DNA of 39,642 bases from assembly GCF_003353015.1 (NCBI RefSeq), contig NZ_QREM01000011.1:965-40606 (forward strand). Direction: 5' to 3'. A program made the translations under genes and the position numbers. The notes beneath the pieces were generated by a model. That model was given only the letters and a program-made list of their open reading frames with translations, did not search any database and was not told the origin of the DNA. This DNA is from Xanthomonas arboricola. Its GTDB lineage: Bacteria; Pseudomonadota; Gammaproteobacteria; Xanthomonadales; Xanthomonadaceae. Of this stretch, positions 1 through 39,642 are shown piece after piece (the first letter of the stretch is position 1; each line of letters begins with the position of its first letter).

Positions 1-1
1 G

Positions 2-379
2 ACCGACCTGTACGACACCGTCGGCGCGATGCTGGTGGTGCTGCGCCAGGGCGGGCTGGCACCGGGCGGGCTGAACTTCGATGCCAAGGTGCGCCGCGAG
101 TCGTCCGACCCGCAGGACCTGTTCCTGGCGCATATCGGCGGCATGGACGCGTTCGCACGCGGGCTGGAAGTGGCCAATGCGCTGCTGACCGCCTCGCCGC
201 TGGAGCAGTGGCGCGCCGAGCGTTACGCCAGCTTCGACAGCGGCGCCGGTGCGGCGTTTGCCAACGGCAGCAGCACGCTGGTGGATCTGGCCCAGTACGC
301 AGCCGGCAACGCGCCCAAGCAGCTCAGCGGCCGCCAGGAAGCCTACGAGAACCTGATCAACCAGTATCTGACGCGTTGA
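2..379 (+). CDS. xylA: Xylose isomerase, C-terminal part (5' truncated by window edge)
   Basis: The frame is open from base 2 and ends at the TGA at 377-379, giving about 125 C-terminal residues. The stretch reading [20 protein letters not shown] followed by [12 protein letters not shown] is the characteristic C-terminal half of bacterial xylose isomerases, including part of the second metal-site region. The enzyme converts D-xylose to D-xylulose in the cytoplasm. It lies tail-to-tail with the XylR-type repressor and is the natural sink for the xylose released by the hydrolases in this window. The start lies outside the window, so full length and promoter cannot be judged. Confidence 0.93.
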
Positions 380-386
380 TGCCGTG

Positions 387-420
387 CCGGTGACCGCCTG
401 CACGCGCAGGCGATCACCGG
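387..420. terminator. Hairpin between convergent xylA and xylR
   Basis: CCGGTGA (387-393) pairs with TCACCGG (414-420), and CGCCTGC (395-401) pairs with GCAGGCG (406-412). A single C/A mismatch separates the two arms and the loop is ACGC. It begins 8 nt after the xylA stop and lies 28 nt beyond the end of the convergent repressor gene, so it probably ends transcription from both sides. No clear U-tract follows on either strand. Confidence 0.6.
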
Positions 421-448
421 CGGCCTGCGCGCGTTTCTGCGTGCAGCG

Positions 449-1522
449 TCAGGGCTGTTCCGCTGCATCCGGCGCCGCCGGTGCGGCCACCGAATCCCGC
501 TTGACCAGCAGGTGCGCGACCACATGATCGACCATCTTCGCCGTGCGCTCCTTGGCGCGTATCGTCTTCAACAGGATGTCCAGCGCGGCGTCGGCCATGG
601 CGGCGATGGGCTGCTGCACGGTGGTGAGTTCGGGCCAGACCGCAGTGGCGGCGGAGGTGTCGTCGAAGCCGACCACCGACAGATCGCGTGGCACATCCAG
701 CCCGCGCCGATGCGCGACCGAGATTGCAGCGGCGGCCATATCGTCGTTGCTGGCGAAGATGGCGCTGGGGCGACGCTTGCGCGCCAGCAGTTTTTCGGCG
801 GCGACCAGGCCGGATTTGTAGGTGTAGTCGCCCGGTTGCACCAGATGCCGGTCCAGCCGCAGGCCGGCATCGGCCAGCGCCGCCTGGAACCCTTCGAAGC
901 GACGCGTGCTGGCCGACAGGTTGGGGTGTCCGGCGATGTAGCCGATACGCGTGTGGCCCTGCGCGATCAGGTGCTCGGTGATTTCCTTGGCGGCGGCGAA
1001 TTCGTCGATGCGCACGCAGGCCACATCCGGACTGAAATGGTTGGAGGCGATCGCCACCACCGGCACCTTGGCGCGGACCAGTTCCAGGACCGCGGCCTTG
1101 GATTCGCACAGCGGCGGCGGCAGGATCACCCCGGCCACGCCCTTGGCGAGCTTGCGCGCGGCACGGCGTTCAGCATCGGCATCCAGGTCGTCCCAGCAGT
1201 CGATCACCAGCTGGATCGGCGTGCGCGAGGCAACCCGCAACACGCCCAGCAGCAGCTCACGCAGGTAGGCGCCGCTGGGGTCGCTGTAGATCAACGCAAT
1301 GCGCGTACTCTGCGCGGCAGCCAGGGCGCTGGCCGCCAGGTTGGGCGTGTAGCCCAGCTTGTCGACCGCGCGCAGCACGCGTGCGCGGGTAGCATCGCGC
1401 ACGCTGCCGTTGTTGTTGACCACGCGCGAGACCGTCATCGGCGAGACCTTCGCCAGCGCCGCCACCTCGTCGATGGTGGTCGCGCGGCTGGTGCGGCGGA
1501 CCGATTTCCTGACCTTCTCCAA
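449..1522 (-). CDS. xylR: LacI-family transcriptional repressor, XylR type
   Basis: A 357-residue LacI/GalR regulator. The N-terminal helix-turn-helix reads TTIDEVAALAKVSPMTVSRV (about residues 14-33), followed by the hinge (GYTPNLAASALA). A periplasmic-binding-protein-like effector domain follows, with typical FASNDDMAAAAI and SVVGFDDTS motifs near the C-terminus. No ATG or GTG fits the family length. The best start is TTG at 1522-1520, preceded by AGAGG six bases upstream. It sits between xylA and the GH67 gene, the position I recall for XylR of X. campestris, which represses xylan genes through the xyl-box. The identification as XylR rests on this context and is an inference; LacI membership is secure. 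Confidence 0.85.
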   Translation of the reverse strand: MEKVRKSVRRTSRATTIDEVAALAKVSPMTVSRVVNNNGSVRDATRARVLRAVDKLGYTPNLAASALAAAQSTRIALIYSDPSGAYLRELLLGVLRVASRTPIQLVIDCWDDLDADAERRAARKLAKGVAGVILPPPLCESKAAVLELVRAKVPVVAIASNHFSPDVACVRIDEFAAAKEITEHLIAQGHTRIGYIAGHPNLSASTRRFEGFQAALADAGLRLDRHLVQPGDYTYKSGLVAAEKLLARKRRPSAIFASNDDMAAAAISVAHRRGLDVPRDLSVVGFDDTSAATAVWPELTTVQQPIAAMADAALDILLKTIRAKERTAKMVDHVVAHLLVKRDSVAAPAAPDAAEQP

Positions 1523-1683
1523 GCGTGGCCTCTTCAAGTGGGTGGCGAACCTGCACGATGCACACAACCCGCTGCGATAACGCAAGCGCCCGCTGCGTGC
1601 ACGACGATGCGACGCATGGTACCGGGAAGCAGGCAGAGCGGCGATACGCCGCCGTGTACGTGGATGTCGATGGAGCACGCTGC

Positions 1684-3894
1684 ATGAGCGCGCGTGCAAC
1701 GGAGCGTTGCATGGCGTATTGCGGTGGGTTGGCACGTCCATGGTTGCTGGCGGTGCTGCTGCTATCCGGCTTGGTGCTGGCCAGTGCCAATGCGCGCGCC
1801 GAAGACGGCTACGACTTATGGTTGCGCTACCACCCGCTGGCCAACGCGGCGCAAGTACGCGGCAATGCGAGCGAATTGATCGTCGCCGGCGACTCGCCCA
1901 CGTTGCAGGCCGCACGCGACGAATTGCAGCGCGGGCTGTCGGGCCTGCTTGGTGCTGCGCTGCCGTCGTCCGCCAATGTCACGCGCGATGGTGCGGTCGT
2001 GCTGGGTGCAGCCACCGCGCCACAGATCGCGGCATTGCACCTGCAGACCACCGGCCTGGGCCGCGACGGCTATCTGATCCGCAGTGTCCGCGTGGACGGG
2101 CATCGCGCCACCGCCATCGTCGGCGGCAGTGATGTCGGTGCGCTGTATGGGGCATTCCACCTGCTGCGCCTGCTGCAGACCGGTCAATCGCTGGCCGCGC
2201 TGGACCTGCGCGAGTCGCCGCGGCTGCAGCTGCGCCTGCTCAATCACTGGGACAACCTGGACGGGGTGGTCGAGCGCGGCTATGCCGGTGCGTCCCTGTG
2301 GAACTGGCAGACCCTGCCCGGGTATCTGGATCCGCGCTACACCGACTATGCGCGCGCCAATGCATCGCTGGGCATCAACGGCAGCGTGCTCAACAACGTC
2401 AATGCCAAGGCCTGGAGCCTGACGCCGCAGTACCTGGACAAGGCGGCGGCACTGGCCAGCGTGTTTCGTCCCTATGGCATCCGGGTGTTTCTCAGCGCGC
2501 GCTTCAGCGCGCCGATCGAGATCGGTGGCCTGACGACCGCCGACCCGCGGGATCCGCAGGTACAGCGGTGGTGGCGCGACACCGCCGACGCCATCTACGC
2601 GCGCATTCCGGATTTTGGCGGTTTCCTGGTCAAGGCCAATTCCGAGGGCCAGCCCGGCCCGCAGGACTACGGGCGCAGCCATGCCGATGGCGCCAATCTG
2701 CTGGCCGATGCGCTGGCACCGCATGGCGGGGTGGTGATGTGGCGCGCGTTCGTCTATTCGCATGAGCAGCCGGACGATCGCGCCAAGCAGGCGTATAGCG
2801 AGTTCCTGCCGCTGGATGGCCGGTTCCGCGACAACGTGATCGTGCAGGTCAAAAATGGTGCCATCGACTTCCAGCCGCGCGAGCCATTCCATCCACTGTT
2901 CGGCGCGATGCGCAAGACGCCGTTGATGCCGGAATTCCAGATCACCAAGGAGTATCTGGGCTTTTCCACCCACCTGGCCTACCTGGGCACGCTGTTTGCC
3001 GAAACCCTGCAGGCCGACACCTACGCGCGCGGCAAGGGCTCGACAGTGGCCAGCAGCGTGGATGGCAGTTTGTTCAAGGATGCCGGCCGCACGCGGCTGA
3101 CCGGTATCGCCGGGGTGGCCAACATCGGGGCGGACCGTAACTGGAGCGGCTCGGTCTTCGACCAGGCCAACTGGTACGCCTACGGGCGGCTGGCGTGGAA
3201 TCCGCAGGCGTCGCCGCAGGCCATCGCGCAGGAGTGGGTGCGCATGAGCTTCTCCAACGATGCCGACGTGGTGACGCCGGTGGTCGACATGCTGCTGCGC
3301 TCGCGCGAGGCGGTGGTGGACTACATGACCCCGCTCGGCCTGCATCACCTGATGGGGCGCGGCCATCACTACGGCCCGGCACCCTGGGATGCAGGCAGCG
3401 AGCGCCCGGACTGGGACCCGGTCTACTACCACCGCGCCGACCGCAACGGCATCGGCTTCGATCGCAGTGCCGGCGGCAGCAATGCGGTGGCGCAATACGC
3501 CAGGCCGGTGGCGCGCGTGTTCGGCGATGTGCAGCGCGTGCCGGAGCGTTACCTGCTGTGGTTCCACCATGTGCCCTGGGAGCACCGCATGGCCTCCGGA
3601 CGGCCGCTGTGGGACGAGCTGGTATGGCATTACGACCACGGCGTGGACGAGGTGCGTGCGATGCGCGCGACCTGGCAGGGCCTGGCCGGCAGAATCGATG
3701 CACCGCGTTACCGGCAGGTGGCCAGTTTCCTGGCGATCCAGCAGGACGAAGCGCAATGGTGGCGCGATGCCAGCATCGCCTACTTCCAGAGCGTGTCCGG
3801 GCGGCCGTTGCCTGCCGGCACGGCGCCGCCGGCGCATCCGCTGGCGTATTACCAGGCATTGAAGTTTCCGTATGCGCCGGGAAATCCGAAATGA
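1684..3894 (+). CDS. agu67A: GH67 alpha-glucuronidase
   Basis: A 736-residue protein, the usual GH67 length, with an N-terminal signal peptide (hydrophobic WLLAVLLLSGLVLASANARA, about residues 20-40). It removes (4-O-methyl-)glucuronic acid from the non-reducing end of xylo-oligosaccharides. The expected catalytic carboxylates are visible: E321 in KANSEGQPGP (acid), D395 in NGAIDFQ and E423 in QITKEYLG. Their spacing matches that of characterised GH67 enzymes (E292/D365/E393 in Cellvibrio GlcA67A, from memory). Two starts are plausible: ATG 1684 (GGAG upstream) and ATG 1711 (its own GGAG, six bases away). Both leave the signal peptide intact. The stop overlaps the next ATG (ATGA), so the following gene is translationally coupled. 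It is divergent from the repressor gene. Confidence 0.93.
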   Translation: MSARATERCMAYCGGLARPWLLAVLLLSGLVLASANARAEDGYDLWLRYHPLANAAQVRGNASELIVAGDSPTLQAARDELQRGLSGLLGAALPSSANVTRDGAVVLGAATAPQIAALHLQTTGLGRDGYLIRSVRVDGHRATAIVGGSDVGALYGAFHLLRLLQTGQSLAALDLRESPRLQLRLLNHWDNLDGVVERGYAGASLWNWQTLPGYLDPRYTDYARANASLGINGSVLNNVNAKAWSLTPQYLDKAAALASVFRPYGIRVFLSARFSAPIEIGGLTTADPRDPQVQRWWRDTADAIYARIPDFGGFLVKANSEGQPGPQDYGRSHADGANLLADALAPHGGVVMWRAFVYSHEQPDDRAKQAYSEFLPLDGRFRDNVIVQVKNGAIDFQPREPFHPLFGAMRKTPLMPEFQITKEYLGFSTHLAYLGTLFAETLQADTYARGKGSTVASSVDGSLFKDAGRTRLTGIAGVANIGADRNWSGSVFDQANWYAYGRLAWNPQASPQAIAQEWVRMSFSNDADVVTPVVDMLLRSREAVVDYMTPLGLHHLMGRGHHYGPAPWDAGSERPDWDPVYYHRADRNGIGFDRSAGGSNAVAQYARPVARVFGDVQRVPERYLLWFHHVPWEHRMASGRPLWDELVWHYDHGVDEVRAMRATWQGLAGRIDAPRYRQVASFLAIQQDEAQWWRDASIAYFQSVSGRPLPAGTAPPAHPLAYYQALKFPYAPGNPK

Positions 3895-5843
3895 GCGTGC
3901 GTACGCTGCTGGCCGTCATGGCAGCGCTGCTGCCGCCCCTGGCGCACGCGGCCGATGCGCCGCTGCTGCATGCGCTGTTTCAGGAGCATGTGGTGCTGCA
4001 GCGCGATGCGCCGATCCGGGTGTGGGGCGATGCGGCCCCGGGCGCGCGCGTGCGCGTGCAACTGGATACGCAGCAGGTGCAGGCACGCGCAGACCGGCAG
4101 GGCCGTTGGGAAGCGCGCCTGCCTGCGCACGCCGCCGGCGGCCCGTACACCTTGAGCGCACGCACCGGCACGGGCGTGACGCAGCAGGTCAACGACGTGC
4201 TGATCGGCGATGTGTGGCTGTGCTCGGGCCAATCGAATATGGAATTGCCGGTGCATCGCACGCTGGATTCACGCAGCGAGATCGCCGATGCCGACAACCC
4301 GCGCATCCGCATGTTCAAGGTGCCGGCGCAGTCCAGCCCGACGCCGCAGCGCGGCTTCGGTGGCGCTGCCGCGTGGCAGCGCACCACGCCGGAGACGGTG
4401 AAGGAGTTTTCTGCCGCCTGCTATTACTTCGCACGTGAGTTGCAGAAGACCGTCGATGTGCCGATGGGCCTGATCAACGCCTCCTGGGGCGGCTCGCAAC
4501 TGCAGGCCTGGATCGGCGAGACAGCCTTGCGTGCCGCCGGCGACGATGGCCCGGCACTGGATGTGCTGGCGCGGTACGCCGTCGACCCGGTGGACGCGGC
4601 GCCGCGTTGGGCCGCGCTCTGGGAAGCCTGGTGGCAGGCGCACGGCCAAGGCGAGCCCTGGCAGGCGGATGCGCCCGGCGCCTGGCAAACCGCACCGGCG
4701 GCATTGGGCGCGTGGGACGACTGGGGCGTGCCGCAGCTGGTCGGCTTCAACGGCATGGTCTGGTACCGCACCAGCGTGGAGCTGACGCAGGCGCAGGCCG
4801 CGCAGGACGCCAGCCTGCTGCTCGGCCCGGTGGACGAGCTGGACCAGACCTGGGTCAACGGGCGCGGCGTGGGCAGCAGCTACGGCGCCGATCAGCCGCG
4901 CCGCTACCGCTTGCCGCGCGGGCGCCTGCACGCCGGGCGCAACAGCATCGTGCTCAATGTGCTCAACACCTATCGGCGTGGCGGGCTGCTGGGCGATGCG
5001 CCATCGCGTGCGCTGCAGTTCGCCGATGGCAGCACGCTGCCGCTGGATGCACCCTGGCAGTACCGCATCGTGCCGCCGCAACTGGGCTCGCCACCGCGCG
5101 CGCCATGGTCGTCGGCGGCCGGGCTGACCACCTTGTACAACGGCATGATCGCCCCGCTCGGCCAGCTCGGCCTGCGTGGCGTGCTGTGGTACCAGGGCGA
5201 ATCCAACGCCGGCGATGCGATGCATTACCCTGCGCTGCTGCAGGCGTGGCAGCGCGACTGGCGGCAGCGCTTCGGTGCGCAGTTGCCGCTGCTGATCGTG
5301 CAACTGGCCAACTATGGCGCGCCGCCCACGCAACCGGTGGAAAGCGGCTGGGCGCAGCTACGCGAGGCGCAGCGCCGCTTCGTCGCCGACGATGCGCATG
5401 CCGGCCTGGCGGTGGCCATCGACATCGGCGACCGCTACGACATCCATCCGGCCAACAAGCAGGAACTTGGGCGACGCCTGGCACGCGCGGCGCGGCATGT
5501 GGTGTATGGCGAGGCGATGGCGCCCTCCGGCCCGGTGCCGCGTAGCGCGCAACGCGAGGGCGATGCCATCCGCGTCGCCTTCGACGATGTGGATGCGGCA
5601 TTGCGGAGCTATGGCAACGACGCACCGATCGGCTTTGAAGTCTGCGCTGCGGCAGCCGACAGTTGCCGCTACACCAGCGCCACGCTGCAGGGGCGCGCTG
5701 TCAGCCTGCGCCTTCCTTCGGGCATCGCCGCCACGCGCGTGCGCTACTGCTGGGCCGACAGCCCGGTGTGCACCCTCTACGACCGCAGCGGCCTGCCGGC
5801 CGGCCCGTTCGAACTTCCTGTCACCGCCCACCTTTCCCCATGA
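3891..5843 (+). CDS. Sialate O-acetylesterase-like carbohydrate esterase
   Basis: A 650-residue secreted or periplasmic protein with a signal peptide ([20 protein letters not shown]). The SGNH-type esterase fold is split. The nucleophile block [10 protein letters not shown] carries S115. An inserted jelly-roll, carbohydrate-binding-like part lies near residues 270-370. The second esterase half contains VLWYQGESN and the catalytic pair D517/H519 in DIHPANK. The family (sialate O-acetylesterase/DUF303) removes acetyl groups from sugars. In this operon the likely substrate is acetylated glucuronoxylan oligosaccharides, which is an inference from context. Its ATG overlaps the GH67 stop codon. Its own stop overlaps a possible early start of the dehydratase gene, so the three genes form a tight operon. 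Confidence 0.87.
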
Positions 5844-5854
5844 GGCAGACCCCG

Positions 5855-7114
5855 ATGTCACAGACCCCCGATTCCCCCGCCCCGCTGCAAGGCTCGGCCC
5901 GCGATCGCGAGATCGTCGAGGCGCGCGTCATCGTCACCTGCCCCGGGCGCAACTTCGTCACCTTGAAGATCCGCACCCGCTCGGGCATCACCGGGCTGGG
6001 CGATGCCACGCTCAACGGCCGTGAGCTGGCCGTGGCGGCGTACCTGCAGGAACACCTGGTGCCGAACCTGATCGGCCGCGACGCCGGCCGCATCGAGGAC
6101 ATCTGGCAGTTCTTCTATCGCGGCGCGTACTGGCGCCGCGGCCCGGTGACGATGAGCGCCATCGCCGCGGTGGACGTGGCGCTGTGGGATATCCTGGGCA
6201 AGATGGCCGGCCTGCCGTTGTATCAGCTGCTGGGCGGGCGCTCGCGCGAGGGCGCGCTGGTGTACGGCCATGCCAATGGCCGCGACATCGCCGAAACCAG
6301 CGATGAGGTGGGCCGTTTTCGCGAGCGGGGTTTCATCGCCATCCGCGCGCAGTGCGGCGTGCCCGGCATCAAGAAGACCTATGGCATTTCCAGCGGCGGC
6401 AAGCCGTACGAGCCGGCCGAAAGCGAACTGCCGACCGAAACGGTGTGGTCCACGCCGCGCTATCTCGGCGTGGTGCCCAAGCTGTTCGAGCAGCTGCGCA
6501 GCGACCACGGCGACGAGATCGAACTGCTGCACGACGCGCATCACCGGCTCACCCCGATCGAGGCCGCGCGCCTGGGCCGCGACCTGGAACCATACCGGCT
6601 GTTCTGGCTGGAAGACGCCACGCCGGCAGAAAACCAGCGTGCGTTCGAAGTGATCCGCCAGCACACGGTGACGCCGCTGGCGGTAGGCGAGGTGTTCAAT
6701 TCGCTCTGGGATTGCAAGCACCTGATCGAGCAGCAGTTGATCGACTACATCCGCACCACCATCGTCCATGCCGGCGGCATCACCCACGTGCGCCGGCTGG
6801 CCGATTTCGCCGCCCTGCACCAGGTGCGCACCGGCTTCCACGGTGCCACCGACCTGTCGCCGGTGTGCATGGGCGCGGCCCTGCACTTCGACACCTGGGT
6901 GCCCAACTTCGGCATCCAGGAATACATGTTCCACTCCGACGAGGCCAACGCGGTGTTCCCGCACGATTACGTGTTCCGCGACGGCCGCCTGCATTGCGGC
7001 GAAACACCCGGGCATGGCGTGGACATCGATGAGGCCCTGGCCGCCAAGTACCCGTACGTGCCCAAGCAGTTGCCGGTGGCGCGGCTGGAAGACGGCGCGA
7101 TGTGGGACTGGTGA
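5855..7114 (+). CDS. D-mannonate dehydratase, ManD type (enolase superfamily)
   Basis: About 419 residues; ManD proteins are usually near 400. It dehydrates D-mannonate to 2-keto-3-deoxy-D-gluconate in the cytoplasm, the last step of the glucuronate branch encoded here. The three metal ligands of the enolase-superfamily barrel are D227 (LLHDAHH), E253 (FWLEDATP) and E279 (AVGEVFN). They are spaced 26 and 26 residues apart, exactly as in characterised Man[11 protein letters not shown] supplies the usual C-terminal histidine. An ATG at 5840 overlaps the upstream stop, but GAGG nine bases before 5855 favours the latter. The family also contains low-activity RspA-like members, so the assignment to mannonate relies partly on uxaC and uxuB in the same window. 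Confidence 0.88.
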
Positions 7115-7257
7115 TGCGGGCCGTCATGGGCGCCCATGCAACGCGCGCAGATGCAGCAGATGCAGGCGCTGTGCAGCGGCCAGACGAGCCTGGCCGCTGT
7201 GCGCAACCCGCATCTGCAAGGCCGGCACTGCGGCTTCTGCGTGCCGCCTGCGCTCCC

Positions 7258-7593
7258 CTGGTGCCGGCGCACGAGGCCTGGTTGGTGGCTGTCATCGCCA
7301 TCGCCGCGCCCGCCACGGCACGAGCGCAGGCCGCTGTCGCCTTCGACTGGTTCGCCTCTCGCGGCAACGAGGCGGTGTTGGCCATGCTGTTGCCGGCCAT
7401 GACCGCAACCCGGTGCTGGCCGGGTACCACCCGGATCCCGGCGTGACGCGCGTGGCCGATCGCGATGGCCTGGCAATCGCCACACCGCAACGACGCTGCA
7501 GGCATGCTCCGCACCACACCGGCCGGCGCCTTCGTCGGCAGCATGATCGGGCCGTTTGCCCAGCTGGAACCGCACCGCACCCAGGAGGACTGA
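7258..7593 (+). pseudogene. Remnant of a GH43 beta-xylosidase/arabinofuranosidase gene
   Basis: The gap between the dehydratase and GH3 genes holds pieces of a GH43 gene in two frames. A signal-peptide-like stretch (WLVAVIAIAAPATARAQA) runs into AFDWFASRGNEAVLA in one frame. The frame then shifts near 7400 into NPVLAGYHPDPGVTRV, the hallmark GH43 N-terminal motif with the catalytic-base aspartate (7407 onward). After about 80 more bases the first frame resumes with AGAFVGSMIGPFAQLEP and a stop at 7591-7593, resembling a GH43 C-terminus. Nearly the whole catalytic domain, over a kilobase, is missing, so the gene cannot make an enzyme. The surviving 3' end supplies the AGGAGG ribosome site for the next gene. 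Assignment is by motif only. Confidence 0.72.
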
Positions 7594-7595
7594 CC

Positions 7596-10283
7596 ATGCA
7601 TTCGCACCCCGCCCACCTCGCCGCCGCCCCACGTCGCCCACTTATGCGCGGCTTACTGCTGGCGATGGCGCTTGCCGCCACCGGCACCCAGGCCGCAACG
7701 CCGCCGCCATACCTGGACACCCAGCGCCCGTTCGACGCGCGCGCGGCCGACCTGGTGGCGCGCATGACGCTGGAGGAAAAGGCCGCGCAGATGCAGAACG
7801 CCGCCCCGGCGATCCCGCGCCTGCAGGTGCCCGCATACGATTGGTGGAACGAGGCGCTGCACGGCGTGGCGCGTGCCGGCGGCGCCACCGTGTTTCCGCA
7901 GGCGATCGGCCTGGCGGCCACCTTCGACACCCCGCTGATGGCCGAGGTGGCCACCGCCATCGGCGACGAAGCGCGCGCCAAGCACCACGCGTTCCTGGCG
8001 CGCGGCGAGCACAAGCGCTACCAGGGGCTCACCTTCTGGTCGCCCAACATCAACATCTTCCGCGACCCGCGCTGGGGCCGCGGGCAGGAAACCTACGGCG
8101 AAGACCCGTTCCTCACCGCGCGCATGGGCGTGACCTTCGTGCAGGGCCTGCAGGCGCAGCAGGGCCCGTACCGCAAGCTCGATGCCACCGCCAAGCACTT
8201 CGCGGTGCACAGCGGCCCGGAGGCCGACCGCCATCACTTCGATGTGCATCCCAGCGAACGCGATCTGTATGAGACCTACCTGCCCGCCTTCCAGGCCCTG
8301 GTGCAGGAAGGCAAGGTCGCCGCGGTGATGGGCGCCTACAACCGCGTCAACGGCGAGTCCGCCTCGGCCAGCACGCGGCTGGAAGGCATCCTGCGCCGCG
8401 ACTGGGGCTTCGACGGCTATATCGTCAGCGACTGCGCCGCGATCCGCGATATCTGGCAGAACCACAAGATCGTGCCCACGCCCGAGGCCGCCGCCGCACT
8501 CGGCGTCAGGCACGGCACCGACCTGGATTGCGGCGACACCTACGCCGCGTTGCCCAAGGCGGTGCGTGCCGGCTTGATCGACGAAGCCAGCATCGATACC
8601 GCGCTCAAGCGCCTGATGACCACGCGCATGCGGCTGGGCATGTTCGACCCGCCGGCCAAGGTGCCGTGGGCGCAGATTCCGCCCTCGGCCAATCAATCGC
8701 CGCAGCACGATGCACTGGCGCGCCGCACCGCGCGCGAATCGCTGGTGTTGCTGAAGAACGAGGGCCTGCTGCCGCTCGAACCCACGCTCAAGCGCATCGC
8801 CGTGATTGGGCCCACCGCCGACGACCCGATGTCGCTGCTGGGCAACTACTACGGCACGCCTGCTGCGCCGGTCACCATCCTGCAGGGCATTCGCGATGCC
8901 GCACCGCAGGCGCAGGTGGTCTACGCGCGCGGCAGCGACCTGGTGGAGGGGCGCGAAGACCCCAACGCCGCCGCACCGATCGACACGCGCTACCTGCGCC
9001 CGTCGCCGGATGCCAAACAGAACGGCCTCACCGGCGAGTACTTCCGTGGACGTGCGTTGGCCGGCCAGCCGGTGCTGACCCGCATCGACCCGCGCATCGC
9101 CTTCCGCTGGGACCGCAACGCACCCACCGATGATGCAGTGGGCCGCGGTGAACTGCAGGCAGACCGTGCGCTGGCCAAGGACGACTTCAGCGTGCGCTGG
9201 CATGGCCAGCTGCTGCCGCCGGTGTCGGGCAGCTACGAGCTGCAGATTGCCGCCGACGATGGCGTGCGCCTGTCTCTGGACGGCAAGCTGCTGATCGATC
9301 AATGGAGCGATGCGCCGCGCATGCGCGGTGGCAATGCCAGCGTCGCACTGGAAGGCGGCAAGGCCTACGACCTGCGTGTGGAGTATTACGAGGCCACCCG
9401 CGATGCCGGCGTGCGCCTGGCCTGGCGCATGCCCGGCGCCAAGCCGCCGCTGCAGGAGGCGGTGGACGCCGCACGCAATGCCGAGGTGGTGGTGTTCGTC
9501 GGCGGCCTCACCGGCGATGTCGAAGGCGAGGAAATGGACGTCACCTATCCCGGCTTTGCCGGGGGCGATCGCACCGACACCCGCCTGCCCAAACCGCAGC
9601 GCGAGTTGCTGCAGGCGCTGCAGGCCACCGGCACGCCGGTGGTGGCGGTGCTGACCACCGGCTCGGCACTGGCCATCGACTGGGCGCAACAGCATGTGCC
9701 CGCCATCCTGCTGGCCTGGTACCCCGGCCAGCGCGGCGGCAGCGCGGTGGGCGATGTGCTGTTCGGCCAGGCCAGCCCCGGCGGTCGTCTGCCGATCACC
9801 TTCTACAAGGAAGACGAACGCCTGCCCGCCTTCGACGACTACGCCATGCGCGGGCGCACCTATCGCTACTTCGCCGGCAAGCCGCTGTATCCGTTCGGCC
9901 ATGGGCTGTCGTACACGCAATTTGCGTATTCGGATCTACGCCTTGATCGCACCACGGTTGCAGCCGATGGCACGCTCACGGCCACGGTCACGTTGAAGAA
10001 CACCGGACCACGCGCAGGCGATGAAGTGGTGCAGCTGTATCTGCATCCGCTCAAGCCGCAACGCGAACGCGCCGGCAAGGAGCTGCGCGGCTTTCAACGC
10101 ATCACCCTGCAGCCAGGCGAACAACGCCAGCTGCGCTTCACGCTCAAGGCGCAGGACGCGCTGCGCATCTACGACGACCAGCGCAAGGCCTACGCAGTGG
10201 ATCCAGGCGCCTACGAGGTGCAGATCGGCGCCTCCAGCGCAGACATCCGCAGCAGGCAACGCTTTACCGTGACAGACAAGTAA
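7596..10283 (+). CDS. GH3 beta-xylosidase/beta-glucosidase with inserted PA14 domain
   Basis: An 895-residue exported protein with a signal peptide in residues 1-34 (LLLAMALAATGTQA). The GH3 N-terminal barrel begins with LVARMTLEEKAAQM and carries the nucleophile D279 in IVSDCAAI. The KHFAVHSGPE motif binds substrate. A PA14 domain (about residues 481-612, from GEYFRG to LAWRMPG) is inserted in the C-terminal GH3 domain. A fibronectin-III-like module closes the protein (YPFGHGLSYTQF and after). The family with this layout includes Xanthomonas Xyl3A-type beta-xylosidases, so cleavage of xylo-oligosaccharides to xylose is likely; beta-glucosidase activity cannot be excluded from sequence. A strong AGGAGG lies eight bases before the ATG. 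Confidence 0.92.
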   Translation: MHSHPAHLAAAPRRPLMRGLLLAMALAATGTQAATPPPYLDTQRPFDARAADLVARMTLEEKAAQMQNAAPAIPRLQVPAYDWWNEALHGVARAGGATVFPQAIGLAATFDTPLMAEVATAIGDEARAKHHAFLARGEHKRYQGLTFWSPNINIFRDPRWGRGQETYGEDPFLTARMGVTFVQGLQAQQGPYRKLDATAKHFAVHSGPEADRHHFDVHPSERDLYETYLPAFQALVQEGKVAAVMGAYNRVNGESASASTRLEGILRRDWGFDGYIVSDCAAIRDIWQNHKIVPTPEAAAALGVRHGTDLDCGDTYAALPKAVRAGLIDEASIDTALKRLMTTRMRLGMFDPPAKVPWAQIPPSANQSPQHDALARRTARESLVLLKNEGLLPLEPTLKRIAVIGPTADDPMSLLGNYYGTPAAPVTILQGIRDAAPQAQVVYARGSDLVEGREDPNAAAPIDTRYLRPSPDAKQNGLTGEYFRGRALAGQPVLTRIDPRIAFRWDRNAPTDDAVGRGELQADRALAKDDFSVRWHGQLLPPVSGSYELQIAADDGVRLSLDGKLLIDQWSDAPRMRGGNASVALEGGKAYDLRVEYYEATRDAGVRLAWRMPGAKPPLQEAVDAARNAEVVVFVGGLTGDVEGEEMDVTYPGFAGGDRTDTRLPKPQRELLQALQATGTPVVAVLTTGSALAIDWAQQHVPAILLAWYPGQRGGSAVGDVLFGQASPGGRLPITFYKEDERLPAFDDYAMRGRTYRYFAGKPLYPFGHGLSYTQFAYSDLRLDRTTVAADGTLTATVTLKNTGPRAGDEVVQLYLHPLKPQRERAGKELRGFQRITLQPGEQRQLRFTLKAQDALRIYDDQRKAYAVDPGAYEVQIGASSADIRSRQRFTVTDK

Positions 10284-10309
10284 TCTCGCCCCAGACCATG
10301 GACCAAAAG

Positions 10310-10332
10310 CCCCTCTCCCCTCGGGAGAGGGG
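10310..10332. repeat. REP-like hairpin (CCCCTCTCCC-CTC-GGGAGAGGGG)
   Basis: A perfect 10-bp inverted repeat with a 3-base loop lies in the GH3-uxuB spacer, followed by TTGGGGTGAGGGTACG. From memory, this motif recurs between genes across Xanthomonadaceae genomes, but that was not checked here. It may attenuate or stabilise mRNA between the two genes. There is no U-tract, so it is not a classical intrinsic terminator. Confidence 0.65.
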
Positions 10333-10392
10333 TTGGGGTGAGGGTACGGTCATCACGCGAACGTGGAGCACCCCACTATTTCAAACAAGACC

Positions 10393-11856
10393 ATGCCAAT
10401 CCCACAACTCTCCCTAACCACCCTTCCCCACCTACCCAAAACAACCCTGAAACCCGGCTACGATCCAGCAACAATCACCATCGGCATCGTCCATCTAGGC
10501 GCAGGCGCCTTCCACCGCGCCCACCAGGCCGTCTACATCGATGACCTGCTCGCGCAGGACCCCAGCTGGGCCATCTGCGCCGTCTCCCTGCACAGCCCGG
10601 GCGTGCGCGACGCGCTGCGCCCACAGGACGGCCTGTACACCCTCGCCCTGCTCGACGAGCACCCGCAACTGCGCATCATCGGCGCCCTCCGCGAGGTGCT
10701 GTGCGCCGCCGACGAACAAGCCGCCGTGCTCGCGCGCCTGGCCGATCCCGCCGTGCGGCTGGTCACCCTCACCATCACCGAAAAAGGCTACTGCCTGGCC
10801 GGCGACACGCTCGATCTTGCGCACCCCGACATCGCGCACGACATCGCCCACCCCGGCACACCGCGCAGCGCCATCGGCTATCTCGTCGCCGGCCTGCACC
10901 AGCGCAGGCAGCAAGGTATTGCGCCGTTCACCGTGCTCAGCTGCGACAACCTGCCCGACAACGGCAGCCTGCTGCGCCGCGCGGTGTTGCGGCTCGCCCA
11001 GCAACACGATCCAGCGCTTGCGGCGTGGATCGACCAGCACGCCACCTTCCCCCGCTCGATGGTCGACAGCATCACCCCCGCCACCGACGACGCGCTGCGC
11101 GCAAACGTGCACGCGCAGACCGGCCTGCACGACGCCTGGCCGATCCAGCGCGAGCGCTACAGCCAGTGGGTGATCGAAGACCACTTCTGCAACGGCCGCC
11201 CCGCCTTCGAGCGTGCCGGCGTGATCCTCAGCGACGACATCGCCGGCTATGCACGTGCCAAGCTGCGCCTGCTCAACGGCCCGCACTCCGCACTCGCCTA
11301 TCTCGGCAGCCTGCTCGAATTGGAAACCGTCGCCGATGCCATGCGCCACCGGCCACTGGCCGCCTTCGTCGAAGCCCTGATGCGCGAAGACATCGCCCCC
11401 ACCCTGCACCCGATGCAAGGCTTCGATGCGCAGCACTACATCGACGCCATCCTGGCCCGCTTCGGCAACCCCGCCATCCGCCACCTGCTCGCCCAGATCG
11501 CCTGGGACGGCTCGCAGAAGATCCCGGTACGCCTGCTCGCCGTCATCGGCGATGCGCTGGCTGCCGGGCGGCGGATCGACCGGCTCTGCATTCCACTAGC
11601 GGCCTGGTTGCAGTTCGTGCGCAGGCAGGCTGGTCATGGAGCGTCCCTGGTCGATCCGCTGAGCGAAGAGCTAAGCGACATCGGCCGCTCGGCCACCGGC
11701 GATGCTGCCCATGACATCGCGGCATTCCTCACCGTAGATGCGGTGTTCGCGCCGCTTTCCGGCGATGCGCGTTTCGTGCAGGCGCTGCACGCTGCCTACG
11801 CTGCGCTAGGCGAAGCAATGCCAGCAGAGATACAGCGGGCCATTGACTTGGGGTGA
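10393..11856 (+). CDS. uxuB: Fructuronate reductase (D-mannonate oxidoreductase)
   Basis: A 487-residue cytoplasmic enzyme of the mannitol dehydrogenase family. It reduces D-fructuronate to D-mannonate with NADH. IVHLGAGAFHRAHQAVY near residue 30 is the Rossmann dinucleotide motif. KLRLLNGPHSALAYLG is the family's catalytic Lys-Asn-His signature (K...N..H). The context with uxaC (glucuronate isomerase) and ManD points to fructuronate rather than mannitol as substrate. The start is uncertain: ATG 10393 gives a family-like N-terminus, while an in-frame GTG at 10363 would add ten residues; neither has a strong ribosome site. It is separated from GH3 by a REP-like hairpin, so its expression may differ from the upstream operon. 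Confidence 0.9.
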   Translation: MPIPQLSLTTLPHLPKTTLKPGYDPATITIGIVHLGAGAFHRAHQAVYIDDLLAQDPSWAICAVSLHSPGVRDALRPQDGLYTLALLDEHPQLRIIGALREVLCAADEQAAVLARLADPAVRLVTLTITEKGYCLAGDTLDLAHPDIAHDIAHPGTPRSAIGYLVAGLHQRRQQGIAPFTVLSCDNLPDNGSLLRRAVLRLAQQHDPALAAWIDQHATFPRSMVDSITPATDDALRANVHAQTGLHDAWPIQRERYSQWVIEDHFCNGRPAFERAGVILSDDIAGYARAKLRLLNGPHSALAYLGSLLELETVADAMRHRPLAAFVEALMREDIAPTLHPMQGFDAQHYIDAILARFGNPAIRHLLAQIAWDGSQKIPVRLLAVIGDALAAGRRIDRLCIPLAAWLQFVRRQAGHGASLVDPLSEELSDIGRSATGDAAHDIAAFLTVDAVFAPLSGDARFVQALHAAYAALGEAMPAEIQRAIDLG

Positions 11857-12016
11857 TGCGTCGCCCTGCATCGCCCGATGACATCGCATGCAAAGGTCCG
11901 ATGTCTGCAGGGGGCGATTGGCGGGCAGCAATGCGCAGAACACCGCCCATCGAGCTACCCGATCCACGGCCTGTTGCGGATAGGCAGGCACGCAGATGCA
12001 GCGGGCGATTGAATGC

Positions 12017-12403
12017 CTACTTGCCGATCACCTGCCCAATCCTGAGCAGGTTGCCGCTCTCGTCGACAAGCGCAAATTCCCGCATTCCCCAGGGCTTGTC
12101 GCCGACAGGATCGAGCCTGGGGATGCCGTGCAGCGGAAGCTTCGCCGCATGCATGGCGGCGTAGACCGCATCGACATCGCCAACCCGGATGTAGCACCCC
12201 GCATAGCAGGCAGCAGGATCCAGGTCCGGGTGCGCGAAGAAATGCAGCTCCACCTCGCCACGCGTCAGGATCGCGTAGCCTGCATCGTGCGGATGCGCAT
12301 CGCCAACGAAGCCCAGCCGCCGATAGAAGGCGACGGTGCGCTCGATGGAGCGAGCCGGTAGCAGCGGAATCGTACGGTCTGGCGCCTGGGCACTGGAAGT
12401 CAT
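12017..12403 (-). CDS. VOC-family protein (bleomycin-resistance/glyoxalase fold)
   Basis: A 128-residue protein with two betaalphabeta-beta-beta units. The N-terminal half is IPLLPARSIERTVAFYRRLGF with EVELHFFAHPDLDP. The C-terminal half is CYIRVGDVDAVYAAMHAAKL with WGMREFALVDESGNLLRIGQ. This is the pattern of bleomycin-binding or glyoxalase-like VOC proteins, which sequester or transform small molecules. The start ATG (12403-12401) follows GAGAAAGCG. It is a single-gene unit pointing away from the SymE-like gene and convergent with uxuB. The substrate cannot be told from sequence. Confidence 0.85.
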   Translation of the reverse strand: MTSSAQAPDRTIPLLPARSIERTVAFYRRLGFVGDAHPHDAGYAILTRGEVELHFFAHPDLDPAACYAGCYIRVGDVDAVYAAMHAAKLPLHGIPRLDPVGDKPWGMREFALVDESGNLLRIGQVIGK

Positions 12404-12494
12404 CGCTTTCTCGTGGTGGGAGAACGAAGTCGCCGTCGGGCGCAACGATACGCCATATCCGACAGATCGGTTGAGCGCCGTGCCGTCCTGTCTT

Positions 12495-12515
12495 GACTCG
12501 CTCCAATGGCGAGTC
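12495..12515. repeat. 7-bp inverted repeat (GACTCGC-tccaatg-GCGAGTC)
   Basis: A perfect 7-bp stem with a 7-base loop, the first of a series of hairpins between the VOC gene and the SymE-like gene. It could be part of a leader RNA or an operator; its function is unknown. Confidence 0.5.
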
Positions 12516-12529
12516 GCAAGATCTCCTTG

Positions 12530-12547
12530 CTGCGGCATATTCCGCAG
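12530..12547. repeat. 6-bp inverted repeat (CTGCGG-catatt-CCGCAG)
   Basis: A perfect 6-bp dyad around an AT-rich centre, 14 bases after the previous inverted repeat. The AT-rich middle is what a repressor operator often shows, but it could equally be an RNA hairpin. Confidence 0.45.
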
Positions 12548-12581
12548 CCGGATTTGACAGTCCGAAAACACAAGGCGCACC

Positions 12582-12614
12582 AGCGCCCATTGCACGATGT
12601 CGGCGCTTTTTCTT
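12582..12614 (+). terminator. Intrinsic-terminator-like hairpin with a competing upstream hairpin
   Basis: AGCGCC (12582-12587) pairs with GGCGCT (12602-12607), and CAT (12588-12590) with ATG (12597-12599). The stem is followed at once by a T-rich run TTTTCTTT. The 5' arm GCGCC (12583-12587) can instead pair with GGCGC at 12574-12578 across an ACCA loop. The two folds are mutually exclusive, the geometry of a transcription attenuator. This lies about 160 bases before the SymE-like start codon and would stop a transcript heading for that gene. Confidence 0.5.
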
Positions 12615-12648
12615 TGCCCGATGTCATGTATGGGGCGTGCTCGCTCTA

Positions 12649-12723
12649 TGGCGGGCGGTGTGCGGAGACCGAAAGGTCTGCCGGTACCTTGTGGCCGGTC
12701 TGTCAACCGCACACCGTCCGCCA
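12649..12723 (+). ncRNA. Structured leader element (three-way junction) before the SymE-like gene
   Basis: A 17-bp closing stem joins 12649-12665 to 12707-12723; the arms read GGCGGGCGGTGTGCGG and CCGCACACCGTCCGCC with one G.U pair. Inside are two arms: AGACC-GAAA-GGTCT (12666-12679, a GNRA tetraloop) and GCCGG (12680-12684) with CCGGT (12695-12699). An alternative fold pairs AGACCG (12666-12671) with CGGTCT (12696-12701), lengthening the closing stem and abolishing both inner arms. It ends 39 bases before the ribosome site of the SymE-like gene. The symmetry suits either strand. No named RNA family is recognised. Whether it is a riboswitch-like leader, an antisense target or a mobile repeat is open. 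Confidence 0.6.
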
Positions 12724-12774
12724 CCTTGATTGACAGCGATGTGGCGGGCCTCTCTATCGCACAAGGAGTTCGCT

Positions 12775-13164
12775 ATGACCCGTCCCCACGTAAGCGCACC
12801 TGCACGCCCTGCATCGCCATCCAAGCGCCCTGTTGTCGCACGTACCGGATCAAGGCAGCGCTCGGTGTCCGTCGTGACCGACATGGAGTCGGCGGCAGAT
12901 CCATCGCCAGCGCCCACCCCACCGTTGCGCAAGCCCGGCTTCCGTATTCCCGAGCGGGTCACCATGAGCTGCCAGCACTACGATGTGCGGCGGGCAGAAG
13001 ATGTGGTCGGCTGCGCGGTGCCCAAGCTGCGGCTGTCCGGACGTTGGCTGGAGCACTGCGGTTTCGCGGTTGGCGATGCGCTGCAGGTCACGGTGGGACG
13101 CGGCGTGCTGTTGATCAGCCGCGTGGCACCTGCGCTGCCTGCGGTGAAATCACGCCGAAGGTGA
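12775..13164 (+). CDS. SymE-like toxin-family protein (AbrB-like fold)
   Basis: A 129-residue protein. The C-terminal part, PKLRLSGRWLEHCGFAVGDALQVTVGRGVLLIS (from about residue 83), matches the SymE core: a strand, GxWL-x(2)-GF, GD and a final VLLI strand. SymE of E. coli is an SOS-induced toxin with an AbrB-type fold, repressed by the antisense RNA SymR. The N-terminal 75 residues are basic and Pro/Ser-rich with no known domain, longer than E. coli SymE. The start is fixed by AAGGAG six bases before the ATG. The unusual structured upstream region suggests RNA-level control, as in SymE-SymR, although the element does not resemble SymR. Toxicity is inferred from family only. Confidence 0.78.
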   Translation: MTRPHVSAPARPASPSKRPVVARTGSRQRSVSVVTDMESAADPSPAPTPPLRKPGFRIPERVTMSCQHYDVRRAEDVVGCAVPKLRLSGRWLEHCGFAVGDALQVTVGRGVLLISRVAPALPAVKSRRR

Positions 13165-13177
13165 CGCGCGCGGGTCG

Positions 13178-13227
13178 AGCGCCGTCATGCGGCGCTTGCG
13201 GAACCTGCTCCCTGCATAGGAGCAGGT
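13178..13227 (+). terminator. Tandem perfect hairpins after the SymE-like gene
   Basis: AGCGCCG-TCATG-CGGCGCT (13178-13196) is followed six bases later by ACCTGCTCC-CTGCATA-GGAGCAGGT (13203-13227). The first starts 14 bases after the stop codon. Neither is followed by a U-tract, so they may protect the mRNA end or act as a factor-dependent stop. Confidence 0.5.
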
Positions 13228-13488
13228 GCGCTTACTGCCCTGGTCCCGATTGGAGCAGGAAGCCTGCCCGATCCTGCTTGCGTTGGAGACAGAAGGCTGC
13301 CTGGGCCATCTGCACGCCAGAGCAACGTGTCTGTTCCGAGGCGGGGCAGCGAAGCAACGCCGCGTCGCGCGTGGGTCGCCAGCGGCACAAAGCGTGTTGC
13401 CTGCACCGGCATCTGCAGGGCACCGCGCGACATGACATGCTTGGCCTCATCCACGTCCCACCCCCCTCCGGTTAGGCTTACGCGCCGC
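13228..13488. other. Intergenic stretch without a recognisable gene
   Basis: Open frames cross this 261-bp stretch, but none shows a recognisable family or a convincing ribosome site. The bases just before 13489 are C-rich (CACCCCCCTCC), not a typical ribosome site for the small gene that follows. Confidence 0.6.
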
Positions 13489-13647
13489 ATGGCCATGCGC
13501 AAGAAACACGAGTTGCCTGAGAAACCCTGCATGCACTGCGGGCGGCCGTTTCGTTGGCGCAAGAAATGGGAGCGCGTGTGGGACCAGGTGAAGTACTGCT
13601 CCGACCGCTGCCGTGGCGAAAGCAAGCGGATGCGTCCGGCTCCGTGA
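13489..13647 (+). CDS. DUF2256 zinc-ribbon-like mini-protein
   Basis: A 52-residue protein with the pattern [20 protein letters not shown] followed by [11 protein letters not shown]. Four cysteines in two CxxC-type pairs frame a basic tryptophan-rich centre, which is the DUF2256 family. Members are often encoded near cryptochromes or photolyases; none is present here. The pattern suggests a single zinc site and perhaps nucleic-acid or protein binding. The start could be ATG 13489 or 13495; the difference is two residues. No ribosome site is obvious. Confidence 0.82.
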
Positions 13648-13872
13648 CCGGCGCGCGGTGCGCGTTGCCGAGCAAAATCGGCCCGCGCCCAACGCCTCCC
13701 CGTCGCACACAGGTCCGTTCGCGTCGTGTTGGTGCACGACATGCAGAAGTGGCCCCTGCTCCGGCGTGATGTCCGCATCGCCACTGCTGACCGTCTGCGA
13801 CAAGCTGCCGCACGCGTTGGAAGGCGCTGGCTGGGTGCGCTACCGTAGTGGCGCATCCATGGAGGTTCCTGC

Positions 13873-14877
13873 ATGAAAATGGCTGTCTTCAGCACGCGCC
13901 CTTACGACAAGCGCTTTCTCGATGAAGCGAAACTCCACCTGGACATGGATTCTTCCGTCGAGTTCGTTTACTTCGAGGCATCGCTGGATCTGCAGACAAC
14001 CGCGTTGGCGCAGGGGTGCGAAGCGGTGTGCGTGTTCGTCAACGATCAGCTCGATGCGGCTGTGTTGCAGGCACTCCATGCCAGCGGTGTGCGCGCGGTG
14101 CTGCTGCGCTGTGCTGGTTTCAACAATGTGGACCTTGCCGCGGCCACGGCGCTTGGCCTGTTCGTGGCACGCGTGCCGGCCTACTCGCCCGAAGCGGTGG
14201 CCGAGCACACCCTGGCACTGGTGATGACGCTCAACCGGCAGACGCACCGCGCCTACAACCGCGTGCGCGAAGGCAACTTCATGCTCAATGGCCTGCTCGG
14301 CCGCACCTTGCACGGCAAGACGGTGGGTTTGATCGGGCTGGGCAAGATCGGGCTGGCGACTGCGCGTATTTTCCAGGGGATGGGCTGCGACGTGCTGGGC
14401 TTCGACCCGTCTCCCACACCCGGCTTCGCCGCGATCGGGCAGCGGGTGGAACTGGAGGCGCTGTTCGCGCGCTCGGACATCGTCTCGCTGCACTGCCCGC
14501 TGACACCGGCCACGCAGCACCTGATCGATGACGCCGCGCTGGCGTCGATGAAGCCGGGGGCGATGCTGGTCAACACCTCGCGCGGTGGACTGGTGGATAC
14601 CGATGCGGTGGTCCGTGCGCTCAAGTCCCGCCAGCTCGGCCATCTGGCCATCGATGTCTACGAGCAGGAAAGCGCCTTGTTCTTTCAGGACCGCTCGGGC
14701 GAGATCATCGACGACGAGGTGTTTCAGCGCCTGATGACCTTCCCCAATGTCCTGGTGACCGGGCACCAGGGCTTCTTCACCGCCGAGGCGCTGCAGGAAA
14801 TCTCGGAGATCACCCTGCAGAACCTTGCCCATTTTGCGGCAGGCACCGCCTGCCCGAATCTCATCCCGATTGCCTGA
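13873..14877 (+). CDS. ldhA: Fermentative D-lactate dehydrogenase
   Basis: A 334-residue NAD-dependent 2-hydroxyacid dehydrogenase. The cofactor-binding motif is VGLIGLGKIG. The catalytic triad is visible as Arg in VNTSRGGLVD, Glu in IDVYEQES and His in TGHQGFF. The residues AYSPEAVAEHTLALVMTLNR and the YEQESALFFQD segment are typical of the LdhA branch, which reduces pyruvate to D-lactate. GGAGGT lies six bases before the ATG. The lactate permease gene starts 38 bases downstream and is probably cotranscribed, which would couple lactate formation to lactate passage across the membrane. Confidence 0.92.
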   Translation: MKMAVFSTRPYDKRFLDEAKLHLDMDSSVEFVYFEASLDLQTTALAQGCEAVCVFVNDQLDAAVLQALHASGVRAVLLRCAGFNNVDLAAATALGLFVARVPAYSPEAVAEHTLALVMTLNRQTHRAYNRVREGNFMLNGLLGRTLHGKTVGLIGLGKIGLATARIFQGMGCDVLGFDPSPTPGFAAIGQRVELEALFARSDIVSLHCPLTPATQHLIDDAALASMKPGAMLVNTSRGGLVDTDAVVRALKSRQLGHLAIDVYEQESALFFQDRSGEIIDDEVFQRLMTFPNVLVTGHQGFFTAEALQEISEITLQNLAHFAAGTACPNLIPIA

Positions 14878-14915
14878 CCCCACGCTCCCGGCTCATCACT
14901 CGCGCAGGTCCGACC

Positions 14916-16538
14916 ATGTGGCAACAACTGTACGACCCGCTCGGTAACGCCAATCTCTCGGCCTTGCTCGCCGCGCTGCCGGTGCTGTTCTTCCTGCTGG
15001 CGCTGACGCTGCTGCGGCTCAAGGGGCTGACTGCCGCGTCGCTGGCAGTGCTGGTCTCGGTGGCGGTGTCGTCGCTGGTGTTCGGCATGCCGATGGCCAG
15101 CATCGTGGGCGCCGCGCTGTTGGGCATTGCCAACGGCCTCTTCCCGATCGGTTTTATCGTGCTGATGGCGGTGTGGCTGTACAAGCTGGCGATCCGCAGC
15201 GGCAAGTTCGAGGTGATCCGCGGCAGCATTGCCACGGTGTCCGAAGACCAGCGCATCCAGGTGCTGCTGATCGCGTTCTGCTTCGGCGGATTTCTGGAAG
15301 GAGCAGCCGGGTTTGGCGTGCCGATCGCCATCTGCGCGGCGCTGCTGGTGGAACTGGGCTTCCGTCCGCTCAAGGCGGCAATGCTGTGCCTGCTGGCCAA
15401 CGGCGCAGCGGGCGCCTACGGGGCGATCGGCATCCCGGTGCTGGTGGGCGCGCAGCAGGGCGGCGTGCGCCTGGACGAGATGTCGCTGATGCTGATCGCG
15501 CTGGTACAGGTGTGCGCACTGTTGGTGCCGGCGGGGCTGGTGGCGATGCTCGATGGCTGGCGCGGCGTGCGCGAAACCTGGCCGGTGCTGCTGTTTGTCA
15601 GCGTGGTGTTCAGCGGCGTGCAGACGTTGACGTTGTACCTGCTGGGTCCGGAACTGGTGGATATTCTCGGCCCGCTGGCCGGCATGGGCGGGTTGGCAAT
15701 CTTCATGCAGGTCTGGCGGCCCAGGCGCATCTACCGCGAAGCACAGGCGCCGCCAAGCTCCACCCAGCGCTGGACACTCGCCCAGGTGCTGCGGGCGTGG
15801 TCGCCGTTCTACATCCTCACCGGCGCGATCCTGCTATGGAGCCTGCCTGCGTTCAAGGCGCTGTTTACCGCAGACGGCGCGCTCGCCGCCACGGTAATGC
15901 ATCTGCCCATCGGCCTGCTCGATCAGCGCGTGCAGGAAGTGCCGCCACTGGTGGCCAGCGTGCGCACGCTGCCTGCGGTGTGGCATGTCGGTTGGCTCAA
16001 CGCGTCCGGCACGGCGATCCTGATCGCCGCGGTACTCACGGTGCTGCTGTCGCCGCGCCTGACCCTGCGCTCGGCAACCGGCGAGTTGGCCCAATCGGCG
16101 AGGGAAATGTGGAGACCGCTGGCTACCGTGTCGCTGGTGATGGCGGTGGCCTATGTCACCAACTATTCCGGCGCGTCGTCGAGCATCGGTCTGGCGCTGG
16201 CGCAGGCCGGTGGCGTGTTCCCGCTACTGTCGCCGGTGATCGGCTGGATGGGGGTGTTCATCACCGGCTCTGTGGTCAACAGCAATACGCTGTTTGCGCA
16301 TCTGCAGGCGGTGACGGGGGCGCAGATCGGCGTGTCCGCGCCGTTGCTGGTGGCGGCCAATACTGCGGGTGGCGTGATGGCAAAGCTGGTCTCGCCGCAG
16401 TCGATCGCCATCGCCGCCGCTGCGGTCAAGCTGGTGGGTCAGGAGTCGGCGATCATGCGCACCACCCTGGCCGCCAGCCTGGGATTGCTGGCGTATGTCT
16501 GCCTTTGCACGTGGCTGCTGTCGATGCTGCTGCACTGA
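14916..16538 (+). CDS. lldP: L-lactate permease (LctP family)
   Basis: A 540-residue integral membrane protein with about 12 or more hydrophobic segments. The family signatures GGFLEGAAGFGVPIAI (about residues 124-139) and SGASSSIGLALAQAG in the C-terminal half are present. LctP/LldP transporters carry lactate, and often glycolate, with protons across the inner membrane. The length is normal (about 550). The AGGT before the ATG is modest. The gene follows D-lactate dehydrogenase, so exchange of D-lactate is plausible. No lactate-oxidising dehydrogenase gene (lldD or dld) is adjacent. Confidence 0.92.
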   Translation: MWQQLYDPLGNANLSALLAALPVLFFLLALTLLRLKGLTAASLAVLVSVAVSSLVFGMPMASIVGAALLGIANGLFPIGFIVLMAVWLYKLAIRSGKFEVIRGSIATVSEDQRIQVLLIAFCFGGFLEGAAGFGVPIAICAALLVELGFRPLKAAMLCLLANGAAGAYGAIGIPVLVGAQQGGVRLDEMSLMLIALVQVCALLVPAGLVAMLDGWRGVRETWPVLLFVSVVFSGVQTLTLYLLGPELVDILGPLAGMGGLAIFMQVWRPRRIYREAQAPPSSTQRWTLAQVLRAWSPFYILTGAILLWSLPAFKALFTADGALAATVMHLPIGLLDQRVQEVPPLVASVRTLPAVWHVGWLNASGTAILIAAVLTVLLSPRLTLRSATGELAQSAREMWRPLATVSLVMAVAYVTNYSGASSSIGLALAQAGGVFPLLSPVIGWMGVFITGSVVNSNTLFAHLQAVTGAQIGVSAPLLVAANTAGGVMAKLVSPQSIAIAAAAVKLVGQESAIMRTTLAASLGLLAYVCLCTWLLSMLLH

Positions 16539-16604
16539 TGCCGGTGGCGACGCGCCGGCCGGACGAATATCCGCATTGCCCAGGCATCTTCGACTGCTTG
16601 CGGA

Positions 16605-17027
16605 TCACTTCGCCTGCTGCCCCTGCACGGCGCCAGCGGTGCCGAACAGGCGCATCAGCACCACGACGAGCAGCACAACAAAGCTCAACTCCCACACATA
16701 GAACGCGATACCCACGTGGTCGATCATGACCTGGTGGCCCGCCTCGTTCTTGTCGAACCGGGTGGCGCGAAAGGTATCCAGCCCGATCAGGCACGCCGCT
16801 ACCAACAGCGCCGCCGCCACCTTGTCCACCTTGAAGAGGTAACACAGCCACGCCAGCAAGAACAACGGATTGCTCATCCAGGCCACGCACTGGCCATCGA
16901 CCACCTGCATCCAGCCAAGCAGCAGGATGACGAAGCCGCCCAGCTGATCATTGCCGCCATGCAATGCAGGCAGGCACAGCGCAACGCCGTACAGCAGGGC
17001 CGATAACACGGGTAGAAAAAATTTCAC
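16605..17027 (-). CDS. Small four-helix membrane protein of unknown function
   Basis: A 140-residue protein with four predicted transmembrane helices: FFLPVLSALLYGVALCLPAL, GGFVILLLGWMQVV, PLFLLAWLCYLFKV-AALLVAACLIGL and IAFYVWELSFVVLLVVVLMRL. The loop between the third and fourth is charged (RATRFDKNEAGHQ). The start is the GTG at 17027-17025, preceded by AAGGA; no ATG is available. No family is recognised and it has no evident partner. It is convergent with the lactate permease. Confidence 0.75.
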   Translation of the reverse strand: MKFFLPVLSALLYGVALCLPALHGGNDQLGGFVILLLGWMQVVDGQCVAWMSNPLFLLAWLCYLFKVDKVAAALLVAACLIGLDTFRATRFDKNEAGHQVMIDHVGIAFYVWELSFVVLLVVVLMRLFGTAGAVQGQQAK

Positions 17028-17494
17028 GAGCGTCCTTGTCCAGGATGAGGCGAGCGTGCCTGTGCCCTTCCGGAGCCCCGGATCGCATCTGCACGGGCGA
17101 GCTTGCCCACTATAGACAATGCGCGCGCAGCTTTCACCGGCGCCCTGCGCAACCTGCCGGTGCGTGGCGTAGTGGGCGGGGCAGCAGGGGCGTTGCTTCA
17201 AGCGTCGCCATGACATGCCCGAACCATCAGCGCACAGCTCCAGGACCCGACGCGGCCATGGCAGCCCACAGCAACAGTGCTTGTCGGCGGCGGTAAGCCA
17301 TTCACTGCGGGCGGCCGCTTCACCGGCGCCAGGAGCGGGTGGGGAACGCGGTGACGTCTCGCCCGGATCGCTGCCGCGGTGCCAGCGGGCGGCATCACCC
17401 GGCACGGTAGTCTGCTGTCACGCGCGCCCGGCGAGGCGCGCGACTCGTAGCATCCGGGCCAACCGGAAGCGGCCACTCCCACGCCCGATTGCAG
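17028..17494. other. 467-bp intergenic region with nothing recognised
   Basis: It lies between the small membrane protein gene and the 3' end of the histone-like gene, both on the minus strand. Short open frames lack ribosome sites and family resemblance. It should contain the promoter of the membrane protein gene, but no clear -35/-10 pair stands out. Confidence 0.6.
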
Positions 17495-18547
17495 CTAACC
17501 CTTGCCGGCTTTTTTCGCAGCGCCCGCTCCGCCTGCCCGCTTGGCAGCGCTGCCCTTACGAGCCACGGCCATGTTGTCGACCAGGTTGGGATAGGGCCGG
17601 CCCGCTGCCTTGGCGCGCCGCCTGGCCTGGGTCTTCTGCGCTGGAGAAAGCGGGCTTGAGCGCGAGGCACGCTTGGGGTTCGGCTTGTTCCATGGCGCCG
17701 AAGCTTTGCCCTGGCTTTTCTTCGCGGTGCTGCGTGTGGCGGCGCTCTTGCTGGCCGCAGGGCGGCGGGCGGCGGGCTTTTTTGTGGCGGTCTTTTTTGT
17801 GGCTGTCTTTTTTGCAGGTGTTTTCTTCGCCGTCGCTTTCCTGACTGCGGTCTTCCTTGCTGCGGTTTTCCTTGCTGCGGCTTTCTTTGCAGCGGTTTTC
17901 TTCACAGCCGTCTTCCTGGCTGCGGTCGTGCCGTTCGTCTTGCGGGCGCCGCTCGAAGACCTGGGCTTTGGTGTCACCGCGCTACCGGCCACTGCTGTCC
18001 TGGCTGCACCTTTCCTGGCCGAAGGTTTCTTCGCGGCGGGCGTTCGGGTAGTTTTGTTTGCGGTTTTCCTTGCGGCCTTCCTCGCAGCAGTCTTCCTTGC
18101 AGTGCGTTGTGCTGCGGTCTTCCCGGCGCTGCGCGTCGTGGTATCGCTGGCTCCGGCGGCGGCCGTGCTGCTGGTGCCTGTGCCCTTTCCTGCTTTGGTC
18201 TTCGCGCTGGCTGCATCCTGCAGACGCTGGTACAGCCGCGTCGCCCAGCGCTGGCCGGCATCGCCGCCCCAGAGCAGCCAGGCAATGTAGCCTGCAGACG
18301 GCGCACTGCGATCGGCCCAGCCCTTGGCGTTCTTGTCCACGCTGTGGCGCGCGAAGTACGCATGCATGCGCCGGATGGTCTGGGTGGACAGCGACGTCTG
18401 TGCCGAGAGGTCGCGTGCACGCGCAACGCCGATCGCGGTGCCGCCACGCCCGTGCTGCTCGCGCAAGCGCAGTCCGCGTGCCGCTGCGTTGGCAACGTTC
18501 CTGGGTGGCAGTGTGGAAATCGCCTGCTTTGCTGGTGTGCGTGGCAC
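17495..18547 (-). CDS. Histone-H1-like Ala/Lys-rich protein with a phage-type N-terminal domain
   Basis: A 350-residue protein of three parts. Residues about 22-110 (RGLRLREQHGRGGTAIGVAR to DAGQRWATRL) contain GYIAWLLWGGDAGQRWA, which I associate with phage proteins, in some cases fused to head proteases. Residues about 111-300 are very Ala/Lys/Arg/Thr-rich with repeated KKTA, RKTA and KKAA units, like the DNA-condensing tails of histone H1 and bacterial nucleoid proteins. The C-terminus carries SPLSPAQKTQARRRAKAAGR and PYPNLVDNMA, seen in small phage-like basic proteins. DNA binding is likely from charge. The start is GTG 18547-18545 with AGGAG six bases upstream; an ATG six codons earlier is a weaker choice. 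The tail repeats may vary in number between strains. Confidence 0.72.
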   Translation of the reverse strand: MPRTPAKQAISTLPPRNVANAAARGLRLREQHGRGGTAIGVARARDLSAQTSLSTQTIRRMHAYFARHSVDKNAKGWADRSAPSAGYIAWLLWGGDAGQRWATRLYQRLQDAASAKTKAGKGTGTSSTAAAGASDTTTRSAGKTAAQRTARKTAARKAARKTANKTTRTPAAKKPSARKGAARTAVAGSAVTPKPRSSSGARKTNGTTAARKTAVKKTAAKKAAARKTAARKTAVRKATAKKTPAKKTATKKTATKKPAARRPAASKSAATRSTAKKSQGKASAPWNKPNPKRASRSSPLSPAQKTQARRRAKAAGRPYPNLVDNMAVARKGSAAKRAGGAGAAKKAGKG

Positions 18548-18849
18548 GGGTTGCTCCTGTCGCATCGAGTTGCCGTAGTGTTCGCATGCGCCATGCTGCT
18601 GCATGTGAAGAGGCTGGCAGCCGGGCCTGCGCACGCCACACGCCGATGGAGGTGACTCGGTGACATGCAGGCAGGTCACGCGGCGCGCGCTTGCGCTGTC
18701 GCCAAGGCGAACTCTCGCCCAGCACGCACCGGCAAGCGACATCCGCCGCGCCTGGCACAGCTGCAGCTGCAGATCAGCCTGCTTGGGAAGCTGGATCGCC
18801 GTGCATGTGTCGCTACACTGGCCTGCCACGGCTATCGCAAGAGTGCTGC
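18548..18849. other. Divergent promoter region of the histone-like and Kelch genes
   Basis: This 302-bp spacer lies between divergent start codons. No operator repeat or RNA gene is evident. AGGAG for the minus-strand gene is inside the first 20 bases. Confidence 0.55.
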
Positions 18850-19896
18850 ATGCGCCTGTTGAAGACCTCGTTCCACGCGGGCCTGCTCGCTGCCGCGATC
18901 GGCATGCTCCCCGCAGTTGCGCAGGCTGCCGACGCAGCGGCGCCGGCATCCACGCCGGGGCAATCGACACAGTCGCCCACGTGGCAGGCGCTGGGCACAC
19001 GCAGCCAACCGCATGCGCGCCATGAGAACAGCCTGGTGGCCATCGGCGATCGCCTGTATCTGGTCGGCGGACGCGATCAGCGCCCGCTGGAGATCTTCGA
19101 CACCCGCACGCGTCGCTGGTCGCAAGGCAGTGCGCCGCCGCTGATGGTAAGCCACGCGCAGGCGGTGGTGTCGTCGGGCAAGCTGTACTTCGTGGGCGGG
19201 TTCACCGGCGACTATCCCGAGGAAGCGTCGCTGAGCCATCTGCTGATCTACGATCCGCGCACCGACCGCTGGCAGGTGGGGCCGGAGATTCCCAAGCATC
19301 GCCGCCGCGGCGCGGCAGGCGCGGTGGAGCACGACGGCGTGCTGTACCTGGTCGGCGGCAATACGCGCGGCCATATGAGCGGTTATGTGCCATGGCTGGA
19401 TGCCTTCGACACCAGAACGCAGCAATGGACCCAACTGGCCGATGCGCCGCACGCGCGCGACCATTTCCATGCGGTGGTGCTCGACGGAAAACTCTACGCC
19501 GCCGGTGGCCGCAGGTCGGCGCATGAAAGCGGCAATACCCTGGCGCAAACGATTCCCGACGTCGATGTGTATGACCTCCAGCGCGGTACGTGGTCGGTAG
19601 CACCGGCCGCGCTGCCGACGCAGCGCGCAGGCGCTGCGGCCATCGCACGCAATGGCCGCCTGCTGGTCATCGGTGGCGAGAGCATGCGGCAGGTCAAGGC
19701 GCACGACGAGGTGGAAGCCTATGACCCAGCCGCATCCACCTGGACGACGCTGGCAGCATTGCCGCAAGGGCGGCATGGCACCCAGGTTGCCGCCGTCGGC
19801 GACGATCTGTACATCGTTGCGGGCAGCGGCAACCGTGGCGGCGGGCCGGAGCTGGATGATGTGTTGGTGTCGGGTGGGGCAGAAGCCACACGCTAA
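18850..19896 (+). CDS. Exported Kelch-repeat beta-propeller protein
   Basis: A 348-residue protein with a signal peptide (MRLLKTSFHAGLLAAAIGML ending AQAA). Six Kelch blades are readable, each with a GxLYxVGG strand followed by a YDPxTxxW strand: RLYLVGGRDQ, KLYFVGGFTG, VLYLVGGNTR, KLYAAGGRRS, RLLVIGGESM and DLYIVAGSGN. Such propellers occur in periplasmic galactose-oxidase-like and sialic-acid mutarotase-like (NanM) proteins, or bind partners. No catalytic residues are assigned here, so the function is unknown. The neighbours give no hint. It is the last gene before xylan block 2. Confidence 0.8.
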   Translation: MRLLKTSFHAGLLAAAIGMLPAVAQAADAAAPASTPGQSTQSPTWQALGTRSQPHARHENSLVAIGDRLYLVGGRDQRPLEIFDTRTRRWSQGSAPPLMVSHAQAVVSSGKLYFVGGFTGDYPEEASLSHLLIYDPRTDRWQVGPEIPKHRRRGAAGAVEHDGVLYLVGGNTRGHMSGYVPWLDAFDTRTQQWTQLADAPHARDHFHAVVLDGKLYAAGGRRSAHESGNTLAQTIPDVDVYDLQRGTWSVAPAALPTQRAGAAAIARNGRLLVIGGESMRQVKAHDEVEAYDPAASTWTTLAALPQGRHGTQVAAVGDDLYIVAGSGNRGGGPELDDVLVSGGAEATR

Positions 19897-19983
19897 GCGA
19901 GGTGGGCTGCATCCGAGCCGGATCGCAGTCTTGGCTCGAAGGGAAAGCGACTTGTCGTGCGGGTCTTTCGGTAACGCTCCATC

Positions 19984-19997
19984 GCGGCCAGGGCCGC
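19984..19997. repeat. REP-like palindrome (GCGGCC-AG-GGCCGC)
   Basis: A near-palindrome inside the phrase reading GGCCGCTCCTACAGG, a kind of intergenic repeat I remember as common in Xanthomonas, Stenotrophomonas and Pseudomonas genomes. It lies between the convergent Kelch and SMP-30 genes and may serve both as 3'-end structure. Copy number could not be checked. Confidence 0.5.
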
Positions 19998-20041
19998 TCC
20001 TACAGGGGCGGCGACTGGATCAGCTGAGGTCCCGATCGACG

Positions 20042-21079
20042 CTACCTTGCAAACTCCAGGCCACGCGCCTTGACGCGCACCCGCGTCAGCATCGCGTGCG
20101 AGGTCATGTAGAGGGTATGGCCGTCGTCGCCGAAGGCGCAATTGGAGATGGCTTCGCCGGTTTCGATGCGGCCCAGCCGGCGGCCATCGGGGGCGAACAC
20201 GATGACGCCGCCGGGGCCGGTGGCGAACAAGTGGCCGTCGGCGGAAACCGCCATGCCGTCGGGCAGGCCGGGCGCGTCCTTTGCAACCAGATCGGAGGCG
20301 TCGGCGAACACGCGCTTGCCGGTCACCGCACCGTCGGCGTCGAGCGCGTAGGCCATCCAGATCGGGCGCTGCGGATCGGAGTTGGCCACATACAGGGTGC
20401 GCTCGTCGGGCGAGAGCGCAATGCCGTTGGGAAGGCTGAGGCTGTCATCGAGCAGATGCACGCTGCCATCGGTATCCAGGCGATAGACGCCGTTGAAGCG
20501 CAGCTCCTTGACCGGCGAATCGTTCATCCCTTTGAGACCATACGGCGGGTCGGTGAAGAACACCACGCCATCGCTGCGGCGGACCAGATCGTTGGGGCTG
20601 TTGAAACGGTGGCCTTCGAACTGCGTTGCCAGCGGCGTCTTCTTGCGCGTGGCCGGGTCGAGCCTGGCGACGATGCGCGTGCCGGAATCGGCCAGCAGCA
20701 CGGTGCCGCCCGGTTCGGCATACAGCCCGTTGGCGCCGGCCTCGCGTAAGGTCGCCTGCTCCGGGCCGCTATAGCCGGAGGGCGACAGGAACACCGACAA
20801 GCCGGCATCTTCGGACCAACGATAGAGCTTGTTTTCCGGCACGTCGGTGAACAACAGATAGCCGCCCTTGCGCACCCATGCGGGGCCCTCGGACCAGGTA
20901 AAGCCTTCGGTAAGCTTCTCGATGCGCGCGTCGCTGGCGACCACGTCGCTGAAGTTGCGATCGAAGGTTGTCAAATGCCCGATCGCGGGAAAGCGCAGCG
21001 GGGGCACCTCCTTCCTGGTGCAGGCGGCGAGGATCGCCAGCAGCGGAACGGCCAACAGCAGATAGGGCGGTAAGCGCAT
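20042..21079 (-). CDS. SMP-30/gluconolactonase-family lipoprotein
   Basis: A 345-residue six-bladed propeller. The signal peptide ends in a lipobox, LAILAAC with Cys20, so the protein is probably membrane-anchored in the envelope. The metal-site residues of the SMP-30 family are visible: Glu in WSEGPAW, Asn in FNSPNDLV, Asn in LPNGIALSPDERTLYV and Asp in LPDGMAVSADG. The family hydrolyses aldonolactones. Directly downstream of a secreted xylanase, hydrolysis of a lactone or ester from xylan sugars is possible but is only inference. The start ATG (21079) lies 76 bases after the GH10 stop, so cotranscription is likely. Confidence 0.83.
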   Translation of the reverse strand: MRLPPYLLLAVPLLAILAACTRKEVPPLRFPAIGHLTTFDRNFSDVVASDARIEKLTEGFTWSEGPAWVRKGGYLLFTDVPENKLYRWSEDAGLSVFLSPSGYSGPEQATLREAGANGLYAEPGGTVLLADSGTRIVARLDPATRKKTPLATQFEGHRFNSPNDLVRRSDGVVFFTDPPYGLKGMNDSPVKELRFNGVYRLDTDGSVHLLDDSLSLPNGIALSPDERTLYVANSDPQRPIWMAYALDADGAVTGKRVFADASDLVAKDAPGLPDGMAVSADGHLFATGPGGVIVFAPDGRRLGRIETGEAISNCAFGDDGHTLYMTSHAMLTRVRVKARGLEFAR

Positions 21080-21155
21080 CGGTCAGTCCAGTAACGAAGT
21101 CGAGCCATGATGCCACCATGCGTGTGCAGGTTTGCTGCGCACGCTGGCGACCACG

Positions 21156-22340
21156 CTAGCGCCCGCCAGCCGCCGCAGGCACTGCCAGCACCGCACGCAA
21201 GGCCGGCTTGGGCTGGTGCTGGCGATCGAACAGCAGCGGATAATTGGTACGCCCCGGCACGGGGTAGTCGTTCTTCCACGACATGCCGTCGGTGACGCCC
21301 CAGACACTGACGCGGGCGAGCTTGTCGCGCTTGCGCCAGAACAGCGCGAACAACTCGGCGTAGCGATCACGCAGTTGCGCCTGCACCTCAGGTGGCAAGC
21401 CATCGCGATAGGGGTCGAGAAAGCGCTTGAATTCCGGCAACTGGAACTGCGTGTGCGCAAGCCCGGTGCCGATGACCTGGCCTTCCCGGGTGAGCGGCAG
21501 CACGTCGATATCCAGCTCGGTGATCATGACCTTGATGCCGAGCGCGGCGTAGGCATCGATGGCGTCTTCGATGTCGCGCAGGCTGGGGTAGTTGAGCCCC
21601 CAGTGTCCCTGCATGCCGACGCCGTCGATACGGATGCCGGCCTGCTGCAGCATCCTGACCATCCGCACGATCCCGTCGCGCTTGCTCGGCCGCCATGCGT
21701 TGAAATCGTTGTAGTAGAGCTGCGCATCCGGTGCATAGCGCTGGGCAAAGGCGAAGGCGTTACGCACCACGGTGTCGCCGTCGCCGACCCGCTGCACCCA
21801 GTTGGTGGAACGATAGCTGCCGTCTTCGTCGATGATCTCGTTGACCACGTCCCAGGCCTGCACCTTGCCGGCATACCGCCCTGCCACCTGCGCGATGTGC
21901 GCGCGCATGCGCTCCAGCTGCGCATCGGCGGTGTTGGGCTTGCCCTGTGCATCGACGAAGAACCAGTCCGGCGTCTGGTTGTGCCAGACCAGCGTATGGC
22001 CGATCACGAACATGTCGCGACGGCGGCCGTAGGCGACGAAGGCATCGGCGGCGCTGAAGTCGAACACGCCCGGACGTGGCGCAAGCACTTCAGCCTTCAT
22101 CACGTTTTCGGCGGTGATGGCGTTGAAGTGGCAGGCGACCAGCACGGAAGAGGCGGCATCCTTGCCGGAGACGATGTCCGCATTGACGGCGGTGCCGATC
22201 AGGAAGCCGTCGGCATAGGCACGCTGGAGCGACGTGCTGCGGGTGTCGCAGGCTGCCAAGGCTGGCAGTGCGGCGATGGTGCCGATGGCAGCGAACGCGA
22301 TGCCCAGGCATGTTGCTGCGCGCGTACTGTTTTCTTGCAT
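21156..22340 (-). CDS. GH10 endo-beta-1,4-xylanase (first copy by position)
   Basis: A 394-residue secreted enzyme with a signal peptide ending ALPALAA (about residue 30). It is a complete GH10 barrel. The acid/base is E168 in WDVVNEII and the nucleophile is E275 in MITELDID. HTLVWHNQTPDWF supplies the conserved subsite residues, and WGVTDGMSWKND is near the end. It cleaves the xylan backbone internally. There is no carbohydrate-binding module. The start ATG 22340 is preceded by AGGAAG. A xyl-box-like palindrome lies about 120 bases upstream, in the only sizeable gap of the minus-strand block, so this gene may have its own promoter. Confidence 0.94.
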   Translation of the reverse strand: MQENSTRAATCLGIAFAAIGTIAALPALAACDTRSTSLQRAYADGFLIGTAVNADIVSGKDAASSVLVACHFNAITAENVMKAEVLAPRPGVFDFSAADAFVAYGRRRDMFVIGHTLVWHNQTPDWFFVDAQGKPNTADAQLERMRAHIAQVAGRYAGKVQAWDVVNEIIDEDGSYRSTNWVQRVGDGDTVVRNAFAFAQRYAPDAQLYYNDFNAWRPSKRDGIVRMVRMLQQAGIRIDGVGMQGHWGLNYPSLRDIEDAIDAYAALGIKVMITELDIDVLPLTREGQVIGTGLAHTQFQLPEFKRFLDPYRDGLPPEVQAQLRDRYAELFALFWRKRDKLARVSVWGVTDGMSWKNDYPVPGRTNYPLLFDRQHQPKPALRAVLAVPAAAGGR

Positions 22341-22459
22341 GACAGGCTTCCTGATCGGATGCGTGTTCTGTTCTCTTCGCGGGTGAACGTGAATGGCAAT
22401 GCGCGCCAATGCTCGATTGCAGCTTACGTGTGGCCAGGTGCGTTTGAATCCAGCAGCCG

Positions 22460-22473
22460 CGCTAGCGCTATCG
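22460..22473 (-). promoter_or_regulatory. Degenerate xyl-box upstream of the GH10 gene
   Basis: On the minus strand the site reads CGATAGCGCTAGCG. It keeps the palindromic TAGCGCTA core (22463-22470) of the xyl-box TGGTAGCGCTAACA but not the outer TGG/ACA bases. It lies about 120 bases before the ATG at 22340. XylR binding is plausible but weaker evidence than for the two sites near 29.4-29.6 kb. Confidence 0.5.
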
Positions 22474-22579
22474 GTAGCGCGGTTGCATCGATCGTATCTG
22501 CTGGGTGCGAGCACCTCATCGCTATCCGAACGCGACACCTCACATGCACGCCTCACGCAAGTGCCAAGCAGCAGACCCA

Positions 22580-25351
22580 TCACTCCACCACCACCTGCGC
22601 ACTGGCCGCTTGCAAGGTATCGGATTCGACGTGGACCGTGATCGTGCCCGGCGCGCCGGCCTTGCCACGCACGATCGCCAGGCATAGCCCGTTGAAGGCG
22701 TTGCGTTGCGGCGAGACGAACGATTCCAGATTGGTCGGATCGCCGTTGTCGGTGGCAACCAGCTCGCCCGGTCCTTCGATGCGGAAACGTAGACGATCGC
22801 CCGCGGTTGGTGCAGGGCGTCCGGCGCGATCGAGCAAACGCACGGTGACGAAACTCAGATCCTGCCCGTCGCCACGGATGTTGCTGCGGTCTGGCGTCAC
22901 CTGCATGCGCGCGGCGCTGCCGGCGGTCTGCACACGGTCGCTGGCCCAGGGTTTGCCGGCCTTGTAGGCCTGCACGCGCAGCTCGCCGGGGTGGTAGACC
23001 ACATCGTCCCAGCGCAGCCGGTAGTGCAGCGGGCCCTTGCGCTTGCGCCCCTGCGACACGCCATTGACGAACAGCTCGGCCTCGTCGCCGGAGGTGAACA
23101 CATGCACCGGCGTGACCTGGCCCTCGCGGCCGGGCCAGGTCCAGTGCGGCAGCAGATGCGCCATCGGCAGGTCGGGGCGCCAACGTGACTGATACAGCCA
23201 GTAGCGATCCTTGGGAAAACCGGCCAGATCGAAGATGCCCGAGTAGGAACTGCGCGAGCTGTAGTACGGCGTGGGTTCGCCCAGATAATCGAAACCGGTC
23301 CAGACGAATTCGCCGGCAACATACCGATGCTGGTCCTGTGCCGCGAACACCTTGTCGGCGCTGGAGCCGAAGTCCACCGCATGCAGCTCGTAGGCGCTGA
23401 CCTGGTGCGCGACCGAGTCGCCGCCGCGCCCGTCGCGCACCGGCGCGCTGCTGTCCGGCGTCACCGGAAACAGATACACGCCGCGGCTGCTCAAGGCCGA
23501 GGCGGTCTCGCTGCTGAGAATCGCTTTGTGCGGAAACTTGCCATGGAACGCCGGATACTGCGGTTGTTTGCGAATGCGTTCGGTACCTGCGAATTCCGGC
23601 GTATCGCGAATGCCTTCGCCCTGGTAGTTGAGGCTGATGACATCCAGCGCAGCCGGTAGCGGCATGTCCGGGGAGGCGTAGTTCATCGCCACCGTGGCCG
23701 GGCGCGAGGGGTCTTCCTCATGCACGATCGCGTGCAGTGTGCGAGCGATCGCCGCGCCCTGCTCGCCGGTGTATTGCTCGCCGACTTCGTTGCCAACGCT
23801 CCACAGCATCACCGAGGGATGATTGCGGTCGCGTCGCAGCATCGCGCGCAGGTCCGGCTCGTGCCATTGCGGGAACACCAGGTGGAAATCCAGCGGGGTC
23901 TTCTTCATCTGCCAACTGTCGAACACCTCGTCCACCACCAGCAGGCCCATGCGATCGGTCAGTTCCAGCAGTTCCGGCGCGGGCGGGTTATGGCTCATGC
24001 GGATGGCATTGGCGCCCATCTGCTGCAGCAACTGCAGCTGCCGCTCTGCGGCGCGCACGTTGAACGCCGCGCCCAGCGCGCCGAGGTCGTGATGATTGTT
24101 CACGCCGCGAATGGGCACGTGTTCGCCGTTGACCAGCAGACCCTTGTCGGCATCGAGCACGATGCTGCGGATGCCGAACGGCGTTTCGTAGCGATCCACC
24201 ACGTGCCCGTCCTGGCGGACCTCGGTCACTGCGACATAGCGATGCGGGCGCTGGGTGGGCGGCGGGCCCCAGAGACGTGGATGGTCGATCTGCGTGCTGC
24301 CCTGCACGCGTGCGCTCCCACCCGCGGCAACCGCAACCTGCATGGCCGCAATGCGCGCAACCGGCTCGCCACTGCGCGTGCCGTGCGCAACGTCGAGTAC
24401 ATAGATCGCGGTGCTCACCTGCGCCTGCACCGCACTGCGGGCGGCATTGTCCAGCGTGACTGCCAGCTGCACCTGCGCCCTGTCGGCAGACACCTGCGGC
24501 GTGGTCAGCTGCGTGCCCCAGTGCGCGACATGCAGCGGCGCGGTCCTGGTCAGCCAAACATGGCGATACAGCCCGCCACCGGGATACCAACGCGCCGAGT
24601 CGGGCGGGTTGTCCAGGCGGATCGCCAGCTGGTTGCTGGCGCCAGACACCACGTACGGGCTCAGGTCCACGCGCCAGGAGCTGTAGCCATACGGCCAGCC
24701 GCCGACCAGCTTGCCGTTGAGCCAGACCGTGGCATAGGCCATCGCACCATCGAGACCCAGAAACAGCGAGCGGCCGCGATCGCCGGCCGGAATGTCCAGC
24801 GTCTTGCGATACCAGCCCACGCCCCAGCTCGGCAGGCGCCCCATGCCGCCGTACGGGCCATCGGCCAGAAACGGCCCGGCGATGGCCCAATCGTGCGGCA
24901 GATCCACGCGCTCCCAGCCGCTGTCGTCGAACTGCGGCTGCACGAAGGCCACGTTGCTGCCCGGATGCCCGGGCGGGCGGACGTGGCGGTTGGCCGGATC
25001 TGCAATCAGCGCATTGGCCGTGGGCAGGATCCACGGCTTGAGCCCGCGTGTTGCGGCGGCATCGAGGTGCTGCGCCTGCTCGGGCCGGGCATCGGCCGCC
25101 TTGCCGTCTTCGCTGCGTAGCACCTGCGGGCGGACGTCGTAATCCAGGAGTTGGCGATTGCCGGGAGGGTCGCCGCGATGGAAGCGCCATTGCGCGTTGA
25201 GCGAGACCCGCTCACGTGGCAGTTCGGCAGGTGCCGGTGGTGCTGCCAGCGCGGGCATGACGATGAAGATGCAGAGCATTGCCGCACGTGCAAGGCGCGC
25301 GCAGTCTCGGAAATCGTGCATCACCGGTGCGTGCCTGCCGGCACGCGTCAT
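22580..25351 (-). CDS. GH2 glycoside hydrolase, beta-galactosidase-like
   Basis: A 923-residue exported protein. After a long N-region with a hydrophobic segment (AAMLCIFIVMPALAAPP) comes the sugar-binding domain (DLPHDW, WYRKTLDIP, YPGGGLYRHVWL). An immunoglobulin-like domain follows, then the barrel with acid/base E522 (WSVGNEVGEQ) and nucleophile E681 (AGEFVWTGFDYLGEP). DUF4982-like and Ig-like modules complete the C-terminus. GH2 members act on beta-galactosides, mannosides or glucuronides; the real substrate here is unknown, although the neighbours suggest a xylan or hemicellulose side chain. ATG 25351 (AGAAGGG upstream) is preferred over ATG 25321 (weak site), though the latter gives a more usual signal peptide. 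Confidence 0.88.
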   Translation of the reverse strand: MTRAGRHAPVMHDFRDCARLARAAMLCIFIVMPALAAPPAPAELPRERVSLNAQWRFHRGDPPGNRQLLDYDVRPQVLRSEDGKAADARPEQAQHLDAAATRGLKPWILPTANALIADPANRHVRPPGHPGSNVAFVQPQFDDSGWERVDLPHDWAIAGPFLADGPYGGMGRLPSWGVGWYRKTLDIPAGDRGRSLFLGLDGAMAYATVWLNGKLVGGWPYGYSSWRVDLSPYVVSGASNQLAIRLDNPPDSARWYPGGGLYRHVWLTRTAPLHVAHWGTQLTTPQVSADRAQVQLAVTLDNAARSAVQAQVSTAIYVLDVAHGTRSGEPVARIAAMQVAVAAGGSARVQGSTQIDHPRLWGPPPTQRPHRYVAVTEVRQDGHVVDRYETPFGIRSIVLDADKGLLVNGEHVPIRGVNNHHDLGALGAAFNVRAAERQLQLLQQMGANAIRMSHNPPAPELLELTDRMGLLVVDEVFDSWQMKKTPLDFHLVFPQWHEPDLRAMLRRDRNHPSVMLWSVGNEVGEQYTGEQGAAIARTLHAIVHEEDPSRPATVAMNYASPDMPLPAALDVISLNYQGEGIRDTPEFAGTERIRKQPQYPAFHGKFPHKAILSSETASALSSRGVYLFPVTPDSSAPVRDGRGGDSVAHQVSAYELHAVDFGSSADKVFAAQDQHRYVAGEFVWTGFDYLGEPTPYYSSRSSYSGIFDLAGFPKDRYWLYQSRWRPDLPMAHLLPHWTWPGREGQVTPVHVFTSGDEAELFVNGVSQGRKRKGPLHYRLRWDDVVYHPGELRVQAYKAGKPWASDRVQTAGSAARMQVTPDRSNIRGDGQDLSFVTVRLLDRAGRPAPTAGDRLRFRIEGPGELVATDNGDPTNLESFVSPQRNAFNGLCLAIVRGKAGAPGTITVHVESDTLQAASAQVVVE

Positions 25352-25440
25352 GGCACGGCACCCTTCTGCCGTCTATGCACGCACGGCATATCCGCCCTTC
25401 GTGCACGTGTGGGCATCGCTGCCTGCTGCCTCACCCACCT

Positions 25441-26862
25441 TCACAGGTGGTAGGCCCGCTTGGGCAAGCGGTAGGCCAGATCGATCGCCACCTCGAACGC
25501 CTCATCCTCATCCAGACGGTGCTCGGCAACCAGCCTGGCAAGAAACGCGCTGTCCACGCGCCGCGCCACATCATGGCGTGCCGGGATCGACAGGAAGGCG
25601 CGGGTGTCGTCGTTGAAACCCACGGTGTTGCAGAAGCCGGCGCTGGCCAGGGTCTGCTCGCGGAAGCGCCACATGCCCTCCGGCGCGTCATGGAACCACC
25701 AGGCCGGGCCCAGCAACAGCGACGGGTAATGCCCGGCCAGGGGCGCCAGCTCGCGGCTGTAGCTGGTCTCGTCCAGGGTGAACACGATCAGGCGCAGGCG
25801 CGGATCGTTGCCGAAGCGATCCAGCAGCGGCTTGAGCGCGTGCACGTAGTCGGTGCGCATCGGAATATCGGCGCCCTTGTCGCGCCCGAAGGCCTGGAAC
25901 AGCTGCCGGTTGTGATTGCGGAAGCAACCCGGATGCAGCTGCATCACCAGGCCATCGTCCAGGCTCATCGCCGCCATCTCGGTCAGCACCTGCGCGCGGA
26001 ACAGCTCTGCCTGCGCGGGTGTCGCCGCACCACGCACGACCGTCTCGAACAGGCGCTGCGCCTCGGCCGGCGGTAGATCGGCGGTGGCCGCACTGGGGTG
26101 GCCGTGGTCGGTCGACGTCGCACCGTGCGCGGCAAAGAACGCACGGCGCTGCCGGTGCGCACGCAGATAGCCCTGCCAGGTCAGCACATCTTCGCCGGTC
26201 AGGGCGCCGAACTGCTGCAGCGCGCCGGCGAACTGTTCGTGTTCGGGGTCGACCACCGGGTCCGGCCGGTACGCGGTGAGCACGCGTCCCTTCCAGCCGC
26301 TGGCGCGAATGGCCGCGTGGTGCTGCAGCGTGTCCAGCGGCGACTCGGTGGTGGCGATCACCTCGATGTTGAAACGCTCGAACAAGGCCCGCGGGCGAAA
26401 CGCCGCTGTCTGCAAGGCGGCGGTGATGTGGTCGTAGTAATGATCGGCAGTGCCGGCATCCAGCCGGATGCGCAGGTCGAACACGTCATGGAAGACATGA
26501 TTCAACCACAACGCTGACGGCGTACCGCGCAGCAATGTGTAGTGCGCGGCGAACACGCGCCACGCCGCGCGCGGATCCACCGCCGCGCGCGACCCGTCGG
26601 CCCGCGGGATGCCCAATGCGTCCAACGCGATGCCCTGGCTGTAGAGCATGCGGAACACGTAGTGGTCCGGCACCAGCAACAGCTCGGTGGCATTGGCGAA
26701 TGGCGCATCGGTGGCGAACCATGCCGGGTCGGTATGGCCGTGCGGGCTGATGATCGGCAGTGCGGAAATCTGCGCATACAGACGGCGCGCGATCGCGCGC
26801 GTGCCGGGGTCGACGGGCAGCAAGCGGTCGTCGTGCAGGGTCAGGGGCGAAGGCGTGGACAT
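25441..26862 (-). CDS. uxaC: Glucuronate isomerase
   Basis: A 473-residue cytoplasmic enzyme, normal for the family. It isomerises D-glucuronate to D-fructuronate, feeding UxuB. PIISPHGHTDPAWFATD near the N-terminus contains the metal-type HxH pair (H41, H43) of the amidohydrolase-like barrel. GFNDDTRAFLSIPARHDVARR near the C-terminus is a typical UxaC signature. It lies 51 bases downstream of the GH10 gene and 89 bases before the GH2 gene on the same strand, consistent with one operon starting at exuT. Confidence 0.95.
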   Translation of the reverse strand: MSTPSPLTLHDDRLLPVDPGTRAIARRLYAQISALPIISPHGHTDPAWFATDAPFANATELLLVPDHYVFRMLYSQGIALDALGIPRADGSRAAVDPRAAWRVFAAHYTLLRGTPSALWLNHVFHDVFDLRIRLDAGTADHYYDHITAALQTAAFRPRALFERFNIEVIATTESPLDTLQHHAAIRASGWKGRVLTAYRPDPVVDPEHEQFAGALQQFGALTGEDVLTWQGYLRAHRQRRAFFAAHGATSTDHGHPSAATADLPPAEAQRLFETVVRGAATPAQAELFRAQVLTEMAAMSLDDGLVMQLHPGCFRNHNRQLFQAFGRDKGADIPMRTDYVHALKPLLDRFGNDPRLRLIVFTLDETSYSRELAPLAGHYPSLLLGPAWWFHDAPEGMWRFREQTLASAGFCNTVGFNDDTRAFLSIPARHDVARRVDSAFLARLVAEHRLDEDEAFEVAIDLAYRLPKRAYHL

Positions 26863-26913
26863 GGAATCAATGCACCAAAAGAGACTGAGAACGAAATCCA
26901 GCGGCCGCCCGTG

Positions 26914-27906
26914 TCATGGCGCGGGCGTGCCGGGATGGCTGGCAACGTAATCGCGCAGCCAGGTCAGCGCCGGCCGTTCGCTGCCATCGGCACGGATCAG
27001 GTACGCCGCTTCCTTGTCGCGCCACAGGCCTGGACGAAAGCCCCACAGCGTGATGCCGCGTACGCCGGGGTGCTCCCAGAACACCGGGAACACGCGTTGG
27101 TAGTCGGCCAGCTGCTGCGCATCGCTGGGGCCGTCCAGATCGAACTCGGTGATGTAGATCGGCAGGCCGGTCGCGGCCAGTGCATCGAGATTGGCACGAT
27201 GCACCGACATCGCAACGTTCGGGGTGGTTTCAAAGGCATGCTCCTGCACGCCGATCGCATCGACCAGCTGCTCGCGCTGCAGCAGCTGCACGATCTGCAG
27301 GTACTTCTGCGTGGCCTGGGCGCTGTTGGTGATGCTGTAGTCGTTGATCATCAGCCGCGCACGCGGAAAGTGCTGGCGCGCCAGCCGGAACGACTGCAGC
27401 ACCCATTCCCAGCCGCTGGCACCGTTGCCGCCCAGTGCCTGCAGATAATTCCCGCCGCCGGTGTCGTCCTTGCTGGGCGGGTCGTTGAGCGGTTCGTTGA
27501 CCACTTCCAGCAGGTCGATGTCCGGATACCGCTGCGCAACCGCAGCAAACCACTGCGCGATCTCGCGGCGCTGCTCGGCCGGTGGCAGGGTCTTGATCCA
27601 TTCCGGCTGCTGGTTGCCCCACACCATCACATGCATCTGGAACGGCATGCCGTTGGTCTTGGCCAGCTTGTAGGCGGTATCGAGCCCACTCCAGTCCATC
27701 TGGTCGCGCACTGCTTCCACACTGCCCCACTTGCCGCTGTTTTCGGGTGTGAGCTTGTTCCAGTACTGGGTGAATCCTGCCGCTTGGTGCGGGCTATAGG
27801 CGCTGCCCAGGAACTTGGACGCGCCTGACGCCAGCGGTGCGGCGTGCACCGCCGTCGCGATGCTCGCTGCGAACAACAACCCAACCGTCAGAGTGTGTCT
27901 GTGCAC
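26914..27906 (-). CDS. GH10 endo-beta-1,4-xylanase (second copy by position)
   Basis: A 330-residue secreted xylanase with a signal peptide (LTVGLLFAASIATAVHAAP). The acid/base is E138 in LEVVNEPLND and the nucleophile is E254 in YITEFDLDG. KLTPENSGKW and WGFRPGLW are GH10 motifs. It differs strongly from the other GH10 protein here (394 residues, catalytic phrase WDVVNEII), so the two are not a recent duplication. The GTG at 27906 is chosen because GAGGTGA sits just upstream, overlapping the stop of the transporter gene. A GTG nine bases earlier would overlap that ribosome site. The coupling to exuT is tight. Confidence 0.93.
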   Translation of the reverse strand: MHRHTLTVGLLFAASIATAVHAAPLASGASKFLGSAYSPHQAAGFTQYWNKLTPENSGKWGSVEAVRDQMDWSGLDTAYKLAKTNGMPFQMHVMVWGNQQPEWIKTLPPAEQRREIAQWFAAVAQRYPDIDLLEVVNEPLNDPPSKDDTGGGNYLQALGGNGASGWEWVLQSFRLARQHFPRARLMINDYSITNSAQATQKYLQIVQLLQREQLVDAIGVQEHAFETTPNVAMSVHRANLDALAATGLPIYITEFDLDGPSDAQQLADYQRVFPVFWEHPGVRGITLWGFRPGLWRDKEAAYLIRADGSERPALTWLRDYVASHPGTPAP

Positions 27907-27916
27907 GATGATCACC

Positions 27917-29242
27917 TCAGGAAGATGCCTTGGCCGCCGGCGTGGGGTCTGCCGGCAAGTGTGCCGGTTCCAGTTGCGGCACCAGCGTGTGCACCACCGC
28001 CAGCGCCAGCAGGTAGGCCGAGCCTGCCATCAGGAACACCGGCACATAACTGCCGGTGGCCTGCAGCAGGAACCCGATGAAGGTGGCGATCAGCATGCCA
28101 CCGACCGCCCCGGCAAAGCCGCCGATGCCGACCACCGTGGCCACCGCATGCCGCGGAAACATGTCCGAGGGCAGCGTGAACAGGTTGGCCGACCAGCCCT
28201 GGTGCGCGGCAGTGGCCAGGCCGATCAGGCCGACCGCCAGCCACAGATTGTCGGCGCGCGCAGCGAACACGATCGGCACCACCGAGACGGCGCAGATCAG
28301 CATCGCGGTCTTGCGTGCGCGGTTGACGCTCCAGCCGCGCGCGATGAAGCGCCCGGCGACCCAGCCACCGGCGATGCTGCCGATGTCGGCCAGCACGAAG
28401 ATCACGATCAACGGCGCGCCCAGTTGCAACAGACTCAATCCGTATTCGGCATGCAGGAACTTGGGCAGCCAGAACAGGAAGAACCACCAGATCGGGTCGG
28501 TGATGAACTTGCCCAGCACGAACGCCCAGGCCTGCCGGTGCCGCAGCACCTGCAACCACGACAGCCGCCGCTGCACCGGCTCGTGCGCATCGCTGCGGAT
28601 ATGCGCCAGCTCTGCCGCCGACAGGCCGGGCTGCTGCTCGGGCGGGTGATAACTGAGCCACCACACCAGCAGCCAGGTGGCGCTGAGCACGCCGGTGAAC
28701 AGGAAGGCCGCCTGCCAGCCCCAGGCGGTGGCGATCAGCGGCACCAGCAACGGCGCGACGATGGCACCGATGTTGGAGCCGGAATTGAAGATGCCGGTGG
28801 CCAGGGCGCGCTCGCGACGCGGAAACCACTCGGCCACCGTCTTCAACGCGGCGGGGAAGTTGCCGGACTCGCCCAGCCCCAGGAAGAAGCGCGCGATCGC
28901 AAAGCCCACCACGCTGGTGGCCAGCGCATGTCCCATCGCCGCCAGGCTCCAGATGCCGATCGCCAGCGCGTAGCCGACGCGCGTGCCGAAGCGGTCGATC
29001 ACTGCACCGCTGCACAACAACCCCAGCGCGTAGGCGGCCTGGAAGGCGGTGACGATATAGCCGTACTGGATCTCGTTCCAGCCGATCTGGGTCTGCAGAA
29101 ACGGCGCCAGCACGCCCAGCACCTGGCGGTCGACATAGTTGATGGTGGTGGCGGCAAGCAGCAGTGCGCACACGCGCCAACGCATGCGGCCCAGGCGCGC
29201 CAGCGTGCCGGCGGGCGCTGCGGCGTGCGGCAACTGGCTCAT
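27917..29242 (-). CDS. exuT: Hexuronate transporter, MFS (ExuT-like)
   Basis: A 441-residue major facilitator protein with 12 hydrophobic segments. TTINYVDRQVLGVLAPFLQ in the first helix, LGLGESGNFPAALKTVAEWF and ATGIFNSGSNIGAIVAPLLVP are hallmarks of the anion:cation symporter subfamily that includes ExuT. It should import glucuronate (or galacturonate) with protons for UxaC. It is the first gene of the minus-strand block. A xyl-box lies 169 bases upstream. The ATG at 29242 has a weak ribosome site; longer starts exist but would add non-membrane sequence before the first helix. Confidence 0.88.
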   Translation of the reverse strand: MSQLPHAAAPAGTLARLGRMRWRVCALLLAATTINYVDRQVLGVLAPFLQTQIGWNEIQYGYIVTAFQAAYALGLLCSGAVIDRFGTRVGYALAIGIWSLAAMGHALATSVVGFAIARFFLGLGESGNFPAALKTVAEWFPRRERALATGIFNSGSNIGAIVAPLLVPLIATAWGWQAAFLFTGVLSATWLLVWWLSYHPPEQQPGLSAAELAHIRSDAHEPVQRRLSWLQVLRHRQAWAFVLGKFITDPIWWFFLFWLPKFLHAEYGLSLLQLGAPLIVIFVLADIGSIAGGWVAGRFIARGWSVNRARKTAMLICAVSVVPIVFAARADNLWLAVGLIGLATAAHQGWSANLFTLPSDMFPRHAVATVVGIGGFAGAVGGMLIATFIGFLLQATGSYVPVFLMAGSAYLLALAVVHTLVPQLEPAHLPADPTPAAKASS

Positions 29243-29410
29243 GGGCACGCGCGCCGTTGCGCTGCAGCGTGCAGCATGCGCTGGGCAATCGCGCAGCGAC
29301 CACGGCAAGGCGCTGCCGCATGCCCGCAGTAGCCCGGCATCTCGCTGTCGCGTTCTTCGGTTCGATTCATCGAGCACTGCACCTGCACGAAGGTGGCCTT
29401 GCGCCACGGG

Positions 29411-29424
29411 TGATAGCGCTACCA
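29411..29424 (-). promoter_or_regulatory. xyl-box (minus orientation) for the exuT operon
   Basis: On the minus strand the site reads TGGTAGCGCTATCA, 13 of 14 matches to the published Xanthomonas xyl-box TGGTAGCGCTAACA (from memory). It lies 169 bases upstream of the exuT start and is the likely XylR operator for xylan block 2. Confidence 0.8.
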
Positions 29425-29570
29425 TTACCACGGCTTCCGGCAAAATCCATCGCGCAGTGCAGCACGCCAGTGCGTGCCGTGCAGCCGGCACGGTCTCGAT
29501 CAGCGCCGTTGTTGCCCGCCGCCGCGACGCCCCGCCGCCTATGCTGCCCTGCAGCGTGATGTTCTGAATT

Positions 29571-29584
29571 TGGTAGCGCTAACA
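29571..29584 (+). promoter_or_regulatory. xyl-box, exact match, for the TonB receptor gene
   Basis: TGGTAGCGCTAACA matches the published xyl-box at all 14 positions. It lies 124 bases before the receptor's GTG start, where a LacI-type repressor could block transcription of the receptor, GPH transporter and GH43 genes. Confidence 0.87.
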
Positions 29585-29707
29585 TCCAGCGCCACTGATC
29601 GCCCGTTCTTCCCCACCGCACCATCGCCGCGCCGCTACCGGCAGCGGCACTCCCTGCGCAGGGGCGATGCGTGGGACATCTGCTCACCTGTTAGGGAAGG
29701 AATTACG

Positions 29708-32650
29708 GTGAAGAACAGCTACGCACGAACCGCGTTGTCCTGCGCGTTGGGGTCCATCCTGCTGGGCATGGCCAGCACTGCCGCCTGGGCACAGTCCAGC
29801 GACGCCAGCAGCGCCGCAGCTGCCGCACAATCGCCACCGGCCACTGCTGCCGGCGGCGATGCGGTGACCCAGCTCGATACCGTCACCGTCTCCGGCTACC
29901 GACGCAGCATCCAGTTCTCCACCGATGCCAAGCGCGACTCGGTCGGTTTTGCCGACACCGTGTTTGCCGAGGACATCGGCAAGTTCCCGGACATGAATAT
30001 CGCCGAGTCGCTCAACCGCATCCCCGGTGTGCAGCTCTCGCGCGACGTCAATGGCGAGGGCTTGAACATCGCCATCCGCGGCCTGGGCACCAGCTTCACC
30101 AAGACCACGCTCAACGGCGCCAGCATCGCCACCGCCTCGATCGGCCTGAACGCGCAGAACCAGAACCGCGAAGTCGATCTGAACCTGTTTCCCACCGAGT
30201 TCTTCACCCAGCTCACCGTGAGCAAGACGCCCACCGCCAGCATGCTCGAAGGCGGCGTCTCCGGCGTGGTGGACATGCGCAGCGCGCGCCCGTTCGATCG
30301 CCCCGGCGTGCACTTCACCTACCAGGCCCAGGCCGACTGGAACAGCACCAGCGAAAAGACCACCCCGCGCGGCGCCTTCATGGGCAGCTGGACCAACGAA
30401 GCAGGCACCTTCGGCGCACTGTTCGGCGTGGCCTCGGTGCGCGGCAAGCTCGGCGTGCGCGGCTTTGAAAGCGTGGGCTGGACCAACCCCGGCCTGACCT
30501 ACACCCAGTGCGGCCTCACCCCGCCTGCCGGCACGCCGGCCACCAATCAACCGGCGGCCTGCAACGTCAATGGCGGCGGCAACTGGCGCATTCCCGACCG
30601 CGTGCCGGCCACCGCCGGCAGCGGCCTGACCACCGGCGAGACCATCGATGCAGCCTGGCTGCTGGCGCGCAACCCGGGCCTGGGCATCGACCAGATCAGC
30701 GACGCACTGATTCCGCGGCTGGGCCGCAGCGTCTACATGAATGGTGATCGCGACCGCGATGCCTCGGTGATGTCGCTGGAATGGCGCCCCTCCGACAGCA
30801 TGCATTTCTACCTGGATACGCTGTATTCGGAAGCCAAGCGCACCACCGAGCGGATCAGCATGAATCTGATCGGCCGCAACGGCAACATGATCCCGCTGGG
30901 CATGCAGCTGGACCAGAACAACGTGGTCACCAGCGCCACCTTCGCCAATGCGCAGTACTTCCTGGAAGCGCGCCCGTACCGCGAAGAGGTCAAGTTCTGG
31001 AGCGTCAACCCGGGTGCCGAGCTGTTGTTCGGCGCGGACCAGGACATCAAGCTCAACGTGCAGGCCAATGCCACGCGCAGCTGGCTGGATCGCGAGTCCC
31101 CCAGCATCCTGGTCACTTCGCCGTTCACCACCGTGGACTATCGCAACCAGGGCGGCGACCGCCCGTCGATCAGCAGCCCGCTCGATCTCAACGACCCCAA
31201 TCTGGGCTGGGGCTGGAACGGTGGCCGGGTCAATATCCAGAACGAAAAACGCATCACCCAAACCCGGGGCGGACGTGCCGACCTGCAGTTCGGCGAAGAC
31301 AAGCGCAACATCAAGATCGGCGCCGCCTACGACCAGGCCGAGCGCACCATCCGCGGTTTCGACAACAGCATCGCCTGGGAGCAGGTGGTCTGCCGCGGTG
31401 GCGGCGGCAATGTGTGCAACGGCGGCCCTGGCTCGGCGGTGCCCAATGCTGCCCTGGCCGGCTATTTGCGGCCCGGTCCGGACGGCTTTATTACCGCCGA
31501 TTTCAACCGCTTCCTCGGCGACACCAACTATTACGCGCTGCGCGACTCCGCCCCGGAAACCAACTCCGCCAACACCGGCGCCTCGGCCGGCGGCATCCGC
31601 GAAAAGAACTGGGGTTTCTATATCGAAACCAACGCCGAAACCGAAGTGTGGAACCGCACGCTGCGCTTCAACGCCGGCGTGCGCTACGTGACCACCGACC
31701 AGACCATCACCGGCCCGGTCACCATCAACGGCATCCGCCGCATCCAGGTGCTGGATTCGGACTACAAGGAAACCCTGCCCTCGTTCAATGCCGCCTGGGA
31801 CGTGGCCGACAACGTGGTGCTGCGCCTGTCCAGCTCGCGCACGCTCACCCGGCCCGATCCCAGCGCAATGCTGCCCAACACCAACTTCAGCGACCCCTCC
31901 GCGCAGACCGCAACCCAGGGCAATCCCGAGCTGGCGCCGTATCTGTCCACCAACGTGGATTTCGGCGGCGAGTGGTACACCGGCGGCGAAGGCTATGTGG
32001 GCCTGACGCTGTTCAACAAGCGCATCAGCGGCTTCACCGTCAACGGCGTGCGGCGCATTCCCTTCAACGACCTGGGCGTACCGTACGAAAGCCTGCTGCC
32101 GATCCAGCAGGCCGGCCTGGACCAGCGCGGCGGCCCGAATGCGGCCACGGTGGACGTACAGACCCAGGTCAACGCCGACGGCGTGCTCAACATCCGCGGC
32201 ACCGAGGCGATCTGGGTGCAGCCGCTGGACAGGCTGGTCGACGGCATGGGCTTCAGCGTCAACTACACGCATGTCAATCAGTCGTCCGAAGGCGAAGGCG
32301 TACCGGCGGTGGCGGTCGGCGTGGCACCCAATCTGTGGAACGGCACCGTGTACTGGGAAAAGGACGCCGCCTCGGTGCGCCTGTCCTACACCTGGAACGA
32401 CGACATGGTGATCTCCGGCGCCAACCAGAACGGCATCCCGTATGCGCGCCTCAACGCCGATGCCCGCGGCCAGCTGGATCTGTCGGCCAGCTATGCGCTG
32501 GACTGGCTGCCGTCCAAGCCGCAGCTCACCCTCAACGTCACCAACATCACCGACGAACCGCTGCGCACCACCTACGCCTGGCCCAACGCCACCTACGATC
32601 TGTACGAGCCCGGCCGCACGGTCATGCTCGGCATCCGCGGCACGTTCTGA
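29708..32650 (+). CDS. TonB-dependent receptor for xylan-derived oligosaccharides
   Basis: A 980-residue outer-membrane transporter of the large Xanthomonas/Caulobacter type. The signal peptide ends near AAWAQS (residue 30). The TonB-box-like segment DTVTVSGYRRSI is at residues 57-68. The plug domain follows with MNIAESLNRIPGVQLSRD and IRGLGTSFTKTTLNG. A beta-barrel ends in the aromatic signature GIRGTF. The GTG start (29708) has GGAAGGA seven bases upstream. Position and xyl-box match the XytA-type receptor of the xylan CUT system of X. campestris. Uptake of (glucurono)xylo-oligosaccharides is therefore likely, though the substrate is inferred from context. Confidence 0.92.
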   Translation: MKNSYARTALSCALGSILLGMASTAAWAQSSDASSAAAAAQSPPATAAGGDAVTQLDTVTVSGYRRSIQFSTDAKRDSVGFADTVFAEDIGKFPDMNIAESLNRIPGVQLSRDVNGEGLNIAIRGLGTSFTKTTLNGASIATASIGLNAQNQNREVDLNLFPTEFFTQLTVSKTPTASMLEGGVSGVVDMRSARPFDRPGVHFTYQAQADWNSTSEKTTPRGAFMGSWTNEAGTFGALFGVASVRGKLGVRGFESVGWTNPGLTYTQCGLTPPAGTPATNQPAACNVNGGGNWRIPDRVPATAGSGLTTGETIDAAWLLARNPGLGIDQISDALIPRLGRSVYMNGDRDRDASVMSLEWRPSDSMHFYLDTLYSEAKRTTERISMNLIGRNGNMIPLGMQLDQNNVVTSATFANAQYFLEARPYREEVKFWSVNPGAELLFGADQDIKLNVQANATRSWLDRESPSILVTSPFTTVDYRNQGGDRPSISSPLDLNDPNLGWGWNGGRVNIQNEKRITQTRGGRADLQFGEDKRNIKIGAAYDQAERTIRGFDNSIAWEQVVCRGGGGNVCNGGPGSAVPNAALAGYLRPGPDGFITADFNRFLGDTNYYALRDSAPETNSANTGASAGGIREKNWGFYIETNAETEVWNRTLRFNAGVRYVTTDQTITGPVTINGIRRIQVLDSDYKETLPSFNAAWDVADNVVLRLSSSRTLTRPDPSAMLPNTNFSDPSAQTATQGNPELAPYLSTNVDFGGEWYTGGEGYVGLTLFNKRISGFTVNGVRRIPFNDLGVPYESLLPIQQAGLDQRGGPNAATVDVQTQVNADGVLNIRGTEAIWVQPLDRLVDGMGFSVNYTHVNQSSEGEGVPAVAVGVAPNLWNGTVYWEKDAASVRLSYTWNDDMVISGANQNGIPYARLNADARGQLDLSASYALDWLPSKPQLTLNVTNITDEPLRTTYAWPNATYDLYEPGRTVMLGIRGTF

Positions 32651-32891
32651 GCGTGGTCATCGACACGACCGCGCAGGCGCCAGGCGGGTGTGGCCGACCC
32701 GTGGGGAGCGCATGGCCTTGCCGCATGGCCCGCGCACCGCGTATCGCCGCCGCCTGCCCGGCGACGGCGCGCGCGGTTTTGCCGGACACTTCAGCCGCCA
32801 TGCCCGCTGCCGCGATCCGGACCGATCGCGGTCGGCGGCATGGCGCGCGCCGCGGCGTTTCCCGCAGCACTCCTCGAGCCCGCCCCACCTC

Positions 32892-34379
32892 ATGAACGAT
32901 CCGTCACAACAGCTCTCCCTGCGCGAAAAGATCGGCTACAGCCTGGGCGACCTGGCGGCCAACCTGATCTTCCAGACGCTGGTCACCTTCCTGGCGTTCT
33001 TCTACACCGATGTGTTCCGCATCCCGGCGGGCGTGGCCGCCACGCTGATCTTCGTGGTGGGCATGCTTGGCGCGTTCGTGTTCACGCCCATCATCGGCAT
33101 CCTGGCCGACCGCACCCGCACGCGCTGGGGCAAGTTCCGCCCGTGGATCCTGTGGACGGCAGTGCCGTTCGGTGCGTTGTCGCTGGCCGCGTTCAACACG
33201 CCCGCCCTCGGCGAGCAGGGCAAGATCGCCTACGCCTTCGCCACCTACACGCTGCTGATGCTGGTGTACGTGGCCAACAACCTGCCCTATTCGGCATTGA
33301 GCGGCGTGCTCACCGGCAGCATGGAGCAGCGCAACAGCCTGTCGGCGTATCGCTTCCTGGCGGTGACCTTCGCGCAGTTCATCATCCAGGTGTTGCTGCT
33401 GCCGCTGGTGCTGATCCTGGGCAATGGCGACAAGGCGCAGGGCTTTCGCAACACCATGGCGCTGTTCGCCGCCGTCGGCACGCTGTGCTTTCTGATCACC
33501 TTCTTCACCACGCGCGAGCGGGTGCTGCCGATCAGCGAACAACGCAGCAGCGTGCGCCAGGACCTGGGCGATCTGGTCCGCAACAAGCCCTGGCTGGTGA
33601 TGCTGGCGCTGACCATCCTGGTCTTCATCAATCTCGCCATGAAGGGCGGGATGTACATCTACTACTTCAAGTACTACCTCGACGCCGCCGCGCTGGCGCA
33701 GTTCCTCGACAATGCCGGCTTCAACCGCTTTATTGCTGCAATCAACAGCGTGCTCACCGGCGCCGGCATGAGCGCGCTGCAATGGCCGCAGGACGCACCG
33801 ACCTCGGCCTTCAGCGTGTTCAGCGCTGGCGGCATCCTGGCGATGATCGTGGGCATCGGCTTTTCCAAACGCCTGGCCGACCGCTACGGCAAGCGCAATG
33901 TGTTCGGCGGCGCGCTGCTGGTTTCCACGCTGTTTTTGCTGGTGTTCTACCTGTATCCGCCGGCGGCGATCGGCTGGGTGTTCGCCTCCTATGTGCTGCA
34001 TGGCTTCTTCTACGGCATCACCATCCCGCTGCTGTGGGCGATGATCGCCGACGTGGCCGACTACTCGGAGTGGAAGAACCACCGCCGCGCCACCGCGATC
34101 ATCTTCTCGGCGATGTTGTGCGGGCTGAAGATCGGCCTGAGCGTCGGCGGCGCCCTGGTCGCCGGCATCCTGGCGTTCTACGGCTACGACGCCGCCCTGC
34201 CGCTGCAAGGCGAAGCAGTGACAAGCGGCATTCGCCTGGCCATCAGCGTGTATGCGTCGATCCCGTTCCTGCTCGGCACCGCACTGCTGGCGCTGTACGA
34301 GATCGACAAGACGCTGGAAACCCGCATCGAACACGCGCTGGGCCTGCGCCGTCAGGCCGCACCACTCGCTTCGCCCTGA
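32892..34379 (+). CDS. GPH-family sugar:cation symporter
   Basis: A 495-residue inner-membrane protein with about 12 hydrophobic segments. The glycoside-pentoside-hexuronide signature is present: FTPIIGILADRTRTRWGKFR and PWILWTAVPFG. The end of the protein has the usual WAMIADVADYSEWKN motif. The extended loop near residues 280-310 (AALAQFLDNAGFNRFIAAIN) is typical of the subgroup in polysaccharide clusters. It probably imports xylo-oligosaccharides or aldouronates after TonB uptake. It is 241 bases downstream of the receptor; that gap shows no terminator and no recognised gene. The start ATG 32892 has no strong ribosome site. Confidence 0.9.
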   Translation: MNDPSQQLSLREKIGYSLGDLAANLIFQTLVTFLAFFYTDVFRIPAGVAATLIFVVGMLGAFVFTPIIGILADRTRTRWGKFRPWILWTAVPFGALSLAAFNTPALGEQGKIAYAFATYTLLMLVYVANNLPYSALSGVLTGSMEQRNSLSAYRFLAVTFAQFIIQVLLLPLVLILGNGDKAQGFRNTMALFAAVGTLCFLITFFTTRERVLPISEQRSSVRQDLGDLVRNKPWLVMLALTILVFINLAMKGGMYIYYFKYYLDAAALAQFLDNAGFNRFIAAINSVLTGAGMSALQWPQDAPTSAFSVFSAGGILAMIVGIGFSKRLADRYGKRNVFGGALLVSTLFLLVFYLYPPAAIGWVFASYVLHGFFYGITIPLLWAMIADVADYSEWKNHRRATAIIFSAMLCGLKIGLSVGGALVAGILAFYGYDAALPLQGEAVTSGIRLAISVYASIPFLLGTALLALYEIDKTLETRIEHALGLRRQAAPLASP

Positions 34380-34412
34380 CTCCCTCCTCCCACCTCATGC
34401 ACAGGTACGCGC

Positions 34413-35447
34413 ATGTCCGATGAACTGCACACCGCTGCACTGCAGGCGCTGGCGCGCACCGCCATTTCCGCACCGCTGGTCACCCACCTCTACACCGCCG
34501 ACCCGTCCGCACACGTGTTCGACGGCGCGCTGTACATCTACCCCTCGCACGACATCGATGCCGGCGTAGCCTTCAGCGACGACGGCTCGCACTTCGACAT
34601 GGCCGACTACCACGTGCTGCGCATGGCGCATCCGCACGCGCCGGTGGAAGACCTGGGGCAGGTGCTGCACGTGCGCGACGTGCCCTGGGCACAGCGCCAG
34701 ATGTGGGCACCGGATGCCGCGCAGCGCAACGGCAAGACCTACCTGTATTTTCCCGCCAAACGTGCCGACGGCATCTTCCAGATCGGCGTGGCGGTCGGCG
34801 ATGGCCCGCAAGGCCCGTTCGTCGCCGAGCCCGAGCCCATTGTCGGCACCTACTCGATCGACCCGGCCGTCCTGGCCGACGACGACGGCGCGCATTACCT
34901 GTACTTCGGCGGCATCTGGGGCGGCCAGCTGCAGCACTACCGCGACAATGTCTACGCGCCGACCCACCAGGAACCTGACGCCGCTGCGCCCGCGCTCGGC
35001 CCGCGCGTCGCCCGCCTGCGCGAGGACATGACGCAACTGGCAGAGCCCACCCGCGAGATCGTCATCCTCGACGAACACGGCGCCCCGCTCCGCGCCGGCG
35101 ACCACACCCGCCGCTTCTTCGAAGGCCCCTGGGTGCATCGCCATGCGGGCCGCTACTACCTGTCCTACTCCACCGGCGACACCCACCTGATCTGCTACGC
35201 CACCAGCGACTCCCCGTACGGGCCATTCGCCTACCAGGGCGTGCTGCTCGCACCGGTGATCGGCTGGACCACGCATCACTCCATCTGTGCGTTCGAAGGC
35301 CAGTGGTATCTGTTCTATCACGACGCTGCCTTGTCGGGTGGGCAGACGCATCTGCGCAGCATCAAGATGGCAGCGTTGCAGCACGATGCCGACGGAAGGA
35401 TCGCGACGATTTATCCATATGGCGAAGACGCGGTGTCGCCCTGGTGA
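34413..35447 (+). CDS. Intracellular GH43 beta-xylosidase/arabinofuranosidase
   Basis: A 344-residue five-bladed propeller without a signal peptide. The three catalytic carboxylates are D30 in LYTADPSAHVF (base), D150 in YSIDPAVLADDDG (pKa modulator) and E237 in RRFFEGPWVH (acid). HHSICAFEGQWYLFYHD is the usual last-blade motif. Lack of a signal and position 34 bases after the GPH symporter suggest it cleaves imported xylo- or arabinoxylo-oligosaccharides in the cytoplasm. GH43 specificity cannot be read reliably from sequence. It is the only intact GH43 gene here; another is decayed at 7258-7593. Confidence 0.92.
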   Translation: MSDELHTAALQALARTAISAPLVTHLYTADPSAHVFDGALYIYPSHDIDAGVAFSDDGSHFDMADYHVLRMAHPHAPVEDLGQVLHVRDVPWAQRQMWAPDAAQRNGKTYLYFPAKRADGIFQIGVAVGDGPQGPFVAEPEPIVGTYSIDPAVLADDDGAHYLYFGGIWGGQLQHYRDNVYAPTHQEPDAAAPALGPRVARLREDMTQLAEPTREIVILDEHGAPLRAGDHTRRFFEGPWVHRHAGRYYLSYSTGDTHLICYATSDSPYGPFAYQGVLLAPVIGWTTHHSICAFEGQWYLFYHDAALSGGQTHLRSIKMAALQHDADGRIATIYPYGEDAVSPW

Positions 35448-35793
35448 CTGCGGTTGCGTTCCTGGTTCCCGGAACGTCCACCAGCGCGTCATGACTCCAC
35501 CGTCGGCGCTGACTGACACGCCCTGTCACCGCAGCGCGTTCCAGGCACGTCGTGATCTTCCCAGCGGCCGATCATCGCCCCGGCGCCAGCAGCCCCGTCA
35601 CCCGGCGTTTCGGGCATGCGCAACGCGTCTGCCTGGCGCTTCAACGCGGCCATGACATGTCGAACGTTACCGTCATCCCACTGGCACGGCAGGCCAGCGT
35701 GCGCCAGTGCGGAACTGCGTCGCATGGGGTTGCATCCGGACGCATGGCACCTCCGTAGGCCCATGCACGTAGTTCTTTCAGGTGGAGATTGTC
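35448..35793. other. 346-bp intergenic region, nothing recognised
   Basis: A short dyad GTTCC-c-GGAAC at 35465-35475 lies 18 bases after the GH43 stop and may be a weak end structure. The remaining sequence has no recognised gene. AGGTGGAG at its end is the ribosome site of the lipocalin gene. Confidence 0.55.
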
Positions 35794-36327
35794 ATGCGAC
35801 ATGGTTCGATGCTGTTGTTACTGACGCTCGCGGCTCACGGAAGTGCCAGCGGCAGCGAGTCGCGTCCCGCCCTGCCGCGCGCAGACAGCGTGGATGTACC
35901 GCGCTTCATGGGCGACTGGTACGTGATCGCGCATATTCCCACCCGTCCCGAGCGCAAGGCCTACGATGCGGTGGAGCGCTATGCGCTGCGACCGGACGGC
36001 CGTATCCAGACCACCTTCACCTTTCGCAAGGGCAGCTTCCAGGCGCCGCTCAAGTCCATGCATCCGGTTGGCCGGGTGGCAGAGGAGGGCAATGGCGCGC
36101 TGTGGAGCATGCAGTTCTTCTGGCCCTTTAAGGCCGAGTATGTGATCGCCTGGCGCGATGCGGCATACACGCAGACCATCGTGGCGCGCAGCAAGCGCGA
36201 CTACGTCTGGTACATGGCGCGCACGCCACAGGTCTCCGAGGCCGACTATCAGCAGGCTGTCCAGCGCATCGCCGCCATGGGCTATGACGTGTCGCAGCTG
36301 CGCCGCGTCCCGCAGTCGCAGCGCTGA
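35794..36327 (+). CDS. Bacterial lipocalin (Blc type)
   Basis: A 177-residue exported protein with a short signal peptide (MRHGSMLLLLTLAAHGSASG), without a lipobox cysteine. The lipocalin motif GxW is present as G40-D-W42 in RFMGDWYVIAHIPT. YVIAWRDAAYTQTIV and YVWYMARTP are the later strands of the Blc barrel, followed by the usual C-terminal helix (SEADYQQAVQRIAAMGYD). Blc proteins bind lysophospholipids or fatty acids at the envelope under stress. Unlike E. coli Blc this copy appears soluble in the periplasm rather than lipid-anchored. AGGTGGAG is seven bases before the ATG. Confidence 0.88.
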   Translation: MRHGSMLLLLTLAAHGSASGSESRPALPRADSVDVPRFMGDWYVIAHIPTRPERKAYDAVERYALRPDGRIQTTFTFRKGSFQAPLKSMHPVGRVAEEGNGALWSMQFFWPFKAEYVIAWRDAAYTQTIVARSKRDYVWYMARTPQVSEADYQQAVQRIAAMGYDVSQLRRVPQSQR

Positions 36328-36340
36328 CGCAGTAAGGCAC

Positions 36341-36385
36341 CGATGCGGTCACTGCGCCGCGCTCAGCGGCGCAGTGACCGCATCG
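36341..36385. terminator. 20-bp perfect hairpin between convergent lipocalin and RraB-like genes
   Basis: Arms of 20 bases (36341-36360 and 36366-36385; left arm begins CGATGCGGTCACTG) are fully complementary, with loop GCTCA. It starts 14 bases after the lipocalin stop and ends 23 bases before the 3' end of the minus-strand gene. It is probably a bidirectional terminator, although no T-run follows on either side. Confidence 0.72.
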
Positions 36386-36408
36386 CAGGCGCGTGCATGC
36401 CGTGCGCG

Positions 36409-36801
36409 TCAGACGTCCTTGTCGTGCACGGAAAATTCCCACCCGTCGTTCAAGCCACCCAACGGCTTGGCTTCGGTCGCCAGCTCTTCCTCGAACGCCG
36501 AAATCGCCTTGTACGTTGGGATCATGGTCGGATACACCGTCACGTCCATCGGAAACGCCGTGTTCTCCGGGTAGTGGCAGCAACGCAGCTTCTGCTCGAA
36601 GCGCAGCAGCGTCACCGAGAACTCCAGTGCCGACTCCTTCGTGGGGAAGACCACGGAGAACGCAATCTCGCGTGGCTTGGAGAGATCCACCCCTTGCTGG
36701 GCAATGTGCCAGAGGGTGTCGCCGTTATCGTCGTTGGGATACAGGTCCGGATGTCGTTGCATGAGAGCTTCAATGTCTTGCGGCCACTTGGCCGAGGGCA
36801 A
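36409..36801 (-). CDS. RraB-family protein (regulator of RNase E)
   Basis: A 130-residue protein. PNDDNGDTLWHIAQQGVDLS, REIAFSVVFPTKESALEFSV and DVTVYPTMIPTYKAISAFEE with the end AKPLGGLNDGWEF match the RraB/DUF-type ribonuclease E inhibitor family, which modulates mRNA decay. The first possible start is TTG 36801; an internal ATG at 36762 (MQRHPDLY) is an alternative that keeps the conserved core. Neither has a clear ribosome site. It is monocistronic and convergent with the lipocalin gene. Confidence 0.75.
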   Translation of the reverse strand: MPSAKWPQDIEALMQRHPDLYPNDDNGDTLWHIAQQGVDLSKPREIAFSVVFPTKESALEFSVTLLRFEQKLRCCHYPENTAFPMDVTVYPTMIPTYKAISAFEEELATEAKPLGGLNDGWEFSVHDKDV

Positions 36802-37161
36802 ATTCTAGCGCCGCGCTTGTGTGGTGCCAGTCATTAACGGCTGGCCCGGCATCGGGTGGGGTCAGATCGCCCTTCGCATCCACAACAGGTTTGAAAATCG
36901 CAGCATTTTTTTACCCGCTGACGCATTCGATTTCATCGGGTATCGCGCGGCATTGAAATATCTGGACATTTATGCCCCACCTCCCCGCGACACCGCATCG
37001 ACAACCGAAACCGTGCGAAGTTCCAGGCCTGTATCTTGACTCCTCCATGCCGATTGCACACTCCCTTGAGGAGCGTAGCAGCATCAACTCTGCTTCTTAA
37101 GTCCCAACAAAGTGCATGCGTGCAAAGGGCGCCGCAGCTGTCGGCATAGCCCGCCACTGTC
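36802..37161. other. 360-bp intergenic region, locally AT-richer
   Basis: It contains a run of seven T residues (AGCATTTTTTTACCC, near 36901-36915) and lower GC than the neighbouring genes. An open frame across it has no recognisable family. It lies between the RraB-like gene and the 3' end of the LRR gene and may mark the edge of transferred DNA. Confidence 0.5.
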
Positions 37162-39111
37162 CTACCGGATGCCCCACTGCTCTAACAGCGCACGTGCTCG
37201 CCGCTCGATGAAGCTATTCGCGTTGGCCTGTGCCTGTTCTGACTCTCGCTTGGCTTCTGCTTCCCCGATGACACCCTCCTGCGCTTCTTCAAAGTGAGCC
37301 ATAGCCCACGTGGTCGCGGCTTCCTGCGCCGCCCTTCCCTCCACATCGTGCATGGAAAGGTAGGCCCGCAGCGGCGGCCATATCTGCGGGCATCCCTGCA
37401 GTGCGTTGAAGCCGTAGAGCAAGCTGTTTTTGGAAAGACCTAGATCGGAATTTTGTATCGCCTCTTGCAGCAGGCTCAGCGCCGCCCCCTGGTCCCGCGT
37501 GTGCATGAGCTTGTGCTTGAGCATTTCCGAAAAAGCGGTTTTGATATTCCCCCGCACGACCGGCCCGCCGCCGCCCACCTGGGTCATGCCATCCATGTCC
37601 AGCGTCTTGACGGTGTGCTCGCTCAAAAACTCGCCGAAGCTGCTTCGGAATTCGGGAGAGGAGATGGCCTCGGCCACCACCTTGTCCAGCAGGGGCATGT
37701 CGGCCGACGTGATGGATCCGCCTAAGATCATGGCGTTTTGCCACAGCCCCTGCATCCACTTGTCGAAACGCTCCCCCAGAACGGCATCAATGCTGAGCAA
37801 CGCACGTGTGAACTCTGGCACGCGGTTCCACGATGACCCGGCTTGCCTCGCCGAAGACATCGCCGGTGGCCCTATTCTGCCTGCGGCTAGCGGCTGTGCC
37901 CCACGCTGCGCGGGCTGCGAGTTGCGGATCTGGGCCAATTGACCACGCAGATGATTCGGCACCCTGATTTCGCAGGTGGCGGGAAGCCGGGCCAAGGACT
38001 GGGGAAGGGTCTGCAGACACGTGCCACGCAGGTCTAGAAGTTGCAGCTGGGAGAGGTCCCCCACGCTCTCCGGCAGATGCCGGAGCGCAGCGCAGTCTTT
38101 CAGCGACAGCTTCATCAAGCCACTCAATTGCCCCATGTCCTCGGGCAATTGCGCCAGCCTGCAATTGGAGGACAGGTTGAGTTCTTCCAGCCGGTGCAGC
38201 CGGGTCAGGCTGCCTGGCAGTTGCTCTAGTTTGGAGTTCGATACCACTTTCAATGACCTGAGTCCCTGCATGTCGCCGATGTTTTCAGGCAACTCTCGGA
38301 AATGCGAGGAGTGCGACACGCTTAGTTGGGTCAATCGACGCAAGTGGATGACGCTGGCCGGCAAGCGCTCATAGCATCCGCCACCCAGCGTAAGGCTGCT
38401 CAGGCTTTGCAGGCGCCCCAAGTCGGTCGGCAACTCCTCCAACGGTATCGCCATCAAGTGGAGGGTCTCTAGATGGGGCAGGCTCGTCAATGACGTCGGC
38501 AGCCTTTTCAGACCCGGGGTGGCGGTCACCTGCAGCTGGCGGAGCTGGCGGAGTTGTCCCAGACTCTCTGGCAAAGACTCAAGTCCGGTACCGACCAGTG
38601 ATAATTCTTTCAACCCTTCGAGCCGGCCGATCGCATCAGGTAGCGTCGTGGCAGGAATGCCGTAGTTGAGTACGAGCTTATCGCTTTGGCGGGCGCCTGC
38701 ACTGCGAATTGCGTCTGCCACGCCTCGCAGAATCCCCCGCATCCCTTCCCGTTCTTCAGTTTGCGGGTTGTAGCCGATTGAGACCTGCTCTGCCATCGGC
38801 AGGCTGCGCGTGAGCCAATCGTCGATGTCGCGCCCTACACTGCCAGGTGATGCAGACGACGCTCCAGCCAGAGCGACCGGTTGCATCGATGAATGCAGAG
38901 GTGAACCTAAAACGCGTCTTGCCCCCGAGCTTGTGGGAGGCAAGGTGTTTGCCGCTGCCGTGTCTTCGCGCCGCCGCGGCCGCGCGAGCAGCGGGCTCAG
39001 TAAACCATCCACTGCACCGGACCGATCACGTGGCGTCATGTCTTCGGCAGGTGTGCGTTCGATGGTGTCGGTTCGCGGACGATGGCGAAGGAAGCGGTTC
39101 ACAATGAACAT
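37162..39111 (-). CDS. LRR type III effector candidate, XopL-like
   Basis: A 649-residue protein. Residues 1-140 are Arg/Ser/Pro-rich and probably disordered, as in type III secretion signals. Residues about 145-385 contain ten leucine-rich repeats of about 23 residues with LPxxLxxL cores (LPESLGQL, LPTDLGRL, LPEDMGQL and others). Residues about 430-649 are a helical domain without known catalytic motif. Size and layout match XopL, whose C-terminal XL-box domain is an E3 ubiquitin ligase; XopAE is an alternative. The ATG at 39111 is preferred because it gives the XopL length and lies about 50 bases after a PIP-box-like promoter. An in-frame ATG at 39351 would run through transposase remnants. 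Effector status is inference. Confidence 0.72.
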   Translation of the reverse strand: MFIVNRFLRHRPRTDTIERTPAEDMTPRDRSGAVDGLLSPLLARPRRREDTAAANTLPPTSSGARRVLGSPLHSSMQPVALAGASSASPGSVGRDIDDWLTRSLPMAEQVSIGYNPQTEEREGMRGILRGVADAIRSAGARQSDKLVLNYGIPATTLPDAIGRLEGLKELSLVGTGLESLPESLGQLRQLRQLQVTATPGLKRLPTSLTSLPHLETLHLMAIPLEELPTDLGRLQSLSSLTLGGGCYERLPASVIHLRRLTQLSVSHSSHFRELPENIGDMQGLRSLKVVSNSKLEQLPGSLTRLHRLEELNLSSNCRLAQLPEDMGQLSGLMKLSLKDCAALRHLPESVGDLSQLQLLDLRGTCLQTLPQSLARLPATCEIRVPNHLRGQLAQIRNSQPAQRGAQPLAAGRIGPPAMSSARQAGSSWNRVPEFTRALLSIDAVLGERFDKWMQGLWQNAMILGGSITSADMPLLDKVVAEAISSPEFRSSFGEFLSEHTVKTLDMDGMTQVGGGGPVVRGNIKTAFSEMLKHKLMHTRDQGAALSLLQEAIQNSDLGLSKNSLLYGFNALQGCPQIWPPLRAYLSMHDVEGRAAQEAATTWAMAHFEEAQEGVIGEAEAKRESEQAQANANSFIERRARALLEQWGIR

Positions 39112-39161
39112 GGAGACAGACCCGGCGGCTTCAGCGGGACCACATAGGTCCCTTGAGCTGC

Positions 39162-39223
39162 AGGCTACTTTCCCGTGATGACTATCGCTGTAAGGAAGCG
39201 AAGATGTGGCGGCGCTATGCGAA
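39162..39223 (-). promoter_or_regulatory. PIP-box-like promoter of the LRR effector gene
   Basis: On the minus strand TTCGC (39223-39219) and TTCGC (39202-39198) are separated by 16 bases. TAGCCT, fitting the -10 pattern YANNNT, starts exactly 30 bases later (39167-39162). The canonical PIP box is TTCGB-N15-TTCGB with the -10 element 30-32 bases on, so only the inner spacing is off by one. It lies about 50 bases before the chosen ATG and would place the gene under HrpX. Confidence 0.58.
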
Positions 39224-39254
39224 TCAGGGGCTTCTTGCAAAAAAGACCCTGCCT

Positions 39255-39642
39255 TGCGCGCCGCACTATCCGATGTCGGGGCGGCCTGGGCGGCAGTCCT
39301 ACGCGCTGGCGACGATGTTGCGGATTCATCGGCTGCAGCATTGGCATGCATCGAACGATCCGGCGATGGAAGAAGCGTTGCACCAGATCCCGACCTTGCG
39401 GCGTTTTGCCCGGCTCGGTGGCTTGGACAATGTTCCTGACACGACCCCGATTCCCAACGTTCGCCGGCTACTGGAAACCCATGGCCTTGCCGCGCAGATG
39501 CGGGACGCCGTCAACGCGCATCTGGCGCGCAAGGGCCAGAGGTGCAGACAAACGGGAAGAACTGCAGACCTGCAAGGCTGCATTTTTCATGGCCGCTGAA
39601 CGCTCGACGATGCAAGCCATTGCCAACAAACGCGAGCGTGCC
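39255..39642 (+). pseudogene. Broken IS5-family transposase gene
   Basis: YPMSGRPGRQSYALATMLRI, HWHASNDPAMEEALHQI, LRRFARLGGLDNVPD and RRLLETHGLAAQMRDAVNAHLARKGQ form the N-terminal third of an IS5-family transposase. The first 40 or so residues are missing. After ARKGQ (about 39540) the sequence leaves the family, so the DDE catalytic region is lost. A second possible piece (AAERSTMQAIANKRERA) runs off the window edge and may be a 3' part of the same element. The gene cannot make an active transposase. It lies directly upstream of the LRR effector gene, back to back. Confidence 0.75.

Follow-up and report, generated by a model that had tools for sequence, protein, structure and literature searches.

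A C4 antisense RNA, a member of the family known from phages such as P1 and P7, lies directly upstream of a chromosomal SymE-family gene in Xanthomonas arboricola, and very probably acts as an antitoxin-like repressor of that neighbour. The RNA was located at 12644-12728 on the + strand of the window (the 39,642 nucleotide stretch of contig NZ_QREM01000011.1 that we analysed), where it matches Rfam family RF01695 (C4 antisense RNA) with 77.9 bits against a cut-off of 45 (E 9.3e-14), the sole over-cut-off Rfam match in a scan of the whole window. The match covers the entire 75 nt element (12649-12723) that a preliminary description, made from the letters alone, had called an undescribed regulatory RNA; the element is structured and probably regulatory, but the strong match to RF01695 means it is not undescribed. 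The gene (12775-13164, + strand, 129 residues) belongs, as that description supposed, to the SymE family (PF08845, 39 bits, cut-off 29), and the C4 model match ends 46 nt 5' of its ATG on the same strand, placing the RNA upstream of the gene and not antisense to its start as SymR is in Escherichia coli.

The closed three-way junction is the minimum-free-energy structure of 12649-12723 (-52.4 kcal/mol), its stability (z -6.78) being equalled by none of 200 shuffles. It comprises the three helices noted in the preliminary description: a 17 bp closing stem, P1, in which the inverted repeats 12649-12665 and 12707-12723 pair with a single G.U; the hairpin P2 (12666-12679, AGACC-GAAA-GGTCT) with its GAAA loop; and the arm P3 (12680-12699, strands 12680-12684 and 12695-12699). 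Two antisense segments are held exposed by this scaffold, b' (CCTTGTG, 12687-12693) in the apical loop of P3, and a' (CTGTCAA, 12700-12706) in the unpaired junction strand. An alignment of 58 distinct C4 sequences (48 from Xanthomonas and ten from C4-SymE loci of other genera, omitting five distinct long-loop sequences and one decayed copy) has 98.5% of its P1, P2 and P3 cells paired, and changes on both sides at 13 of the 27 pairs, compensatory changes of the kind that the preliminary description had named as a check for the stem. None of 500 shuffles reached either covariation measure, and controls slid along the alignment left only 33-44% of cells paired. All five P2 pairs have changed on both sides, while in P3 four of five pairs are invariant and the fifth is broken in 11 of the 58 sequences; pairing is complete along the whole helix in 34 (P1), 57 (P2) and 47 (P3) of the 58. 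The branched three-arm structure is thus real.

The same preliminary description saw correctly that the word GGTCT occurs twice, at 12675 and 12697, and proposed that AGACC might choose between them, so that the element would switch between a branched shape and a long rod. The second copy does exist, and the rod, with AGACC forced onto it, is at -48.3 kcal/mol only 4.1 kcal/mol weaker than the branched fold. The alternative helix also has 85.1% of its cells paired, above the values obtained when it is slid by one to three columns, and three of its five measures exceed all shuffles; its covariation is inherited, as the helix shares its 5' strand with P2 and most of its 3' strand with P3. Complete alternative helices are found in 23 of the 58 C4 RNAs (11 of the 58 without G.U), against 57 for P2, the hairpin that would be replaced, one alternative pair is broken in 26 of the 58, and a' would lose its first two bases to the rod. 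On energy and pair counts across the 58 sequences we set the two-state switch aside: that it should be the regulatory event is extremely unlikely, and its appearance is probably a by-product of one repeated word.

The branched fold presents b' and a' to sites that the preliminary description overlooked and that hint at what the RNA does; each occurs twice in the immediate surroundings. Every site is an exact reverse complement of its antisense segment over 7 of 7 nt. Site a2 (TTGACAG, 12730-12736) follows the C4 match, and b2 (CACAAGG, 12760-12766) begins 15 nt 5' of the symE ATG and overlaps the Shine-Dalgarno sequence AAGGAG (12763-12768), so that the P3 loop is complementary to the ribosome-binding region and the junction strand to a site just before it. 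The same two words are repeated upstream as a1 (TTGACAG, 12554-12560) and b1 (CACAAGG, 12569-12575), giving the order a1, b1, terminator-like hairpin, C4, a2, b2, SymE-family gene along the + strand. The hairpin, recognised from its fold, resembles an intrinsic terminator followed by a T run (12582-12611); it is not returned by a terminator consensus scan, which allows loops of 3-8 nt only, and its placement between b1 and C4 recurs by eye at sibling loci among those displayed. With the hairpin in this position, transcription could either end early as a short leader or run on through C4 into the SymE message. A permissive Rfam scan of 1 kb (12300-13300) aligned two leader models here below their cut-offs, the c4-a1b1-like leader (RF03163, 12517-12568, + strand, 38.3 bits, cut-off 46.7, E 6.4e-08) and an IsrK-like short leader RNA (RF01394, 12529-12613, + strand, 43.5 bits, cut-off 50, E 7e-08), the latter ending at the terminator-like hairpin. 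As this leader carries the same two sites as the symE message it could compete for C4. A candidate promoter, TTGACT-18 nt-CAAGAT (12493-12522, + strand), was picked out by eye; its second hexamer is weak, both words are present at the 13 C4-SymE loci of the genus, and a sigma-70 consensus scan gave no promoter at its threshold. A palindrome over this candidate promoter (ACTCGC/GCGAGT) was considered as an operator and rejected, since it is not kept in two relocated copies of the module (L055 and L058).

If the loops of C4 are addresses for these sites, loops and sites should correspond locus by locus. Twenty-six of 35 Xanthomonas genomes carry C4, with 70 matches (69 above the cut-off), all of which were analysed with their flanks; a P3 loop is recognisable in 69 of the 70, in 24 different sequences. 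Sixty-two loci remain once a duplicate is merged and six long-loop copies lacking a downstream site are excluded, and in all 62 there is exact pairing of at least 6 nt at each of the four positions, downstream and then upstream for b' and likewise for a' (62, 64, 62 and 68 of 68, in that order, when the long-loop copies are counted). When loops were swapped between loci, always between loci with different loops, pairing of this length was obtained in just 9-25% of combinations (418/3550, 326/3550, 566/3258 and 826/3258 in the same order), and the own-locus mean pairing lay above all 300 permutations in each of the four tests. It is clear that the targets have changed along with the loops across Xanthomonas loci, though the loci are related and the counts are not independent events. 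Among the 23 C4-SymE loci, a' pairs in all 23, the 9 nt segment taking five forms, and swapped a' segments pair in only 24 of 354 combinations downstream and 29 of 354 upstream. The locus's own b' likewise pairs over at least 6 nt, downstream in every case and upstream in 21 of the 23, with b2 beginning 15 or 18 nt before the ATG; swapped b' loops still pair in 218 of 406 and 215 of 406 combinations, because the b' loops are alike within this set, and b' alone is therefore weak evidence there. To see whether C4 copies within one genome avoid a common address, identical addresses were counted; they occur in one of 68 within-genome pairs of C4, versus 83 of 1885 between genomes, the latter figure being inflated by orthologues. 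The six long-loop copies (L072, L075, L078, L083, L084 and L038) are C4 RNAs of 93-94 nt with a longer P3 loop that pair with the upstream leader and have no visible downstream site; they may act elsewhere.

Linkage between this SymE subfamily and C4 is tight. A subfamily profile finds 13 genes in the 35 Xanthomonas genomes, and a C4 match begins 130-131 nt before every one of them, so that the position before symE is kept in relatives, which the preliminary description had named as a supporting sign. Sixteen of 16 C4-linked SymE proteins tested from inside and outside Xanthomonas, that of the window included, match PF08845 at E up to 0.01. One of the 13 loci (L020, apparently the same assembly as L046) retains an intact C4 before a symE broken by an early stop. 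Genome G003 has no gene of the subfamily at the profile threshold, and at what its flank (a DUF2256 coding sequence shortly after) suggests is the equivalent place it holds a decayed C4 (L086, G003:C2:1360025-1360109) that scores 39.6 bits, under the cut-off, with four of 17 stem pairs unpaired against one in the intact L022. This linkage, and the decayed state of C4 in the genome that has no such gene, argue that the RNA serves this gene. A search of the whole family with C4-linked SymE proteins gave 17 matches above a score gap (118 versus 92 bits), of which 14 adjoin C4, two are broken genes lacking it and one is an intact gene lacking it. The intact gene (L230, in G117) has leader sites directly before it, as after a deletion, and one broken gene (L241) keeps traces of the leader; in both (L230:1200-1560 and L241:1250-1520), judged by sequence, C4 and the terminator seem to have been deleted, so that the a1/b1 leader now adjoins the start of symE. 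The survival of symE intact at L230 indicates that C4 is not always needed for the gene to persist. At L055 and L058 the sequence upstream of C4-symE is unlike that of the other genus copies, and this different genomic place indicates at least one relocation of the C4-symE pair.

C4 is known chiefly from phages (PMC5320573), and the SymE gene might be a chance neighbour or passenger of a prophage leftover whose RNA acts in trans on phage antirepressor messages. The make-up of the other loci lends this some substance, for most C4 loci of the genus precede other genes. Sorting the genes downstream of the 70 Xanthomonas copies by BLAST clustering of the open reading frames that start just past b2 gave 37 members of a family of 68-78 residues, 11 of another family, 13 SymE genes, two singletons and seven loci with no usable frame. 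The 68-78 residue proteins (L011, L012 and L013 of the window's own genome and 34 other loci) carry phage resemblances: all three tested match phrog_26166, one clearly and another weakly matches a phage anti-repressor family, and there was no Pfam match for three members and no NCBIfam match for two. The 11-locus family (L016, L017, L019, L034, L039, L040, L041, L050, L051, L067 and L074) encodes proteins usually of 130-155 residues, with two short copies, that share the motif VFFRRL in ten of 11 cases; the two members tested gave no Pfam match. Against a chance association stand the pairing of b' upstream of the SymE start at every one of the 23 C4-SymE loci, with a site that begins 15 or 18 nt from the ATG, and the linkage of all 13 SymE-subfamily genes of the genus to C4. 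The window itself has no phage character in its three scanned neighbours, which encode a glyoxalase-like protein, a mannitol dehydrogenase and, beyond symE, a DUF2256 protein, and searches of viral contigs, phages and plasmids gave no relative of the SymE protein at the limits applied (nor did PADLOC match it at E up to 0.01). We consider the prophage-leftover explanation improbable. The preliminary description had proposed that finding the element scattered between unrelated genes, as a mobile repeat, would count against a regulatory role. This is half borne out: C4 does precede other genes, but the Xanthomonas loci that have a downstream site carry loops matching their own neighbours, the 68-78 residue family among them.

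C4 is present in 40 of 198 genomes of the family, Xanthomonas included, and we examined 63 of the 95 non-Xanthomonas family loci, the remaining 32 coming from genera g29 (29 loci) and g45 (three). Ten of the 63, in three genera (g2, g7 and g17), have symE directly downstream with b' pairing before the start; at one further locus (L157) a SymE-like frame is second downstream, identified by our local profile only. A class-wide sample has C4 in 24 of 369 genomes, two of those being of this family, and among 26 examined of the 44 non-family matches listed there was no C4-SymE arrangement, the local SymE profile being liable to miss distant members. With 6 nt again as the minimum, b2 and a2 both pair in 33 of 37 loci from other non-Xanthomonas genera, and in g29 in only two of 26 (b2 pairs in 6/26, a2 in 10/26), although 25 and 26 of the 26 pair upstream; the test reads each C4 in fixed windows and may locate the loops wrongly in longer copies. 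The low count at both downstream sites in g29 indicates that the mechanism is not uniform over all hits of the C4 model, and slightly lowers our confidence in C4 as the repressor of symE. In g29, six genomes (G103, G129, G154, G174, G191 and G206) have 6-12 C4-model matches each, G221 has one and G062 none, and proteins with the motif DGQPWPE follow C4 in 14 of the 26 loci examined.

The closest known arrangement is the P1/P7 immI region (c4-icd-ant), which has in common with the window the RNA family, the three-armed fold of its C4, and the order a1, b1, C4, a2, b2, start codon. In the P1 annotation a1 lies at 48255, b1 at 48269, c4 at 48343-48419, a2 at 48423, b2 at 48452 and icd at 48470. 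Both a1 and a2 of P1 are TTGACAG, identical to the window, and the a' of P1 C4 has the same seven letters as that of the window, while the b' loop of the window is its own. Spacings too are similar, the a1-b1 distance being 14 nt in P1 and 15 in the window, a2-b2 29 and 30, b2-ATG 18 and 15, and b1-C4 74 and 80. Where icd and ant follow C4 in P1/P7, the window has a chromosomal SymE-family gene and no phage genes among its scanned neighbours. In P1, RNase P frees the C4 RNA, of about 77 nt; its b' blocks part of the ribosome-binding site and its a' provides the specificity (PMC5320573). The Salmonella Gifsy-1 isrK-orf45-anrP region offers the precedent for the leader, having a short terminated RNA and a read-through message of the kind predicted for the window, whose leader is aligned by the isrK model at the sub-cut-off score already given; in its short form IsrK turns on translation of the read-through transcript from its own locus (PMC4825925). 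The gene downstream in Gifsy-1 is antirepressor-like, that in the window of the SymE family.

From these precedents a mechanism can be proposed in which a single promoter would give a leader bearing the decoy sites a1 and b1. Part of the transcripts would stop at the terminator-like hairpin as a short IsrK-like RNA; read-through would produce C4 with the symE message, and processing, carried out by RNase P in P1, would excise C4. The freed RNA would then pair with the symE message, b' covering the Shine-Dalgarno sequence at b2 and a' holding a2, leaving symE untranslated. The short leader, with the same two sites, could mop up C4 and so release symE, IsrK being the precedent for release. Transcription, processing, repression, the decoy role and toxicity of the protein we infer from P1/P7 and IsrK, whereas family membership, layout, exact pairing, loop-site co-variation and linkage come from the sequences themselves. 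Since all parts lie on one strand in one putative transcript, the same elements might instead work only in cis, leader, C4 and Shine-Dalgarno folding within one message as an attenuator with no free antisense RNA, and the Salmonella isrK message does have alternative cis structures (PMC4825925). That C4 folds alone into a very stable compact RNA, and is released by RNase P in P1 (PMC5320573), weighs against this, and we judge attenuation unlikely; repression of symE by a free C4 remains the preferred reading.

Other known systems share single features with the C4-symE module. In the E. coli SymE-SymR pair a PF08845 protein has its synthesis controlled by RNA, as predicted for the window. SymR is encoded opposite symE (PMC1891008), while the window C4 precedes the gene, shares its strand and pairs by two 7 nt segments. 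C4-type RNAs in bacterial chromosomes are already known (PMC5320573), and C4 and isrK are tabulated for Xylella (PMC12189769). The Group 1 sRNAs of Acinetobacter baumannii are of C4 type, reside in bacterial genomes and are apparently processed from longer transcripts, but the portion of that account available to us names no gene targets (PMC5320573), while for the window C4 there are cis sites that match it and one defined gene. Same-strand placement of a structured RNA before a SymE gene is also already in print, for the sRNA-Xcc1-symE integron cassettes (PMC12444791), which involve another Rfam family and other SymE genes than C4-SymE. At 20 loci with such other, better-scoring Xanthomonas SymE genes (L087-L106) C4 exceeded the cut-off at none, and sRNA-Xcc1 (RF02221) was found in 17, upstream on the strand of the gene in 16 and on the opposite strand in L102 (an example is L095:1882-1964, - strand). 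The 8 nt variable loop of sRNA-Xcc1 has nine forms in the 17 loci with a full upstream flank, and in 16 of these 7 nt or more of it match a leader site just before a terminator-like hairpin, compared with 11 of 252 swapped combinations; no matching downstream site was seen at the 16 loci searched, up to 1.2 kb or to the end of the locus. In sequence terms sRNA-Xcc1 therefore seems to be built on a C4-style address principle.

Neither the C4 family nor its fold or mode of action is new, and control of SymE by an antisense RNA is known in E. coli (PMC1891008). What is new is the combination of an address-matched, phage-type C4 lock with a chromosomal SymE-family gene, seen in four of the sampled genera. 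The searched literature, which leaves supplements and most subscription papers outside its scope, yielded no publication on the C4-SymE pairing. Kawano and colleagues reported in 2007 that sequence is conserved before the start of several SymE genes with no transcription-factor gene beside them, and proposed that non-coding RNAs control these genes (PMC1891008); with one such RNA named, and the exact pairing bases given, that idea becomes directly testable. A phage immunity switch seems here to have been re-used to silence a bacterial toxin-family gene. It is a long shot, though one worth stating, that the entire phage immunity circuit of decoy leader, C4 and target was domesticated as a three-RNA toxin-antitoxin system, with C4 modules serving as interchangeable address-coded locks, so that a phage with the same address in its own leader or C4 target could soak up the chromosomal C4 and free SymE; the module would then sense phage and arrest the infected cell. 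More broadly, the arrangement points to transfer of a phage immunity RNA to a chromosomal toxin-family gene, its loops and targets changing together over many copies, so that the C4 copies supply a ready-made set of RNA pairs, some matched and some mismatched.
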